A stretch of 64,000 bases of DNA from Thermophilibacter mediterraneus (GTDB taxonomy: Bacteria; Actinomycetota; Coriobacteriia; Coriobacteriales; Atopobiaceae). The notes under the pieces were generated by a model that was not told where the DNA came from, searched no databases, and worked only from the letters and a program-made list of their open reading frames with translations. Each line of letters begins with the position of its first letter. The stretch's first letter is position 1. A program made the position numbers and the translations under genes. The stretch lies in the NCBI RefSeq assembly GCF_900119385.1, contig NZ_FPKO01000009.1, positions 1 through 64,000 of the forward strand, in the 5' to 3' direction. Shown piece after piece: positions 1 to 64,000 of this stretch.

Positions 1-90
1 ATCATTCCTTGTGTCCAGGGGCACGGTCATCTCCTCCATCCTTCCCGGGCGGCCTCGCCAAAGTGCCCGCCCGGGACAACCCTACGGCGA

Positions 91-122
91 GGGCCGCGCC
101 CCTGGTCCAGGGGGCGCGGCCC
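91..122. terminator. GC-rich hairpin, terminator-like
   Basis: Perfect 12-bp stem (GGGCCGCGCCCC against its complement) with an 8-nt loop and no T tract. It probably ends a gene lying to the left of the window. It sits just before the GTG chosen for the next gene. Confidence 0.5.
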
Positions 123-124
123 TC

Positions 125-511
125 GTGATCAAACTGCTCAATTCCTGGTGCACGCGCTGCTCAGAAGCCGGCGCTCATTTGGACCACTTCCTATTGCACA
201 TCAACAGCCTCCTGAGGCGCCACCACATCATCTATTACGGCGAGCTCGGGCGCTACCTGGACAAGAACCTCGCCCTCGATGAGTCTCGCGCCTCCACGGC
301 CGCCCGATGGGCCCTCCGGCACCTGCCCATCTGCAACGGGGCGCTCATACTGCTGGCACTTCTCGCCGCCCTTGCGATCAACGACATGCTCACGCTGCCG
401 ACGGCCCTTCTCATCACCGCTGGTGCCGCCGTGTTCGTCGCCCTGGGCATGGCGCTCGACAAGAGGCGACGGGAGCTTCCCGGCGGCGTGCCCCTGCCGC
501 CGCAGCGCTAG
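125..511 (+). CDS. Small two-helix membrane protein, unknown function
   Basis: Open frame of about 128 residues from GTG at 125; earlier starts would run through the preceding hairpin. The N-terminal half is polar with several His, Tyr and Cys residues. Two hydrophobic segments of about 20 residues follow (ILLALLAALAI and ALLITAGAAVFVALGMAL), then a short basic tail, so it is probably an inner-membrane protein with both ends in the cytoplasm. A strong hairpin follows the stop. I do not recognise the family. The start is uncertain because no clear ribosome binding site is visible, and a non-coding origin cannot be excluded. Confidence 0.45.
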   Translation: MIKLLNSWCTRCSEAGAHLDHFLLHINSLLRRHHIIYYGELGRYLDKNLALDESRASTAARWALRHLPICNGALILLALLAALAINDMLTLPTALLITAGAAVFVALGMALDKRRRELPGGVPLPPQR

Positions 512-516
512 CGAAG

Positions 517-561
517 CGGGGCGGGGCCGTCCGGCACGCTCGCCGGCGCGGCCCCGCCCCG
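517..561. terminator. Bidirectional terminator hairpin
   Basis: Perfect 13-bp GC stem (CGGGGCGGGGCCG against its complement) between two convergent genes, so it can serve both. A GGCGAGAAG-family motif (reverse strand) lies immediately beyond it at 567-575. Confidence 0.6.
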
Positions 562-594
562 TCGCCCTTCTCGCCGCGCGAGGAGACCCCGGCC

Positions 595-1734
595 CTACCC
601 CGCGAGCTTCTCCGCGAAGTCGGCGAGCGTGCCGGGGATGTCGATCTGCTGCGGGCACACCGCGGCGCAGCTCCCGCACCCGATGCACGCGCTCGGGCGC
701 TTGTCCTCCGGCAGCGTCCCCACGAACATGCTCGGGATGAAGCCTCCCTTGCCGCCGGTCACCGTTGCCTCGTTGTACAGCTCGAGCAGCTTGGGGATGT
801 CGAGGCCCATCGGGCAGTGGCTCGTGCAGTAGTGGCAGGCCGTGCAGGGGACGGTGTGGCGGCCGAGCATGTCACCGACCACGCGGCGCAGCGCGGCGCG
901 GTCCCTCTCGTCGAACGGGCGCTCCGCGGAGAAGATCTCCACGTTCTGACGGAGCTGCGCGGCATCGGACATGCCGGAGAGCGTCACCACGACCTCCGGG
1001 ATCTGCTGGACGAAGCGGAACGCCCAGTCCACCGGGTCGGCGTCCGGGCGCGCGCCGGCGAGGATCGCGGCGTTCTCGTCGGAGAGGCGCGCGAGCTTGC
1101 CGCCGCGCACCGGCTCCATGACCCACACGGGGATGCCGTAGCGCCCGAGCAGCTCGACCTTGCCGCGCGCGTTCTGGAACTCCCAGTCGAGGTAGTTGAT
1201 CTGGAGCTGGCAGAACTCCATGTGCTCGCCGTACGCCTCGAGGAAGCGCTCCATGCAGGGGATGTCCCCGTGCGCCGAGAAGCCGAGGTGGCGGATGCGG
1301 CCCGCCGCCTTCTGCTCGAGCAGGTAGTCGAGGATGCCGTGGGCGGGGTTGAGGTACTCCTCCACGTTCATCTCGCACACGTTGTGGAAGAGGTAGAAGT
1401 CGAAGTGGCCCGCACCGGTCTTCCTGAGCTGCTCCTCGAAGATCTCGGCGACCTTGCCCATGTTGGCGAGGTCGTAGCCCGGGAACTTGTCCGCCAGGTA
1501 GTACGACTCGCGCGGGTGACGCGCCAGAGCGCGGCCGAGCACGATCTCGGACTGCCCGCCGTGGTAGCCCCACGCGGTGTCGAAGTAGTTCACGCCGTGC
1601 TCGAGCGCGTAGTCCACCATCTCGTCGACGGCAGCCTGGTCGGGCGTGGCGTCCTCGCCCTCGACGCACGGCAGGCGCATGGCGCCGAAGCCCAGGCGAG
1701 AAAGGCTGAGGCCCTTGAAGTCCTTGTACAGCAT
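595..1734 (-). CDS. Aldo/keto reductase with C-terminal 2[4Fe-4S] ferredoxin domain
   Basis: A 379-residue redox enzyme of the aldo/keto reductase superfamily. The N-terminal TIM barrel (about 1-285) carries the expected tetrad: Asp52 and Tyr57 in FDTAWGY, Lys83 and His117. The C-terminal domain has two ferredoxin-type clusters, CTACHYCTSHCP (Cys297-307) and CIGCGSCAAVCP (Cys350-360). Such fusions are common in anaerobes and are thought to pass electrons from ferredoxin-like clusters to an NAD(P)-linked reductase; the substrate is not known. The start at ATG 1734 is preceded by a purine-rich GAGAGGGG. The gene stands alone, with a shared terminator downstream. Confidence 0.9.
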   Translation of the reverse strand: MLYKDFKGLSLSRLGFGAMRLPCVEGEDATPDQAAVDEMVDYALEHGVNYFDTAWGYHGGQSEIVLGRALARHPRESYYLADKFPGYDLANMGKVAEIFEEQLRKTGAGHFDFYLFHNVCEMNVEEYLNPAHGILDYLLEQKAAGRIRHLGFSAHGDIPCMERFLEAYGEHMEFCQLQINYLDWEFQNARGKVELLGRYGIPVWVMEPVRGGKLARLSDENAAILAGARPDADPVDWAFRFVQQIPEVVVTLSGMSDAAQLRQNVEIFSAERPFDERDRAALRRVVGDMLGRHTVPCTACHYCTSHCPMGLDIPKLLELYNEATVTGGKGGFIPSMFVGTLPEDKRPSACIGCGSCAAVCPQQIDIPGTLADFAEKLAG

Positions 1735-1782
1735 GTGGGTTCCCCTCTCCGCAAGCAACGAAGTGTCAACTATAAGTATACC

Positions 1783-2034
1783 GCTCGCGCTCGTCGGGTG
1801 GGAAGCGTCTACACGCCCGGAGAGCGCGAGGTCGACCTCGCGCTCGCGTCGGCGTGGGACGACTTCGACGCCGCCCTCGTCTACCAGACGGCCATGAGCA
1901 TCGGGGCGCGGGCAATCGTCACCAGAAACGCCGGCGACTATGCTGCCTCCTCGATCCCCGTCCTCTCTCCCACCGAGTTCTTCTCCTGGCTCGAACGCCT
2001 CCACAACGTCTATTACGACGAGATAGACTTCTGA
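1783..2034 (+). pseudogene. C-terminal remnant of a PIN-domain protein
   Basis: The frame ending at 2034 encodes about 80 residues that match the C-terminal half of a PIN (VapC-like) RNase: an acidic DDFDAALVYQ helix, then AIVTRN, then IPVLSPTEFF. The N-terminal half with the first catalytic Asp is missing and no start codon with a ribosome site is present. It runs directly into the upstream region of the neighbouring reductase. No antitoxin gene accompanies it. This is best read as a decayed toxin gene. Confidence 0.6.
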
Positions 2035-2073
2035 CCCCACGTGCCGGTAAGAGAACCCGCACGTCGCGGCCCA

Positions 2074-2155
2074 CCCAAGGCAGGCGCCCCGACCTTCTAA
2101 GCAGGATCTTTCGCGAAGCGCAGTCCTGCGTGAAGGTCGGGGCGCCTGCCTTGGG
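2074..2155. repeat. Long intergenic palindrome
   Basis: Two 24-bp arms (2074-2097 and 2132-2155) are perfect inverted repeats beginning CCCAAGGCAGGCGCC. The 34-nt loop holds a smaller GCAGGA/TCCTGC hairpin. Weaker complementarity (ACGTCGCGG against CCGCGACGT) extends the element to about 2061-2174. It lies between the PIN remnant and the phosphate genes and could act as a bidirectional terminator or be a REP/MITE-like element. Confidence 0.75.
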
Positions 2156-2189
2156 CGGGCCTCACCCGCGACGTGACGTTCTTCTCGCC

Positions 2190-2813
<624 letters not shown>

Positions 2814-2906
2814 GTGGACTCCTTTGCATGTGGACGAGAAGGACGTGCGGGCAGAGGCGCGAGCCAACAGGGACGCGGGCGACGCGGCGGCCGTGCCGAC
2901 GCGCGA

Positions 2907-3956
2907 CTAGAACAGGACGAGGAACAGGCGGGCGAGGACGTAGCCGATGACGCCGCAGCCGGGGAACGTGAAGACCCACGTGAGGACCATCTCCTTGGCC
3001 ACGCCCCAGTTCACGGACTTGGGGTCCTTGGCCGCGCCCGCGCCCATGATGGCGGCGGACTTGGTGTGCGTGGTCGAGACGGGCAGGCCCGTCAGCGTTG
3101 CCAGCAGAAGCGACGCGGTGGCCGAGACCGAGGCGGCGAAGCCCTGGTACTTGTCGAGCCGCACCATCTCCATGCCGACCTTCTTGATGATCTTCTTGCC
3201 GCCCACCGCGGTGCCGATGGCCATGACCGCGGCGCACAGCACCATGATCCAGAGCGGGAAGCCGCCCATCTCCCCCACCGTCAGGTTGAGCGAGAGCGCG
3301 ATGGCGAGCATGGCGGTGGACATGAACTTCTGGCCGTCCTGCGCCCCGTGCATGAGCGCCACGCCCGCGGCGCCGAGCACCTGCATGCGCCCGAAGAAGT
3401 TGTTGGCCGTGCGGCGGTCGGCGTTTCTGCACGCGATGGGAATGACCTTCGAGATCACCCAGCCCGCGGCGAAGCCCAGGCCGGTGGAGAGCACGAGGCC
3501 GTAGACGACCTTGATCCACTCTCCCATGTTGACGCCGTCGAGGCCTCCCTGGACGGCGAGGGCGGCGCCCGTGAGGCCGGCGATGAGCGCGTGGCTCTCG
3601 GAGGTGGGGATGCCAAAGGCCCAGGCGCCCAGGCCCCAGGCCACGATGCCCACCGTCGCCGCGGCAAGCGCGATGAGCGCCGCGTGCGAGTCGCCGCCAA
3701 AGTCGACCATCCCCGAGATGGTGTCCGCGACGGCGGTGGAGATGAACGACATGGCCACGAGGCCCACGAAGTTGCAGATCACCGACATGAGGATCGCGTT
3801 GTCGACGTTGATCGAGCGCGTGCCCACGGGCTCGGCGATGGCGTTGGCGGCGTCGGTCGCACCGTTCACGAAGATGGTCCCCATGACGAGGAGCATGACG
3901 AGGATCAGGAAGGGATTGCTCGACAGGACGCCGAGGAACTGGTCAAAGCTAATCAC
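2907..3956 (-). CDS. pit: Low-affinity inorganic phosphate transporter, PiT family
   Basis: A 349-residue polytopic membrane protein with about ten hydrophobic segments. Both halves of the inverted PiT repeat keep the signature: GATDAANAIAEPVGTR near the N terminus and GLPVSTTHTKSAAIMGAG near the C terminus. It imports phosphate as a metal-phosphate complex with a cation. The DUF47 gene follows on the same strand, a standard pit operon. The upstream region contains direct repeats resembling gram-positive Pho boxes (see separate entry), suggesting phosphate-responsive control. Confidence 0.93.
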   Translation of the reverse strand: MISFDQFLGVLSSNPFLILVMLLVMGTIFVNGATDAANAIAEPVGTRSINVDNAILMSVICNFVGLVAMSFISTAVADTISGMVDFGGDSHAALIALAAATVGIVAWGLGAWAFGIPTSESHALIAGLTGAALAVQGGLDGVNMGEWIKVVYGLVLSTGLGFAAGWVISKVIPIACRNADRRTANNFFGRMQVLGAAGVALMHGAQDGQKFMSTAMLAIALSLNLTVGEMGGFPLWIMVLCAAVMAIGTAVGGKKIIKKVGMEMVRLDKYQGFAASVSATASLLLATLTGLPVSTTHTKSAAIMGAGAAKDPKSVNWGVAKEMVLTWVFTFPGCGVIGYVLARLFLVLF

Positions 3957-3984
3957 TCGGGGCTCGCTTCCCTACGGTCGGATA

Positions 3985-4100
3985 CGTAAATGTCACGATT
4001 CTGTAAACGACTGATAAGGATAGCGTAATGCCACGCGCGCTCAGGCGAGAAGAACGGTCCTCAGCCTGCCGTTTGGCAGTAGCTTACAAAGAGCTTACAT
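3985..4100 (-). promoter_or_regulatory. Candidate Pho-box region upstream of pit
   Basis: Reading toward pit, TTTACA and GTGACA occur 11 bp apart and are followed directly by TTTACG (complement of 3985-4009). Further upstream the plus strand has AGCTTACA twice with an 11-bp period (4081-4100). Helically phased TTAACA-like hexamers are the pattern of PhoP sites in gram-positive bacteria. Direct binding is inferred only; the regulator is not in this window. Confidence 0.35.
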
Positions 4101-4151
4101 TGGGACAGTGGGGACGGGGGGGTGTGTCACACCTCCGTCCCCACTGTCCCA
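4101..4151. repeat. Palindrome of the TGGGACAGTGGGGACGG type
   Basis: Perfect 17-bp arms (4101-4117 and 4135-4151) with an inner GGTGTG/CACACC hairpin. GGGGAC-containing palindromes of this type recur in many bacterial genomes as REP-like elements. It lies between pit and the HAD gene and may also terminate transcription of the latter. Confidence 0.75.
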
Positions 4152-4159
4152 GACCGGCC

Positions 4160-5005
4160 TCACTCCCCCACGAGGCCCAGGTGACAGAAGGCCTTCCAGA
4201 GGCCGTCCTCATCGACGCCCGCGGTGACGAAGTCGGCCATGGCGCGGATCTCCGGGCCGCCCGACCCCATCGCGACCCCCACGGCGCAGGCCTCGAGCAT
4301 GGGGATGTCCACCTTCGCGTCGCCGAAGGCGATGGTGTCCGCCATGTCGGCCCCGATGGCCTCGACGGCCGCGCGCACGGCGACGGCCTTGTCGACGCCG
4401 GCGGGCCCCAGGTCGCCGAAGAGCGCGCGCTCGTCCACGCCGCCCCAGGTGCCCACCTTCATGTCCGGGAAGTCGCGACGGGCGTCGAGGTAGTCCTGAT
4501 AGCTCGTGAGGGCAAAGCTCACCTTGTTGACGTCATCGCGATAGAGCTCGCAGCCGTAGCGCAGCAGCGGGAAGACGTCCTCGACGCCGGCGTCCGCGGG
4601 GACGGGCTCGCCCTCCCCGAGCTGGTAGGCGAGGACCGCCGCGCGACCGGCCTCGCGGAAGTTCTCGCTCGCGAAGAGGCCCGTGTTGCTCTCGAGGTAG
4701 AAGGCGAGGCCGCGTTCGTGGCACCAGTCGACGATGCGGCGGCACTGCTCCGACGTCACGAGCCGGTGCATGACGACGCGTCCCTCCACCTCGACGTAGG
4801 CGCCGTTGCCGCCGAGCATGCCGTCGAAGCCGAGCTCCTCGAGCTCGGGCTGGACCTCGCCCTTGCTGCGCCCGGTGCACATGAGGACCCTGTGACCGTT
4901 GGCGCGCGCCTCGCGGATGGCGCGGGCGGCTGACGCCGGCAGCACGTTGTCATACGTGACGATGGTGCCGTCCACGTCGAGAAACACGATCTTCTTGTCA
5001 GACAT
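4160..5005 (-). CDS. Cof-type HAD-superfamily phosphatase
   Basis: A 281-residue cytoplasmic hydrolase of HAD subclass IIB. Motif I is FLDVDGT with nucleophile Asp10 and general acid Asp12. Motif II is the MCTGRS threonine, and motif IV is IAFGDAKVDIPML. The cap insertion lies between motifs II and III. Cof proteins dephosphorylate sugar phosphates or flavin and pyridoxal precursors; this substrate cannot be assigned. It lies downstream of the 6-phospho-beta-glucosidase gene, so phosphosugar clearance is plausible. GAGGAGGA precedes the ATG. Confidence 0.9.
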   Translation of the reverse strand: MSDKKIVFLDVDGTIVTYDNVLPASAARAIREARANGHRVLMCTGRSKGEVQPELEELGFDGMLGGNGAYVEVEGRVVMHRLVTSEQCRRIVDWCHERGLAFYLESNTGLFASENFREAGRAAVLAYQLGEGEPVPADAGVEDVFPLLRYGCELYRDDVNKVSFALTSYQDYLDARRDFPDMKVGTWGGVDERALFGDLGPAGVDKAVAVRAAVEAIGADMADTIAFGDAKVDIPMLEACAVGVAMGSGGPEIRAMADFVTAGVDEDGLWKAFCHLGLVGE

Positions 5006-5020
5006 GCGTCCTCCTCGGCG

Positions 5021-5061
5021 GGCGGGGCGGGCAGCACATCTCCGGTGCCGCCCGCCCCGCC
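5021..5061 (-). terminator. Hairpin between the GH1 and HAD genes
   Basis: Perfect 12-bp stem (GGCGGGGCGGGC at 5021-5032 against 5050-5061) with an inner GCAC/GTGC extension. It lies after the beta-glucosidase stop and just before the HAD ribosome site, so it probably reduces readthrough between them. Confidence 0.55.
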
Positions 5062-5074
5062 TCGTCTCGTCAGC

Positions 5075-5122
5075 AATCCGGGCCCGTCCTCATTTCTCTG
5101 GTAATCGGGACCCGGCCCCAAT

Positions 5123-5124
<2 letters not shown>
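5075..5124. repeat. Two diverged GGGCCCG/GGGACCCGG direct repeats
   Basis: AATCCGGGCCCGTCC...ATTT (5075-5095) and AATCGGGACCCGGCCCC..TTT (5103-5124) are diverged direct copies of a short element ending in ATTT. The second overlaps the stop codon of the beta-glucosidase gene. This resembles REP doublets seen near gene ends. No function is evident. Confidence 0.4.
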
Positions 5125-6792
<1,668 letters not shown>

Positions 6793-7650
6793 ATGGACGT
6801 CAGGCGGCGCATCAGGGAGGCGACGGACCTCACGCCGGCGGAGCAGCAGCTCGCCCAGAGCGTGCTCGCGTTGGGCGAGCGGGTCCAGCGGCTCACGATC
6901 AAGGAGCTCGCGCGGGCGGCGTCGGTCTCCGTCCCGACCGCGCACCGGTTCTGCAGGAAGCTCGGCCTCGCGGGCTACAAGGAGCTCAAGGTCGAGCTCG
7001 CCCGCGCCTCGGCGTTCGAGGCGGGGGCGACGCCGGTGGACATCAACTTCCCGTTCGTCGCCGGCGAGGGGTCCGGCAGCGTCGCGGCGCACCTCCAGGC
7101 GCTCTACGAGGCGACGCTGCGCGACACCCGCGAGCTGCTCGACACGGCAGAGCTCGAGCGCGCCGCCGACCTGCTCGCCCGCGCGCGCTGCGTCGACATC
7201 TACACGCAGTCCCACAACCTCTTCCCGGCGCAGATGCTCTGCGAGCGCCTGGTCTCGGTGGGGCGCGAGGTCACCTGCCACGAGCGCGACGAGCGGCAGA
7301 CCCGCCGCGCGCTGGTCTCGGACGAGCGGGACGCCGCCGTGGTCATCTCCTACTCCGGCCTCAACCCGCACCTGCGCCGCCTCGTCCCGCTGCTCGCGGA
7401 GCGCCGCGTGCCGGTCATCTTCGTGGGCACGCCCGCGGCGCACCGGCGCAACCCGGGCCTCGACGTCTACCTCGCCGTGAGCGACCGCGAGGACCTCCAG
7501 GACCGCATCACGCAGTTCGCGAGCCACATCGGCGTGCAGTTCGTGCTCGACGCGCTCTTCGGGTGCCTCTTCGCCCGCACCTACGACGAGAGCCTCGCGT
7601 TCCTGGAGGCGTCGCTGCCCTTCACGCGCCTCCCGACGACGGAGGGCTGA
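6793..7650 (+). CDS. RpiR-family transcriptional regulator
   Basis: A 285-residue regulator. The N-terminal HTH_6 domain (about 1-77) includes RLTIKELARAASVSVPTAHRFCRKLGLAGYKELK. The C-terminal SIS sugar-phosphate-binding domain (about 115-265) includes VDIYTQSHN and VVISYSGLNP. RpiR proteins sense phosphosugars. Divergence from the 6-phospho-beta-glucosidase gene points to that gene as the target, with the phosphosugar as effector. ATG 6793 follows GGGAGGA by a good spacing; the longer upstream frame has no such site. Confidence 0.9.
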   Translation: MDVRRRIREATDLTPAEQQLAQSVLALGERVQRLTIKELARAASVSVPTAHRFCRKLGLAGYKELKVELARASAFEAGATPVDINFPFVAGEGSGSVAAHLQALYEATLRDTRELLDTAELERAADLLARARCVDIYTQSHNLFPAQMLCERLVSVGREVTCHERDERQTRRALVSDERDAAVVISYSGLNPHLRRLVPLLAERRVPVIFVGTPAAHRRNPGLDVYLAVSDREDLQDRITQFASHIGVQFVLDALFGCLFARTYDESLAFLEASLPFTRLPTTEG

Positions 7651-7722
7651 GGGCACCCGGGACGAGCGTGCGGCCGGGCGCAGGGCGGGTCTTCGGGGGC
7701 CGGGCGGGCCGCCGGGCGCCTC

Positions 7723-7793
7723 GGCGAAACGGAGCATTTGACGAAAAATGGCCCCCTGAGGGGTCGATTTTCGCTAGATGCTCCGTTTCGGCG
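7723..7793. repeat. Palindromic repeat, family A, copy 1
   Basis: Hairpin with perfect outer arms CGAAACGGAGCAT (7725-7737) and its complement (7778-7790). Inner arms are CGAAAA/TTTTCG and an apical GCCCC/GGGG. Three related copies lie at 17969, 38558 and 41304. Variants keep pairing although the sequence changes. It follows the rpiR stop by about 75 bp. Confidence 0.8.
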
Positions 7794-7848
7794 CAGGTCA
7801 TCCGAAGCAGGTCATCCGAGGCAGGCCATCCGAAGCAGGTCATTCGGC
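7793..7848. repeat. Four tandem copies of a 14-bp unit
   Basis: GCAGGTCATCCGAA repeats four times in register with few changes, starting at the edge of the family A hairpin. It lies in a convergent intergenic region and is not coding as far as I can see. Confidence 0.85.
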
Positions 7849-7905
7849 GCTCGGGCGCGGCGCGAACCGGCACATGGGCGCGGGCCGCCCCCCGCGAGAC
7901 GAGAA

Positions 7906-7936
7906 CGGGCCGCCGGGCACAAGACCCGACGGCCCG
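7906..7936 (-). terminator. Terminator of the opp operon
   Basis: Stem GGGCCGCCGGG against CCCGACGGCCC with one mismatch and a 7-nt loop, starting about 24 bp beyond the oppF stop codon. No T tract, as usual for this GC-rich genome. Confidence 0.6.
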
Positions 7937-7959
7937 CGAGGCGTGACGCGGAAGTGCCC

Positions 7960-8940
7960 CTACTTGCCGGGGAAGTGGCAGTTCACGAAGTGGCCGGGCT
8001 TGACCTCCATGGTCGGGGGCACCTCGCCCTTGCACTTGTCCGTGGCGCGCGGGCAGCGCGTGTGGAACGGGCAGCCCTTGGGGATGTTGGTGGGGCTGGG
8101 CAGGTCGCCCTCGATGAGCACGTGCTTCTTCTCGATCTCCGGGTCCGCCACGGGGACGGCGGAGAGCAGCGCCTGGGTGTAGGGGTGCTGCGGGTCGGCG
8201 TAGAGCTCCTCGTTGGGGGCGATCTCCATGATGTGGCCGAGGTACATGACGCCGATGCGGTCCGAGATCATCTCGACCACGGCGAGGTCGTGGGAGATGA
8301 AGAGGTACGTGAGGTTGTACTCCTCCTGGACGTCGCGCAGGAGGTTGAGGACCTGCGCCTGGATGGAGACGTCGAGGGCCGAGACCGGCTCGTCGGCCAT
8401 GATGAGCTTGGGGTTCACCGAGAGGGCGCGCGCGATGCCGATGCGCTGGCGCTGGCCGCCGGAGAACTCGTGCGGGTAGCGCTCGCCGTGCGCCGGGGAG
8501 AGGCCCACGACGCCGAGCAGCTCGTGCACGCGCTTGAGGCGCTCGCCCGGGGACATCTTCGTGTGGATGAGCATGGGCTCGCCGATGATGTCCTGGACCT
8601 TCATGCGCGGGTTGAGCGAGCCGTACGGGTCCTGGAAGACCATCTGCATCTCGGAGCGCAGCGGCCTGACCTCCTTCTCGGGCAGGTGCGCGATGTCTTT
8701 GCCCTCGAAGACGATCTCGCCCTCGTCGGGCTCGATGAGGCGATTGATGAGGCGGCTCGTGGTGGACTTGCCGCAACCCGACTCGCCCACGAGCGAGAAG
8801 GTCTCGCCGGGGTAGATGTCAAAGCTCACGTTGTTGACCGCGTGGACCCACTTGTTGGGACGGCCAAAGAAGCTCTTGCCCACCGGGAACTGCTTGGAGA
8901 CGTTGCGCACGGAGAGCAGGGGCTTGTTCTCAGCTGCCAT
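7960..8940 (-). CDS. oppF: Oligopeptide ABC transporter ATPase OppF
   Basis: A 326-residue cytoplasmic ATPase of the Opp/Dpp importer. Walker A is GESGCGKST, the signature is FSGGQRQRIGIARAL, Walker B is LIMADEP and the switch is FISHDLAVV. The C-terminal oligo_HPY region ends in a CPFHTRCP...C...C cysteine cluster, which binds an iron-sulfur cluster in many Opp/Dpp ATPases. It is the last gene of oppABCDF, 3 bp after oppD, and would form a heterodimer with OppD to drive peptide uptake. Confidence 0.95.
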   Translation of the reverse strand: MAAENKPLLSVRNVSKQFPVGKSFFGRPNKWVHAVNNVSFDIYPGETFSLVGESGCGKSTTSRLINRLIEPDEGEIVFEGKDIAHLPEKEVRPLRSEMQMVFQDPYGSLNPRMKVQDIIGEPMLIHTKMSPGERLKRVHELLGVVGLSPAHGERYPHEFSGGQRQRIGIARALSVNPKLIMADEPVSALDVSIQAQVLNLLRDVQEEYNLTYLFISHDLAVVEMISDRIGVMYLGHIMEIAPNEELYADPQHPYTQALLSAVPVADPEIEKKHVLIEGDLPSPTNIPKGCPFHTRCPRATDKCKGEVPPTMEVKPGHFVNCHFPGK

Positions 8941-8943
8941 GGC

Positions 8944-9933
<990 letters not shown>

Positions 9934-9943
9934 GAGAACCTCC

Positions 9944-10849
9944 CTAGTTGAGCTTGGGGTCGAGCGTGTCGCGCAGACCGTCGCCGAAGAGGTTGAACGC
10001 GAGCACCGTGATGAAGATCACGAGGCCCGGGAACAGGACGAGGTGCGGCGCGATGGCGAGGTAGTTGCGCCCCTGCGAGAGGATGGCGCCCCACTCCGCC
10101 TGCGTGACCGACGCGCCGAAGCCGAGGAACGACAGCGAGGAGGCCGAGAGGATGGCGCCGCCGATGTTCATCGTGAAGTTGACGATAAGGGCCTGCATGG
10201 TGCCCGGGAACACGTGCACGAACATGGTGCGGGCGCTGCTGCAGCCGATCGACTTCGCGACCTCGACGTAGAGCTCGCCGCGCACCTCGAGCACGGCGCC
10301 GCGGATGATGCGGGCGAACGAGGGCACCGTGAACACGGCGAGGCCGATCATGATGTTGGTGATGCCCGGGCCGATGATGGCCACGATGGCGATGGCGAGC
10401 AGGATCGAGGGGAACGCGAACATGACGTCGCAGATGCGCATCACGATCGAGTCGAGGATCCCGCCGAAGAAGCCGGCCATGAGGCCGAGGACCACGCCGC
10501 CGGCGGTTCCGAGCAGCGTCGCCGTGAGGGCGGTGCCGATGGAGAGCTGCGTGCCGGCGATGATGCGCGAGAACACGTCGCGGCCGAACTCGTCGGTGCC
10601 CCAGATGTGCGCGGCGCTCGGGCCCGCGAGGATGGCGCTGTAGTCGTAGGCGTTGGGGTCGTACGGGGTGATCATGGGACCGATCACCGCGAGCACGAGG
10701 ATCGCGATGATGACGATGAAGCCGAGGACCGCCGTCTTTCGGCGCAGGAACTTCTTGATGAACTCCTTTGCCCGGCCCTGTGCCTTGGGCAGCTCCTCGC
10801 CTGAGGCGAACTCGCCCTGAGCGGGCGTCTTTGTGGTGGTGTCTGCCAT
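9944..10849 (-). CDS. oppC: Oligopeptide ABC permease OppC
   Basis: A 301-residue inner-membrane permease with six predicted helices and an N-terminal cytosolic segment of about 40 residues. The EAA loop that contacts the ATPases is visible as ELYVEVAKSIGCSSARTMFVHVFPG. The motif IWGTDEFGRDVFSRIIAGTQ is typical of OppC/DppC. It is adjacent to oppB (9 bp) and oppD. Confidence 0.95.
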   Translation of the reverse strand: MADTTTKTPAQGEFASGEELPKAQGRAKEFIKKFLRRKTAVLGFIVIIAILVLAVIGPMITPYDPNAYDYSAILAGPSAAHIWGTDEFGRDVFSRIIAGTQLSIGTALTATLLGTAGGVVLGLMAGFFGGILDSIVMRICDVMFAFPSILLAIAIVAIIGPGITNIMIGLAVFTVPSFARIIRGAVLEVRGELYVEVAKSIGCSSARTMFVHVFPGTMQALIVNFTMNIGGAILSASSLSFLGFGASVTQAEWGAILSQGRNYLAIAPHLVLFPGLVIFITVLAFNLFGDGLRDTLDPKLN

Positions 10850-10858
10850 CGCTCGCTC

Positions 10859-11779
10859 CTATTCGTATCTCACGCGCGGGTTGATGATGCCGTAGAGCAC
10901 GTCGGCGATCAGGTTGATGGCCATGTACTCAAACGAGAAGAACAGGATGAGCGCCTGGACGACCTCGTAGTCGCGGAAGCCGATCGAGTCGACGAGCAGG
11001 CGTCCGAGGCCGGGGATCGAGAAGACCGTCTCCACGACGACCGAGCCGGCGATGAGGGCGCCGATCTGCAGGGCGGTGACGGTGATGATGTCGATCGAGG
11101 AGTTCTTGAAGGCGTGCACCATGATGACGCGGGACTCCGGGAGGCCCTTGGCACGGGCGGTGCGGATGTAGTCCTTGCCGAGGTTCTCGATCATGGACGA
11201 GCGGGTCACGCGCGCGAGGATGCACATGATGCCGGCGCCCATGGCAACCGACGGCAGGATGTAGCCCGTCCAGTCCGTGAGGCCGCCCGTGGGAAGGAGC
11301 CGCAGGTTGACGGCGAAGATCTGCATGAGCTGCAGGCCGAGCCAGAAGTTGGGCAGCGAGATGCCGGCGATGGCGATGAGCATGCCGATGAGGTCGAGCG
11401 CGCGGCCGCGGTTGACGGCGGCGACGACGCCGATGATGACGCCCAGGATGACCGACCAGGTAATCGAGCAGATGGTCAGGTACATGGTGATCGGCAGGCG
11501 CGGGGCGAGGAGCTCGACCACGGACGTGTTGTTCGTGAACGAGTGCCCCAGGTCGCCCTGGAAGATCCCGCCGAGCCACTGGACGAACTGCGGAATGAGC
11601 GGCTGGTCGAGGCCGAGCTGGCTGCGGATGGCGGCGATCTCGCCCGCGGTGGCCGTGGGGCCGCCGATCATGCGGGCCGGGTCGCCCGGGATCAGGCGGA
11701 TGAACAGGAAGACGATGATGGAGACGACGAACATCAGCGGAATCATGCTCAGCACACGCTTGACGACGTACTTACCCAT
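10859..11779 (-). CDS. oppB: Oligopeptide ABC permease OppB
   Basis: A 306-residue permease with the classical DppB/OppB start (YVVKRVLSMIPLMFVVSIIVF) and the EAA loop DYIRTARAKGLPESRVIMVHAFKN. It forms the transmembrane pore with OppC. A perfect hairpin separates it from oppA, so its expression is probably lower than that of the binding protein. Confidence 0.95.
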   Translation of the reverse strand: MGKYVVKRVLSMIPLMFVVSIIVFLFIRLIPGDPARMIGGPTATAGEIAAIRSQLGLDQPLIPQFVQWLGGIFQGDLGHSFTNNTSVVELLAPRLPITMYLTICSITWSVILGVIIGVVAAVNRGRALDLIGMLIAIAGISLPNFWLGLQLMQIFAVNLRLLPTGGLTDWTGYILPSVAMGAGIMCILARVTRSSMIENLGKDYIRTARAKGLPESRVIMVHAFKNSSIDIITVTALQIGALIAGSVVVETVFSIPGLGRLLVDSIGFRDYEVVQALILFFSFEYMAINLIADVLYGIINPRVRYE

Positions 11780-11821
11780 ATAGCCCCCCTCCTTGTCTCA
11801 TGGGTGCCGGTAAGTGAAGAA

Positions 11822-11847
11822 GCCAGCCCCCGGGTCCGGGGGCTGGC
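11822..11847 (-). terminator. oppA-oppB intergenic hairpin (attenuator)
   Basis: Perfect 12-bp arms, GCCAGCCCCCGG and its complement, with a 2-nt centre. In the transcribed direction it is followed by CTTCTTC. Its position after oppA is typical of hairpins that set high oppA and lower oppBCDF levels. Confidence 0.65.
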
Positions 11848-11893
11848 GCTTTCGTCCCAGGTTAGGGGCGCGAGCCCGCGGGCTCTTCTCCCC

Positions 11894-13606
11894 TTAGACG
11901 TTCAGCGTGGCGTGGATGACGTCGATGCCCTGCGGCACGTACTTGATGCCGTTGAGGTAGGCCTTGTAGGAGAGCAGCGTGTTGTCACTCGCGAGGTACA
12001 GCCACGGGCACTCCTCCCAGGCGATGTCCTGGCACTTGCCGTAGTGCTCGTTCTGCTCCTCCACCGTCGGGGCGGCGTTGCCGGCCTCGAGCTCGGAGTC
12101 GAACTCGTCGTTCCTCCAGAAGGCGGTGTTGTAGCCGGTGGGCGGCACCATCGCGCTGGAGAGCAGGGAGCGCAGGAACCCGTCCGGGTCGGACTGGGAC
12201 CAGTTGACGTACCACATCTGGAGCTCGGTGGTGTCCTCGGGCTCGGCGGCGATCTCGGCGTTGGTCGCGGCCTCGTTGGGCAGGACGTTCACCGTGACGC
12301 CGATCTGCTCGAGCTGCTGCATGACGAACGTGGCGCCCTTGGTCTCCTGCGTGGAGTTGTCGCAGATGACGCTGACCTCGAAGCCGTCGGCGTAGCCGGC
12401 CTCCTCGAGCAGGCTCTTGGCCTTCTCGAGGTCGTACTCGTAGGGGGTCTGCGCCTTGTAGCCCGGGACCATCTCGGGCAGGACGGACGTGGCGGGCGTG
12501 GCGGCGCCGGAGTACATGACGTTGACGTACTCGTCCTGGTTGAGGGCGTAGTTCAGGGCCTGGCGCACGCGGACGTCAGAGAGCGGCTCGTAGTTGGTGT
12601 TGAGCGTGACGTAGCGCATCGTCGTGGACTCGAGGGAGACCATGTTGATGTCGCCGGCGGAGCGCACGGTGGCAACCTGGTCGGTGGGCATGGGGTAGAT
12701 GGCCGTGGCCTCGCCCGTCTGCAGGGCGGCGATGCGGGAGCCGGCCTCGGGGACCACGCGGAAGTCGACGCGGTCGATCGAGGGGGCCTCGCCCCAGTAG
12801 TCCTCGTTGCGGACGATGGAGACGTGGTCGCCCTGGGCGTACTCCTCCAGGACGTAGGGGCCGGAGCCCGCGGACTGCTTGGAGTAGTCCCAGCTGGAGT
12901 CGGCGAGGGCGGCGGGGCTGATGAGGTAGAACTGCGTCACCGAGTTCATGAACGGCGCGTAGGGCTCGGGCAGGTGGAACTCGACGGTGTAGTCGTCGAC
13001 GGCGGTGCAGGAGTCGACGCGGGTCTCCTCGGTGTTCTCGTCGATGCTCTCGATGAACATGCGGCGACGGCGCCAGTTGTTGGCCGGGTCGATGGCGGCC
13101 TCGTAGTTGGCGACGACGGCGGCGGCGTCGAGCGGCGTGCCGTCGGTGAAGGTGATGCCCTCGTGCAGGTGGAACGTGTAGGTGCAGGCGTCGGCGGAGA
13201 CCTCGTAGGAGTCAGCGGCGCGCGGGACGAGCTCGTAGTTCTCGTCCAGGTCGTAGAGCGAGTCGTAGATGTAGTACACGACGTTGCCGGAGTTGCCGTC
13301 CGACCAGTCCATCGGGTGCATCTCCTGGAACTCGCCCTCGAAGGCGAGGATGCACTCGTTGGCGGGCGCCTTGCCGTCGGTGTTGGTGGCGCGGACGACG
13401 AAGCCCTCCTCGTCGGCCTCGATGAGCTCGACCGCGGACTGGCCGCCGTCGGACGCGTCGCCGCCGTCGTCGGTCCCGCCGCCGCCGTTGCAGCCCGCGA
13501 GGCCCGTCGCCGCGACCGTGGCGCCCGTCGCCGCGACGGCACCGAGGAAGCCGCGACGCGTCATGCCGTGCCGGCTCATCTCGCCCGAGATCTGCTCCTT
13601 GCTCAT
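11894..13606 (-). CDS. oppA: Oligopeptide-binding lipoprotein OppA, Tat signal
   Basis: A 570-residue SBP_bac_5 family binding protein. The N terminus has a twin-arginine motif (MTRRGFLGAVAATGATVAA) followed by a lipobox, GLAGC, so it should be exported folded by Tat and anchored as a lipoprotein; tatB and tatC lie at 56.5-57.9 kb. An acidic, Gly-rich linker follows the Cys. ATG 13606 is preceded by GGGAGGAG. It is first in the opp operon and divergent from the fucosidase operon, suggesting that peptides or glycopeptides are the substrate. Confidence 0.93.
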   Translation of the reverse strand: MSKEQISGEMSRHGMTRRGFLGAVAATGATVAATGLAGCNGGGGTDDGGDASDGGQSAVELIEADEEGFVVRATNTDGKAPANECILAFEGEFQEMHPMDWSDGNSGNVVYYIYDSLYDLDENYELVPRAADSYEVSADACTYTFHLHEGITFTDGTPLDAAAVVANYEAAIDPANNWRRRRMFIESIDENTEETRVDSCTAVDDYTVEFHLPEPYAPFMNSVTQFYLISPAALADSSWDYSKQSAGSGPYVLEEYAQGDHVSIVRNEDYWGEAPSIDRVDFRVVPEAGSRIAALQTGEATAIYPMPTDQVATVRSAGDINMVSLESTTMRYVTLNTNYEPLSDVRVRQALNYALNQDEYVNVMYSGAATPATSVLPEMVPGYKAQTPYEYDLEKAKSLLEEAGYADGFEVSVICDNSTQETKGATFVMQQLEQIGVTVNVLPNEAATNAEIAAEPEDTTELQMWYVNWSQSDPDGFLRSLLSSAMVPPTGYNTAFWRNDEFDSELEAGNAAPTVEEQNEHYGKCQDIAWEECPWLYLASDNTLLSYKAYLNGIKYVPQGIDVIHATLNV

Positions 13607-13887
13607 GTGCGCTCCTCCCATCGAGCGCCCGCCTCCCTCGGGACGGGCGCGCTGCAAAATGACCGCGAAGGCGGCCTCAGGCCACCGAGGAAGAGGCCCT
13701 TCTCGCCTGTCGCGGGGCCCCTTTTTGCCTTTTTGTGACCTAATTGAATGGTACGCGCAAATCGGGTACAACCGTAAGACTCAGTAAGGTGGGCGTAACC
13801 TTTTACGTCGCGGAAGCACGCGCTCGCCGGCTACGAAACAGCAATTTAATATTGTGGGATCGCCAGACAGACCGGAGGGACGTCACC
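13607..13887. promoter_or_regulatory. Divergent opp/fucosidase promoter region
   Basis: A 281-bp spacer, AT-richer between 13720 and 13860, must carry promoters in both directions. GGTAC occurs twice about 16 bp apart (near 13750 and 13766), which could be an operator. A GGCCTC/GAGGCC dyad and a GGCGAGAAG-family motif (13699-13707, reverse strand) lie on the oppA side. No gene is seen here. Confidence 0.4.
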
Positions 13888-15228
13888 GTGGCATACCAGT
13901 TCGACCGAGCGCGCTACGACGAGCGCATGGGGTGGTTCCTTCACGACCGCTTTGGGATGTTCATCCACTTTGGGCTCTACGCCATCCCCGCCCGCGGCGA
14001 GTGGCTGCGCAGCGACGAGGAGATGCCCGAGGAGGACTACCTCCCCTACTTCCACGAGTTCAACCCCACCGCGCTCGACGCGCGCGACTGGGCGAGAAGG
14101 GCCCGCGAGGCGGGCATGCGCTACGCCGTGCTCACCGCCAAGCACCATGACGGCTTCTGCCTCTTCGACACCGCCACCACCGACTTCAAGTCGACCAACA
14201 CCCCCTTCGGCCGCGACATCGTGGCCGAGTTCCTCGAGGCCTTCCGCGCAGAGGGGCTGCGCGTGGGCCTCTACTACTCCCTCATCGACTGGCACCACCC
14301 CGACTTCCCCCAGTACGGCGACCGCCAGGCGCCCTTCAGGAACGACCCCGTGCGCGGCTGCAACGACGACCGCGTCTTCGACCGCTACCTCGACTACATG
14401 CACGAGCAGGTGCGCGAGCTCTGCACCAACTACGGGCGGCTCGACCTGCTCTGGTTCGACTTCTCCTACGACGACCTGCGCGGCGACGCCTGGCGCGGGA
14501 CGAAGCTCATGGAGATGGTCCGCTCGCTGCAGCCCGACGTCGTGACCAACAACCGCCTCGAGGTCTCCGGCGAGGGCTACGGGTCGCTCGCCGCGTGTCG
14601 CCCGACGCCCTACCACGGCGACTTCGTCACGCCCGAGAAGATCGTGCCGCCGACCGGCATCCGTGACGCCGAGGGCCGCCCGCTCGCCTGGGAGTCCTGC
14701 GTCACCATGAACGACAACTGGGGCTACCACGCCACCGACAAGAACTTCAAGCCCGCGTCGCTGCTGGTCCACAAGCTCGTCGAGTGCGTCTCGAAGGGCG
14801 GCAACATGATCTTGAACGTGGGCCCCGACGCCACCGGGCGCATCCCCGACGAGTCCTGCCGCATCCTCGACGAGATCGGTCGCTGGATGCGACGCAACTC
14901 CGCGAGCGTCTACGGCTGCGGCCCCGCCGCCGGCGGCCCCCTCGACGTCCGACCGCCCGAGGTCGGCCGCCTCACGCGCAACGGAAACACATATTACTTC
15001 CACCTCTACGAGAACGCCCTCGGCCCCGTGCCGCTGCTCGGCGTCCCCAAGGACCGCATCGAGAAGATCCGTCGGCTCTGCGACGGCACCGAGGTCCTTC
15101 TCTCCACCAGCTGGACGCACAGCGACTACCCCGACGTCGCCTTCGCCGACCTCGGCCCCTCGCCCGTCCTGCCCGATCCCGTCGACACCGTCCTCGCCGT
15201 CACGATCAAGGAGGCAAACGCCCGATGA
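13888..15228 (+). CDS. GH29 alpha-L-fucosidase
   Basis: A 446-residue glycoside hydrolase family 29 enzyme. Catalytic nucleophile Asp191 lies in LDLLWFDFSYDD. Family landmarks are GMFIHFGLYAIPARGEW, AKHHDGFCLFD and the late WESCVTMNDNWGY. There is no signal peptide, so it acts in the cytosol on imported fucosides. GTG 13888 follows GGAGGGA at normal spacing, which decides the start. The stop overlaps the next gene's start (ATGA), so the two are translationally coupled. Confidence 0.92.
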   Translation: MAYQFDRARYDERMGWFLHDRFGMFIHFGLYAIPARGEWLRSDEEMPEEDYLPYFHEFNPTALDARDWARRAREAGMRYAVLTAKHHDGFCLFDTATTDFKSTNTPFGRDIVAEFLEAFRAEGLRVGLYYSLIDWHHPDFPQYGDRQAPFRNDPVRGCNDDRVFDRYLDYMHEQVRELCTNYGRLDLLWFDFSYDDLRGDAWRGTKLMEMVRSLQPDVVTNNRLEVSGEGYGSLAACRPTPYHGDFVTPEKIVPPTGIRDAEGRPLAWESCVTMNDNWGYHATDKNFKPASLLVHKLVECVSKGGNMILNVGPDATGRIPDESCRILDEIGRWMRRNSASVYGCGPAAGGPLDVRPPEVGRLTRNGNTYYFHLYENALGPVPLLGVPKDRIEKIRRLCDGTEVLLSTSWTHSDYPDVAFADLGPSPVLPDPVDTVLAVTIKEANAR

Positions 15229-17870
15229 CCCTGCTGTCCGCCGACTTCCACGCCTACGCCGCCGAGCGCCTGAAGGATCGCTCGGCACTTCTCGCCCCGC
15301 TCTCCGAGAAGATCGAGGCCGCCCTCGCCGCCCTCGAGACCGAGGACGAGCGCGCCCTCATGAGGAGCTACCTCGGCACCCTACCCCTCACCGACGTCTT
15401 TGACACCCCGCTCGAGACCCTCGCCTCCTTTGCCCGCCAGTCCGCGCTCCTGCGCGCCGAGAGCCCCTGGTGCCGCGACGTCCCCGAGGACGTCTTCGTG
15501 CACTTCGTGGCCTATCCCCGCGTGAACAACGAGCCCCTCGCCGACGCCTGGCCCACCTTCCGCGCGCAGCTGGAGGGTCGCCTCGCCGGGCTCGACGCCG
15601 AGGCCGCCGTGCTCGAGACCAACTACTGGTGCTGCGAGACGGCGACCTACCAGGCCTCCGACGGCAGGACCCTGGGCCCGCTCGGCGTGCTCGCCTCCGG
15701 CGACGGCCGCTGCGGCGAGGAGTCGACCTACCTCGTGACGGCGCTGCGCAGCGTGGGCATCCCCGCCCGCCAGCTCTACACCCCCTGGTGGGCCCACTGC
15801 GACGACAACCACGCCTGGGTCGAGGCGTACACCGGCGACGGGTGGCACTACCTCGGCGCCTGCGAGCCCGAGGAGCAGCTCGACCGCGGCTGGTTCACCG
15901 CGGCCTCGGGCCGCGCCATGCTCGTCCACACCCGCCTGTTCGGGGACTTCGGGTGCGACTTCGAGCGCGACGCCCACCTGCTCGCCCGCGAGGGCAGCCA
16001 GGTGATCGTGAACCTCACGGAGCGCTACGCCCCCACGGTCCGTCTCGTCGTGCGCGTCGCGGACGCCTCGGGCGCCCCGGTCGAGGGGTCCGCAGTTCGC
16101 CTGCAGCTCGTCAACGAGGCCGGCTGGCGCGACATCGCCTCGCTCGTGACCGGCCCCGACGGGTCGGCGAGCATCGTCGTGGGCGAGGGCACCCTGCGCG
16201 TGGCGGCCTCCATCGGAGACACCCTTGCCGAGAAGATCGTGGACACGTCGCGCGACCACGACGTCACGATCGTCCCGGTGACGGCCGCCGAGCAGCCCGG
16301 GGGCTGGGAGGACATCGACGTCCACGCGCCCTCCGACCACCCCGCGCCCTCGCGCCCCCTCACCCCCGAGCAGGCCGCCGCGGGCCGCGCCCGCAAGCGC
16401 GAGGCCGACGCCATGCGCACGAGGCGCGTCGCCGGCCTCGTCGCGAAGGCCCGGGAGCTCGCGCACGCGTGCGGCCGCGACGACGAGACCTGCCTGCCCT
16501 TCTTCGAGCACGCCTTTGCCAACGCCGGCGAGGTCGCGCGCTTCCTCGGCACCGACGACGGCGCCGACCGCGCGGACCTTCTTTCCACGCTCACCACGAA
16601 GGACTTCCGCGACCTCACGGCCGACGTGCTCGAGGACCACCTGGCGGGGGCGCGCCTCGCGCACGCAGACGCCCTCTCCTACCTCGCGCGCGAGGGCGTC
16701 GACGACCCCGGGCGCGCCGAGGACCTCTATCGCCGCTACGTCCTGTGCCCGCGCGCCAACCTCGAGCACCTGAGCGCCTACCGCGCCTTCATCCGCGAGC
16801 GCTTCGACGCCGAGCAGGTCGCCGGCTTCGTGGCCGACCCCATGTCCGTGTGGAGCCACATCTGCGCCACGACCTCGCTCGATGTGCGCCACCACGTGAA
16901 GAAGCTCGTGGGCACGCCGATCGGCGCGCTCGTCTCAGGCCAGGCGGGCGAGTTCACCCGCCGCGCCCTCTTCGTGGCCATCTGCCGCACCTTTGGCATC
17001 CCCGCGCGCGTGAACACCGTCGACCTGGGAGCGGAGTTCTTCCGCGCGGGCGGCTTCGTCCCCGTGGAGCGCCCCGAGAGCGGCGCCGACGTCACGTTTG
17101 CGAGCGAGGAGCCCCTCGGATACTTCCACGACTGGACGATCGCGCGCCTCACGCGCGACAACGCGCCCTCCGGCGCGCCGCGCCTCGGCTTCGCCACCCT
17201 CGACCTCTGGGGCAAGGCCGAGTTCGAGGGTGGGGTCTGCCACGTCGAGCTCCCGGCGGGCACCTACCTCGTCACCACCTCGGCGCGCCTCCCCTCCGGC
17301 GACTCCCAGGTCGCAGAGCGCCTGGTCGAGGTGGGCGAGCACGGCATCGAGGGCGCGGACGGCCCCGTCGAGCTCGTGATGCGCCACCCCGACGTCTCCC
17401 AGATGCTCGAGGACATCGCGGTCGAGCCCTTCGTGCTGGCGGACGGCAGCGGCGACCCGCTCGACCCGTCCTCGGCCGCGACCGAGGGGCAGCCGATCGT
17501 CACCGCCTTCCTGGAGCCCGGCATGGAGCCCACCGAGCACCTCCTCAACGAGATGCGCGAGGAGAGCGCACGGCTCGCCGAGGCCGGCGCCGCGCTCCTG
17601 CTCGTGCTGCGCGACGAGGCCGAGCTCGCCGACCCCACGCTCTCCCGCACGCTCCCCGTGCTCGAGGGCGTCGCGGACGTCACCGTGGCCTTCGACGACT
17701 TCTCCGAGCTGCCCGAGCGCCTGGCGCGCCGCATGTTCGTCAACCCCGAGAAGCTGCCGCTGTGCATCCTCGCGACCCCCGAGGGCGGCGCGCTGCGCGG
17801 GCGCTACGCCGCCGCGGGCTACAACGTGGGCACCGTGGACCTCATGCTCAAGCTCATGGCACTCCTCTGA
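15225..17870 (+). CDS. Large cytosolic transglutaminase-like protein
   Basis: An 881-residue protein. The first transglutaminase-like core has Cys163 in GDGRCGEESTYLVTALRSVG and His196 in DDNHAWVEAY; the usual third Asp is replaced by a GACEPE segment. An immunoglobulin-like or carboxypeptidase-regulatory-like domain (about 270-350) follows. A second core with SGQAGEFTRRALFVAICRTFGIPARVN has the same fold signature but lacks the catalytic Cys. No signal peptide is seen. Coupling to the GH29 gene by a 4-bp overlap, opposite the opp operon, suggests cytosolic cleavage of fucosylated peptides. The activity (peptidase or amidase) is inferred. Confidence 0.75.
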   Translation: MTLLSADFHAYAAERLKDRSALLAPLSEKIEAALAALETEDERALMRSYLGTLPLTDVFDTPLETLASFARQSALLRAESPWCRDVPEDVFVHFVAYPRVNNEPLADAWPTFRAQLEGRLAGLDAEAAVLETNYWCCETATYQASDGRTLGPLGVLASGDGRCGEESTYLVTALRSVGIPARQLYTPWWAHCDDNHAWVEAYTGDGWHYLGACEPEEQLDRGWFTAASGRAMLVHTRLFGDFGCDFERDAHLLAREGSQVIVNLTERYAPTVRLVVRVADASGAPVEGSAVRLQLVNEAGWRDIASLVTGPDGSASIVVGEGTLRVAASIGDTLAEKIVDTSRDHDVTIVPVTAAEQPGGWEDIDVHAPSDHPAPSRPLTPEQAAAGRARKREADAMRTRRVAGLVAKARELAHACGRDDETCLPFFEHAFANAGEVARFLGTDDGADRADLLSTLTTKDFRDLTADVLEDHLAGARLAHADALSYLAREGVDDPGRAEDLYRRYVLCPRANLEHLSAYRAFIRERFDAEQVAGFVADPMSVWSHICATTSLDVRHHVKKLVGTPIGALVSGQAGEFTRRALFVAICRTFGIPARVNTVDLGAEFFRAGGFVPVERPESGADVTFASEEPLGYFHDWTIARLTRDNAPSGAPRLGFATLDLWGKAEFEGGVCHVELPAGTYLVTTSARLPSGDSQVAERLVEVGEHGIEGADGPVELVMRHPDVSQMLEDIAVEPFVLADGSGDPLDPSSAATEGQPIVTAFLEPGMEPTEHLLNEMREESARLAEAGAALLLVLRDEAELADPTLSRTLPVLEGVADVTVAFDDFSELPERLARRMFVNPEKLPLCILATPEGGALRGRYAAAGYNVGTVDLMLKLMALL

Positions 17871-17884
17871 CGTGACACCGGTTA

Positions 17885-17913
17885 TGACATTGGTGACAGG
17901 GTAAAGTGTCAAC
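17885..17913. repeat. Palindromic repeat, family R, copy 1
   Basis: Degenerate member of the 29-bp R family: TGACATT, then a 13-nt core containing GTGACAGGG, then AGTGTCAA followed by CCCCGC. A partial TGACACCGG copy precedes it. It lies 15 bp after the transglutaminase stop and opens an R-A-B-R composite. Confidence 0.75.
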
Positions 17914-17968
17914 CCCGCGGCGGTCCGGCAGACGAGGCCAGCCGCCGAGCGCAGCGAAGTCACCGAGG

Positions 17969-18024
17969 CGGAGCGTCTTGCGAAAACGGGGCCCTTGTGG
18001 CGGTCGTTTTTGCAAGGCGCTCCG
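17969..18024. repeat. Palindromic repeat, family A, copy 2
   Basis: CGGAGCG (17969) pairs with CGCTCCG (18018). Inner arms are CTTGCGAAAACG and CGTTTTTGCAAG. A motif-bearing hairpin, GGCGAG...CTCGCC (18041-18081), follows. Confidence 0.75.
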
Positions 18025-18107
18025 TTTTGCCGCGGGACCTGGCGAGAAGGACCGTCTGCCCGAGGGCGGTCCCGCCTCGCCCGCGGGCGGTCGGGCGCTC
18101 GAGGCAT

Positions 18108-18196
18108 TTATCTACCACTAGATTGACAACAACTGGGCCTCCCGAGCCGTGGGAACGGTTCCAGACCCCAGTTGTTGCCGATTTAGTGGTAGATAA
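18108..18196. repeat. Long hairpin, family B, copy 1
   Basis: Outer arms TTATCTACCACTA (18108-18120) and TAGTGGTAGATAA (18184-18196) are perfect. Inner arms ACAACTGGG/CCCAGTTGT pair, with a few mismatches between. The apical GAGCCGT-GGGA-ACGGTTC hairpin, with a GNRA-type loop, is shared with copy 2 at 38700. Confidence 0.85.
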
Positions 18197-18215
18197 TTCA
18201 ATGCTGACACTGGTG

Positions 18216-18244
18216 TTGACACTGGTGACAGGGCAAAGTGTCAA
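18216..18244. repeat. Palindromic repeat, family R, copy 2
   Basis: Canonical copy: TTGACACT, a 13-nt core GGTGACAGGGCAA, and AGTGTCAA, followed by CCCCGC. A partial TGACACTGGTG copy precedes it. It ends the composite module, 100 bp before the DUF6508 gene. Confidence 0.85.
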
Positions 18245-18344
18245 CCCCGCGCGGGCGGAAGGAGCGCCAGGGTCGCATTCCAGCTCCCGCTACACGCACG
18301 GTCGCCACCCGTTCAAGCTCCGTGCGGAAAGGGTCAGTGAGCAG

Positions 18345-18695
18345 ATGTACGAGAACATCACGCGCTACATTGACGCGTTCGACAGCTGGGGCGACGTCAG
18401 GGAACCCGGTCGTGTCATCGCGGGGTTCCTTCGCGACCTCAACGAGGTCGCCGACCACAGCTACGCAGACACGCTCGCGCGCCACGGCCTCGAGTGGTCC
18501 GCGGCGAGCATGAGCAGGGCCGACCTCACGGATGCCCCGGCGGAGCTCGCCGTCGCCCTGCTCACGGCAGCGTATCGCGCCGATCACTTCAGCAACGGCA
18601 TCCTCGAGAACAAGTTCATCCCAAGCGGCCTCGCGTCCCGCTGCCTCAGGCGGCTGCGCGAGCTCGACTCACAGAGCCAAGGCCTCGACGACTAG
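18345..18695 (+). CDS. DUF6508-like protein
   Basis: A 116-residue protein. The segment AVALLTAAYRADHFSNGIL...GLASRCLRRLREL resembles the C-terminal signature of DUF6508 proteins, small bacterial proteins of unknown function. ATG 18345 is chosen because the protein signal begins there and upstream sequence is repeat DNA; the ribosome site (GTGAG) is weak. It is isolated between the repeat module and the surface-protein terminator, so it could have arrived with the accessory segment. Confidence 0.65.
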   Translation: MYENITRYIDAFDSWGDVREPGRVIAGFLRDLNEVADHSYADTLARHGLEWSAASMSRADLTDAPAELAVALLTAAYRADHFSNGILENKFIPSGLASRCLRRLRELDSQSQGLDD

Positions 18696-18805
18696 GAGAC
18701 GCAGGGGCGCGGGAGACCTCGACGTGGAACCGAGGTCCCCGATCCTCGACGGCCGGCATCGCGCATTAAGGCGGGGCGAGAAGGACCTTGGGTCGCCCAC
18801 GTACG

Positions 18806-18837
18806 GGGGGAGGGGCCCCTCGCGGGGCCCCTCCCCC
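18806..18837 (-). terminator. Strong terminator of the surface-protein gene
   Basis: Perfect 14-bp stem, GGGGGAGGGGCCCC and its complement, with a TCGC loop, 25 bp beyond the stop codon. It could also end the convergent DUF6508 gene. Confidence 0.75.
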
Positions 18838-18861
18838 ATCGGACCTCCCTCGGGGCGGAGA

Positions 18862-21800
18862 CTACTCCCTCAGGCCGGTCCAGTCCTCGAAGCGGGTGCC
18901 CCCGACGCGCTCGTAGTCGTGCGCGTTGGTGGCCTCGACGACGTCGAAGAAGGCGTAGTGGTCCCGGCCGAGGTCGACGAACGTCCTGAGCTCGTCGAGG
19001 TGCTCGGTGGCCCACACCGTGTCGCAGGAGCGCCACAGCATGCGGTTGGTCACCATGGTGGCCTGGCCGCGGGTGATCGTGTCGTCCGGGCCGAAGCGGC
19101 CGGAGCCGTCCTGATAGCCGTAGATCCAGCCGAAGCTCGTGGCGCCCACGACGTAGTCGCGGTACCAGGCGTCCTCGGGGACGTCCACGAAGGCGTTCTC
19201 GCCCTCGAACTCGCCGTTCGAGAAGCGCATGGCGATGGCCACGAACTCCGCGCGGGTGATGGCGCGGTTTGGCTCGAAGGAGGTCGGGCCCGTGCCGTTG
19301 AGGATCCCGCGGGAGGCGAGCACCCTCACCGCCTCGGCGTAGTAGGCGCCCTCCGGGACGTCCTCGAAGGCCACGTCCCTGTCGCCCATCGACTTGTCGA
19401 GCAGCAGGTTGTAGAACATCTGCGCGACCTCGGCGCGGGTCATCGGGTTCTCGGGGCCGAACTTCCCGGAGCCGTCGCCGTAGCCGTGGAGGTAGGCCAC
19501 GTGGTCCGAGGCGTTCAGCCAGTCGGAGACGCCGGTCTCGTCGGGGCTCGCCGGGTCGCTGCCCCTCATGAACGTGACGGAGATGGTGTGGTCGTCATCG
19601 AGGTCCTCGAAGGTGTAGGAGCCGAGCTGGCGGTAGCTCACGCCGTCGACGGTGACGTCGCCGACGGTGTAGCCCTCGTCGGGGGTGATCGTGAACGTCA
19701 CGTCGGAGCCCGCGGCGTAGCTGCGCGTGCCGGACGGGCTGATGGAGCCGCCCTCGCCCGCCGTCGCGGTGATCTCGTAGTACTTGGTCGAGGGCGGCGT
19801 GACGGGGGTGTCGGGCTCGTCGGGCGCGTCCGTCTGCCAGACGATCGCGAAGGGCGAGAAGCCCGAGCGCGCCACAGTAAACTTGATTCCGTTCTCGGTG
19901 AACTCCGCCCTCATGTCCTCGAGCTCGCACGCGTCAATCGCCGCCTCGACGCCGGCCTGGCCCGAGATGCCATACTCTCTGTGCAGGTCCTTGTAGTGGA
20001 TCACGGCGAGGCCGGGGGTGCTCCCGTCCACCCCGGAGGGGTACGGAAGGTAGACCGTGGCGCCCTCCGCCGATGAGACCCACGCGTTGCCGTTGTGGGC
20101 GTCGACGAGGTCGAGGTAGTGGAACTCGTAGCTGTACCTGCGGTTGGCGCCGAGCTCCGGGAGAAGGCCGCTCTGCTCGGCCTTGTCCTCGAGAAGGCCC
20201 TGCCGGTCGGTGCCGTCGTCATCGACGAGGAGGTCGTCGTCGAGGATCTGGACGCCGCCCCGAGGGACCTGCCGGTCCTCGTCGTCGTTCGTGTAGAACA
20301 CGGACGACTCGGGGATGACGGCGGTCACCTCTGACACGGGCGTCGCGACGGGATCGGACTGCACGGGATGCGTATTCGTGCCTTCCTGGGCGTCCCCCAC
20401 GTTCTCGATGTAGCGAACGATGACCCTGCCGCCGAGCTCGCTGCTGATGGACACGTCGTTGCCGTTGACTTTCACGTCGGGATCGCCGCCGTCCCTCCAG
20501 GCGAGCTTGGCGACGTACTCTCCCGGCTCCGAGTCGTTCTCGGCCGGCTCGCCACCCAGGTCGGTGTAGCTCACCTGAAGAAGTTCCCTGAGGGCGGCCA
20601 GCCTCTCGTCGGGCGTCCCCCTTACTTCCTCGCCGCCAACGGTGAGCTCGGATATCTCGTCGAGGCAGTTGGTGAGCGTGTAGTCGGGGAAGCCGCCGGT
20701 TGCGTCGTAGTTGTCCTCCTGGCCCTGTCCGCCTCCGATGTAGACGGTCACGTCATCGGGAACGAGGGAGTACTCGCTGCTGTTGAAGAACATGACGGCG
20801 TAGGCCGTACTAGCCTTCGCGTCCCTGAGGGTCACGTCGATGGAGTCTCCGCCCTTGAGCTCGTGGAGGTGCAGCTGGGCATTATCAGCCATGGTCCCAT
20901 CGCTCTTGAGCTCGACGTAGGCAACGTAGATGCCGTGGCCATTGAACTCGTACTGGGGGTTGGAGGACGGGGTGAAGGTAAAGTGGGGAGAGCTGATGGT
21001 TGGACGGATCCATATCGCCGCTGCATCACCTCTTGTTGTGCCGAGGTCTATGCCCAGGGCCTCCCAGTCAGCCCTGCCCGTCTCACTTGTCACCATATCC
21101 TTGATTTGGTCCTTGACGGTAGAGCTGGCGTTCCCCAGCTTCATATCAGCATATCCCTCGTCAAGGCCAATTGCGCCAGAGTCAACCCCAACGACTCTCT
21201 CTTGGGTCAGGACCGCCGCGCCCACAAGTGCGTTCTCAAGATCATCTTTGGGCTCACCGCCCGAGATGTCTACGTTCATCTCCTTGTTGCCGCATATCTC
21301 GCCGCCGGAAATCCGAACATAGTTAGCATCTTCTGCAGTGTACGAGACGCCATTCTTCTCGTTGCCAGAAATCTTGCCACCATTCATGACGAAGAAGGAG
21401 CCGGAAGCATCAGGATTGCTCTCGACCTTTACCCCATTTGCATGGTTACCAGAAATCTCGCCACCGACCATGTTGAACTGGCCGTTCTTTCTTACGAACA
21501 CCGCACCATTAGACGACTCGTTGCCCGAGATGCGTCCTCCATACATCGTAAATATCGTGTCCCACGATGCACCGGGCCCCATCGTTCCGCCGCTACAAAC
21601 TGCTCCGCCACGGTCGGAGCCGCCCTGGACAACATTGTCCAAAATGTCTGCTCCATCAAACATGTCGACCGTAATATCGCGCCCGCCGCTATAGCTTCCA
21701 TACATGTGGAAGCCGCCGCACTGCTTCGCGGTGTTGTTGCGAATCGTTCCGTAGAAATCGATGGAGGTTCCCGCCTGAACGTACACCGTAGAGACCTCAG

Positions 21801-23151
21801 AATTATTCCTCTCTATGACGCAGGACTCACCGATGCGAACGCTCGCGTTTTCGGCGGCAATGCAGTAGCCGTTACCGCCGTCACTCGCCCTCAGAACGTT
21901 GCCGCGAATGGTGCCGTCAATCTCCGTAAGGAGGCCGTCCCCCTTCGTCTGGGAAATCTTCAGGGCGTGCCTGAGCTCGGTGTCCTCGATGACGCCGTCC
22001 ATGTCGAGCTTGGCGACGAGCACGTAGACGCCAGACCCGTTCTTGGCGGTGTCGGTCAATTCCGCCACGGTCCCCGTCGAGCCAATCGTCAGCGTGGACC
22101 CGTTCCTGGCGTGGACGCCGACGCCCTCCTCGCCCTGCCACATTTCGGTCGTTCCCTTGATGTGCCTGATTTCGCCGTTCATGTTCACGGTACCGCCGTC
22201 GAGGTAGATGCCCCGTCCGCTCATCGGGTTGTTCTCGGCGCCGCCGATATACGCTCCGTTATCGACGGTTATGCTCCCGCCCTGCACCCAGATGGCGCCT
22301 GCGGGACCAAAGTCGCTAACGGGCTGGTTGCCCGAACTGAGCACCGGATCTCCATCTGCGTCGAATATCGCCCCGCCTTTTTCCCGCTCGATGAGAGCGT
22401 CGTCGACGATCTTGCTGCCGGCCTTCATATGCAGAACCCCACCGGACACCCGGACCGCCGACATGCCGCCGAAGTTCTTCAGGGTCGCGCCCTCTTCGAG
22501 GGTAATCGTCGCTGTGTTGTTGTACGTGGCGATTATGGCGTCCTGGACGATGGAGGAATTGGGGATCTCCGTGCCCTTATGGGTGACGTTGCCCTCCTCG
22601 TCAACCTCCTCACCGACGGTCGTCGTGCCCTGGTCACCGTCTGTATCGACCTGGAGGAAGTAGGTTGCGCCGTCAACGCGCTTCCAGTCGTCGTCGAAGG
22701 TGATGTTCTTCAGGGTCAGAGACGACTCGAGCCTGAACTCGGAGCCGCCGACCTCGAGCATGGCGCCGTTGTACTCGCCCCGTGCCGGGTCAGTCGCGGT
22801 ATCGAACTTTTCGCCACGCGAGACGGTAACGGGGGAATCGCCAAGGCTTGTGATGGTGAGGTGCTTGTTCCAGAACCGCGCGGGGGCCGTCATGGTGAGG
22901 TTGTCCATCACGTAGATGGTGCCGTTGTCCTTTGCCACAGAGACAGCCGTGGCAAGCGAGGCAACCGGGCTTTCCTGTGTACCTTCGCCAGCCTCGTCGT
23001 CTCCGCCAGAGGACACGTACACCTCATCAAGCGAGTTCTCCACCGGTTTCGCCCACGCCGTCACCGGAATGACGCTCAGCGCGAGCACGAAAGCGCCGAG
23101 CAGCGCCGCGAGCCACCTCACCCTCCTCGTTCTTCTCGTCTTCTCTCTCAT
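18862..23151 (-). CDS. Secreted beta-helix surface protein with three SLH domains
   Basis: A 1,429-residue exported protein. A Sec signal peptide (basic start, hydrophobic core, cleavage after AWA near residue 34) is followed by a long right-handed beta-helix region (about 80-700) with repeated GGxISGN turns. A mixed domain region and an InlB_B-like repeat (YYEITATAGEGGSISPSG) precede three SLH domains that would bind cell-wall polymer: DHVAYLHGYGDGSGKFGPEN, the segment with NRAITRAEF, and WIYGYQDGSGRFGPDD. It is probably an adhesin or glycan-binding cell-surface protein. The coding sequence near 20.9-22.0 kb is visibly less GC-rich than its ends. The gene lies downstream of a winged-helix regulator. 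Confidence 0.88.
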   Translation of the reverse strand: MREKTRRTRRVRWLAALLGAFVLALSVIPVTAWAKPVENSLDEVYVSSGGDDEAGEGTQESPVASLATAVSVAKDNGTIYVMDNLTMTAPARFWNKHLTITSLGDSPVTVSRGEKFDTATDPARGEYNGAMLEVGGSEFRLESSLTLKNITFDDDWKRVDGATYFLQVDTDGDQGTTTVGEEVDEEGNVTHKGTEIPNSSIVQDAIIATYNNTATITLEEGATLKNFGGMSAVRVSGGVLHMKAGSKIVDDALIEREKGGAIFDADGDPVLSSGNQPVSDFGPAGAIWVQGGSITVDNGAYIGGAENNPMSGRGIYLDGGTVNMNGEIRHIKGTTEMWQGEEGVGVHARNGSTLTIGSTGTVAELTDTAKNGSGVYVLVAKLDMDGVIEDTELRHALKISQTKGDGLLTEIDGTIRGNVLRASDGGNGYCIAAENASVRIGESCVIERNNSEVSTVYVQAGTSIDFYGTIRNNTAKQCGGFHMYGSYSGGRDITVDMFDGADILDNVVQGGSDRGGAVCSGGTMGPGASWDTIFTMYGGRISGNESSNGAVFVRKNGQFNMVGGEISGNHANGVKVESNPDASGSFFVMNGGKISGNEKNGVSYTAEDANYVRISGGEICGNKEMNVDISGGEPKDDLENALVGAAVLTQERVVGVDSGAIGLDEGYADMKLGNASSTVKDQIKDMVTSETGRADWEALGIDLGTTRGDAAAIWIRPTISSPHFTFTPSSNPQYEFNGHGIYVAYVELKSDGTMADNAQLHLHELKGGDSIDVTLRDAKASTAYAVMFFNSSEYSLVPDDVTVYIGGGQGQEDNYDATGGFPDYTLTNCLDEISELTVGGEEVRGTPDERLAALRELLQVSYTDLGGEPAENDSEPGEYVAKLAWRDGGDPDVKVNGNDVSISSELGGRVIVRYIENVGDAQEGTNTHPVQSDPVATPVSEVTAVIPESSVFYTNDDEDRQVPRGGVQILDDDLLVDDDGTDRQGLLEDKAEQSGLLPELGANRRYSYEFHYLDLVDAHNGNAWVSSAEGATVYLPYPSGVDGSTPGLAVIHYKDLHREYGISGQAGVEAAIDACELEDMRAEFTENGIKFTVARSGFSPFAIVWQTDAPDEPDTPVTPPSTKYYEITATAGEGGSISPSGTRSYAAGSDVTFTITPDEGYTVGDVTVDGVSYRQLGSYTFEDLDDDHTISVTFMRGSDPASPDETGVSDWLNASDHVAYLHGYGDGSGKFGPENPMTRAEVAQMFYNLLLDKSMGDRDVAFEDVPEGAYYAEAVRVLASRGILNGTGPTSFEPNRAITRAEFVAIAMRFSNGEFEGENAFVDVPEDAWYRDYVVGATSFGWIYGYQDGSGRFGPDDTITRGQATMVTNRMLWRSCDTVWATEHLDELRTFVDLGRDHYAFFDVVEATNAHDYERVGGTRFEDWTGLRE

Positions 23152-23253
23152 AGACAGTCTCCTTTCCCCCGATAGCTGTCCTTCTGTGCATATGGGAGGG
23201 GCTCCGTCGAGCTGCCGAGGCGCTCGGGTTCGTCCCGTCGAAGCCCCGGGCCC

Positions 23254-23688
23254 TCACCTGGACGGGCGACGCGATGTCGTACGGTAGCGGCTCGGAAGCT
23301 GCCCGCCGCGGCCGTCGAAGCGCATCTCTACCTCGATGTAACCGCGATCGCGTAGGTCCGCGACCAGCCTGTTTATGGTTTGAACGTTTCTGCCCAGGCG
23401 CTCGGCGAGCTCACGCTTGGTGCACGTGAGGCCTCCCGACACGGCGGTCTCCGCCGCAATCAGGCGCAGAAGCTGCTCCTGGGTCTTGGTGAACTCGCGC
23501 TTTCTGGATGCCCGACGGCCTTCCTCCGAGCAGCGGTCACGGGCAGAGCCTCCGCTCGCCCCCGCATGTGCGCTACCTAGGCGCGAGGACTCTCGGGGAG
23601 AACCCCCCCCCGCTCGAGTCATTCTGGGCATCGGCACGGCGGACGCCGGGGCAACGGTGCTGTCGCGCTTGATGTCAAGGCGCTCCAT
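23254..23688 (-). CDS. Winged-helix DNA-binding protein
   Basis: A 144-residue protein. The first 60 residues are a low-complexity Ser/Ala/Arg/Gly region. The C-terminal 75 residues form a winged helix: TKTQEQLLRLIAAETAV, the helix-turn-helix CTKRELAERLGRNVQTINRL, then the wing GYIEVEMRFDGRGGQ. ATG 23688 is preceded by GGGGAGGAG, better than the GTG at 23703. It sits 102 bp upstream of the surface-protein gene on the same strand and probably controls it. The exact family (MarR-like or replication-initiator-like) is uncertain. Confidence 0.75.
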   Translation of the reverse strand: MERLDIKRDSTVAPASAVPMPRMTRAGGGSPRESSRLGSAHAGASGGSARDRCSEEGRRASRKREFTKTQEQLLRLIAAETAVSGGLTCTKRELAERLGRNVQTINRLVADLRDRGYIEVEMRFDGRGGQLPSRYRTTSRRPSR

Positions 23689-23776
23689 ACGCTCCTCCCC
23701 CACGTCGCTCGGGCCGCCGACGCAGCGCTAGCGTCAAGCGCCCTGAATGCTTTCAGGCAACTTTATCGCTTCCGAC

Positions 23777-23810
23777 GAAACACGAAAACTGGGGGGTATA
23801 TTTTCGTTTC
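23777..23810 (-). promoter_or_regulatory. Candidate operator upstream of the winged-helix gene
   Basis: Inverted repeat ACGAAAA (23782-23788) and TTTTCGT (23801-23807), flanked by GAAAC and TTC, in an AT-rich stretch about 90-120 bp upstream of the regulator's start. The central GGGGGGTATA may overlap a promoter. Autoregulation is inferred. Confidence 0.4.
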
Positions 23811-23936
23811 TGCTCACTCTGAGGAAACTCGCAGGTAGAAGGCATGAAACGAATCTTCGTTCCCCCCTGCGCTTACTCGCGAGCGGCAAGGTCCGATCGC
23901 TCTCTTTGCGCAAAGCCGCGCTCAGCACAGCCACAC

Positions 23937-23973
23937 GAAAACAGGTCAGAGACCAAAAACGGCCTCTGACCTG
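23937..23973 (-). terminator. Intrinsic terminator after tRNA-Thr
   Basis: 10-bp stem CAGGTCAGAG/CTCTGACCTG with a central AAAAAC loop region and a TTTT run in the transcribed direction, 10 nt after the tRNA. It is one of the few terminators here with a T tract. Confidence 0.8.
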
Positions 23974-23983
23974 CTGCAATCAC

Positions 23984-24059
23984 TGGAGCCAGCAATCGGA
24001 CTCGAACCGATGACCCCCGCTTTACGAGAGCGGTGCTCTACCAACTGAGCTATGCTGGC
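23984..24059 (-). tRNA. tRNA-Thr (anticodon CGT)
   Basis: Complete 76-nt cloverleaf with encoded CCA. The acceptor stem is GCCAGCA/TGCTGGC, the D stem GCTC/GAGC, the anticodon stem CCGCT/AGCGG and the T stem ATCGG/CCGAT. The anticodon loop CTCGTAA gives CGT, reading ACG (Thr). The discriminator base is T. A terminator follows. Confidence 0.97.
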
Positions 24060-24165
24060 GCGGTCACTAATCATACGAGAACCGGCGTCTGCGCGCAAGC
24101 ATGTTTTTCTCGCCCCCGCGCCTCCTGTCGCGCGCACGTGCGCCGCCCGACGCCCGCACTCGACG

Positions 24166-25356
24166 CTAGAGCAGGCGCAGCACGCCGCGCACGAGGCGCT
24201 CGAAGTCCTCGGCGTGCCGACCGGCCGCCTCGAGGACGCTCTCGTGAGAGACGCCGGTGGCGCCGGACTCGTTGGCGGCCAGCGTGAGCCCGAGCACGTT
24301 CATGTCGAGGGCACGCGCCATGATCACCTCGCACACCGTGCTCATGCCCACGTAGGAGACGCCGAGCGTGCGCAGCGCCGCCACCTCGGCCGGCGTCTCG
24401 AAGCACGGGCCGAGCACCCCCGCGTAGACGCCCTCCTCCACGGCGATGCCGAGGTCGTCCGCAACGCCGCGCGCGAGCGTCCGCAGGTAGGGCGAGTAGG
24501 CGTCGTTCATGTCCACGAAGGGGCTCTCGACGTCGCGCAGGCCGTCCCACTCCGCGAGCGGGTTGCGCCCCGTGAGGTTGATCTGGTCGGTGAGGATGCC
24601 AAGGCCCACGTGCGCCTGCCCCGGCACCGCCCCGGTCGCGCACGCAAAGACGATGTCGCGGCAGCCCAGATGGTGCGCGTGGCGCACGAGCGCCGTCACC
24701 TCCGCCGCGCTGTAGCCCTGGTAGAGGTGGATGCGGCCCGGGTACACGACCACGGGCACGTCGTCGATCGTTCCCACCGTGGCCTCGAAGCGATGCCCCT
24801 CGACGGGCTTCGCCGACATCGGGAAGCCCTCGATGTCGCGGTAGTCGATCCTGCGAACCGGGCGCACGAGGCTGCCCAGGTGCCCGAGGCCCGACCCCAG
24901 CACGATGGCGACGGGATGCTCGACGCTCGGCTTGCACGACTTCACGGTGTCCTCGGTGACCACGCAGACCCCCTCCTCCTCGAGCCGCGCGGCAAAGACG
25001 CCGCGGCCCGGAACAAGTCTTCCAGAATACGTCCCATCGTAGACGAGTCCGACCCCGCAGGAGGGGCTCTTTGCCTTGAGCACGGCCAAGGAGACCGGCG
25101 AGCGTCCCAGCGCGTCCAGGCACCGGCGCGCCCCGAGGTCGAACTCGCGCGTCACGTCGCGCCCGTCGGAGAGGTACACCCTTCCCTCTCGCTGCTCGGC
25201 CGGGGGCCTCGGGACGGGCAGCCCGCTCGCTGTCTCTGGGCACACGCGCACGACCTCGACCTTCTGCGCGAGCTCAATCACCTCCGAGATGGGCTTGGAG
25301 CCCCCGTCGTAGCGGACGGGGGCGCCAAGCAGGCACGAGCTTATCGCGACGCGCAT
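24166..25356 (-). CDS. DUF523 domain fused to purine nucleoside phosphorylase
   Basis: A 396-residue fusion. Residues 1-145 are a DUF523 domain (SSCLLGAPVRYDGGSK, CPETASGLPVPRPPAE, AKSPSCG with its conserved Cys). Residues 148-396 are a class I purine nucleoside phosphorylase, starting HPVAIVLGSGLGHLG and including GRIHLYQGY, GLGILTDQINLTG and the Glu-containing GPCFETPAE. The phosphorylase cleaves purine nucleosides with phosphate. DUF523 function is unknown, though its conserved Cys residues suggest metal or sulfur chemistry. The start overlaps the upstream stop (ATGA), so the genes are coupled. Confidence 0.88.
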   Translation of the reverse strand: MRVAISSCLLGAPVRYDGGSKPISEVIELAQKVEVVRVCPETASGLPVPRPPAEQREGRVYLSDGRDVTREFDLGARRCLDALGRSPVSLAVLKAKSPSCGVGLVYDGTYSGRLVPGRGVFAARLEEEGVCVVTEDTVKSCKPSVEHPVAIVLGSGLGHLGSLVRPVRRIDYRDIEGFPMSAKPVEGHRFEATVGTIDDVPVVVYPGRIHLYQGYSAAEVTALVRHAHHLGCRDIVFACATGAVPGQAHVGLGILTDQINLTGRNPLAEWDGLRDVESPFVDMNDAYSPYLRTLARGVADDLGIAVEEGVYAGVLGPCFETPAEVAALRTLGVSYVGMSTVCEVIMARALDMNVLGLTLAANESGATGVSHESVLEAAGRHAEDFERLVRGVLRLL

Positions 25357-26372
25357 CACGACGCCACCAGCGAGCCGATCTGGATGGTCGCGCCCGACAG
25401 CAGGTTGCGCGTGTAGGTCTGCCACTCGTCGCTCACCTGCGAGTACGCCTCGGAGTAGAGGCTCGAGGCGACGTTGTAGGCGGCCTCGGCGGCGGCGTAG
25501 GTGGCGGAGTCCGCGGTGATCTCGTAGGACGAGAGCGTGGCGTAGTAGCTGCCGTCCGTGCGCGCCCACGTCCCCGTCTCGCTGTCCCACTCGTCGCCGA
25601 GAAGGGCGATGATGTAGCTGGCGTACTCGGCGGTGGGGGTGTCCTCGGCGCCCTCCTCGGGCTCGGTCGGCGCGCTGGGCTGGTCGGGGAGCTCGGTCTC
25701 GCAGACGGCGTCGCGCAGCTTCTCCACGAGGACGCGCTGCTCGAGCATGGCGCGCACGGACTCCTCGTCCATGCCGTAGCTCTCGGCGATGCTCGCGATG
25801 TCGGAGCTGCCGAGGGTCTGCTCCGCGTACGAGGAGAGCTCGTCGTCGCTCGCCGTGATGCCGCGGCGCTCGGCGTCCTGGAGGATGATCTCGTTCTGCG
25901 CGTAGACGAGCACGTTGGCGGCGGCGGGCACGCTGTAGGAGCCGTCGTCGTTGAGGGCGGTGTCGAGCTCCGAGCCTCCGCTCGTGATGACCTCGCGCGC
26001 GGTCACGTTGGTCGTGACGCCATCGAACGTGTAGGTCGCGATGGTGCTGTCGAGTTCGCTTGACGAGAGCGAGGTCTTGCCCTCAAGTGCGATGGTGGAC
26101 GCGCCCCCGAGCCCGAAGTGCCCGAGCGCCACGCCCGCGACGAGCGCGATCACGCACACGGCCACCCAGATGGGCGTCGAGAGCGTGCGGCGGGGCGCGG
26201 GGGCGCCGTCAGGGCCGTCAGAGCCCTCCGCGTCCGCGGCGAGGGCGTCGTCGGCCGCGCCGTCCTTCTCGTCCCTCACGTCCTTCTCGCCGTCTGCGGG
26301 CCCCTGCTCGACCGGGGACTGCTCGTCCCTCTCGTCGCCGCCCTGGGCGAGCTCGTCGCGCTTACCTGCCAT
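25356..26372 (-). CDS. Membrane-anchored SurA/PrsA-like protein
   Basis: A 338-residue protein with an acidic cytoplasmic N terminus of about 65 residues, one transmembrane helix (IWVAVCVIALVAGVALGHFG) and an extracytoplasmic helical domain. The pattern SAYAQNEII...AERRGITASDDELSSYAEQTLG resembles the SurA_N region of peptidyl-prolyl isomerase chaperones, but no PPIase domain is seen. ATG 26372 follows GGGAGGG. It is coupled to the DUF523-phosphorylase gene by a 4-bp overlap. A role as a surface folding factor is only inferred. Confidence 0.65.
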   Translation of the reverse strand: MAGKRDELAQGGDERDEQSPVEQGPADGEKDVRDEKDGAADDALAADAEGSDGPDGAPAPRRTLSTPIWVAVCVIALVAGVALGHFGLGGASTIALEGKTSLSSSELDSTIATYTFDGVTTNVTAREVITSGGSELDTALNDDGSYSVPAAANVLVYAQNEIILQDAERRGITASDDELSSYAEQTLGSSDIASIAESYGMDEESVRAMLEQRVLVEKLRDAVCETELPDQPSAPTEPEEGAEDTPTAEYASYIIALLGDEWDSETGTWARTDGSYYATLSSYEITADSATYAAAEAAYNVASSLYSEAYSQVSDEWQTYTRNLLSGATIQIGSLVAS

Positions 26373-26501
26373 TGGTACCCTCCCACTCATACCGGACGCG
26401 CCCCACGGACGCGCCCGTCACCTGCACGAATGCTACGATGCTATGCCCCGCCGGCCCGCGCGCGGAGCCCCGTTCGCACGCTCCGCGGGACCGGCACAAT
26501 C

Positions 26502-27065
26502 CTACGAGAGAGCTTGAAGGATCTCGTTGGAGAAGGACTTGATGTAGCCGGCACCGTTCTTGGTGTCAAAGCCCACGCGCGCCGCGAGCGCGCGCTTGGT
26601 GTCCTCGGACGGGCTGCCCTCGGCGAGGCCGAGCAGCGCCGCGAGCATGTCGCGGTACTCGGCGTCGCCGTGATAGCACTGGATGGCCTCGTCGATGAGG
26701 GGCCAGACCTCGTCGGAGCGCTCCGGGGAGGTCGATCCGAGGCGGCACAGGAACTTGAACGCCGCGAGGCGCACCGTCGCCGACCCGTCGTCGAACAGGG
26801 AGGCCTCCGCGCCGTCAAAGGCGTCCGCCACGGCGTCGGGGTCGCTCTGGGCGATGTCGGTGAGCGCGTCGAGGATCTCCCAGCGCGTCTGGGCCTCGGG
26901 GCGGAACAGGGCGTCGATGAGGGCCTCGACGTGGGGCTTCACCACGGCGGGGTTGCTGTGCGCGGCGAGGGCGATCGTGTGGGCGACCTCCTGGCGGCGT
27001 CGCCTGCTCGAGCCGGAGAGCTCCTCGACGAGGCCCGAGATGTTCGGGGTTTCGATGTCTGCCAT
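26502..27065 (-). CDS. HEAT-repeat protein
   Basis: A 187-residue all-helical protein with repeating pairs of helices (TIALAAHSNPAVVKPHVEALIDAL, ILDALTDIAQSDPDAVADAF, AAFKFLCRLG), which look like HEAT or Armadillo-type scaffold repeats. No catalytic motif is seen. It lies 15 bp downstream of the NYN gene on the same strand, so the two may be co-expressed. I do not recognise a named family. Confidence 0.65.
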   Translation of the reverse strand: MADIETPNISGLVEELSGSSRRRRQEVAHTIALAAHSNPAVVKPHVEALIDALFRPEAQTRWEILDALTDIAQSDPDAVADAFDGAEASLFDDGSATVRLAAFKFLCRLGSTSPERSDEVWPLIDEAIQCYHGDAEYRDMLAALLGLAEGSPSEDTKRALAARVGFDTKNGAGYIKSFSNEILQALS

Positions 27066-27080
27066 GCTTGCGTGTCCTTC

Positions 27081-27863
27081 CTACTCGCAGAACCCGTCGA
27101 CGACGGCCGTGCCGCTCTTGGGGTCCTGGTGAATCTCGATGAAGCCGAGCTTGGCTGCCTCGCGCAGCAGCGCCGTGAACGAGCGGTAGCCGTACGACGC
27201 CTCGGAGAACTGCGGGCGCTTGCGCTTCATCGTGTCCTTGAGGCGCGACGCCAGGATGAAGCTGTCGCTCTCGCGCTGGAGAGCGTCGATGGTCTCGAAG
27301 AGCAGCTGGTAGCAGCTCTGGCGCTCCTTCGGGACCTTGCCCTGGAAGTCGGGGATGCCGGCCTTGCGCGTGAGGTCCTCGTAGAAGATGAACTCGTCGC
27401 AGACCTCCGTGAGCAGCGAGCTCGTGGCGTCCTTCATGCCCACGCCGATCACGGTCTTGCCGAACTCCTTGAGCTTGGCGACGAGCGGCGAGAAGTCGGA
27501 GTCGCCGGAGAGGATGGCAAAGGTGTCGATGTGGTCCTTGGTGAGGCAGATCTCCATGGCGTCCACCGCGAGGCGGATGTCGGCGGAGTTCTTGCCCGTG
27601 AAGGCTCGGTCGGGAATCTCGATGAGCTCGATGCCGAGCTCGTGCAGCGGCGTGATGGCGTCCGAGAAGCGCTGCCAGTCGCAGTAGGCGCGCTTGGCCG
27701 TGATGCGACCCTTGTCGACGAGCCGCTCGAAGATGAGCTTGACGTCGGGCAGCGGGCCCGGCTCCTGGTGCCCGTTGCGCTTGCGGCGCCCGGTGCCCAG
27801 GGCGAGGTTCTCGAAGTCGATGAGCACCGCGATGGAGCTCTGGGGGATGTCCGTGTCGTTCAT
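27081..27863 (-). CDS. NYN-domain protein with C-terminal OST-HTH (LOTUS) domain
   Basis: A 260-residue protein. The N-terminal NYN (PIN-like) domain has the acidic metal-binding residues expected of a nuclease: VLIDFENL, the NSADIRLAVDAME segment and ILSGDSDFSPLV. The C-terminal region (about 180-260), including ASRLKDTMKRKRPQFSEASYGYRSFTALL, is an OST-HTH/LOTUS-like winged helix that binds RNA. It is likely to be an RNA-processing or decay enzyme; the target is unknown. It precedes the HEAT protein in the same direction. Confidence 0.85.
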   Translation of the reverse strand: MNDTDIPQSSIAVLIDFENLALGTGRRKRNGHQEPGPLPDVKLIFERLVDKGRITAKRAYCDWQRFSDAITPLHELGIELIEIPDRAFTGKNSADIRLAVDAMEICLTKDHIDTFAILSGDSDFSPLVAKLKEFGKTVIGVGMKDATSSLLTEVCDEFIFYEDLTRKAGIPDFQGKVPKERQSCYQLLFETIDALQRESDSFILASRLKDTMKRKRPQFSEASYGYRSFTALLREAAKLGFIEIHQDPKSGTAVVDGFCE

Positions 27864-27941
27864 TGGGGTGGTGGCGCTCCTTACGTGTGCGTGCGGGACG
27901 TGCGGCGGCGCCGTGCGCGGGTCGCGCGGCGCCGCGCGGGG

Positions 27942-28092
27942 CTAGTGCTCGTGGTCGTGGCAGTGGCACTCGTGGTCGTCGCCGTGACCGTGGCCCCCGC
28001 AGCACTCGTGGTCGTCGCCGTGGTCGTGGCCGCAGTGGCACTCGTGGTCGTCGCCGTGGTCGTGGCCGCAGTGGCACTCGTGGTCGTCGCCC
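27942..28092 (-). repeat. 36-bp tandem repeat coding the metal-binding tail
   Basis: About four in-frame 36-bp units (core CACTCGTGGTCGTCGCCGTG) encode DDHECHCGHDHG variants. The in-frame unit length and near identity make copy-number change by slippage likely between strains. Confidence 0.85.
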
Positions 28093-29024
28093 TCCTCGCC
28101 CTGGTCGAGCAGCGACCAGTCGAGGCCGGCGGCGGCACAGGTCGCCTCGTCGTCGTAGAGCAGGGTGATCGCCTGGGTGCCCATGCGCGACCCGCCGATC
28201 TGGCAGAGCATGTCAAAGAGGGTGAAGGCGGTCTCCGCGCCGGGGAGCGTGATCTCGAGGTCCTCGGACGCCGAGATGGCGAGGCCGATGTCCTTGCGCA
28301 GGTGCTCGACGAGGAAGCCCGGCTTGAAGTCGCCCGCGACCGACCGGGGCGCGAGGGTGCGCGAGGCGCCCGACCCGCCCGTGCCGTTGGCGAGGACCTC
28401 GAGCATGCGGTCCACGTCGATGCCGGCCTGCTCGGCGAGGGCGACGGCGTCGGCGTAGCCCACCATGCACGACGCGAGGCTCACCTGGTTGCAGAGCTTC
28501 GCCGTCTGGCCGCCGCCCGGCTGGTCGAAGTAGAAGCGCCGGGACGAGAACGTCTCGAGCAGGGGGAGCAGCGGCTCCACGTCCTTCTCGGCAGCACCGA
28601 TGATGAGGGTGAGCGTGCCGTCGATGGCACCCTGCTCGCCGCCCGTGACGGGGCAGTCGAAGGCGTGCTTGTCCTCGACCTCGGCCGCGTCGTGGATGTC
28701 GCGGGCGAGCTGCGGGGAGCTCGTGGTGAGGTCGACGAGCCAGGCGCCGCGCTTGGAGCGGCGGATGAGGCCGTCCGTGGACAGGTAGACGTCCTCGACG
28801 TCGGAGGGGTAGCCCACCATGGTGAAGACGACGTCGGCGTCTGCGGCTGCCTCGGCGGGCGTGTCGGCCCAGTGGGCCCCGCGGGCGAGAAGGTCCTCGG
28901 CCTTCTCCCTCGTGCGGTTGCTCACCGTGACGTCGTAGCCGGCGTCGAGGATGTGGCCCGCGATGCGGGCACCCATGATGCCGGTGCCGATGAAGGCGAC
29001 CTTGCGGATGTGCGTGTGACTCAT
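27942..29024 (-). CDS. 3-hydroxyisobutyrate dehydrogenase-like protein with His/Cys-rich tail
   Basis: A 360-residue beta-hydroxyacid dehydrogenase. The Rossmann motif is FIGTGIMGARIAGHIL, the substrate loop CPVTGGEQGA and the catalytic-Lys segment GGGQTAKLCNQ. Residues 1-308 are of normal family length. Residues 311-360 are extra: four 12-residue repeats of the type DDHECHCGHDHG, containing 16 His and 8 Cys. Such tails bind Ni, Zn or Cu in SlyD, HypB and some chaperones, so metal storage or sensing is inferred. The tail is encoded by a 36-bp tandem repeat. The substrate is not assignable. Confidence 0.9.
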   Translation of the reverse strand: MSHTHIRKVAFIGTGIMGARIAGHILDAGYDVTVSNRTREKAEDLLARGAHWADTPAEAAADADVVFTMVGYPSDVEDVYLSTDGLIRRSKRGAWLVDLTTSSPQLARDIHDAAEVEDKHAFDCPVTGGEQGAIDGTLTLIIGAAEKDVEPLLPLLETFSSRRFYFDQPGGGQTAKLCNQVSLASCMVGYADAVALAEQAGIDVDRMLEVLANGTGGSGASRTLAPRSVAGDFKPGFLVEHLRKDIGLAISASEDLEITLPGAETAFTLFDMLCQIGGSRMGTQAITLLYDDEATCAAAGLDWSLLDQGEEGDDHECHCGHDHGDDHECHCGHDHGDDHECCGGHGHGDDHECHCHDHEH

Positions 29025-29049
29025 GTGTTGCGGTTCCTTTCCACAGACA

Positions 29050-29082
29050 GGGTGACGAAGGGGACGGTCCCCTTCGTCACCC
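29050..29082. repeat. Perfect 33-bp palindrome
   Basis: Arms GGGTGACGAAGGGGAC and its complement around a single central G. TGTCTG-like sequences flank it on both sides. It lies between degV and the dehydrogenase gene and belongs to the GGGGACGGTCCCC class of REP-like palindromes; it can also act as a terminator. Confidence 0.8.
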
Positions 29083-29103
29083 CCGCTGTCAGACAGTCAG
29101 ATG

Positions 29104-30168
29104 CTACTTGTCCCCGCGCACGCGCCGCGCGATGCGGTCCGTGAACGAGAGGCTCTCGCGACGGTCCTTGCCCCAGAAGAGCAGGGCGACCATGCCGGGG
29201 CCCACGTGCGCGCCGATAACCGGGCCCACGGAGCTGTAGATGATCGGGACGTCGGCGCAGCCCGGCTCCTTGCGGACCTGGTCGGCGAGCCAGCGCGCGT
29301 CCTTCTCGGCGTCGGCGGACACGATGGCGATGGGCAGCGTGTCGTCGCCGCCCTCGGCGCCGAGGTAGTTCTCCCTGAAGTCCGAGAGTATCGCGCGCAG
29401 GGCCTTCTTGCGGCCGCGGCACATACCGCGCAGCGTGAGGGCGCCGTTGGTGTCGTAGGAGAGCTCGGGCTTGATGTCGAGCTTGCCGCCCACCTGCGCG
29501 GCCGCCGGCGGGATGCGCCCGCCGCGCGCGAGGGCGTCGAAGGAGTCGAGCGTGAAGTACCCGTGGACGTAGTAGCGCGCCTCCTCGACCCACGCCACGA
29601 GCTCCTTGACGGAGAGGCCCTTGGCGGCCTGGCCCACGGCCTCGAGCGCGAGCAACTCGGCCGCGGCGGAGGGGCAGAGGTTGTCGACGACGTAGATCTC
29701 GAAGCCGGGGTGGCTCTCGCGGACCATGTCGGCCGCCTGGCGGGCCGCCTCGACGCTCGAGGAGAGCCCGCGGGTGAAGGCGAGGTAGACCGTCGGGGTC
29801 CCCTCCTCGGCGGCGCGCTCGAAGACCTCGAGGTAGTGGCCGGGCGTGACGGCGGAGGTCGTCGCCTGCTCGCCGGCGCGCATGCGGTCGTAGAACTCCT
29901 TGGGGCTGATCGACTTCCAGAGGTCGTCGACGTGCTCCTCCCCGCCCATGACGTAGGTGAAGTTCACGACCTCGACGCCGAGCGCCTCGACGACGCCGGG
30001 GGCGAAGTCACCGCAGGAGTCGACGATGATCCTCACGTTGGACGCGCGGTGATACGCGCGGCCCAGGCGCGCAGCCTCCTGCGACGCCTGGGCGTTGGTG
30101 TCTGTTACGAGCTCCCTCTCGGGAGCGTCGGGTGCCTGGGTGGGCTCGGTGGTGGCGCTACTGCTCAT
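29104..30168 (-). CDS. DegV family fatty-acid-binding protein
   Basis: A 354-residue DegV protein. Family motifs are IIVDSCGDF near residue 50, TTSAVTPGHY, and TRGLSSSVEAAR, whose residues contact a bound fatty acid. In Firmicutes, FakB proteins of this family present fatty acids to the FakA kinase; no fakA is in the window. An N-terminal extension of about 45 residues is acidic and unlikely to be folded. The start overlaps the hpf stop by 11 bp, so the two genes are coupled. Confidence 0.9.
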   Translation of the reverse strand: MSSSATTEPTQAPDAPERELVTDTNAQASQEAARLGRAYHRASNVRIIVDSCGDFAPGVVEALGVEVVNFTYVMGGEEHVDDLWKSISPKEFYDRMRAGEQATTSAVTPGHYLEVFERAAEEGTPTVYLAFTRGLSSSVEAARQAADMVRESHPGFEIYVVDNLCPSAAAELLALEAVGQAAKGLSVKELVAWVEEARYYVHGYFTLDSFDALARGGRIPPAAAQVGGKLDIKPELSYDTNGALTLRGMCRGRKKALRAILSDFRENYLGAEGGDDTLPIAIVSADAEKDARWLADQVRKEPGCADVPIIYSSVGPVIGAHVGPGMVALLFWGKDRRESLSFTDRIARRVRGDK

Positions 30169-30751
30169 TCTCCTCCTCGATCTTGGGCTTGATGATGCCG
30201 TACCCGCCGTTCTTGCGATGGTAGATCACGTTGATGAGTCCGGTGGTGGCGTTGGTGAAGACATAGAAGTCGTGGCCGATGAGGTCGGTCTGGACGAGGG
30301 CCTCCTCCTCCGTCATGGGGAGCAGGTCGATGTACTTCTCGCGGACGAGCTGGTCGTCCTCGGTCTCGTCCGGGCCCGGCTCGATGAGGGCGGCGAGGTC
30401 CTCCTGGGTGACGGTGCCGCTCTTGGCGGCTGCCACGCGCTGACGGCGGTCGATGACGCGGGTCTTGTACTTGCGCAGCTGGCGCGTGACCTTGTCCGCG
30501 GCGTCATCGATGGCGGCGAACATGTCGTCCGAGCTGGCGACCACGCGCACGACGTTGTCGCGCACGAAGACGGTGACCTCGCAGGTCTTGCGCTCCGGGT
30601 TGGAGGGGTTCTTATCGACTCGCAGAACGACGTCGCAGGTCATGGGCTTGATATCGAACACCTTGAGCGCGTTTCCGACCTTCTCCTCGACATGTGCGCG
30701 AAGCGAGTCGGAGACTCCCACCTTGCGGCCCGAGATCTTGATGTCAACCAT
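30158..30751 (-). CDS. hpf: Ribosome hibernation promoting factor, long form
   Basis: A 197-residue long-type HPF. The N-terminal ribosome-binding domain (about 1-100) starts MVDIKISGRKVGVSDSLRAH. An acidic linker follows, and the C-terminal dimerisation domain (about 140-197) includes REKYIDLLPMTEEEALVQ and FYVFTNATTGLINVIYHRK. It would dimerise and inactivate 70S ribosomes in stationary phase. ATG 30751 follows GGAGG. It is the first gene of a two-gene unit with degV. Confidence 0.95.
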   Translation of the reverse strand: MVDIKISGRKVGVSDSLRAHVEEKVGNALKVFDIKPMTCDVVLRVDKNPSNPERKTCEVTVFVRDNVVRVVASSDDMFAAIDDAADKVTRQLRKYKTRVIDRRQRVAAAKSGTVTQEDLAALIEPGPDETEDDQLVREKYIDLLPMTEEEALVQTDLIGHDFYVFTNATTGLINVIYHRKNGGYGIIKPKIEEENEQ

Positions 30752-30892
30752 GCGAACCTCCTTACGATTGCCGTGGGCGTGCCCGGTGCGTGCCCGCCCT
30801 AGGACGTTTTTACCCAATCCTGTACGGGGCATTCCCCCCTGAGGGACCGACCAAACGCCCGAGCGGACGGCTCTTCTCGGCGTGCGTCGCGA

Positions 30893-31933
30893 CTACAGCC
30901 CGTCCGTGCCGCCATCGGTCGACTCGGCGCCATCGGCGGCGTCGCCCTGGTCTCCCTCGTCGGTGGCGTCGCCCTGGTCGCCCTCGGCGCTCGCGTCGCC
31001 CGAGGACGACGTCAGCTCGAGCCCGGTGACGCGCGTCGCCTCCGTGAGCGCGGGGAAGCCGCCGACCCAGCGGGACTTGGCGATCTCGGCGACGCCGTTG
31101 GTCTGGATCTGGTCGAGCGCCGCCTGCACGCTCGACGCGAGCGAAGTGGCGTCGGACGAGACGGCGACCCCCACGGTCCCCGGCGTGTCGAGGGTGCCCG
31201 CAAAGGAGATGCCGCCGTGAACGCACGCGAGGTAGGCGCCCGCGTAGGCATCGCACACGACGTAGTCGACCGAGCCGGAGGCGAGCGCCTCGAAGGCGTC
31301 GTTGAGGTTGGAGAAGGTCTCCTCGACCACAACGAGGCCCAGGTCGTCGAGGGCCGCCTGCGAGACGGAGTTCGCCTGCACGCCGACGGTGGCGCCGGTG
31401 AGGTCGCTCGCCGAGATGGGCGGAACCGCGTCCGAGCCCGAGAAGACCCCAAGGGCGCTCTGGGCGTAGGAGCCGATGACCGTGGCGCCGCGCTCGTCCG
31501 AGCCGACGCCCATCACGACGTCGCACTCGGAGAGGCCGGACGAGACGCTCTGGACGGTGACGAACTCCACGTGGGCGAGGCCGAGCGCGTCGGCGAGGGC
31601 GTAGGCGGTGTCGACGTCGATCCCCTCGTAGGAGGAGTCTCCCGAGCCCGTCACGACGAAGGGCGCGGTGCCCGAGACGCGGATGCCCACGGTCAGGGTG
31701 CCGGGGGTGACGAGGTCGGCGTCGTCGACCGTCTGCGTGAGCTCGGAGCGGCGCTGCGCACGCGCCTCGGCGACGGATGTGGGGTGCATCAGGTCGTTGA
31801 CGATGGTCTGGACGGCCGAGGTCGCATCGGAGATCGGCGCGGGGAGGGACGAGCATCCCGGGAGGACGCTGAGCGAAAGAGCGGCCGCAACGGCGACGGC
31901 CGCGATGTGGGCGCAAGGGCGACGGTGCTTCAT
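30893..31933 (-). CDS. Solute-binding lipoprotein, SBP_bac_3 family
   Basis: A 346-residue lipoprotein. The signal peptide has a hydrophobic core (IAAVAVAAALSLSV) and lipobox LPGC. The binding domain (about 75-310) shows GTLTVGIRVSGTAPFV, EGIDVDTAYALADALG and DLTGATVGVQANS, the pattern of polar amino-acid-binding proteins. The C-terminal 40 residues are an acidic, repetitive EGDQGDATDEGDQGDAADG tail. No permease or ATPase gene is adjacent, so it may work with a transporter encoded elsewhere or be a sensor. ATG 31933 was chosen because the signal peptide starts there. Confidence 0.85.
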   Translation of the reverse strand: MKHRRPCAHIAAVAVAAALSLSVLPGCSSLPAPISDATSAVQTIVNDLMHPTSVAEARAQRRSELTQTVDDADLVTPGTLTVGIRVSGTAPFVVTGSGDSSYEGIDVDTAYALADALGLAHVEFVTVQSVSSGLSECDVVMGVGSDERGATVIGSYAQSALGVFSGSDAVPPISASDLTGATVGVQANSVSQAALDDLGLVVVEETFSNLNDAFEALASGSVDYVVCDAYAGAYLACVHGGISFAGTLDTPGTVGVAVSSDATSLASSVQAALDQIQTNGVAEIAKSRWVGGFPALTEATRVTGLELTSSSGDASAEGDQGDATDEGDQGDAADGAESTDGGTDGL

Positions 31934-32252
31934 GGCATGTCCTGTCTTTCCGAACCTTCGTGCGTCCCGCCCAGCTGACCTGGTCTTTGCCCCCACACCC
32001 GCGCACCGGGGACGTCGCTTGCGGCGCCGCGGCGCCTCCACTGTTGCCCCTCTCGCCCGCGAGGCCGGATGCCTCATGCGTATGACGGGCGGTGCGACTT
32101 ACCTCTAGGACGAGCCATGATCGCGCGGGCGCGCACGCCCGAGCTTACGTGGATCCCTTTGCCCTCGTCTGGCTTGGACTAGGACGACGGCGCGGGCGCG
32201 GGCGCGCCGGGGCGTAGCCGTCCGCAACCACAGACCTGGTCGAGACGTCGCT

Positions 32253-33236
32253 CTAGTATACCCCGTCCCACCTGCGCGCTCGCCCAGAACGCGCGGACGT
32301 AGGGACCTTGTGGCGAGAAGAACCTCGGGCCGGATGGCGTGGGAGTCGCAAGGGGCGGCGGGGCACGGGGCGCCATTCGGGTTTCTGACCTGCACGGAGT
32401 GCGACGGCGACTGGCCGGTCCGCGCCACGGTCGCGGCGCCGGGCTTCTCGGGCACGCCCGCCCGCCTGGCGGGCTGGGTCGAGGGCACCCACGCGCGTCC
32501 ACGATGCGAAACTCCGGGCGAACGCGCACACGGTGACCGACGCCGCGCCACGCTCGGCGAGGGCGCGGGCCGCCTCGGCGACGGAGGCGCCCGTGGTCAC
32601 CACGTCGTCAACGAGCAGGAGGCGCGCGCCCGAGACGTCTGCGACGGAGCGCATCGTCCCCTCGAGGTTGCGCGATCGAGCCTCTCTGCCAAGATCGCGC
32701 TGGTCCCGGGCGCGCGACCGCACGAGCACGTCCGCGAGCGGCAGGCCCGCCCCGCGCGCGAGCTCGCGCGCCACGAGCTCCATGTGGTCGAATCCGCGCC
32801 GCGCGTACGCCCGCGACGTCGCGGGGACGAAGCACACGCCGTCGATCGCGGAGGGCGCGAAGCGCGGCGCGCCGTCCTGGGCCGGCCAGGCGGACGACTC
32901 CTCGAGCGCGGTGAGCATGGCCGCCGCCATCACCGGGGCGAGGCGAAGCTCGTGGGCGTCCTTGAGCCCGACCGCCATGCGAGCCGGCGTGCCCGAGAAG
33001 CCCAGCGCCGCGACCGTGGCGCGGACCGGCCAGTCGCCGTCGCACTCCGTGCAGGTCAGAAACCCGAATGGCGCCCCGCAGACGGGACATGCCAGGCGCT
33101 GCTCGATCCAGGGGAGCTCGGCGCGACACCGGTCGCAGAGCAGCGTGCCCGGCTGGTCGCACCCCACGCAGCGCGTGGGCCAGAGCGCCTCCGCGAGGCC
33201 CTCCCCCATCGCGCGCCCGAAGTCCCCGATGCGCAT
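32253..33236 (-). CDS. comF: ComF-like phosphoribosyltransferase with rearranged 3' end
   Basis: A 327-codon frame whose first 240 or so residues are a normal ComF: Zn-ribbon CVGCDQPGTLLCDRCRAELP...CPVCGAPFG...CTEC, FVPATSRAYARRGFDH, and the PRPP loop LLLVDDVVTTGASVAEA. ComF helps DNA uptake and strand processing during transformation. After VCAFAR the family's usual end is lost: the next 29 bp copy a neighbouring gene in inverted orientation and the following 120 bp are an inverted, slightly diverged copy of comF itself. The extra 80 or so codons therefore look like rearrangement product. ATG 33236 follows GGAGGGGG. Confidence 0.8.
   Translation of the reverse strand: MRIGDFGRAMGEGLAEALWPTRCVGCDQPGTLLCDRCRAELPWIEQRLACPVCGAPFGFLTCTECDGDWPVRATVAALGFSGTPARMAVGLKDAHELRLAPVMAAAMLTALEESSAWPAQDGAPRFAPSAIDGVCFVPATSRAYARRGFDHMELVARELARGAGLPLADVLVRSRARDQRDLGREARSRNLEGTMRSVADVSGARLLLVDDVVTTGASVAEAARALAERGAASVTVCAFARSFASWTRVGALDPARQAGGRAREARRRDRGADRPVAVALRAGQKPEWRPVPRRPLRLPRHPARGSSRHKVPTSARSGRARRWDGVY
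32366..32524. repeat. Inverted copies of neighbouring coding sequence
   Basis: 32366-32457 matches the complement of comF 32987-33078 with one mismatch as I read it, and continues with weaker similarity to about 32490. 32496-32524 (29 bp) is identical in inverted orientation to 33913-33941 inside the flavodoxin-like gene. The junction with comF falls in a shared GTTCGCCCGG. The first pair could form a long cruciform with comF. Confidence 0.85.
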
Positions 33237-33332
33237 GCGTCCCCCTCCGTCTGCGGATGGGGGTCGCCTCGGTGGGAAGAGTGTATCACCCGCCTTGCGC
33301 CGACGCGCGCTTGGCGCAACTGCACGAAACCT

Positions 33333-33533
33333 CGTCGAGTGCGCGCTCCTCACAAGGGGCGGGCGCGCACTCGACGGGATTCCTGTCCGAACGGACAAGA
33401 AAGGGCTCGAGTGCGCGATGGCCAGCGCGCACTCGACGCGATTCCGGTCCGCGCCAGCGCGCACTCGACGCGATTCCTGTCCGCGCCAGCGCGCCAGCCC
33501 CCAGCGCGCCAGCCCCCAGCGCGCCAGCCCCGG
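33333..33533. repeat. Cluster of 32-bp and 15-bp repeats
   Basis: A 32-bp unit beginning GCGCGCACTCGACGCGATTC occurs as two exact-register tandem copies (33425-33456 and 33457-33488, one difference) and once earlier (33363). Inverted 11- to 14-bp pieces lie at 33333 and 33408. Three copies of a 15-bp GCGCGCCAGCCCCCA unit follow. The cluster fills the divergent gap between comF and the next gene; I see no gene in it. Confidence 0.85.
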
Positions 33534-33634
33534 CGGTCGCGACCCCGCGACGCCACCAGCGCGCGGCTCGTGACATTCCTCACTTCCGGGGGACGCGCCC
33601 GAGGGGTAGGCTTTCCACAGGAGAGGGGTGACGC

Positions 33635-34813
33635 ATGAGAACCATCGTCTGCGACCTGACGCGCGCCGCGCTCGAGGAGCTCGGCATCGACTTCGATAAG
33701 GCCGTCTGCCTCGAGGAGCTCCGTGCCGCGCACGGCTGCCAGGGCTGCTTCGGCTGCTGGGTGCGCACGCCCGGCGCCTGCGTCATTCGCGACGCCCTGG
33801 GCGACCTGCCCGCCCTTCTCGCCCGAAGCGACGAGCTCTGGATCTTCTCGGAGAACTCGTTCGGCTGGGTCTCGGCAGACGTCAAGCGCGCCCTCGACCG
33901 CTGCATCCCGTTCGTTCGCCCGGAGTTTCGCATCGTGGACGGCAGGATGCACCATCGCCTGCGGCACGACCGCACGCCCGAGCTCTCCGTCTGGCTCTGG
34001 GGCCCCTCCACCGAGGCGGAGCGCGCCTGCGCCCGGCACCTGGCCGACGCGAACGCCCTCAACCTCGGCATGCGCTCCGCAGGCGTGCGCTTCGTGGCCG
34101 ACCCGCTGGGCTGCGGCGCCGAGGGGGACTCCCCCGCCGCGGACGCCCCCGCGCCGCGCGCCGCGCGCGTCCCCGCGCTCCCCCGTCGCATCGCGCTCGT
34201 GAACGGGAGCCCCAAGGGCCCGCGCTCGGCGACGGCTCACCTGCTCGTCGACCTCTCGGAGGCGCTGGGCGTCTACGCGCGTCTGGCCGGCGTGGCGGAG
34301 CCCGAGCTCGTCGAGGTGGCGTGCCGGCAAGCCGGTGCGGATGCCTCGGGGCTCGTCGGATGCGACACCGTCGTCCTCGGCTACCCGCTCTACGTGGACG
34401 CGCTGCCGAGCGGCCTCGTCGACCTCCTCGGGGACGCCGCGCGCCTCCTCGCCCCCGGCGCGCGCGTCTACGCCCTCGCCAACCTTGGGTTCTACGAGGC
34501 GGAGCAGATTCTGCCGTCCTTCTCGCTCGTCGAGGGGTTCTGCGCCGCGGCCGGGGCGCACTGGGCGGGGGGCGTCGCCGTGGGCGCGGGCGGCATGGTG
34601 CTGCCCGTGGCGACGACCCCGCGCATGGGCATGCTGCGCCGAAGCGCCTCCGAGGCGATCGACCGGATGATCGCGGCGATCCTGTCCGGCGCCGACGCCG
34701 GGACGATTCTGGCGCGACCGGCCGTCCCCCGCTGGGCCTACCGGCTCGCGGCCGAGGAACAGTGGCGGCGGCTCGCCCGCGAGAGCGGGGCGGACCTGGG
34801 CGCCACGCCCTAG
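33635..34813 (+). CDS. Two-domain flavodoxin-like NAD(P)H/FMN reductase
   Basis: A 392-residue protein that appears to hold two flavodoxin-like domains. Domain 1 (about 1-175) has the iron-sulfur-flavoprotein-type cysteine cluster GCQGCFGCW and lacks a clear N-terminal phosphate loop. Domain 2 (about 188-345) begins RIALVNGSPKGPRSATAHLL, a standard FMN-phosphate loop, and has TVVLGYPLYVDALP. A cytosolic electron-transfer role is likely; partners are unknown. ATG 33635 follows GGAGAGGGG. The C-terminal 45 residues are helical and basic. Confidence 0.75.
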   Translation: MRTIVCDLTRAALEELGIDFDKAVCLEELRAAHGCQGCFGCWVRTPGACVIRDALGDLPALLARSDELWIFSENSFGWVSADVKRALDRCIPFVRPEFRIVDGRMHHRLRHDRTPELSVWLWGPSTEAERACARHLADANALNLGMRSAGVRFVADPLGCGAEGDSPAADAPAPRAARVPALPRRIALVNGSPKGPRSATAHLLVDLSEALGVYARLAGVAEPELVEVACRQAGADASGLVGCDTVVLGYPLYVDALPSGLVDLLGDAARLLAPGARVYALANLGFYEAEQILPSFSLVEGFCAAAGAHWAGGVAVGAGGMVLPVATTPRMGMLRRSASEAIDRMIAAILSGADAGTILARPAVPRWAYRLAAEEQWRRLARESGADLGATP

Positions 34814-34817
34814 GGGC

Positions 34818-35828
34818 CTAGCGGGAGAAGAGCGCGCAGGCGTTGCGCCAGCAGGCGTCGTAGGTCGCCTGCCGCGTGCCCCGACCGCCCTTCTCGCGCA
34901 CGTCGGCGACGGTCGCGGCGGTGAAGGCCACCATCGCGGGCTCGCACTCCTCGCCGCGCAGCGGCACCGGGGCCATGTAGGGGCTGTCGGTCTCGGTGAG
35001 CAGGTAGCGCTCGGCGCAGAACGTCGCGGCCTCGCGGATGTCGTCTGAGCGCTGGAAGGTCACCGCCCCGCCGAAGGCGATGTGGCAGTCAATGCGCGTG
35101 AAGCTCTCGAGCACCTTGATGCCCGAGGTGAAGCAGTGCAGGTCGCAGCCGGCCTCGGGCACGCCCTCCTCCGCCAGGATGCGCGCGGCGTCGCGGTGCG
35201 CGCCGCAGCGAACGTCGCCCACGGCGTCGCGGATGTGCAGCTGCACGGGCAGGCCCAGCTCGTTGGCGAGGCGCAGGTGGCGACGGAAGGCCTCCTCCTG
35301 GATCTGGTAGGGAACCTTGTTGTAGGGACCGTAGTCCAGCCCGAACTCGCCCACGCCCACGCAGCGCGGGCTCGCGAGGAGCTCGCGCAGGCGCGCCATG
35401 GCGTCGTCGTCAAACGACTCGGCCCCGTAGGGGTGGGCTCCCGCGACGATGCGGACGTTGTCGAGCAGGTCCGGCGCGCCATATCCCTCGAAGGCGGGCG
35501 GCTCGAAGCCGCGCTCCGCGCACTCCTCGAGGCACGCCCCCGCGAGCTCCACCTGCTCGTCGATCCATCCGAGCAGCTCGCCCGCGCTGCCCCACCTCCT
35601 GGGAACGTCGTCGATGGGGTCGACGGGCACCACGAGCAGGCGCACGCCGGCGAGCGCCGCGCGCACAATCGCCATGGCGGGGTCGTGCTCGCGCAGGCTC
35701 GTGAGGTGGCCGTGGGTGTCCGCGAGCGGGGCGAGCGGCGTCGGGATGGGGCACGGCGCGCCCTTGCGGTCGTGGAAGAGCTCGCCGTCAGCGAGCGTGA
35801 GGTCGTCGAGCGCGATGGGGTCTGACAT
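34818..35828 (-). CDS. tatD: TatD family metal-dependent hydrolase/DNase
   Basis: A 336-residue TIM-barrel hydrolase. Metal ligands are seen in LADTHGHL, VGEFGLDY (Glu), QLHIRDAVGD, DLHCFTSG and TETDSPYM. An insertion after the first motif makes it longer than the usual 260 residues. TatD enzymes are 3'-5' exonucleases and often sit in metG-tatD-ksgA clusters, as here, 8 bp after ksgA. It is cytoplasmic. Confidence 0.9.
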   Translation of the reverse strand: MSDPIALDDLTLADGELFHDRKGAPCPIPTPLAPLADTHGHLTSLREHDPAMAIVRAALAGVRLLVVPVDPIDDVPRRWGSAGELLGWIDEQVELAGACLEECAERGFEPPAFEGYGAPDLLDNVRIVAGAHPYGAESFDDDAMARLRELLASPRCVGVGEFGLDYGPYNKVPYQIQEEAFRRHLRLANELGLPVQLHIRDAVGDVRCGAHRDAARILAEEGVPEAGCDLHCFTSGIKVLESFTRIDCHIAFGGAVTFQRSDDIREAATFCAERYLLTETDSPYMAPVPLRGEECEPAMVAFTAATVADVREKGGRGTRQATYDACWRNACALFSR

Positions 35829-35836
35829 GGTCCCTC

Positions 35837-36748
35837 CTAGCTTGTGGGAGCGAGCGCCCGGGCGAGGCGCACGAAGTCCTCGGGGGCGAGGGTCTCAGCG
35901 CGGCAGGTCGGCGCGATGCCGCAGACGGCGAACGCCGCATCGAGCGCGTCCTTGGGGTACCCCGAGGCTGACATCGAGTTCCTGATGGTCTTGCGGCGCT
36001 GCGCGAAGGCGGCGTCGATCACCTCCGAGACGGCTGGGACGAGCTCCTCGTCGACGATGGGGTCGCGCTCGATCCGCACGACCGCGGAGTCGACGTGCGG
36101 GGGCGGCATGAAGTTGCCGGGACCCACCTCGAAGCGGCCGGTCACGCGGGCGAGAAGGGCGAGCTTGGCCGTGTAGGCACCGTAGGTGCGGCTTCCGGGG
36201 GCGGCGCACATGCGGTCCGCCACCTCCGCCTGCACCATGACGACCTCGCGCCTGAGCGAGGGCATACCCTGGAGGTACGCCAGCACGATCGTAGCCGCCA
36301 CGTTGTAGGGCAGGTTCGCCACGAGCGCCGTGGGAGCGCCGCCCGCCGCCTCGATGATCTGCTCCGCAGAGACGCGGAGCGCGTCGCCCATGAGGTAGGA
36401 GAAGCTCGGGTGCGCGGCGGCGTGGGCCGAGAGCACGGGCTCGAGCTCGCGGTCCATCTCGATGGAGACGACCCGACCCGCCTCGGCGAGAAGGGCCAGG
36501 GTCAGCGTGCCGATGCCCGGCCCCACCTCGACCACGCGCTCGTCCGGGGAGAGCTCGGCGAGCCCCATGATCTTCTGGACCACGGCGTTGCTCACGAGGA
36601 AGTTCTGCCCGAGCCGGTGCTTGGTCGCGAGGCCGTACGCCTCGAGCAGCGCGCGCGTGGCCCCCGGGCTCGCGAGCGCCGATCCGGCGTGGGGTGCGGG
36701 CGCGGCGCAGAGCTCGTCTGCGGTCGCTCTGTCAGCAGGTCGCGCCAT
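35837..36748 (-). CDS. rsmA: 16S rRNA dimethyladenosine transferase RsmA/KsgA
   Basis: A 303-residue SAM-dependent methyltransferase that dimethylates two adjacent adenosines near the 3' end of 16S rRNA. Motifs are LGQNFLVSN, the SAM loop VVEVGPGIGTLT and the catalytic NLPYNVA. The C-terminal RNA-binding domain includes AFAQRRKTIRNSM. It lies 4 bp after metG and 8 bp before tatD, so the three form an operon. Confidence 0.95.
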   Translation of the reverse strand: MARPADRATADELCAAPAPHAGSALASPGATRALLEAYGLATKHRLGQNFLVSNAVVQKIMGLAELSPDERVVEVGPGIGTLTLALLAEAGRVVSIEMDRELEPVLSAHAAAHPSFSYLMGDALRVSAEQIIEAAGGAPTALVANLPYNVAATIVLAYLQGMPSLRREVVMVQAEVADRMCAAPGSRTYGAYTAKLALLARVTGRFEVGPGNFMPPPHVDSAVVRIERDPIVDEELVPAVSEVIDAAFAQRRKTIRNSMSASGYPKDALDAAFAVCGIAPTCRAETLAPEDFVRLARALAPTS

Positions 36749-36752
36749 GCGC

Positions 36753-38363
36753 CTACTTCTTCTTCGCGTCGAGGCGCGGGAAGAGCGCGTCGCCCTTGGT
36801 CACGGGCACGCCTCCGGCGAGGCCGCCCCACGCGCACGCAGCGGCGAGGTCGTCGGTGCCGGCCTCGGCCTCGAGGCTCATGCGGCGCAGGACCTCGGCC
36901 GAGGTCTCGGGCATGAACGGGGCGAGGAGGTGCGCGCAGATGCGGATGGACTCGAGCAGGTCGCGGATGATGCCCGCGAGCTCGTCGGCGCGCTCCGGGT
37001 CCTTGGCGACGGCCCAGGGCGCGGAGTCCTCGATGTAGTGGTTGGCGGCGTGGACGAGTTCCATCACCTGGTCCTTGGCGCCCACGTAGTCGAAGCGTCC
37101 CATGCGCTCCGCGTAGCGCTCAAAGATCCCGTCGGCGACCTTGGCGAGCACGCCGTCCTTCTCGGCCCACCCCTCGGGGCACTCGGGCGTCCTGCCGTCG
37201 AAGTACTTGGCGCTCATGTTGAGGGCGCGGCTCACGAGGTTGCCCCAGCTGTTGGCCAGGTCGGCGTTGTAGACCTGCTCCATGCGCTCGAAGGAGATGG
37301 CCGAGTCCTCCCCGTGGGTGACGTCGGTCATGAAGTAGTAGCGGTAGCCCTCCACGCCCAGGAGGTCGATCACGTCCTGCGGCGCGATGGCGTTGCCGCG
37401 GGACTTGGACATCTTCTCGGCCTTGCCGGTCTCGGCGTTGCGCACGGTGAGGAAGCCGTGGACGAAGATGTGCTCGGGCAGCGCCTCGCCAATGGCCATG
37501 AGCATCGCGGGCCACAGGATGCAGTGGAAGCGGATGATGTCCTTGCCGATGAGGTGGCACTGGGCGGGCCAGCGGCGGGCGAACTCCGCGACCGAGGTCG
37601 GGTCGTCGAGGCTGTAGCCCACGGCGGTCATGTAGTTGAGGAGGGCGTCGAACCACACGTAGGTCACGTGGCCATCGTCGAAGGGGACCTTGATGCCCCA
37701 GTCGAAGGTGGTACGGGAGACCGAGGTGTCCGTGAGACCGCCCTCCACGAAGGAGCGGACCTCGTTCATGCGGAAGTCGGGCTGGACGAAGTCGGGGTGC
37801 TTGTCGTAGAGCTTGAGCAGGCGGTCCTGGAACGCGGAGAGCTTGAAGAAGTAGGACTCCTCCTGGACGCGCTCGAGGGGACGGCCGCAGTCCGGGCAGA
37901 GGTGCTCGCCCTTGGTGCCGCGCTCCTCGTCGGCCTTCTCGACCTGGGTCTCGGTGAAGTAGGTCTCCTCCGGCACGCAGTACCAGCCGTCGTAGGAGCC
38001 CTTGTAGAGGTAGCCGGACTCGAGCATGCGCTCCCACAGGTACTGGACCGCGTGGTGCTGGCGCGGCTCGGTCGTGCGGATGAAGTCGTCGTTGGAGACC
38101 TCGATCTTCTCCCAGAGGTCCTGGAAGAGCGGGGCCTGGGAGTCGCACCACTCCTGCGGGGTGAGGCCGTGCGCGGCGGCTGCCTCGGCGACCTTCTCGC
38201 CGTGCTCGTCCATGCCGGTCAGGAACTTGACGTCGTAGCCCGCCGCGCGACGGAAGCGCGCCTGGACGTCGGCGAGCATGGTGCAGTACGCGGTGCCCAG
38301 GTGCGGGGCGGCGTTGACGTAGTAGATGGGGGTGGTGACGTAGTAGGACGGCTTCTCTGCCAT
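36753..38363 (-). CDS. metG: Methionyl-tRNA synthetase
   Basis: A 536-residue class I synthetase charging tRNA-Met. The HIGH motif is PHLGTAY near residue 20 and the KMSKS motif is EKMSKSRGN near 325. A Zn-binding Cys knuckle is CPDCGRP. The anticodon-binding helical domain follows, and there is no C-terminal EMAPII dimerisation domain, consistent with its short length. ATG 38363 is preceded by GGAGTC. It begins the metG-rsmA-tatD operon. A family R repeat lies about 60-90 bp upstream. Confidence 0.96.
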   Translation of the reverse strand: MAEKPSYYVTTPIYYVNAAPHLGTAYCTMLADVQARFRRAAGYDVKFLTGMDEHGEKVAEAAAAHGLTPQEWCDSQAPLFQDLWEKIEVSNDDFIRTTEPRQHHAVQYLWERMLESGYLYKGSYDGWYCVPEETYFTETQVEKADEERGTKGEHLCPDCGRPLERVQEESYFFKLSAFQDRLLKLYDKHPDFVQPDFRMNEVRSFVEGGLTDTSVSRTTFDWGIKVPFDDGHVTYVWFDALLNYMTAVGYSLDDPTSVAEFARRWPAQCHLIGKDIIRFHCILWPAMLMAIGEALPEHIFVHGFLTVRNAETGKAEKMSKSRGNAIAPQDVIDLLGVEGYRYYFMTDVTHGEDSAISFERMEQVYNADLANSWGNLVSRALNMSAKYFDGRTPECPEGWAEKDGVLAKVADGIFERYAERMGRFDYVGAKDQVMELVHAANHYIEDSAPWAVAKDPERADELAGIIRDLLESIRICAHLLAPFMPETSAEVLRRMSLEAEAGTDDLAAACAWGGLAGGVPVTKGDALFPRLDAKKK

Positions 38364-38421
38364 GTGCGACTCCTCATGACGGATCTTGGCATGCGGAGAC
38401 GATTGTAGCGCGGGTTGACAC

Positions 38422-38450
38422 TTGACATTGGTGTCAGGGTAAAGTGTCAG
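38422..38450. repeat. Palindromic repeat, family R, copy 3
   Basis: TTGACATT, a core GGTGTCAGGGTAA, then AGTGTCAG and GTCCGC; a partial TTGACAC precedes it. It lies upstream of metG and starts a second R-A-B module. Confidence 0.8.
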
Positions 38451-38480
38451 GTCCGCGCTGGGAGGGTGGACAGGGCCGAC

Positions 38481-38560
38481 AGCTGGGGACGACGCCGGCC
38501 CCAGGGGACGGCGCCCGCACCGAGGGACGACGCCGGCACCAGGGGACGGCGCCGGCACCG
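38481..38560. repeat. Tandem 18-20-bp repeat in the R-A spacer
   Basis: About four imperfect units of the form GGGGACGRCGCCGGCACC separate R from A. The corresponding spacer at 41253-41303 contains a single unit, so this array probably expanded locally. Confidence 0.7.
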
Positions 38561-38625
38561 AAACGGAGCCGATTGCGAAAACGGGGCCGAATCGGCGGCT
38601 TTTTTCGCAGGATGCTCCGTCTCGG
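38558..38625. repeat. Palindromic repeat, family A, copy 3
   Basis: Outer arms CCGAAACGGAGC and GCTCCGTCTCGG, inner arms TTGCGAAAA and TTTTTCGCA, apical GCCG/CGGC. It is almost identical to copy 4 at 41304 over 67 bp. Confidence 0.85.
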
Positions 38626-38699
38626 CGCGGGGACTCTGCGGGAGGGGCCGGCGCGCCGCAGGCGGGCATGCGGAGGCCGCGGTCAGTCGGCGAGTGGGT

Positions 38700-38790
38700 T
38701 TATCTACCACTAGACTGGTATACAACCGGGCCCCCGGAGCCGTGGGAACGGTTCCAGGGGTCGGTTGTATACCAGTCTAGTGGTAGATAA
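38700..38790. repeat. Long hairpin, family B, copy 2
   Basis: Perfect 29-bp inverted arms (38700-38728 and 38762-38790), starting TTATCTACCACTAGAC. The apical hairpin GGAGCCGT-GGGA-ACGGTTCC matches copy 1, whereas the mid-stem has a different sequence that still pairs. The total length is 91 bp. Confidence 0.9.
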
Positions 38791-38873
38791 CTCGGGGCAG
38801 AGAGCGGCGAGGGCCCGAGCCCCGGCACGTTTGTGAACTGCGCCCCAAAACTTGGACGCATAAATAATAGCCG

Positions 38874-39791
38874 CTATGCGGCGTCGCGAAGGGCCTGCTC
38901 CCGGAACTCCACCGGGGTCAGGCCCTTCAGCCTGACCTGGCGCCTCACGTGGTTCCAGTGATGGATGTAGGCCTCGAGGTCCGCCTTGAACCCCTCGAAC
39001 GTGTCCCAGTCGCGCCCGCGGAGGAACTCGTCCTTGATGTGTCCGAACACCTGCTCGGTGGCGCCGTTGTCGATGCAGTTGCCCTTGCGCGACATGCTCT
39101 GGACGATCCCCATCCCCTCGAGCGCGGCGACGAACTCGGCGTGCTGGTACTGCCAGCCCATGTCCGTCTGCATGACCGGGCTGGCCCACGCGGGCTTGGC
39201 CTCCGCGAGCATGGAGAGCATCTCGCGCTGCTGCTCGAGGTCGGGGTGCTCCGAGATCGAGTGCGCCACGATCTCCTTGCTCCCGAAGTCGTACACCGGC
39301 GCGAGGTAGGCCTTGCCGAAGGAGAGCCTGAACTCGGTGACGTCCGTCCCCATCTTCTGCCACGGGCCGTCCGCCTCGAAGTCGCGCCCGAGCACGTTCT
39401 CGAACACCTCGCCGACGACGCCCCTGTAGGAGTTGTACCTGTGGTAGTCGGTCTCGCGGCGGATGCCGCAGCGCAGGCCCATCTCGCGCATCATCTTGAG
39501 GACGGTCTTGTCGGCTATGCGGGCGCCGTCCACGGCGCGCAGCTCCATGGCGACCTGGCGGTGCCCGACGCCGTTCGGGAGCCTCCCGAAGATCTCGGCG
39601 ACGCGCGGCCGGAGCTCGGGCCTGGTCGGGCCCTTGGGGTGCGCGAGCGCGTAATAGTATGTGGACCTGGCGAGGCCGGCGGCCCCCAGCAGGTCGGCCA
39701 GGTCGTGCCCCAGCCCTGAAAGCTCGGCGACCGCTAGGGCCTTCTCCCGCCTCGGGAGCGCAGCTCCGCCTTCAGGGCTATCGATTTTTTT
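38874..39791 (-). CDS. IS3-family transposase OrfB (catalytic part)
   Basis: About 305 residues downstream of the slippery run. An HTH_21-like region (YYYALAHPKG...VAEIFGRLPNGVGHRQVAMEL) precedes the rve integrase core with its DDE triad: Asp in GTDVTEFRL, Asp in MQTDMGWQYQH, and Glu in CIDNGATEQVFGHIKDE. It has no convincing start of its own and should be made as an OrfAB fusion by -1 frameshifting. It catalyses transposition of its own element. Confidence 0.92.
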   Translation of the reverse strand, partial: KKIDSPEGGAALPRREKALAVAELSGLGHDLADLLGAAGLARSTYYYALAHPKGPTRPELRPRVAEIFGRLPNGVGHRQVAMELRAVDGARIADKTVLKMMREMGLRCGIRRETDYHRYNSYRGVVGEVFENVLGRDFEADGPWQKMGTDVTEFRLSFGKAYLAPVYDFGSKEIVAHSISEHPDLEQQREMLSMLAEAKPAWASPVMQTDMGWQYQHAEFVAALEGMGIVQSMSRKGNCIDNGATEQVFGHIKDEFLRGRDWDTFEGFKADLEAYIHHWNHVRRQVRLKGLTPVEFREQALRDAA

Positions 39792-40243
39792 AGGTACGCC
39801 ACCTGCGCCTCGAGCCTGCGGACCTCGCGCTCGAGCTCCTCCTCGCGCGTCGCCGGGGCGCCGGGAGCCTTGCGCGGCCTGCCCCTGGGCCTGGGCCGCA
39901 GGGCCTCCGCGCCGCCCGCGCGGTAGAGCCGGCACCACTCCTTCAGCGGCGACAGGCTCGCCACCCCGAAGCGCTCCATCGCCTCGGGCTTGGACATCCC
40001 GCCGTCGACCACGGCGCTCGCCGCGGCGACCTTCGTCTCGTAGTCGTACCTCGCCTTGCCCGCGCCCATCCTCAGCAGCCCGTCCCTTCCCGCGGCCCGG
40101 TAGGTGTACTGCCATTTTCTCACGGCCTCCTCGGGGACGCCGAGGAGGCCGGCAACGGCCGCCCTCCCCAGCCCCCTCGCGAAGAGGTCCGCGGCGCGCC
40201 CCCTGAGCGACGTGTCGTGCCTCAAGCGCTGGTCGGTCGACAT
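39734..40243 (-). CDS. IS3-family OrfA (DNA-binding part)
   Basis: A 169-residue protein with two helix-turn-helix units (FARGLGRAAVAGLLGVPEEAVRKW and SKPEAMERFGVASLSPLKEW) and a C-terminal coiled coil (TREEELEREVRRLEAQVAYLKK). The AAAAAAA slip site (39785-39791, complement) lies in the YLKKS codons; a -1 shift continues as KKIDSPEGG in OrfB. ATG 40243 follows GGGAGG. Alone it probably binds the ends and represses transposition. Confidence 0.9.
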   Translation of the reverse strand: MSTDQRLRHDTSLRGRAADLFARGLGRAAVAGLLGVPEEAVRKWQYTYRAAGRDGLLRMGAGKARYDYETKVAAASAVVDGGMSKPEAMERFGVASLSPLKEWCRLYRAGGAEALRPRPRGRPRKAPGAPATREEELEREVRRLEAQVAYLKKSIALKAELRSRGGRRP

Positions 40244-40375
40244 GAGAAAGCCTCCCATCCCTCGGACTTTACTTTTCAGTCCAAGAAATGGGAGGCAGTT
40301 CATTGGCTGGGACGGGGCCCCGGGCGCGACCCGCCGGCGCCGGCGGACGCGGACCCGGGCGCGGCTAACCTGGAC

Positions 40376-40404
40376 TTGACACTATGACCTGACGCCAGTG
40401 TCAA
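40376..40404. repeat. Palindromic repeat, family R, copy 4 (inverted)
   Basis: Minus-strand orientation. With flanks, 34-35 bp are identical in inverted orientation to copy 5 at 41224, so the pair brackets vapBC. The vapC stop codon (40401-40403) lies inside the outer arm. Confidence 0.9.
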
Positions 40405-40832
40405 CCTCGCGCACGAGACAAGATTCCGAGGAGGCCGAGGGCGTCGACCTTCTTGAACTTGGCGGAATGAAATCCCGGAGCATCCCTGGTGAGCAGGTAG
40501 TCGCACCCGGAAAGCTCGGCCGCGGCCCGCAGAAGGCCGTCCTCGAAGCCCCGCTCATCGGACCCGAGCGCATCATCGACAATCTCCGCCGTGAGGTTGA
40601 CGAGCGCAAACATGCGCCGCAGCTCGCGAATCGCCCCGCGCGCCGCCGGCTCGTCCCCGTAATGGCGACAGTAGACGTAATACACGTCCTTGAGCGAAGA
40701 GGAGAGGACGCAGCCATCAAAGCCGTCCGCGGCGAGCAGCGCTCGAACGGCACTAACGGCATCTTCGTGCGCCGGACGGCCCGAGGAGACCAGATCGATA
40801 AGGACGTTGGTATCGATCATCACTCTATGCAT
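40401..40832 (-). CDS. vapC: PIN-domain toxin VapC
   Basis: A 143-residue PIN ribonuclease. The first catalytic Asp is Asp7 in MIDTNVLIDL; the other acidic positions are the Glu in TAEIVDDAL, the Asp in GFEDGLL and the Asp in LLTRDAPGF. It would cleave RNA when freed from its antitoxin. ATG 40832 overlaps the vapB stop by 8 bp, the usual coupled arrangement. The stop codon is provided by a family R repeat. Confidence 0.88.
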   Translation of the reverse strand: MHRVMIDTNVLIDLVSSGRPAHEDAVSAVRALLAADGFDGCVLSSSLKDVYYVYCRHYGDEPAARGAIRELRRMFALVNLTAEIVDDALGSDERGFEDGLLRAAAELSGCDYLLTRDAPGFHSAKFKKVDALGLLGILSRARG

Positions 40833-41097
40833 ACTTGCTCCCGACCAGCGCACGGTCCGCAGCGCGGGAGTCATCTTCCCAGGGAGCGTCGGGCTGGCTC
40901 CCCACAAGGCCAAGGAGCCTGTCGAGGGCCTCCTGTCGTCGCTCCCTATCATCGCCCACCGAGCGTATGACCAGCGTCCCCTCCCCAACATACTCGATCT
41001 CAACCTTGTTGCCGATGGCAAAGGCCTCGTCGGTGATGCTTGCGGGAATGAACACCGCCCGACTGTTGCCCACCTTGGACACGGTCGCAGTTGACAT
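40825..41097 (-). CDS. vapB: AbrB/MazE-type antitoxin VapB
   Basis: A 90-residue antitoxin. The N-terminal SpoVT-AbrB swapped-hairpin DNA-binding domain is SKVGNSRAVFIPASITDEAFAIGNKVEIE. The C-terminal 40 residues, ending in PWEDDSRAAD, are the likely toxin-neutralising segment. It should dimerise, bind its own promoter with VapC and repress the operon. ATG 41097 was chosen because the AbrB domain starts there. Confidence 0.87.
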   Translation of the reverse strand: MSTATVSKVGNSRAVFIPASITDEAFAIGNKVEIEYVGEGTLVIRSVGDDRERRQEALDRLLGLVGSQPDAPWEDDSRAADRALVGSKYA

Positions 41098-41125
41098 GGC
41101 TGCCCCCTTCGTACGCCCTTTGGTC

Positions 41126-41143
41126 ATTATAACCGTTATAACG
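41126..41143 (-). promoter_or_regulatory. vapBC operator/promoter
   Basis: Two TTATAAC copies in tandem with a 9-bp period, the second being the palindrome GTTATAAC, about 30-45 bp upstream of vapB in an otherwise GC-rich region. The pattern suits an AbrB-type antitoxin site overlapping a TATAAT-like -10 box. Confidence 0.5.
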
Positions 41144-41223
41144 CTTTTATTCGCGAGCATAGGAGCGACGGGGCGGGCAGCCGGGCGTATTGACACCCGC
41201 GTCGGTTGACACTGGCGTCTCGG

Positions 41224-41252
41224 TTGACACTGGCGTCAGGTCATAGTGTCAA
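41224..41252. repeat. Palindromic repeat, family R, copy 5
   Basis: TTGACACT, a 13-nt core GGCGTCAGGTCAT, AGTGTCAA. Two partial left arms, TTGACACCCGCG and TTGACACTGGCG, precede it in tandem (from about 41190). Copy 4 is its exact inverted partner. Confidence 0.9.
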
Positions 41253-41303
41253 GTCCGCTTGGGGAGGGTGGACGGGGCCGGCAGCTGGGGACGGCGCCAA
41301 GAT

Positions 41304-41370
41304 CGAAACGGAGCCGATTGCGAAAACGGGGCCGAATCGGCGGCTGTTTTCGCAGGATGCTCCGTCTCGG
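41304..41370. repeat. Palindromic repeat, family A, copy 4
   Basis: CGAAACGGAGC...GCTCCGTCTCGG hairpin nearly identical to copy 3. The R-A spacer (GGGAGGGTGGACGGGGCCGG, then CAGCTGGGGACGGCGCC) also matches that at 38451-38510, so R plus spacer plus A is a conserved unit of about 150 bp. Confidence 0.88.
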
Positions 41371-41420
41371 CACGGGGGCCGAGAAGAACGTCAGAGCGCG
41401 ACGCCGGAGCGAACGAGAAG

Positions 41421-41457
41421 GGCCCGCGCCCCGGCCCGGTCGGCTGGGGCGCGGGCC
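41421..41457 (-). terminator. Terminator of the flavoenzyme gene
   Basis: 12-bp perfect stem GGCCCGCGCCCC/GGGGCGCGGGCC, 29 bp past the stop codon at 41486. Confidence 0.65.
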
Positions 41458-41485
41458 GGGACGCGGCTCGCCAGCGTCAAGTCGA

Positions 41486-43486
41486 CTAGACCGCCAGGCC
41501 CGCCTCGTACCCCTCGCGGGAGGCGACCAGGGCGTTGCCCGCCCTCACCGCGCTGCCGATCACGCGGACGTCGTCGCAGTGACGGCGAGCGACCTCCTCG
41601 AGCGGATTGTGTGCCTTGTAGCCGAAGGCCGAGATGACCGTGGCCGCCGGAAGGGTGTGCTCGACTCCCTCGGCGTCCTCGTAGACCACGCCGTAGCCGG
41701 TTGCCGCCGTGGCGCCGCCGGCCTCGCCGCTCCAGCTCGAGACCGACCCGTCGACCTCGACCCCGGTCTCGATGCGCTTGACCGTGGCGCCCACGTGCGC
41801 CTTCACGCCGGAGGCGCCCAGCATGCCCATGAGGACCTGCTTGGTGATGGGCATCATGTCAAGGCAGAGGTCGTCGCGCATCTCGAGCACCGAGACGTCG
41901 TCGCGATAGCGCGCCACGAAGTCGGCAGTCTCCGCGCCAACCTCGCCGCCGCCGCAGACCACCACCGGGCCCGGGCGCACCTCGGCCCTCCCGAGGAGCA
42001 CGTCCTCGGCGGTAACCGCGTTCTCGATTCCCGGGATGGGAGGCGTGAGCGGCCGAGCGCCCGTGGCGATCACGACAGCATCGGGCTTCTCGTCAGCGAT
42101 GAGCTTCTCGGTGACCTCGCAGCCCAGGTGAACCGGAACGCCCAGCTCCTCGAGGCTCGCGCGCAGGCTGCTCACGTACGTGGCGAGCTCTCCCTTGCCC
42201 ACCGGGTACGCCGCCGACCTGAACTGGCCTCCGAGCTGGCCCTGTGCCTCGAAGACCTCGACCGCGTGCCCGCGCCTGGCGGCCGCCTCGGCGGCCTGCA
42301 GCCCGGCAGGGCCGCCACCGATCACCATGACGCGACGAGGCTCGTCGACGGGAGCGAGGTCGGCCTCGTACTCGCGTCCGACGCGCGGGTTCACCACGCA
42401 GGTCACCGCCTCGTCCGCGTAGAGCGGCGCCTCGCAGCCCTGCAGGCAGCCGATGCACTGGCGGATGGTTCCCACCTTGCCGCACGCCGCCTTCCGGGGC
42501 AGGTTCGGGTCCGCAAGCGAGCCGCGGCCCATCGCCACGAAGTCGGCCACGCCCATCTTGAGGAGCGTGTCGGCCATCTCGGGGTCGTTCACGCGGTTGG
42601 AGAGAATCACCGGGATGCTCACGACCTGCTTGATGAGGGCGCTTCGCTCCATGTTGAGCGCGTGAGGCGTGAACATCGGCGCGATGACCTGGTCGGTGGG
42701 AGCGCTCGCGTACATGCCGTTGGAGCAGTTGATCGCATCGAAGCCCACCTCCTCGAGGTGTCGGCACAGCTGGAGCGTCTCGGCGATGGTGCGCCCGCCG
42801 GGAACGAGGTCGTCGCTCGAGATGCGGACGGTGATGGCGAAGTCGGGACCCGTCTGCGCGCGCATGGCGCCGATGATCTCGTCCACGATGCGCACGCGGT
42901 TCTCGAAGCACCCGCCGTACTCGTCCACGCGACGGTTCACGGCAGGTGACAGGAACTCGGCGAGCAGATAGCCGTGCGCGCAGTGGAGCTCGACTCCGTC
43001 GAAGCCCGCGCGCTCCGCTCGACCCGCCGCGGCGCCGAAGTCGGACACCAGCTGGTGAATCTCCTCGACCCTCATCTCGCGCGCGAGCGCCTGGCATGCC
43101 GGGCAGGTGGTGGCGCTCGGGGCGACCACCTCGAGCCCGCAGGTGGCCTGCGGCATCACCTGGCGACCGGGGTGGTACAACTGGCAGAAGATCTTGCTCC
43201 CTTGCGCGTGGACCGCGTCGGTCAGCTCGCGGTTGCCCGCCACCTGGCCGTCGTTCCAGAGGCCCGGGATGCGCGTGTAGCCCTTTCGGCCCTCCTGGAC
43301 GCAGTAGTCCTCGGTGATGAGCAGGCCCCAGCCTCCCTTGGCCTTCTCCTCCATGTAGCGCAGGTAGCGCTCCGTGATGGTTCCCTCGAGGTTGCAGTAG
43401 TTGGTCACCATGGCCGGCACCACCAGCCGGTTGGGAATCTCGCAGCTCCCGATCATGAGCGGCGAGAACAACGTGTCGAGCTTCAT
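41486..43486 (-). CDS. Old-yellow-enzyme-type enoate/2,4-dienoyl-CoA reductase family flavoenzyme
   Basis: A 666-residue flavoprotein. Residues 1-370 are an FMN-binding TIM barrel (LFSPLMIGSCEIPNRLVVPA, HCAHGYLLAEFLSPAVNRR). The cluster CIGCLQGC...TCVVNP supplies four Cys for a 4Fe-4S centre. The C-terminal part has the FAD loop VMVIGGGPAGLQAAEAAARRG and an NADH-binding VVVCGGGEVG loop. Family members reduce activated C=C bonds, for example in enoates, bile-acid or steroid intermediates; the substrate is not predictable. It is divergent from a MerR-type regulator that probably controls it. Confidence 0.92.
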   Translation of the reverse strand: MKLDTLFSPLMIGSCEIPNRLVVPAMVTNYCNLEGTITERYLRYMEEKAKGGWGLLITEDYCVQEGRKGYTRIPGLWNDGQVAGNRELTDAVHAQGSKIFCQLYHPGRQVMPQATCGLEVVAPSATTCPACQALAREMRVEEIHQLVSDFGAAAGRAERAGFDGVELHCAHGYLLAEFLSPAVNRRVDEYGGCFENRVRIVDEIIGAMRAQTGPDFAITVRISSDDLVPGGRTIAETLQLCRHLEEVGFDAINCSNGMYASAPTDQVIAPMFTPHALNMERSALIKQVVSIPVILSNRVNDPEMADTLLKMGVADFVAMGRGSLADPNLPRKAACGKVGTIRQCIGCLQGCEAPLYADEAVTCVVNPRVGREYEADLAPVDEPRRVMVIGGGPAGLQAAEAAARRGHAVEVFEAQGQLGGQFRSAAYPVGKGELATYVSSLRASLEELGVPVHLGCEVTEKLIADEKPDAVVIATGARPLTPPIPGIENAVTAEDVLLGRAEVRPGPVVVCGGGEVGAETADFVARYRDDVSVLEMRDDLCLDMMPITKQVLMGMLGASGVKAHVGATVKRIETGVEVDGSVSSWSGEAGGATAATGYGVVYEDAEGVEHTLPAATVISAFGYKAHNPLEEVARRHCDDVRVIGSAVRAGNALVASREGYEAGLAV

Positions 43487-43595
43487 GCCTCTCCTTCCCG
43501 AGCGTCCCTGCGGGGACCGCCCCCGCTGCACTATGCTTGATGCTCGAGGTGGGGCCTACCCCCCGGTCAAGACCGTTCGCTGAATTGAGGGCTCC

Positions 43596-44390
43596 GTGCG
43601 CTACACACAGAAGGACATGCGCGAGCGACTCGGGATCTCGCGCGACACGCTGCGCCTCTACGAGCGACGCGGCATCATCCAGCCCGAGGTCGACCCCTCG
43701 AACGGCTATCGCTACTACGACAGCTGGCAGGTCAACCTCATCTGGGACTGCAAGCTCTACCAGGGAATGGGCTTCTCGCTCGCCGAGATCGGGGAGATCC
43801 TGCACGAGGATGACCTCGACTCGCTGCGAGGGCGCGTGCGGGACCGTCGCGACGCGCTCGCGCGAGAGCTCCGTCGCCTCGAGCTCGAGCTCGAGGAGTG
43901 CGAGCTCTATCTCGACGAGCTCGGAACGGTGCCCGGAGGGCTGGGCGACTTCGAGCTTCTGCAGGTCGAGGAGCGGCTCTTCGCCCCCGCTCGCGAGGTC
44001 CACGACTTCCCCGAGGGAACCACGCGCGCGGCGATTCGGTTCATGAACCAAGAGACCTCGCTCACGCGCCCGCTGTTCTGGTTTCCCGACATCAGCGAGG
44101 GACGCTACTTCTGGGGCTTCTCGATGCGAGCCTCGGTGAGCGCGGCGCTCGGCGAGGACGTCGACGAGCATGGGGTCGTGCGACTGCCCGCGTGTCGCGC
44201 GCTCTCGACCAGATGTGACGCCCACGAGCGCGGGGGCTTTGACCGTGAGCTTTTCGACGACCTCGTCGAGGAGGCCGGGCGAAGGGGGCTCCGTCCGCGC
44301 GGGGACCTCTACGGCACGCTCGTCGGACGGGCGCACGGCAGCGACGGCTACCATCGCTACATCCACGCGTTCCTCCCGGTGGAGTGCTGA
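43596..44390 (+). CDS. MerR-family transcriptional regulator
   Basis: A 264-residue regulator. The winged HTH is YTQKDMRERLGISRDTLRLYERRGIIQPEVDPSNGYRYY. A coiled coil (RDRRDALARELRRLELELEECELYLDEL) follows, then a sensor domain of about 150 residues without the Cys set of metal sensors, so a small organic effector is likely. GTG 43596 follows GAGGGCT. The 109-bp gap to the divergent flavoenzyme gene contains a GGTGGGGCCTACCCCCC dyad that could be the operator. The stop lies 8 bp before a family R repeat. Confidence 0.85.
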   Translation: MRYTQKDMRERLGISRDTLRLYERRGIIQPEVDPSNGYRYYDSWQVNLIWDCKLYQGMGFSLAEIGEILHEDDLDSLRGRVRDRRDALARELRRLELELEECELYLDELGTVPGGLGDFELLQVEERLFAPAREVHDFPEGTTRAAIRFMNQETSLTRPLFWFPDISEGRYFWGFSMRASVSAALGEDVDEHGVVRLPACRALSTRCDAHERGGFDRELFDDLVEEAGRRGLRPRGDLYGTLVGRAHGSDGYHRYIHAFLPVEC

Positions 44391-44398
44391 CACTGGCA

Positions 44399-44427
44399 TT
44401 GACACTGGTGACAGGGCAAAGTGTCAA
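44399..44427. repeat. Palindromic repeat, family R, copy 6
   Basis: Canonical sequence identical in core to copy 2 (GGTGACAGGGCAA between TTGACACT and AGTGTCAA), followed by GTCCGC. A partial TGACACTGGCA precedes it. No A or B element follows. Confidence 0.88.
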
Positions 44428-45106
44428 GTCCGCACGCGCGAGCAGGAGTGCCATGCACGCAGAGATGCTGGATTTGCTAGTTCACCGCAGCGGTTGGGTA
44501 TACATTTTGATGTTATTGCAGAGCTGTTGACTGGCCAGGGGGAAGCGCCTAATCCCTGACCTGCATTTTCCCGCCCACGAGCGCCAAGGAACGACCACGA
44601 TTGGGTGTTCAGGAACCGTCAGGCAACCTCGCTGCTTGCTTGGACCACCCAATCGTCAGGGTATCCTAACAAAAACCGCCTCTTGCATAGACACTAATGC
44701 ACGGGATTACCCAACGAAGCCTCGAAGGTGGCATCGATGAAATGTCTATGCAAGGCAATGCACGGCGAGAAGAACCTCAAGTGCGCAGATTGAGGCAGAG
44801 CAAGGTCAGAACTCACGTCTAGGCACCCACCGGCAGCAGCCCGATCAATCCTAAGGACGTCGCACAGTTTCGGATTTGTGCGACGAACGGAAGTTGCTTG
44901 GGAACAAAAGACCTGCTAGGGGTTCTTCTCTCTGCTGATAGCCCTACTTTGACGGGGCAGAATACCCACAATCTCGAAATTGTGCGGCGCGCAAGGCATG
45001 CGCAGGATGAGGGGCACAGGGACGCGGGAACGACACCGGACAGGTCGAGCGGAGATCCCGCTCGCCTTCGGGACGAAAGCAGCCTTAAGGTCGTGACCCC
45101 GCGCCC
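44428..45106. other. Gene-free, lower-GC segment with four stem-loops
   Basis: No convincing gene in 680 bp between two convergent genes. Perfect inverted repeats occur in series: ACGATTGGGTG (44597/44646), TTGCATAGACA (44683/44743), GTCGCACA (44859/44877) and CACAAT (44967/44979). AATGCACGG also recurs directly inside and beside the second. Visibly lower GC than the surroundings. It could be a structured RNA gene, or remains of a mobile element; a short frame ending near 44559 (..GIHFDVIAELLTGQGEAPNP) may be a gene relic. Confidence 0.55.
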
Positions 45107-45961
45107 CTATCGTGCGGCGGCGACCACCGCGTCGTAGACCTCGGCGCGGGGGAGGCCGAAGGCCTTCGCGAGGCGCTTGGCCAGCGCGCTCTTGGGCTCG
45201 CCCGCGGCGAGCCCGGCGGCGATCTCCTCGTCGAGGGTCCGCTCGGGGCCGGAGGCCGCGCGACGACGCTCCACGAGCTCCTCGGCGCTCGGCTCGGCGA
45301 TCACGATCACGCACTCGCCCTTGACCTCGTCGCGCGCCGCGATCAGCTCCGCGAGCTCCGCGGCCTCGCCGCGCACGACCTCCTCGTGCAGCTTGGTGAG
45401 CTCGCGCACGAGCGCCACGCGCCGTCCGCCCATGACCTCGGCGACGTTTGCCAGCGTCTCGGCAACGCGCCGAGGGCTCTCGTAGACGACGAGCGTGCCC
45501 GGCACCGCAGCAAGCTCCTCGAGCCGCGCGCGCTGGGCGCCGCCGCGGCGCGGGAGGAACCCCTCGAAGAAGAAGTGCTCGCTCGCGAGGCCAGACGCGA
45601 CAAGCGCGCAGGTGACCGCGCTCGGACCGGGCACGACCTCCACGCGCTCGCCAGCGTCGAGGGCGGCGTCGACGAGACGCTGGCCGGGATCCGACACGCC
45701 GGGCATGCCGGCGTCGGACACGAAGGCAACGCGCTCGCCCGCGGCGAGACGCGCCAGCACCCGCTCGATCTTCTCGCCCATGACGTTCTCGTCGCAGCGC
45801 TCGAGGCGGGTGCGCACGCCAAGCGCGCTCAGGAGGCGACCCGTCACGCGCGTGTCCTCGCAGAGCACGAGGTCCGCCTCGCCGAGCGTGCGAATCACGC
45901 GGGGCGAGGCGTCCTCGAGGTTGCCTATGGGGGTGCCAACGACGCTGAGCAGACCGGCCAT
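45107..45961 (-). CDS. rsmI: 16S rRNA ribose 2'-O-methyltransferase RsmI
   Basis: A 284-residue tetrapyrrole-methylase-fold enzyme that methylates C1402 of 16S rRNA. Motifs are VGTPIGNLEDASPR at the start, LCEDTRVTGRLL, FVSDAGMPGVSDPG, PGPSAVTCALVASGL and VVYESPRR. The C-terminal helical extension (about 230-284) is typical. ATG 45961 overlaps the GH5-like stop (ATGA), giving coupling. Confidence 0.95.
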   Translation of the reverse strand: MAGLLSVVGTPIGNLEDASPRVIRTLGEADLVLCEDTRVTGRLLSALGVRTRLERCDENVMGEKIERVLARLAAGERVAFVSDAGMPGVSDPGQRLVDAALDAGERVEVVPGPSAVTCALVASGLASEHFFFEGFLPRRGGAQRARLEELAAVPGTLVVYESPRRVAETLANVAEVMGGRRVALVRELTKLHEEVVRGEAAELAELIAARDEVKGECVIVIAEPSAEELVERRRAASGPERTLDEEIAAGLAAGEPKSALAKRLAKAFGLPRAEVYDAVVAAAR

Positions 45962-47004
45962 CAGACGATCATCCCGCGCTCGAAGGTCACGAGCGCGACG
46001 CGGGCGTCCCAGCCGGCGAGCATGCCGCTCGTCTTCCAGGTGTTGAAGAACCACGCCGGGCACTTCTCGTACGTGCCCAGCTGCTCGGAGGTATACACGC
46101 GCTCGAGCGCGATGCGGCCCTCGGGCGTCATCTGCGAGTCCGCGATGGGCAGCGACGAGGACCACTTGCCCGCCATGACGGGCATGCCGGAGCGACGCGC
46201 CTCCCGCAGGTGTCGCGCGTGAGCGGCGACGAGCCGGCGCACCCCGGAGGGCCCGGACACGTCCACGCGCTCGACGGGGCGGTCGAGGTGGCAGTCGAGC
46301 CAGACGTTGACGTAGTGGCGCTGCGCCATGAAGCGGCCCCAGCCGCCGGGCACCCCGCCGTCGGGCATGATGACGACCGGATCGTCTCCGGCGGCGTTGC
46401 GGACGAGCTCGTAGGCCTCGCGGTAGTAGTTGCGCAGCCGATGGATGGGGACGCCGTCGGTGAGGGTGAGGCCGCGTCGGACCTGCGGGACCGTGTCGTC
46501 GGCGAGCTCGAGGCCAAAGAACCCCGCGCGCAGGGCGTAGCGCTTGGCGAGCGCGTAGACCACGTCGAGGATGCGCTCGCGCGGGACGTGGCAGTCTGCG
46601 TTGTCCGGCGCCATCCCGTCGCCCGCGTGCGGCGCCCCGGGGTTCATGGCAAGGACGAAGACGACCTTCAGGCCGAGCTCCTCCGCCCAATCGAGCGCCT
46701 GATCGACGTGCTCGATGCAGCCGACGTAGGGGCCGGGCTCGGGGCCCTGCTCGCCGTAGACGTACCACGGCACCGGAAGGCGCACGGCGTTGAACCCGCG
46801 CGCGGCGATCTTGACGAAGTCCTCGCGCGTGACGAAGCTCTCGCGATGGGCGCGGACGAAGTCGCCGTAGCGGCGCTCGCCGAGGGCGGTGACGAGCGCG
46901 TGCTCGTCGAGCGCGCCCGCCTCGGCAAAGAGCTCGGGCGTCACCCACGACTCAAGCGTCAGCCAGCCCGTCAGGTTGACCCCGTGCAGGGAATGGCTTC
47001 CCAT
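45961..47004 (-). CDS. GH5-like protein lacking catalytic glutamates (pseudoenzyme)
   Basis: A 347-residue protein with the fold and landmarks of GH5 exo-beta-1,3-glucanases: GVNLTGWLTLESWVTPELF, FVTREDFVKIAARGFNAVRLPV and a C-terminal VMAGKWSSSL. The acid/base motif LNEP reads LADD (Asp169 instead of Glu) and the nucleophile motif GEWS reads GKWS (Lys280), so both catalytic Glu residues are absent. No signal peptide is seen. It may bind a glucan or have a new activity. It is coupled to rsmI by a 4-bp overlap. GGAGGTGC precedes ATG 47004. Confidence 0.82.
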   Translation of the reverse strand: MGSHSLHGVNLTGWLTLESWVTPELFAEAGALDEHALVTALGERRYGDFVRAHRESFVTREDFVKIAARGFNAVRLPVPWYVYGEQGPEPGPYVGCIEHVDQALDWAEELGLKVVFVLAMNPGAPHAGDGMAPDNADCHVPRERILDVVYALAKRYALRAGFFGLELADDTVPQVRRGLTLTDGVPIHRLRNYYREAYELVRNAAGDDPVVIMPDGGVPGGWGRFMAQRHYVNVWLDCHLDRPVERVDVSGPSGVRRLVAAHARHLREARRSGMPVMAGKWSSSLPIADSQMTPEGRIALERVYTSEQLGTYEKCPAWFFNTWKTSGMLAGWDARVALVTFERGMIV

Positions 47005-47207
47005 GGCGCACCTCCGCTCTCCCGAACTACCCCTGATGAGAGTATAGCCGCCCCGCCGGACACATCTTGTGCGCAAGAAAAACTCGGCGCCGACGGCGGA
47101 AACGGGACCGGAGGCGGGGCCGGCGGCGGGAGACGGCGCGGCGGGCCGAGGCTGGAGACGCGACGTTCTTCTCGCCGTGGCTCCGCGCGCCGACCGGGCG
47201 CCGCAGA

Positions 47208-47630
47208 TCAGTCCGCGAGGTACGTCGCGCAGTTGAGCGGCGTCTCGTAGACGTCCACCTGGCTGCACGGGAGGCCCCCCGCACGAAGGCGCTCGCAGAA
47301 GTGTCGCGCAAGGTTCTCGGCCGTCGTGCGGAAGGGAAGGACCGTGAGGCTGAACCCCTCCCCCTCGAGGGCGGCCACGGTCTCGGGCCTGAGCGTCCCG
47401 TCCTCCACGAGGAACGTGTGGTCGAACTCCTCCGCCAGCTCGCGGACGGCGCGCTTGAAGACGCCGAAGTCGCAGACCATGTCACGCTCGGTGCCCTCCG
47501 CCCCCAGCTCGGGCGCGCGGAGGTAGGCCACCACGCGCCAGCGGTGCCCGTGGAGGTTCTCGCACTTGCCGTGATAGTCGGCCAGGAAGTGGGCCGAGTC
47601 GAAGCTCGCCTCGGTCTTGAGTCCGTACAT
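47208..47630 (-). CDS. queD: 6-carboxytetrahydropterin synthase, QueD family
   Basis: A 140-residue enzyme of the queuosine/7-deazapurine pathway. Zn-binding His residues are in FDSAHFL and CENLHGHRW; the catalytic Cys is in GKCENLHGH, the family CxxxHGH pattern. The DHTFLVEDG motif and late PFRTTAENLARHF are typical. ATG 47630 starts the domain directly. No other que genes are in the window, so substrate supply is encoded elsewhere. Confidence 0.9.
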   Translation of the reverse strand: MYGLKTEASFDSAHFLADYHGKCENLHGHRWRVVAYLRAPELGAEGTERDMVCDFGVFKRAVRELAEEFDHTFLVEDGTLRPETVAALEGEGFSLTVLPFRTTAENLARHFCERLRAGGLPCSQVDVYETPLNCATYLAD

Positions 47631-47694
47631 GGGCGTCCTTTCCTTCGGGGCACAAACAGAGCGCGAGCGGCAGCGGAGACGGCGCGTCAGGCGA

Positions 47695-47716
47695 GGGGCG
47701 AGAAGGACCTCGCCCC
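47695..47716 (-). terminator. Hairpin built from the GGCGAGAAG motif
   Basis: GGGGCGAG pairs perfectly with CTCGCCCC around an AAGGAC loop, so the 9-mer motif plus a complement forms the stem. It lies between ricT and queD. Confidence 0.55.
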
Positions 47717-47762
47717 CACGCGCCACCGCGCCGTCCGGCGACGGCGCGGCGCGTCAGGCACG

Positions 47763-49316
47763 CTACTCGCCCGAGCCCGAGGGGGCGCCCCCGTCGGGCG
47801 CGCCGCCCCGGCCACGCCCGCCGCGGCGACGGCGACGGCGAGGCTTGGCGGCACCGTCGGGGCCGGTCGCGGCGCCTCCCTGCTGGCCGCCCATGTGCTG
47901 CGGGGCGCGGCGCTGCTGCCCCTGCGCCTGCTGCGGCGCGGGCGGGCGCTGCTCGCCGGACTGGGCCTGCTGCGCGGCGCGCTTCTTGCGACTGGGCTGC
48001 ATCCCGCCCCCCTTGTCGCCCGGGCGTCGCGTGCGCTTGGCGGGCTGCTGCGCCGGGGCGTCCGCGGACGCCTCGGCGGTGTGGTGGTGGCGACGACGGC
48101 GCGTTCCGGGCTGCGCCGAGGCGTCCGCCTGGGGCGCCGCGTGCAACTGCGAGGCCGCCTGGGGCTGGGCCGCCGCCCCGCCGCCGTCACCGGGGCGGCG
48201 CTTGCGGCGGCGCCTCGTCGGCGCCTCGTCGGCGGCCTCGGGCCGATCGGCGCGGGGGCCGCGACCGGGCTCGCCGGAGCCGACCGCCGCCGAGCCCTGC
48301 CCCGACCCGCGACGACGCTTGCGGCGCGTCTCGACGAAGAGGTCGGACGCGTCGACCTCGGGCTCGGCGATCACGCCGTTCTTGCGGTCGAGCTCGGCGA
48401 GCGCCATCTGGACGTCCGGGGAGTCCAGTCGGTCGAGCACCTCGCGCGCGACGGTGTCCGGGCGGCACGGGCAGCCGAGCTCCTCGGACTTCTTGTGCGC
48501 TGCCTCGGAGGCGGTCATGTCGGCGAGCGCCACGCGGATCTGCTTGCCGCTCTCGAGGCGCAGGCAGATCTGCTCCTTGGGCGTGTCGTACTCGATGATC
48601 TTGCCCTTGCCGAGCGGGGTGTCGATCACGGCGTTGCGCTTGGGCGCCCGGCTCTTGAAGTCGCGGTACGCCTCGAACTCGTAGCGCAGGCAGCACATGA
48701 GCCTGCCGCACGCACCGGAGATCTTGGTCGAGTTGAGGGGGAGGTCCTGCTCCTTGGCCATGCGGATCGAGACGGGGTCGAAGCCCATGGCGAAGCGCCT
48801 GCAGCACAGCTCCTGGCCGCAGTGGCCGTAGCCGCCCACGATGGCCGCCTCCTCGCGCACGCCGATCTGACGCATGTCGATGCGCACGTGGAACTCGCGC
48901 GCGAGGTCGCGCACGAGCTGGCGGAAGTCGACGCGCTCCTCGGCGGCGAAGTAGCACACCGCCTTGTCGCCGTCGAAGAGGTACTCCACGCCGACGGGCT
49001 TCATGTCGAGCCCCGACTCCGTCACGTGGCGGCGGAACGCCGGCATGGACTCCTCGCCGCGGCGCTCGAGCTCCTCCGCGCGCTCGAGGTCGGCGTCAGT
49101 CGCGATGCGGAGCACGGGGCGCAGCTGGGCGTGGCCGATCGTCTCGGCGAGCTCCTCCTCCGTGACCTCGCGCGCGTCGGCCGTGGCGAGGCCGAACTCC
49201 TTGCCGCGCTCGGTGGAGCAGATGACGTGGTCGCCCTCCTGGGCGCCGGTGCCCGCGGGGTCGAACCACAGGTCGCGGGCGGCATAGGTGAACCTCACCG
49301 GGATGATGGCGGGCAT
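47763..49316 (-). CDS. ricT: PSP1-domain protein RicT (YaaT) with long basic tail
   Basis: A 517-residue protein. The first 290 residues are a PSP1/RicT domain with clustered cysteines: GGYGHCGQELCCRRF and SGACGRLMCCLRYE, plus a late CPC. In Bacillus, RicT works with RicA and RicF as a 4Fe-4S complex that supports RNase Y processing. The C-terminal 200 residues are low-complexity, rich in Arg, Gln, Pro and Gly (RRRRRRGGRGRGG) and probably bind RNA. Its start overlaps holB by 22 bp; the holB-ricT pair is conserved in gram-positive bacteria. Confidence 0.88.
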   Translation of the reverse strand: MPAIIPVRFTYAARDLWFDPAGTGAQEGDHVICSTERGKEFGLATADAREVTEEELAETIGHAQLRPVLRIATDADLERAEELERRGEESMPAFRRHVTESGLDMKPVGVEYLFDGDKAVCYFAAEERVDFRQLVRDLAREFHVRIDMRQIGVREEAAIVGGYGHCGQELCCRRFAMGFDPVSIRMAKEQDLPLNSTKISGACGRLMCCLRYEFEAYRDFKSRAPKRNAVIDTPLGKGKIIEYDTPKEQICLRLESGKQIRVALADMTASEAAHKKSEELGCPCRPDTVAREVLDRLDSPDVQMALAELDRKNGVIAEPEVDASDLFVETRRKRRRGSGQGSAAVGSGEPGRGPRADRPEAADEAPTRRRRKRRPGDGGGAAAQPQAASQLHAAPQADASAQPGTRRRRHHHTAEASADAPAQQPAKRTRRPGDKGGGMQPSRKKRAAQQAQSGEQRPPAPQQAQGQQRRAPQHMGGQQGGAATGPDGAAKPRRRRRRGGRGRGGAPDGGAPSGSGE

Positions 49317-50482
49317 TCGAGTGCCTCCTTGATGGAAAGCAGCATGACCTCGAGGGTCAGCTGGGGCGAAACGTTGTGCGCGAGGTCCCCCGACGCGCGC
49401 CCCACGGCCTCGAGGGCGCGCAGGATGCCCGGGGTGTCGCTCGCGGCGGCGATGCGGTCGACGGTGGCCGCGGCATCGTCGTTGACGATGGGCTCGTCCA
49501 CGCGCTCGCTCACCAGGAGCGCGTCGCGCAGGACGGACTCGGCCGCTGCCAGGGCCTCCATCATACCCGAACGCTCCCGAGCGGTGAGCTCGCGCTTGTT
49601 CGCGTCCGCCACCTGCTTGAGCGCGGCGGAGGTGAGGAAGTCCTGCGTCTCCTTGAGCGCGTCCTCCTGCGCCTGCCTGACGTCGGCGAGCGGAACGGCG
49701 ACGGCGGCCACGATCTCGCGGGCGGCGAGAAGGACGTCCCACGAGTCGTCGCGCGCCAGGGAGTCGAGCGCGGAGACCACGAGCCTGCGCACCTGCCGGC
49801 GCCCCGTCGAGCGCAGGAACTCCGCCGCGCGCCCGGGCGAGCCGGCGACTGCGAGCGCCACGCGCGCCTCGGTCTGCGTGGCGGCGCAGGACCGCATGAC
49901 GGCATCAAGGCCCGCGCGCGGGGAGAGCGCCCGGAACGGGACCTGCTGGCAGCGCGAGACGATGGTGGGCAGCATCGCGGCCGTGGTGCGGGCGCACAGG
50001 ACGAAGATGACGTCCCCGGGGGGTTCCTCGAGAGTCTTGAGCAGGGCGTTTGCCGCGGCGCCGCGCAGCAGCTCCGCGCGCTCCAGCACGTAGACCTTGA
50101 CCGGGGCACGCGTGGGCGCGAGGCTCACGTCGGCGATGAGCTCGCGGACCTGGTCGACGAGGTAGCCCGTGGCGCTGCCCGGCACGAGCCAGCGCACGTC
50201 CGGATGGGTGCGATGCGCCACGCGACGGCACTCGTCACAGGCGGCGTCTCCCCCGCGCGGGCAGACGAGGCACTTGGCGAGCGCCTCCGCGGCCTCGTGC
50301 TTGCCAGACCCCGGGGCGCCCACGAAGAGGTACGCATGGCTGACCCGGCCCTCGGCGAGCGCCGTGGCCAGGAAGTCGCGAACGCGCGGCTGGTCCGAGA
50401 GCGCGTCGAGCGCCGCGGGTCGGGGCGCCGGGGCGCGGCCGGCGTCGGCGGTCGAGCGCGACGGGGAGGTTGGCTCGGTCAC
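49295..50482 (-). CDS. holB: DNA polymerase III delta' subunit
   Basis: A 395-residue clamp-loader subunit. The modified P-loop GAPGSGKHEAAEAL lacks the usual Thr/Ser after Lys, as expected of a non-hydrolysing delta' subunit. A four-Cys Zn module, CLVCPRGGDAACDEC, follows, then RGAAANALLKTLEEPP and a sensor-like SRCQQVPF. GTG 50482 is 4 bp after the tmk stop and follows GGGGTGAG, which decides the start. Confidence 0.88.
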   Translation of the reverse strand: MTEPTSPSRSTADAGRAPAPRPAALDALSDQPRVRDFLATALAEGRVSHAYLFVGAPGSGKHEAAEALAKCLVCPRGGDAACDECRRVAHRTHPDVRWLVPGSATGYLVDQVRELIADVSLAPTRAPVKVYVLERAELLRGAAANALLKTLEEPPGDVIFVLCARTTAAMLPTIVSRCQQVPFRALSPRAGLDAVMRSCAATQTEARVALAVAGSPGRAAEFLRSTGRRQVRRLVVSALDSLARDDSWDVLLAAREIVAAVAVPLADVRQAQEDALKETQDFLTSAALKQVADANKRELTARERSGMMEALAAAESVLRDALLVSERVDEPIVNDDAAATVDRIAAASDTPGILRALEAVGRASGDLAHNVSPQLTLEVMLLSIKEALECPPSSR

Positions 50483-50486
50483 GCGC

Positions 50487-51110
50487 TCACCCCCACAGGT
50501 CCCGGAGCGCGTCGAGCAGACGCGCGGTAACCTCGTCCTTCTCGCCCGAGGCATCCGTCAGGCGGACGCGCGCGGGCTCCTCCCGCGCGAGCCGCAGGTA
50601 CGCCGCGCGCACGCGCTCCTGAAAGGCGAGGCCCTCGGCCTCCATGCGGTCCGTCCCGCCCGACGTCGCGCGGGCGTAGGCCGTGCGCGGGTCGAGATCG
50701 AGCACGAGCGTGCGATCGGGCGCAAGGCCGCAGCCGCCGAGCGCGTTTGCCATGCGGACGAGCGCCTCGTCGAGGCCCCGACCGCCCGCCTGATAGGCGT
50801 AGGTCGAGTCGTAGTAGCGGTCGCACAGCACCACGGCGCCGCGCTCGAGGGCGGGCTCGATCACCTTGCGGACGAGCTGCGCGCGACTGGCCTCGTAGAG
50901 CAGCAGCTCGCACTCGGGGACCATCTCGGCGTTGGCGGGGTCGAGCAGGAGGGCGCGCACCTTCTCGGAGATCGGCGTGCCGCCGGGCTCGCGCAGCCTG
51001 ACGACCTCGCGGCCCCGTGCGACGAGCGCGTCGACGAGCAGCGCGGCCTGCGTCGACTTGCCGCAGCCGTCCGCCCCCTCGAGCGTGATGAAGACCCCTC
51101 GTTCGCGCAT
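50487..51110 (-). CDS. tmk: Thymidylate kinase
   Basis: A 207-residue kinase converting dTMP to dTDP. The P-loop is LEGADGCGKSTQAALL, the DRY-type motif is CDRYYDSTYAYQAGGRG, and a LREPGGTPISEKVR loop is seen. It leads the tmk-holB-ricT gene order conserved in gram-positive bacteria. A GGGAGGGGC ribosome site precedes the ATG. Confidence 0.95.
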   Translation of the reverse strand: MRERGVFITLEGADGCGKSTQAALLVDALVARGREVVRLREPGGTPISEKVRALLLDPANAEMVPECELLLYEASRAQLVRKVIEPALERGAVVLCDRYYDSTYAYQAGGRGLDEALVRMANALGGCGLAPDRTLVLDLDPRTAYARATSGGTDRMEAEGLAFQERVRAAYLRLAREEPARVRLTDASGEKDEVTARLLDALRDLWG

Positions 51111-51266
51111 GCCCCTCCCTCGTCGGTGAACCTCTCTATGGTAGCGCGGGGCGAGCTCTGGCGCGAGAAAACCACGACGCGAGCAGCGGGGCTGGCGGCG
51201 GGCACGGTGCTGCGCCTGGTGCCGCGCCCGCGCTGAGCGCCGCGCCTCGCGCCGGGCGCCCCGGGG

Positions 51267-51908
51267 CTACCTGATGAAGTTCGTGCGCACGGCGGGCTCG
51301 CTCTGCGGCAGCCCGACGCCCGCCGCACGGCCGGCCTCGATGCACCTCAGCAGCCACGCCATGTTGCGCCCGAGCTGGCGCATGGTGGCGAGGCCCTCGA
51401 GGTCCCTCTCGACCTCCTCCGGTGAGTTCCCGTGAACCATGTTCCAGTAGCGGCTGCTCACGACGGGCATCTGCGAGATGCCGAAGAACTTCTCGATGTC
51501 AGCGAGCGCCGAGGTGGTCCCGGCGCGGCGCGCGCTCGCCACCGCGGCGGCGGGCTTGTGCGCGAAGACGTCGGGCCTCCCCGCGCGCCCGTTGGCGTAG
51601 AAGAGCCGGTCCATGAAGCCCAGCGCAGACGAGCCGGCGTGCGCGTAGTGGACCGGCGCGCCAAAGACGAAGCCGTCGGCCTCCGCCGCCCTGGCGAGGC
51701 ACTCGTTGACGCCGTCCTTCTCGCCGAACGCGCACTTCCCCAGCTGGGCGCAGGCGCCGCACCCGACGCAGCCGCCCACGGGCTGGCGGCCGACCCAGAC
51801 GGTCTGCGTCTCGATGCCGGCGCGGCCCAGCTCGCCGGCGACCTCCTCGAGCGCGCGGTTGGTGCAGCCGTGCTCGTGCGGACTTCCGTTGACCAGCAGA
51901 ACCCTCAT
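51267..51908 (-). CDS. Flavodoxin-like NADPH-dependent FMN reductase with Cys cluster
   Basis: A 213-residue iron-sulfur-flavoprotein-like reductase. The FMN loop is VNGSPHEHGCTNRALEEV. The cysteine cluster GCVGCGACAQLGKC is typical of this subgroup. GAPVHYAHAGSSALGFMDRLFY forms the second flavin contact. It is a soluble electron carrier or quinone/aromatic reductase. The gene stands alone between tmk and the GH2 gene. Confidence 0.88.
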   Translation of the reverse strand: MRVLLVNGSPHEHGCTNRALEEVAGELGRAGIETQTVWVGRQPVGGCVGCGACAQLGKCAFGEKDGVNECLARAAEADGFVFGAPVHYAHAGSSALGFMDRLFYANGRAGRPDVFAHKPAAAVASARRAGTTSALADIEKFFGISQMPVVSSRYWNMVHGNSPEEVERDLEGLATMRQLGRNMAWLLRCIEAGRAAGVGLPQSEPAVRTNFIR

Positions 51909-51970
51909 GGCGTCCCCTCTCCGCCGCGCCCCGCGCGGCCCGTGCCATAGATGACGTTGCGTTACCTATT

Positions 51971-53821
51971 CTACCCGTTCCTCGCCAGCTTGTTCACGCG
52001 ACGGTCGTAGGTGACGAGGCCGTTGGCCTCCTCCTCCACGTCGCTGAGCTGGGTGTAGACGTAGCCCGCCAGGCCCCGGCCCTCGAGCTCGTCCGCCGCG
52101 GAGAGCTGCGCGCGAACCTCCCGCGCGAACTCCTCCGCCCCGCTCGCTGCCTCGTACCCGTACGACGTCTCCAGGCTCGCGTGACCGGGGACCGACCAGC
52201 TCACGCCGCCGAACTCCGAGAGCGTGAAGGCCCGCGGCGTTGCGCGGCGCCGATCCGGGTCGCGCCACACCGCGAGCGGCCTGAAGTAGTTGTGCACGCT
52301 GAAGAGGTCCCCGCAGCCCCGGTCGTACCAGCCGCTCGTCGCGTCGATGGGGCGCGTGGGGTCGAGCTCGCGCACCGCCTCGGTCGCCGAGCGGGCGTCG
52401 AACTGCCCCCACCCCTCGTTGAAGAGCGTCCACCCGATGACGCACGGGTGAGCGGAGAGCAGGCGGACCGTCCCCTCGCAGGTCCTTCTCCACTCCTCGC
52501 GGTAGGCGGGGTCTGCCGCCCCGAGCCGGCGCGCCGCGCGCGGCCCCGTGTCGGCGTGTCGAGACCAGCTCGCGCGCAGCAGCGTGGGAAGGTAGCTCGT
52601 GTGCAGGGCGTCGTAGGGGCCCGGGTCGCCGCCCGAGACCATGTCCTGCCATACGAGCATGCCCATGCGGTCGCAGAGCGCGTAGAAGCGCGGCGACTCC
52701 ACCTTGATGTGCTTGCGAAGCAGGTTGAATCCCAGCTCGCGGGCGGTGCGGACGTCGTGGGCGAGCGCCTCCTCGCCGGGCGCGGTCATGAGGCCGTCCG
52801 GCCAGTAGCCCTGGTCGAGCACGCCGCGGAGGAAGAGGGGCTCGCCGTTGAGAAGGACGCGCGGGACGCCGTCCCCGCTCGGGGCGACGCGGACGTCGCG
52901 CAGCCCGCAGTAGCTGCGCACGCGGTCGGCGCCGTAGGAGAGCTCGAGGTCGTAGAGGTGCGGGTCGCCCGGGGTCCAGGGGTGGGGCCGGGGCACGGCG
53001 AGCTCGAGTCGCGCACGGCCGCCGCGCGCCGCGACCGCCCCGCGCGCGACCTCGGCGCCGCCGTCGAGCACGCGCGCCGCGAGCTCCCCCTCCCCCGTCA
53101 CGCTGGCGAGAAGGACCACGCGGCCGTCGGGGCTCGCCTCCACGCCGATCCCCTCGACGCGCGCGGCGGGGACGACCTCGCACCAGGCGTCCCGCCAGAT
53201 GCCGCTCTGCGCCGTGTACCAGATGCCCCCGCGGACGAGCCGCTGCTTGCCGCGCAGCTGGGCGCCCTCCTCGGAGGGGTCGAAGACGCAGAGCTCGAGG
53301 CGGTTCTCGCCGGGGCGCAGCGCGTCCGTGACGTCCGCCGAGAAGGGCAGGTAGCCGCCCACGTGCTCGGCCACGCGCGAGCCGTTGACGTAGAGCGCGC
53401 ACGCCCAGTCCACGGCGTCGAGGTGGAGGACGAGGCGCTCGTCGGCCCCGACCGCAGGGGGCACGAAGGTCCGTCGGTACCAGAGCAGCTCGTCCGGGCG
53501 GAGCTGGCGGCCCACGCCGGAGAGCGGGGCCTCGGGCGAGAAGGGCACGAGGATCGGGAGCCACGTGGCGTCCGCGGGAGGCGCCGCGCGGCGCCAGGAG
53601 CGGGCGGCGTCGGGGTCGGTCACGAAGGCGCACTCCCAGGTGCCGTTGAGCGACGTCCACGCCTCGCGCTCGAGGAGCGGGCGCGGGTGCGACGCGAACG
53701 CGCGCGCGAGGTCGACGTCCCCCGCGGCGATTGCCTCGCCCCACGGCGTCCACAGCGCGGCGAGCCTTGCCTCTGTCGGCGGCTTCGGCTTGCTCGCGAG
53801 CACGCGCCCGATGTCCAGCAT
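51971..53821 (-). CDS. GH2 family glycosidase (beta-galactosidase/glucuronidase-like)
   Basis: A 616-residue enzyme with a jelly-roll sugar-binding domain (about 55-215), an immunoglobulin-like domain (about 220-315) and a TIM barrel. Acid/base Glu469 is in WTLFNEGWGQFD; the nucleophile is probably Glu536 in TLSEFGGVSW. LWYRRTFVPP and GFNLLRKHIKVESPRFY are GH2 landmarks. No signal peptide, so it acts on imported oligosaccharides. Substrate cannot be told from sequence alone. ATG 53821 follows GGGGGG. Confidence 0.9.
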   Translation of the reverse strand: MLDIGRVLASKPKPPTEARLAALWTPWGEAIAAGDVDLARAFASHPRPLLEREAWTSLNGTWECAFVTDPDAARSWRRAAPPADATWLPILVPFSPEAPLSGVGRQLRPDELLWYRRTFVPPAVGADERLVLHLDAVDWACALYVNGSRVAEHVGGYLPFSADVTDALRPGENRLELCVFDPSEEGAQLRGKQRLVRGGIWYTAQSGIWRDAWCEVVPAARVEGIGVEASPDGRVVLLASVTGEGELAARVLDGGAEVARGAVAARGGRARLELAVPRPHPWTPGDPHLYDLELSYGADRVRSYCGLRDVRVAPSGDGVPRVLLNGEPLFLRGVLDQGYWPDGLMTAPGEEALAHDVRTARELGFNLLRKHIKVESPRFYALCDRMGMLVWQDMVSGGDPGPYDALHTSYLPTLLRASWSRHADTGPRAARRLGAADPAYREEWRRTCEGTVRLLSAHPCVIGWTLFNEGWGQFDARSATEAVRELDPTRPIDATSGWYDRGCGDLFSVHNYFRPLAVWRDPDRRRATPRAFTLSEFGGVSWSVPGHASLETSYGYEAASGAEEFAREVRAQLSAADELEGRGLAGYVYTQLSDVEEEANGLVTYDRRVNKLARNG

Positions 53822-53896
53822 GGTGCCCCCCAATCAACGGTTTCCCCGATTGTCGCACGGGACGTACCGGAGCGGGCGCGGGGGGCGCGAGACGGG

Positions 53897-53929
53897 AGGC
53901 CGGGTTCCGCACGACGGCGCGGACCCGGC
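53897..53929 (-). terminator. Terminator after topA
   Basis: 8-bp stem GGCCGGGT/ACCCGGCC, loop 17 nt, starting 8 bp beyond the topA stop codon. Confidence 0.5.
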
Positions 53930-53936
53930 CGTGTCG

Positions 53937-56468
53937 CTACGACTTCGCCTTGGGGGCCGGCTTCTTGGTCGCCGACTTCTTCGCGGGCGCCTTGCGAGCG
54001 CCGCGCGAGCCGCGCGCGGCCCGTGCGGCCTCCTTCTTCTCGCGGCCGGGGCACTCCATGTTGGGGCAGAGCTTCCAGGGCCCGCGCGCCGTGGTCACGA
54101 CGACCATCGGGGCCCCGCAGTCCGGGCAGGTCTCTCCCGTGGCCTCGAGCTTCCCACGGGCCGGCAGCGGGTAGCTCGTCCCGCAGTCGTCGTAGTTGGT
54201 GCAGCGGATGAAGCGCTTCCCGCTCTTCTCCGACTTGTGCGCCACGAGGCGCCCGGACCGTCCCGCCTCGCGGCACGCGGGGCACTCCCCCACGTCGACG
54301 TCGGGCTCCCGGTTGGTCGCGCACGCCGGGTTGATGCAGGTCTCGTACGCGCGGCTGCGGAACGGCTGCACCTTGACGCGCGGCGCCCCGCACTCCGGGC
54401 ACACGGCGGCGTCGCCCTCGAGCGCGATGATCTTGCCCTGGGGGAGCGGGTACGTGACGTCGCACTCCGGCCAGCCCATGCAGCCCGCAAAGCTGCCGCG
54501 GGTCTTGGCGGAGGTCTTGACCACGAGGTCGCGCCCGCACGAGGGGCACACGCCGATCTTGGCGTCGGCCGTCACGGCGTCGGCGATCTGCTCGGAGAGG
54601 TCGTCGGTGTGCTCGACGAGCGCGTCCATGAGGCCGGCGAGCAGGGCGCGCGAGTGGTTGACCACCTGCGCCTGGGTCTCGGACCCCTCGGCGACGTGCG
54701 TCATGTCGTCCTCGAGCTCTGCCGTCATGTCGGCGGAGGTGATGCGCGGCGCGTACTGCGTAAGCGCGTCGATGATCGCCATGCCGAGCTGGCTCGGCTC
54801 CACCGGGTCTCCGCGGAAGTACTTGCGCTCGTAGAGCGTGTCGATGATGCTCGCGCGCGTGGACTTGGTGCCCAGGCCGCGCTTCTCCATCTCCTGGATG
54901 AGCTTGCCCTGGCTGTAGCGCGCGGGCGGCTCGGTCTGCTTCGCGAGCAGCTCCATGTCGCGCACGGACACGACGTCACCCTCCGCGAGGGGCGGGAGCT
55001 GGTCGTCCTTCTTGAGGCCGTAGGGATAGATCGCGCGGAAGCCCGGGCTCGCGAGCACGCTCCCGCTGACCGTGAACGGCTCGCCGGAGACGTCAATCGA
55101 GACCTTGGTCCCCTCGATCGTGGCCGGGCCCATGAGCGTCGCCAGGAAGCGCCGCGCGATGAGGTTGTAGAGCTTCCACTCCGCGGGCTGCAGGCTGTCC
55201 GGGCTCGCGGCAGCCGTGGGGTAGATGGGCGGGTGGTCGGTGGTCTCCTGCTTGCCGCGCGTGGCAGTGAGCTTGGGCTGGGCGAGCAGGGCCTGGCAGG
55301 TGCCGGCGTACTGCGGGACCTTCGCGAGCGTGCGCACGCAGTCGCGCAGGTCGAGCGAGCTGGGGTAGACGGTGTTGTCGACGCGCGGGTACGAGATGAG
55401 GCCGTCCATGTAGAGGCTCTCGGCCAGGCGCATGGTCCGCGCGGGCGAGATGCCCTCCGCGGCGGCCGCGGCCTGGAGGGAGGTCGTGTTGAACGGCGCG
55501 GGCGGACGCTGGGTGCGGCTCTTGCGCTCCACGGCGCTCACGCGACCCTGCGAGGCCCCGGACACGTGCGCGTACGCCGCCTCGGCCGCGGGCTGGTCCC
55601 AGAAGCGTGCCGTGGCGTGGGTGATGCGGAAGTCCTGCCCGTCCTTCTCGCCCTGGCCCTGGATGACCCAGTAGTCCTCGGGCTTGAAGGCGAGTCGCTC
55701 GCGCTCGCGCTCCACCACGAGGGCGAGGGTGGGCGTCTGGACGCGCCCCGCGGAGCGCACGTTGCCGAGGCCGCTCCAGCGCGCCGCGGTGAGGTAGCGC
55801 GTGAGGACGGCGCCCCAGATGAGGTCGATGTACTGGCGCGACTCGCCCGCGTCGGCGAGGTCCTGGTCGAGCTCGACGAGGTTCGCGAAGGCGTGGTCGA
55901 TCTCGGACTTGGTGAAGGCGGAGTAGCGCGCGCGGGAGACGGGCACGTCGGGCGCGACCTCGCGGATCTGGCGCAGGGCGTCGGAGCCGATGAGCTCGCC
56001 CTCGCGGTCGAAGTCGGTGCCGATCACCACGGAGTCGGCCTTCTTCGCGAGGTTCTTGAGCGCGCGGATGATCTCCTTCTCGGCGGGGAGCTTCTCGATG
56101 GGGGCCCACACGAGGTAGGGCAGGCTCTGGATCTTCCAGCCCTTGAGGTCGACGCCGTTCGCGAGGAAGGGCTTGCGCTTGGACTTGTAGGGCGGACGCG
56201 CCAGGCCGTCGGGGACGTCCGCGGGCAGCAGCTCGCCGTCGGCGGTGAGCCCCTGCCAGCCCTCCTGGGGGTCGAAGGTCAGCTGGACCGGGAAGTCGAC
56301 CTTCAGGATGTGGCCGCGCAGACCGATGGTCACGCAGTCCTCCCCGCCCGCGCGGAAGCGGTAGACCGGGGTGTTGTAGACCTTGTCTGCCTTGGGCTTG
56401 CCGGACTCGGAGAGCAGCCGCGCGATCTGCTGCGCCGCGTCGTTCTTCTCGGTGACGATGAGCCTCAC
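53937..56468 (-). CDS. topA: Type IA DNA topoisomerase
   Basis: An 843-residue topoisomerase I. The Toprim domain starts RLIVTEKNDAAQQIA and has the acidic TDFDREGE (151-158). The active-site Tyr is Tyr360 in GLISYPRVDN; most relatives have Thr where this one has Val. At least four Cys4 zinc ribbons follow (first CPSCGRDL), then a Lys/Ala-rich tail (KKSATKKPAPKAK). It relaxes negative supercoils. The YPR-type active site is closer to archaeal topA/topo III than to E. coli TopA. It lies 12 bp after tatC. Confidence 0.92.
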   Translation of the reverse strand: MRLIVTEKNDAAQQIARLLSESGKPKADKVYNTPVYRFRAGGEDCVTIGLRGHILKVDFPVQLTFDPQEGWQGLTADGELLPADVPDGLARPPYKSKRKPFLANGVDLKGWKIQSLPYLVWAPIEKLPAEKEIIRALKNLAKKADSVVIGTDFDREGELIGSDALRQIREVAPDVPVSRARYSAFTKSEIDHAFANLVELDQDLADAGESRQYIDLIWGAVLTRYLTAARWSGLGNVRSAGRVQTPTLALVVERERERLAFKPEDYWVIQGQGEKDGQDFRITHATARFWDQPAAEAAYAHVSGASQGRVSAVERKSRTQRPPAPFNTTSLQAAAAAEGISPARTMRLAESLYMDGLISYPRVDNTVYPSSLDLRDCVRTLAKVPQYAGTCQALLAQPKLTATRGKQETTDHPPIYPTAAASPDSLQPAEWKLYNLIARRFLATLMGPATIEGTKVSIDVSGEPFTVSGSVLASPGFRAIYPYGLKKDDQLPPLAEGDVVSVRDMELLAKQTEPPARYSQGKLIQEMEKRGLGTKSTRASIIDTLYERKYFRGDPVEPSQLGMAIIDALTQYAPRITSADMTAELEDDMTHVAEGSETQAQVVNHSRALLAGLMDALVEHTDDLSEQIADAVTADAKIGVCPSCGRDLVVKTSAKTRGSFAGCMGWPECDVTYPLPQGKIIALEGDAAVCPECGAPRVKVQPFRSRAYETCINPACATNREPDVDVGECPACREAGRSGRLVAHKSEKSGKRFIRCTNYDDCGTSYPLPARGKLEATGETCPDCGAPMVVVTTARGPWKLCPNMECPGREKKEAARAARGSRGARKAPAKKSATKKPAPKAKS

Positions 56469-56480
56469 GACGTCACCCGC

Positions 56481-57269
56481 CTAGAGCCGGTCCAGGTCGC
56501 GCTGCTCGTAGTCCTCGCGGGTCCACTTGAGTGCGGCCTTGCCGTCGCGGGCGATGATGATGTAGCGGGCGACGGCAAGGGCGACCTCGTACAGGGCGAT
56601 AAGAACGGCGAACATGAGGATCATCGTGATGGGCGAGGCGTCGGGCGTCACCACGGCGGAGAGCGCCATCAGGGCCACGTAGACGAAGCGCCACTGCTGG
56701 CGGAACGTCTTGTACGGCACGATGTGCAGGATCGACAGGTAGAAGATCACGAGCGGAAGCTGGAAGGCGATGCCGAAGCCGATCTCGAGCAGCATGTAGA
56801 TGTTGAGGTAGTCCTCGGCGTTTGCCATGCTCTGCGCGAACTCGAAGGTCTGGTCGAGCAGCCAGCCAAAGGCCGCGGGCTGCACCACGAAGAAGCAGAA
56901 GATCATGCCGAGGAAGAACAGGAACACCATGGCGGCGACGGTCGGCACGACCCACTTGCGCTCGCTCGGCTTGAGCGCCGGCAGGAAGAACGCCATGATC
57001 TCCCAGATGATGATCGGGCAGCAGATGATGACCGAGAAGAACACCGCGACCTTGAAGCGGATGGTGAAGCCGCCGAGCGCGGAGAAGACGTAGAGGTCGC
57101 CGCCTCGCATGGCCTCGCGGATCTGGTCGATCATGAGCTCGATGAGCGTGGGCGTGGCAAAGTAGACGATGAGGGAGCAGACGATCACGGAGACCACGAT
57201 GATGGTGAGGCGGCGCCTGAACTCGCCGAGGTGGTCCATGATGGGCATGCGCGCTGGTCCGATCGGCAT
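56481..57269 (-). CDS. tatC: Twin-arginine translocase subunit TatC
   Basis: A 262-residue membrane protein with six predicted helices. The N-terminal MDHLGEFRRRL and the Glu-containing LNIYMLLEIGFGIAFQLP are the twin-arginine signal contact sites. P-x-L-x-x-SER in LPALKPSERKW is conserved. It pairs with the adjacent tatB-like gene (3 bp). OppA at 11.9-13.6 kb has a twin-arginine signal and is a likely substrate. Confidence 0.96.
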   Translation of the reverse strand: MPIGPARMPIMDHLGEFRRRLTIIVVSVIVCSLIVYFATPTLIELMIDQIREAMRGGDLYVFSALGGFTIRFKVAVFFSVIICCPIIIWEIMAFFLPALKPSERKWVVPTVAAMVFLFFLGMIFCFFVVQPAAFGWLLDQTFEFAQSMANAEDYLNIYMLLEIGFGIAFQLPLVIFYLSILHIVPYKTFRQQWRFVYVALMALSAVVTPDASPITMILMFAVLIALYEVALAVARYIIIARDGKAALKWTREDYEQRDLDRL

Positions 57270-57272
57270 GGG

Positions 57273-57929
57273 TTAGGCCTCACTCTCGTCGTCCGCGGCG
57301 TCGTCGTCGGCGCCGCTCTCCTCGGACTGGTCGCGCCCGGCACCGTGCCCCTCGCTCTCCTCGGCGCTGCCGGCGGCGTCAGCCGCGGGGCGAGAAGGAC
57401 GGCGCATCGCGTAGAGGTCCGCCGCGGAGGGCTTGCTGGGGGTCGGCTCTGGCAGGGGCTCGTCTGCCGCCGCCTCGGCTGCGGGCTCTGCGGCCTGGCC
57501 GGCCTCGGCATCGGCGTCAAGGTCCTTCTCGGCGTCCGCACCCTGCTCGGCCTCGGCAGCCGCCGCGGCCTCCCGCTCAGCAGCCTCGCGGGCGGCCTTC
57601 TCCGCGGCGAGGCGCTTCTTGCGCTCGGCGAAGGTCTCGGTCCTGCGGGCGCGGGGGGCGTCCTCCCCCTCGGGGGCGTCGATGTCGGCGTCCTCGTCGA
57701 GCTCGGCGGCGCGGTTGCGGTTGGGCTTGCTCGCGTCGGCGTTCATGGCCTGCGTCGCCGGGTCGACGATCTCGCTCTGGACGACCTGCGAGAAGCCCTC
57801 CTGGGCGTTCCTGAACTGGCGCAGGGCGCGGCCGAGCGTCCTGCCCATGCCCGGGAGCTTGTCCGGGCCAAAGATCAGGAACGCGAAGAGCAGGATGAGG
57901 AAGAGCTCTGTTCCTCCGATACCAAACAA
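57273..57929 (-). CDS. tatB: TatA/TatB-type translocase subunit with long acidic tail
   Basis: A 218-residue protein. MFGIGGTELFLILLFAFLIFGPDKLPGMGRTLGRALRQFR is one membrane helix, the FGP hinge and an amphipathic helix, more TatB-like in length. The remaining 140 residues are Ala/Glu-rich with a coiled-coil stretch (ERKKRLAAEKAAREAAEREA) and an acidic disordered end. It follows the STAS gene by 21 bp and precedes tatC. Confidence 0.88.
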   Translation of the reverse strand: MFGIGGTELFLILLFAFLIFGPDKLPGMGRTLGRALRQFRNAQEGFSQVVQSEIVDPATQAMNADASKPNRNRAAELDEDADIDAPEGEDAPRARRTETFAERKKRLAAEKAAREAAEREAAAAAEAEQGADAEKDLDADAEAGQAAEPAAEAAADEPLPEPTPSKPSAADLYAMRRPSRPAADAAGSAEESEGHGAGRDQSEESGADDDAADDESEA

Positions 57930-57950
57930 GTTCTGTCCTTCCCTCGTGCG

Positions 57951-58283
57951 CTAGCGGGTCTCGTCACTGATGTTGAGCTCGTCGGTGACCCCGAGCAGGC
58001 CCAGGACGCGCGCGACGTTTCTCTGCGGGCGGGCAACCGAGAGGCGGGTGCCCTGGTCGGCGGCGCGGTGCGCCGCGCCCACGAGCACGCCGATTCCGGT
58101 GGAGTCGATGTAGGGCACCGTGGCGAGGTCGACGACGATCTCGGCGTCGCCCGCCTCGAGGCGCTGGGAGAGCTGGGAGCGAAGCTCGTCGGCGTTGGAG
58201 ACGTCGACCTCCCCCTCCACGAGCACGACCGAGCGGACGGACGCGCCCTGCGGCTCGCTGGTGATGGTGATGGAAAGGCTCAT
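57951..58283 (-). CDS. STAS-domain anti-sigma factor antagonist
   Basis: A 110-residue single STAS domain. The phosphorylatable Ser61 lies in VPYIDSTGIGVLVGA, the canonical site targeted by anti-sigma kinases. It should bind an anti-sigma factor when unphosphorylated and free a SigB-like factor. No kinase or sigma gene is adjacent, so the partner is encoded elsewhere. It sits in the TPR-STAS-tatB-tatC-topA run, 21 bp after the TPR gene. Confidence 0.92.
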   Translation of the reverse strand: MSLSITITSEPQGASVRSVVLVEGEVDVSNADELRSQLSQRLEAGDAEIVVDLATVPYIDSTGIGVLVGAAHRAADQGTRLSVARPQRNVARVLGLLGVTDELNISDETR

Positions 58284-58304
58284 GGGGTCCTCCTCGTGGG
58301 CGGG

Positions 58305-59162
58305 CTACTCGCCCGCGTTGGCGTCGGTGCCGGAATCGGTCGAGGCGTTGGCGTCGGTGCCGGAGTCGGTGCCGGAGTCGCTCGAGGCGCCGTCCTCGGC
58401 GCCGCTCGCGTCCTCACCGGTCGCGTCCCCGGACTCGGACGAGTCCTCCTCGCTCGCGGACTGCAGCGAGGTGATGCGCGACTGCGCCGTTGAGGCGGCG
58501 CCGTACTCGCCGTCCGCGTCCGTCTCGACCGCCTTCTGGTAGGCGGCGATTGCCTCGTCGGTGCGCCCCTGGTCCTCGTACATGTAGCCGAGGTCGAGCC
58601 ATGCGGGCGCGTAGTCGGGGCTCGCGGTGGTGAGCTCGACGAGCGCGGCGATGGCCTCGTCGGTCGAGCCCTTGGAGTAGAGCACGCTCGCGCGGGACGC
58701 ACGGGCGGCCGGCGAGTCCTCGAGCGCGAGGTAGCGATCGTAGTAGCCGACCGCGCGGTCAAAGAGCTCGTTGGCGTGGGTGGTGTCCTCGTCGGTGGTG
58801 CCCACGGACTTCACGCCGCTCGCCCACTGCGCGCAGTAGCGACCGAGCGCGAGCAGCGTCGCCTTGTCCTCGGGGCTCTCCTCGAGCTTGCTCTCGAGGC
58901 TCGAGACGATGTCCTGGTAGCGGCCGTCGACGTAGGCGACGTCGTGCTGGGTCTCCTCGTCCTGCGAGGACTGCGTGGACTGGAACACCGAGGCGAGCGC
59001 GCCGGCGAGCGTCGAGCCGGCAAAGATCACGATGAAGATGACGATGACGATCTTCTGGGCGCGCGAGAGCTCTCCGGGCTTGCGCGGGGGGCGCGTCTTG
59101 GACTTGCCGTTCTTGCCGCCAGACTTCGTGGACTCCGTCTGGCCCTTCTTGGAAATCGCCAT
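58305..59162 (-). CDS. Membrane-anchored TPR protein
   Basis: A 285-residue protein. A basic cytoplasmic start (about 35 residues) and one transmembrane helix (IVIVIFIVIFAGSTLAGAL) lead to an extracytoplasmic part with about three tetratricopeptide repeats, clearest in APAWLDLGYMYEDQGRTDEAIAAYQKA. The C-terminal 50 residues are an acidic Ser/Gly/Asp/Thr repeat (SGTDSGTDANASTDSGTD). It is probably a scaffold in envelope assembly. It is first in the run leading to the tat genes. Confidence 0.85.
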   Translation of the reverse strand: MAISKKGQTESTKSGGKNGKSKTRPPRKPGELSRAQKIVIVIFIVIFAGSTLAGALASVFQSTQSSQDEETQHDVAYVDGRYQDIVSSLESKLEESPEDKATLLALGRYCAQWASGVKSVGTTDEDTTHANELFDRAVGYYDRYLALEDSPAARASRASVLYSKGSTDEAIAALVELTTASPDYAPAWLDLGYMYEDQGRTDEAIAAYQKAVETDADGEYGAASTAQSRITSLQSASEEDSSESGDATGEDASGAEDGASSDSGTDSGTDANASTDSGTDANAGE

Positions 59163-59222
59163 CGTGCTGCACCTCTCATAGCCTGCCGTGCCCGGGCATG
59201 CGCCCGCAAATTTCTAGCATAG

Positions 59223-59253
59223 GCCATGCCCGCCCTCCTCGGGCGGGCATGGC
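59223..59253 (-). terminator. Terminator after the aminotransferase gene
   Basis: 13-bp perfect stem GCCATGCCCGCCC/GGGCGGGCATGGC with a 5-nt loop, between the aminotransferase stop (59315) and the TPR gene. AAATTT follows in the transcribed direction. Confidence 0.75.
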
Positions 59254-59314
59254 ACACGTGCGGCGATAATAACAGAACTTTGTCACGCGCGGGTCAGGGC
59301 GCGGCGTGCGTGGC

Positions 59315-60601
59315 CTAGGCGCGCTCCGCCTTGGCGAGGCGGGCGGCGACGAGCTTGACCGCCACCACGAAGACGTCGAGCGCCTGGCCGAGCTCCTCGA
59401 GCGTGGGGTAGGTGGGCGCGATGCGGATGTTGGTGTCGCGCGGGTCGCTGCCGTAGGGCCAGGGCGCGCCGGCGCCGGTGAGCTTGACGCCGAGCTCGGC
59501 GGTGAGGGCCACGATCGCCTTGGCGGAGCCCTCCGGGCCCTCGAAGCTCACGAAGTAGCCGCCGTTGGGGTCCGTCCAGGTCGCCACGTCGAGGTCGGCG
59601 AGCCCCGCGGAGAGCTTCTCCTGGACGAGGGCGAAGCGCGGGGCGACGATCTCGGCGTGCCGCCTCATGTGCTCGCGCACGCCGTCGGCGTCGCGCAGGA
59701 AGCGGACGTGGGCGAGCTGGGAGATCTTCTCGGGCGAGACGCGCATGGCCGAGAAGGACCGACGAAGCTCGGCCATGTCGTCCGGGGAGGCCGTGACCCA
59801 GGCCATGCCGGAGCTCGGGAAGGTCACCTTGGCGGTCGACGCGAACTCGTACACGAGGTTCTTCTTGCCCTGCTCGCTGAGGACGTCGAAGATGTTGAGG
59901 AGCTCGTCCCCCTCGCCGCGGAAGGTGTGGACGGCATAGGCGTTGTCCCAGTAGATGCGGAAGTCGGGGGCGGCGGGCCTGAGCGCGGCGAAGGCGCACA
60001 CGACCTCGTCGGAGTAGGTCACGCCGGTGGGGTTAGCGTACTTGGGCACGCACCAGATGCCCTTGACCTGCGCGTCCTTCTCGACGTACTCGCGGACGAC
60101 GTCCATGTCGGGACCGTCCTCGCGCATGGGCACGGGCACGTTCTCGATGCCGAAGCTCTCGGTCACGGTGAAGTGGCGGTCGTAGCCGGGCGCGGGGCAG
60201 AGGAACTTGACCGTGCCCTGCTGGCACCAGGGACGCTCGCCGGCGATGCCGTGGACGTAGCCGTTCTCCACGCAGTCGTACATGAGGTTGAGGCTCGAGG
60301 AGCCGATCACGGAGACGTTGGCGGGGTCGACGCCAAGAAGCTCGGCCGCGAGCGCGCGCGCCGAGGGCAGGCCGTCGGGGGCGCCGTAGTTGTCCGCGTC
60401 GACGCCCTGGTCGCTGAGGTCTGACGCGCTGGTCAGAAGGTCGAGCATGGGCTTGGAGAGCGCGGTCTGCTCGGGGCTCGGCTTGCCGCGGGCCATGTCG
60501 AGCCTGAGGTCGAGCGCCCTGAGGTCTGCCGCCTGGCGCTCGAGGTCCGCGAGCGCGGCGTCGAGCTCCGCATCGGTCATCTTCTGATAGGCGGATGTCA
60601 T
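59315..60601 (-). CDS. Class I/II aminotransferase (PF12897 type)
   Basis: A 428-residue PLP enzyme. The PLP Lys is in EFASTAKVTFPSSG; other landmarks are DNYGAPDGLPSARALAAELLG, CVPKYANPTGVTYSDE and IYWDNAYAVH. The N-terminal helical segment (ALADLERQAADLRALDLRLDMARGKPSPEQ) is typical of the Aminotran_MocR/aspartate-type subgroup. It probably transfers amino groups between aspartate or aromatic amino acids and 2-oxoacids; exact substrate unknown. It is a single gene with its own terminator. Confidence 0.9.
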   Translation of the reverse strand: MTSAYQKMTDAELDAALADLERQAADLRALDLRLDMARGKPSPEQTALSKPMLDLLTSASDLSDQGVDADNYGAPDGLPSARALAAELLGVDPANVSVIGSSSLNLMYDCVENGYVHGIAGERPWCQQGTVKFLCPAPGYDRHFTVTESFGIENVPVPMREDGPDMDVVREYVEKDAQVKGIWCVPKYANPTGVTYSDEVVCAFAALRPAAPDFRIYWDNAYAVHTFRGEGDELLNIFDVLSEQGKKNLVYEFASTAKVTFPSSGMAWVTASPDDMAELRRSFSAMRVSPEKISQLAHVRFLRDADGVREHMRRHAEIVAPRFALVQEKLSAGLADLDVATWTDPNGGYFVSFEGPEGSAKAIVALTAELGVKLTGAGAPWPYGSDPRDTNIRIAPTYPTLEELGQALDVFVVAVKLVAARLAKAERA

Positions 60602-60738
60602 GGGTTCCTCCTCTGTCGGCGTGGGTCATGCACAGTATAGATGCAAATGAGCCGCCGAGTGCCAGGTGCTACCATGGGGCGGGGGCTGCCGTCGCCACGC
60701 CCCCGCGTCACGTCCGCGGCTTCCCACAAGGAGACAGC

Positions 60739-61020
60739 ATGTACGACGACCTCGGCTACGGAGCCGTCCCGCGCTCGGAGGACTACGGCGAGCTGCAGCG
60801 CGTGGTGAACGCCGTCTTTGCGCCGGGCATCTCGTCGAGGGCCACGGCGACCAAGCTCGACGTGGTGTCCCGCGCGGAGATCTTCGACCTCTGCGAGGAC
60901 CTTCGCGAGGTGGTGGAGGCCCTGCCCTCGCGCACCTACACCCGTCAGCGCCTCTGCGACCAGATCAACTCCATCCTCATCGGCCACGGGTGGGGCGCGG
61001 TGTACGGGACGGTTGAGTAG
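60739..61020 (+). CDS. Conserved small protein, unknown function
   Basis: A 93-residue soluble protein with a tyrosine- and acid-rich start (MYDDLGYGAVPRSEDYGELQ) and two predicted helices. It has no Cys-rich or HTH motif. ATG 60739 follows AAGGAGA at ideal spacing, which supports it as a real gene despite its size. It is divergent from the aminotransferase gene. I do not recognise the family. Confidence 0.7.
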   Translation: MYDDLGYGAVPRSEDYGELQRVVNAVFAPGISSRATATKLDVVSRAEIFDLCEDLREVVEALPSRTYTRQRLCDQINSILIGHGWGAVYGTVE

Positions 61021-61090
61021 CGGGCGCGCGGGCCCCGCGCCCTTCTCGCCCGGCATGCCCCGTCAGCGACCTTCGACCCAGAAGCGACTT

Positions 61091-61157
61091 GCCCCCGGCA
61101 CTTCTCGCCAGCGACTTCTGCGCAACGCGCAGTGAGCTGGAGAGAAGTGCCGGGGGC
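61091..61157. repeat. Palindrome containing the GGCGAGAAG motif
   Basis: 16-bp perfect arms GCCCCCGGCACTTCTC (61091-61106) and complement (61142-61157). The loop holds GCGCAACGCGC. AGAAGCG repeats directly on both outer sides (about 61080 and 61164), like a target-site duplication. A motif copy begins at 61101. Confidence 0.75.
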
Positions 61158-61187
61158 ACCCTCAGAAGCGTATGGGGAGAGCGCGGC

Positions 61188-61988
61188 CTACTCGTCGGCC
61201 TCGAGCGCCTCCGCGATCTCGTCGGTGACGTTCATGGTGTGGTAGACGTTCTGGACGTCCTCCAGCTCGTCGAGACGGTCGACGAGGCGCTGAACCTTCT
61301 TGGCGTCGGCCACGGAGACGTCGGTCGGGGTGGTGGGGACCATGGTGAGCTCGGAGCCCTTGACCTCGATGCCCTGAGCCTCGAGGCCCTTCTGGACGTC
61401 CTGCATCTTGTCGTAGGCGGTCCAGACGATCCACTCGTCACCGGCGTCCTCGTAGTCCTCGCCGCCGGCCTCGGCCACGGCCATCATGAACTCGTCCTCG
61501 TCGGCGGCGTTCTCGCGGTCGGCGACCTTCTTGTCCTCGGACTTGATGACCTTCTCGACGGCGATGGAGCCCTTGCGCTCGAACTGGAACGCGACGGAGC
61601 CGGAGGTGCCGAGGCTACCGCCGGAGTGGGAGAAGGCGGAGCGCACGTCGGCGGCGGTGCGGTTCTTGTTGTCGGTCAGGCAGTCGACGTAGACGGCGAC
61701 GCCGGCGGGGCCGTAGCCCTCGTAGGTGATCTCGGAGTAGTTGGCGGCGTCGGAGCCGGAACCGAAGGCCTTGTCGATGGCGGCCTTGATCTTGGCGTTG
61801 GGCATGGAGACCATGCGGGCGCGGGCAACGGCGGCCGCGAGGGTGGCGTTGTTGTCCGGGTTGGGGTCGCCGCCGAGCTTGGCCGCAACGGTGATGTTGC
61901 GGGAGAGCTTGGAGAACAGCGACGAGCGCTTGGCGTCGATGGCGGCCTTCTTGTGCTTGGTGGTTGCCCACTTAGAGTGTCCGGACAT
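61188..61988 (-). CDS. yebC: YebC/PmpR-family regulatory protein
   Basis: A 266-residue YebC-family protein, starting MSGHSKWATTKHKKAAIDAKRS, with the NKNRTAADVRSAFSHSGGSLG and VAFQFERKG signatures. Members act as transcription regulators or help translating ribosomes through proline stretches. It is slightly longer than the usual 240-250 residues because of an acidic insertion near 160-185. AAGGAGAT precedes ATG 61988. Confidence 0.95.
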   Translation of the reverse strand: MSGHSKWATTKHKKAAIDAKRSSLFSKLSRNITVAAKLGGDPNPDNNATLAAAVARARMVSMPNAKIKAAIDKAFGSGSDAANYSEITYEGYGPAGVAVYVDCLTDNKNRTAADVRSAFSHSGGSLGTSGSVAFQFERKGSIAVEKVIKSEDKKVADRENAADEDEFMMAVAEAGGEDYEDAGDEWIVWTAYDKMQDVQKGLEAQGIEVKGSELTMVPTTPTDVSVADAKKVQRLVDRLDELEDVQNVYHTMNVTDEIAEALEADE

Positions 61989-62130
61989 GTACATCTCCTT
62001 CTTGCCCCGCGGCGGCTGCCCCCCGCACGCGAAGCCCTCGACGATGATTCGTGGCATGAAACATGCCTACGATAGCCAAGTGACGTGACGATGTAAAGGG
62101 GCACACGACAGTTGTGGAGACGCGTCCCAC

Positions 62131-62841
62131 TCACAGGTCGTACTTCTCCACGACGCGACGGATGGCGCGACCCCAGCCCTCCCAGATCGCAGCGAGGAAG
62201 CCCGTCGTTGCCACGCCGTGCGTGACGTCGAGCGGCAGGCTCGCAGCGCAGGCCGCGAGCGCCGCCTGCCAGGTGAGCGGCTGCACGTAGCCGAGCACGT
62301 GATAGCCGTTGAGGATGAGGCCGTACACCAGGCCGGAGGCGAGCCCCCAGCCGTAGAGGACCCAGCGCCGGTCGAGGGCGCCGCGCTCGGCGAGGATCCC
62401 GCCCACGTAGCCCACGAGGCCCCACGCGTACATCTGCCAGGGCGTCCACGGCCCCTGCCCGAAGAAGAAGTTGGAGAGCAGCGCAGCGAGCGCCCCCACC
62501 ACGAAGCCGCTGCGCCTCCCGAGCGCCGCGCCCGCGACGATGGCGATCGCCGAGACGGGCTTGACGTCGGGCAGCGGCGCAAAGAGCACGCGCCCCGCCG
62601 CGGCGAGCGCGGCGAGGACCGCCGTGGGCATGAGCTGGCGAAGCGCCGGGCGCGACGACTCGAAGCTCGCGAGCACGAGAACGACGGCGAGCGCGCACAC
62701 CATGAGCGTGAGGCCCGCCGTGGCACGCACCCCCGCGGCCGCGAGCGCCACCAGCGCGACGGGGACCGCCGCGAGCGCGGGCATCTCGACGGCGCCAAAG
62801 AGGCCGGCGGTCGACGGGCGTGTTTGCTTCTTTGCGTTCAT
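62131..62841 (-). CDS. ECF transporter S component
   Basis: A 236-residue membrane protein with about six hydrophobic helices. The stretch LSNFFFGQGPWTPWQMYAWGLVGYVGG is typical of a substrate-binding S component for vitamin-like compounds (close to cobalamin/CblT-like types). It needs a shared EcfAA'T module; an ATPase of EcfA type begins at 63359. The two are separated by an opposite-strand gene, so they are not one operon. Substrate inferred only by family. Confidence 0.8.
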   Translation of the reverse strand: MNAKKQTRPSTAGLFGAVEMPALAAVPVALVALAAAGVRATAGLTLMVCALAVVLVLASFESSRPALRQLMPTAVLAALAAAGRVLFAPLPDVKPVSAIAIVAGAALGRRSGFVVGALAALLSNFFFGQGPWTPWQMYAWGLVGYVGGILAERGALDRRWVLYGWGLASGLVYGLILNGYHVLGYVQPLTWQAALAACAASLPLDVTHGVATTGFLAAIWEGWGRAIRRVVEKYDL

Positions 62842-62886
62842 GGGTACCAGTTTGCCATAGCGCACGCCGCGAGCGAGGAGGACACC

Positions 62887-63315
62887 ATGCTGTACATCGG
62901 CAACTTCAGCTACAACGACGACTCGGACGGCAAGGACAACTACTGCCTCATGCCCTGCGTCGTGCAGGCGGAGAGCGCCGACGAGGCGATGGAGAAGTTC
63001 GCCGAGCACTTCCAGTCGATCCGCAAGAACTCGGACCTCCTCGACGGGGCGCACGAGATCTTCCTCGACTCGCTCTGCGAGCTCGAGGAGGCCCCCTCCG
63101 ACCCCGTCATCTGCCAGTGGCAGAAGATCGTGCCCGCCATGGACGGCCTGTGCTCCATCACGAGCGCACTGCCCGTGGTCGACGAGGACAACGACTTCGC
63201 CAACGCCTACGGCTGGGGCGAGGAGGACGAGGACGACGAGCACGGCCACTACGACGACCTGGACGACATCGACGAGGACGCCATGTCGGAGAGCGAGCCG
63301 TTCCTGCTGTTCTAA
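62887..63315 (+). CDS. Acidic conserved protein, unknown function
   Basis: A 142-residue soluble protein. An N-terminal alpha/beta part (MLYIGNFSYNDDS...NYCLMPCVVQAESADEAMEKFAEHF) is followed by a strongly acidic C terminus (EEDEDDEHGHYDDLDDIDEDAM). GAGGAGG precedes the ATG at good distance. Starting 46 bp from the divergent ECF S gene, it may share its promoter region. I do not recognise a function. Confidence 0.75.
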   Translation: MLYIGNFSYNDDSDGKDNYCLMPCVVQAESADEAMEKFAEHFQSIRKNSDLLDGAHEIFLDSLCELEEAPSDPVICQWQKIVPAMDGLCSITSALPVVDEDNDFANAYGWGEEDEDDEHGHYDDLDDIDEDAMSESEPFLLF

Positions 63316-63358
63316 GTGCCCCGCGGGCGGCCTCTGCCCCGGTGGCCCGGGACGGGGC

Positions 63359-64000
63359 TCAGCCCCACAGCCAAGACGTCGCGAAGAACTCCCCAGTGGG
63401 CTCGGTCGCGGCGATCGCGCCGTCGAACATGAGCGAGACCCGGTCGGCCACGGCGCGGACGAACCCCATGTCGTGCGTGGCGAGAAGAACCGTGGCGCCG
63501 TCGTCGCGCGCCGACGCGAGGCGCTCGGCGAGCCGCTCGCGCGCGGCTCGGTCGAGGCCCTTGGTGGGCTCGTCGAGCAGCAGCAGGCGCGGGTGCACGA
63601 GCAGCAGCTTCTCGAGCGCGAGGAGATGCTGCTGGCCGCCGGAGAGGTCGTAGGGATGACGGTCGGGCGCGTCGGCGAGGCCCATGCGCCCGAGCGCGGC
63701 GTCGACCTCCGCGCGCGCGTAGCCGCCGGTGCGCGACCACTCTGTCAGCTCGTCGAGCACGGTCTCGCGCGAGAGCAGCGCCCGAGGGGACTGGGGCAGC
63801 AGCGCCTGGGATGCCCCGAGGCGGTTGCGCACGCGCCCGCGGGCCGGGCGCAGCACCCCCGCCGCCACGGAGAGCAGCGTCGACTTGCCACAGCCGTTCG
63901 ACCCCACGAGCGCGCGGACCTCGCCCTCCCCCACCTCGAGGTCGAGCTCGCGCAGAACCCAGCCCCCCTCGCGGTCGTAGCGGTACCAGACGTCGCGCGC
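63359..64000 (-). CDS. ECF-type ABC ATPase, incomplete at the window edge
   Basis: The frame is open through the right edge, so the N terminus is outside. The visible 214 residues have Walker A GSNGCGKSTLL, the Q loop, the signature LSGGQQHLLALEKLLL and Walker B LLLLDEPTKGLD with the H loop ATHDMGF. It looks like the second ATPase half of an EcfA or fused EcfAA' protein energising S components such as the neighbour. Upstream GWVLRELDLEVGEGEVRALVG is still in frame, so an internal start is unlikely. Confidence 0.85.
   Translation of the reverse strand, partial: ARDVWYRYDREGGWVLRELDLEVGEGEVRALVGSNGCGKSTLLSVAAGVLRPARGRVRNRLGASQALLPQSPRALLSRETVLDELTEWSRTGGYARAEVDAALGRMGLADAPDRHPYDLSGGQQHLLALEKLLLVHPRLLLLDEPTKGLDRAARERLAERLASARDDGATVLLATHDMGFVRAVADRVSLMFDGAIAATEPTGEFFATSWLWG

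Follow-up and report, generated by a model that had tools for sequence, protein, structure and literature searches.

In the assembled genome of Thermophilibacter mediterraneus the 3' end of comF is a mosaic of inverted pieces of comF itself and of a neighbouring flavodoxin-like gene. The sequence is as described below, and there is probably no biology behind it: it is likely that inverted chimeric or misplaced reads entered the consensus in the GC-rich DNA that separates comF from the raiA RNA. An artefact is favoured over an event in the chromosome because similar scrambles are found at all four of the single Ns in the sequence read and in ribF.

The assembly comprises 2,374,959 bases in 9 contigs and is 99.61% complete. 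The window, the whole stretch of DNA analysed here, is the first 64 kb of contig C1, and positions without a contig name refer to it. The portion of the genome scanned for Ns and repeats was 1,992,789 bases (84% of the 2,374,959).

Structure of the comF 3' end

The features of the region are as follows, with the basis of each in brackets.

31966..32244, minus strand: raiA RNA (RF03072), next after comF, matching the model over its full length (128.8 bits against a gathering score of 101.3)
32253..32513, minus strand: aberrant extension of the comF frame, 86 codons and a stop (stop of relatives at the same point; no match to the tail)
32256..32365, unstranded: unmatched spacer up to the raiA RNA promoter, probably native (no comF homology; control spacers)
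32366..32499, plus strand: inverted copy of comF codons 53–98 (inverted-repeat search, anchored extension)
32496..32524, unstranded: exact inverted match of 29 nt to the flavodoxin-like gene (inverted-repeat search)
32514..32524, unstranded: 11-nt overlap CGTTCGCCCGG at the first join, between comF and the flavodoxin piece (direct reading; part of the 29-nt match)
32514..33236, minus strand: normal part of comF, 241 codons (ComF homology, Pfam and TIGR profiles)
32945..33078, minus strand: stretch of comF that is the source of the inverted copy (inverted-repeat search)
33635..34813, plus strand: flavodoxin-like gene, 392 aa (name from the preliminary description of this DNA)
33913..33941, plus strand: source of the 29-nt piece, inside the flavodoxin-like gene (inverted pair)

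The comF frame runs from 33236 to a stop at 32253–32255 and encodes 327 aa, 241 normal residues followed by 86 odd ones. The protein is 71–78% identical to ComF in 24/24 same-genus genomes searched, and the order of a double zinc ribbon and then a phosphoribosyltransferase domain marks it as a member of the ComF family. Two Pfam families score over their cut-offs, PF18912 with 29.9 bits (cut-off 27) and PF00156 with 44.1 bits (cut-off 26.3). TIGR00201 (comF) scores 71.9 bits, below its cut-off of 233.55, and its match extends to the end of the model, at residue 241. Beyond that point the protein lacks the two final residues and the stop codon seen in relatives; SFASWTR and 79 more residues stand in their place. 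The preliminary description had reported about 80 aberrant residues; the extension is real in the sequence and its exact count is 86.

Downstream of the normal codons the frame enters 29 nt that form an exact inverted pair with 33913–33941 across a distance of 1388 nt (E 8e-8 when the whole genome was searched), in agreement with the earlier report of a 29-bp identity to an inverted piece of the flavodoxin-like gene about 1.4 kb away. A shared sequence at this first join had also been recognised; it measures 11 nt (32514–32524) rather than the 10 nt originally given.

The frame then passes into the inverted copy of comF, which matches 32945–33078 over 134 nt at 91% identity (E 2.8e-48 in a whole-genome search). 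Counted from 32366, its mismatches number 0/74 (32366–32439 is exact), 1/19 and then 11/41, the last 41 nt being approximately 73% identical. Under a uniform rate, one mismatch or fewer in the first 93 nt has P 7e-6, and the anchored-extension score of the last 41 nt exceeds those of all 300 shuffles. To the left of 32366 the anchored extension of comF homology scores 0 and the edge is sharp, so that the fading is one-sided and lies only beside the flavodoxin piece. The copy had been described as spanning codons 53–85 and fading into a diverged copy. Its near-identical part is as described, whereas the full span is codons 53–98, and the fading is seen beside the flavodoxin piece (11/41) and not at 32366. 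By codon position the mismatches fall 5/5/2, which is unlike a second working comF allele. Longer homology to the left of 32366 was suggested by a tblastn match to residues 32–95 and by gapped alignments at approximately 70%, and was rejected on the anchored extension of 0.

The remaining spacer carries a GGTATACT box at its low end (32255–32262). Three candidate origins for it were considered and set aside. Local matches cover 23 nt of the spacer, compared with a mean of 25.4 in 60 control spacers, and it was not taken as a further part of the mosaic. The stretch 32312–32327 has 132 forward and 144 reverse near copies (two mismatches or fewer; the reversed control has 2 and 7); it is probably a common coding word and was dropped as a spacer origin. 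A 19/20 match to the spacer of locus L010 had raised an inverted comF end in the spacer as a candidate (17 against a maximum of 16 in 300 shuffles); since it falls on the same common word, it carries no weight.

The preliminary description had also pointed to a large potential cruciform, and the arms, taken as a single strand, do fold strongly (z -15, 20 shuffles), a prediction that merely restates the inverted repeat. The comF arm has 76% GC and the tail 74%, the latter at the 92.5th percentile of the window, which is elevated without being exceptional.

A search of the flavodoxin-like protein against Pfam and NCBIfam gave no match at E 0.001. A nearly full-length homologue of it adjoins comF in 6 distinct same-genus genomes (8 loci, of which L035 and L039 duplicate L008 and L011). 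In the spacer between comF and this gene (33325–33535) a short repeat around GCGCACTCGACG recurs several times and in either orientation, and a 16-nt unit occurs there three times with a spacing of 15 nt. Further along the window, 40372–40406 and 41222–41256 form an exact inverted repeat of 35 nt whose arms are 815 nt apart; it is unique in the sequence read and could mark the ends of a small mobile element.

Comparison with relatives

ComF C-termini were read in 29/39 other genomes with a comF match, 24 from the same genus and 5 order-level loci; one gapped alignment of the comF ends left out L044. ComF ends in ARVW-stop in 24/24 same-genus genomes read, and the order-level loci end in RVW-stop (4/5) or RAW-stop (the fifth). 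The tail is peculiar to this assembly as far as seen. Such a comparison of comF ends had been proposed in the preliminary description, which had also held that relatives with the same tail, and purifying selection on it, would refute its reading. With 32246–32530 as query and the best match taken for each genome, 30 further genomes of the genus gave nothing that matched the tail among the matches listed. The best match is mostly comF itself (query 121–251 at its widest), and in a few genomes only a short piece; other matches among those listed are approximately 60 nt or less, except for 97 nt at 71% identity elsewhere in genome G017. This result is what either a private mutation or an assembly error would give. 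The search turned up no further genome from the same species, and two exact probes (23 nt and 25 nt) gave zero matches against viral contigs.

Between the comF stop and the raiA promoter, members of the genus differ widely in how long the spacer is and in what it contains; a TATACT-like box and the start of the raiA RNA recur in most relatives' spacers. A closed relative, G007, was examined over 400 kb; this stretch contains neither an N nor any exact inverted repeat of at least 25 nt whose arms are more than 100 nt apart. Approximately 2 would be expected there from the 10 such repeats in the 1.99 Mb read here, a count that excludes dispersed GTGCAAA hairpins and the paralogs at 924–961 kb, so this comparison has little power. 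The same 400 kb carries an exact inverted repeat of 83 nt with its arms 45 nt apart, so long palindromes are not confined to the T. mediterraneus assembly.

Scrambles elsewhere in the assembly

Four single Ns occur in the 1.99 Mb read, and each has a local exact repeat of 60 nt or more no farther than 30 nt away, although only 0.47% of the sequence is as close to such a repeat. The four are not fully independent, as two of them are separated by only 1.3 kb and further copies exist of some of the repeats. Immediately after the N at C1:147404 comes an arm of 301 nt, the exact inverted copy of which ends at 148029. Those at C6:331338 and C6:332641 each stand between two identical copies, of 127 nt and 71 nt respectively, and the N at C6:350381 directly precedes a 1249-nt exact inverted arm. 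The inverted repeat to which this last arm belongs (C6:350381–353658) has 779 nt between its arms and could reflect either a false join or a genuine invertible element.

Scrambles are also found where there is no N. At C1:92808–95030, with the scramble at C1:93.5 kb, an MFS-like gene is fused at its 3' end to ogt with no stop between them, giving a single frame of 740 codons. The junction is an exact 73-nt inverted piece of the neighbouring ogt (77% GC), and its design is the same as that at comF. The MFS-like fragment scores 27.0 bits in Pfam, below the cut-off of 33.4, and the ogt part scores over the cut-offs of PF02870 and PF01035. A match in genome G042 to the MFS part (88%) ends at query residue 94, where the inverted piece starts. 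A 71-nt inverted repeat of 90% GC lies in the gene at C6:202531–204666 (C6:203 kb), which we take to be dnaG. The copies at both of these sites have sharp edges.

The scramble in ribF (C6:204663–205895, scramble at C6:205.2 kb) consists of a 124-nt local copy at 98% identity together with a small inverted repeat, and it breaks the FAD-synthetase domain of the protein. It sits where four aligned relatives read DFRLGAxGAG (4/5 fetched relatives were included in this alignment and L283 was left out). The gene provides the genome's only FAD_syn match, over profile positions 6–102 of 158 only, and its one match to the Flavokinase profile, and its frame is open throughout the scramble. Bifunctional RibF is generally essential, and its loss would be expected to be lethal. 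The scrambled ribF is therefore unlikely to be the true sequence, despite its open frame.

Other repeats were observed in the course of the scan. At least 5 proteins of 858–920 aa, in alternating orientation and with a nearly identical leader peptide, are encoded at C1:924601–961208, where inverted repeats reach 159 nt; these are possibly a recombining surface-protein family. A CRISPR-like array at C3:223535–229721 has 95 exact 28-nt repeats, mostly 61 nt apart, and a second dense array of direct repeats, with a period of 66, lies at approximately 240–242 kb of C3. A dispersed hairpin with arms like CGTGCAAAAGGGACAG (for example at C1:377148–378629) has 90 half-site matches in the 1.99 Mb read.

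Origin of the mosaic

Assembly error was named from the outset as an alternative to be excluded, and the evidence now favours it. Inverted local pieces with a short overlap at the join, scrambles at marked Ns and a broken copy of the conserved, single-copy ribF are all present in this one assembly. The GC-rich comF end and spacer were probably poorly covered, and the join would have been made from one or more inverted chimeric or misplaced reads of comF and the flavodoxin-like gene. Chimeras of this type arise in vitro when a 3' end or a sticky single strand anneals to the opposite strand nearby and is then extended. In the real chromosome comF would most likely end as it does in relatives, followed by an ordinary spacer and then the raiA RNA. 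We infer the same cause at the comF site as at the other scrambles, and likewise the manner in which the chimera formed.

Several observations count against this artefact reading. There is no N at the comF site, the GC content of the tail is not extreme and the ribF frame is open. The rising mismatches along the comF copy look like a read losing quality. A test for lagging-base errors was not significant, however, with 11/12 changes equal to one of the two preceding bases (P 0.11) and 7/12 when only the immediately preceding base was counted (P 0.40). Edges are sharp in the copies at MFS-like/ogt and at C6:203 kb, so the fading at comF is explained only by assuming a poor read.

The preliminary description had proposed serial template switching during replication. 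The geometry it relied on is present, since inverted copies of nearby sequence are joined with microhomology in the form of the 11-nt overlap; the similar scrambles elsewhere argue against its origin in the chromosome. As a real mutation private to this strain, arising by template switching in replication or break repair, the mosaic would have formed when the growing comF strand switched, at the 11-nt overlap, to the flavodoxin-like gene on the opposite strand, 29 nt were copied and synthesis then moved to inverted comF, at the cost of the last two residues of comF and its stop. The fading would then reflect an older, decayed inverted copy that was partly re-copied from comF more recently. The exact inverted pieces of 29 nt and 74 nt and their overlap suit this account, and the variable comF–raiA spacer in the genus suggests that changes there are tolerated. 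Precedents are described in E. coli, for template switching at imperfect inverted repeats (PMC7202029), and in yeast, for template switching with arms becoming alike (PMC8604942). With the mismatches taken as real, however, a gradient of 0/74, 1/19 and 11/41 beside an exact 29-nt piece does not correspond to a single event, and within 134 nt two or more events, differing in age, would be needed. A private mutation also leaves the local exact repeats at all four Ns unexplained, and a real event of the kind seen in the only ribF found should kill the cell. We therefore regard it as unlikely. A broader version, in which the mosaic is real and the lineage is prone to frequent fold-back template switching in GC-rich DNA, seems to us quite improbable; comF, MFS-like/ogt, the C6:203 kb gene and even ribF would on that view be recent casualties of such switching, with the comF arms partly re-copied following an earlier inverted duplication.

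That the tail is a selected feature, either a C-terminal extension with a function in ComF or a hairpin that controls comF or the raiA RNA, is very hard to credit. The frame does stay open for 86 codons and the arms would pair, but open frames are common at such GC, with 43 ORFs of at least 60 aa overlapping 30–37 kb. The tail is, moreover, an antisense reading of comF together with a fragment of another gene, the ComF model stops at residue 241, and the 30 other genomes of the genus hold no match to it among the matches listed. Chance similarity or a dispersed repeat can be given almost no weight: the spacer stretch 32312–32327 is frequent in the genome, probably as the common coding word noted above, but the first 25 nt of each inverted arm occur exactly twice in the 1.99 Mb read, and the two matches have E values of 2.8e-48 and 8e-8. 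We conclude that an error introduced in sequencing or assembly is the likely source of the mosaic.

If the mosaic is such an artefact, the genome contains undeclared errors in its consensus that look like striking biology, such as fused genes, palindromes and broken housekeeping genes, and features of this kind should not be interpreted without the reads. If it were real, template switching in a high-GC actinobacterium would have left a natural record, rare of its kind, at several loci of one genome.

Comparison with known systems

Template switching in vivo at imperfect inverted repeats (PMC7202029, PMC8604942) shares the inverted geometry and would explain the re-copied 74-nt tract. It differs in that it requires a pre-existing inverted copy, and it leaves the Ns and the broken ribF unexplained.

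PMC9575681 names misassembly at gap-closing sites in its abstract. The local duplications beside single Ns resemble this, suggesting scaffold joins and filled gaps.

Library preparation also gives inverted chimeras, and according to PMC10908179, reads run into the opposite strand at inverted repeats. The reads of its PDSM model are alike in that a read enters the complement of nearby sequence at short inverted repeats; they differ in that they are described from human sequencing and as low-frequency calls rather than consensus errors in bacteria.

A close likeness in form is to chimeras from multiple displacement amplification (MDA). In the amplified DNA of a single E. coli cell, 406/475 chimeras were inverted and 337 of those had their pieces less than 10 kb apart, and 76.8% of the chimeras had at least two complementary bases at the join, with a maximum of 21 (PMC1855051). 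That DNA had been amplified, and an assembly at high coverage should outvote rare chimeras. The mosaic at comF is nevertheless alike in its arrangement, with inverted pieces less than 10 kb apart joined at a short complementary sequence.
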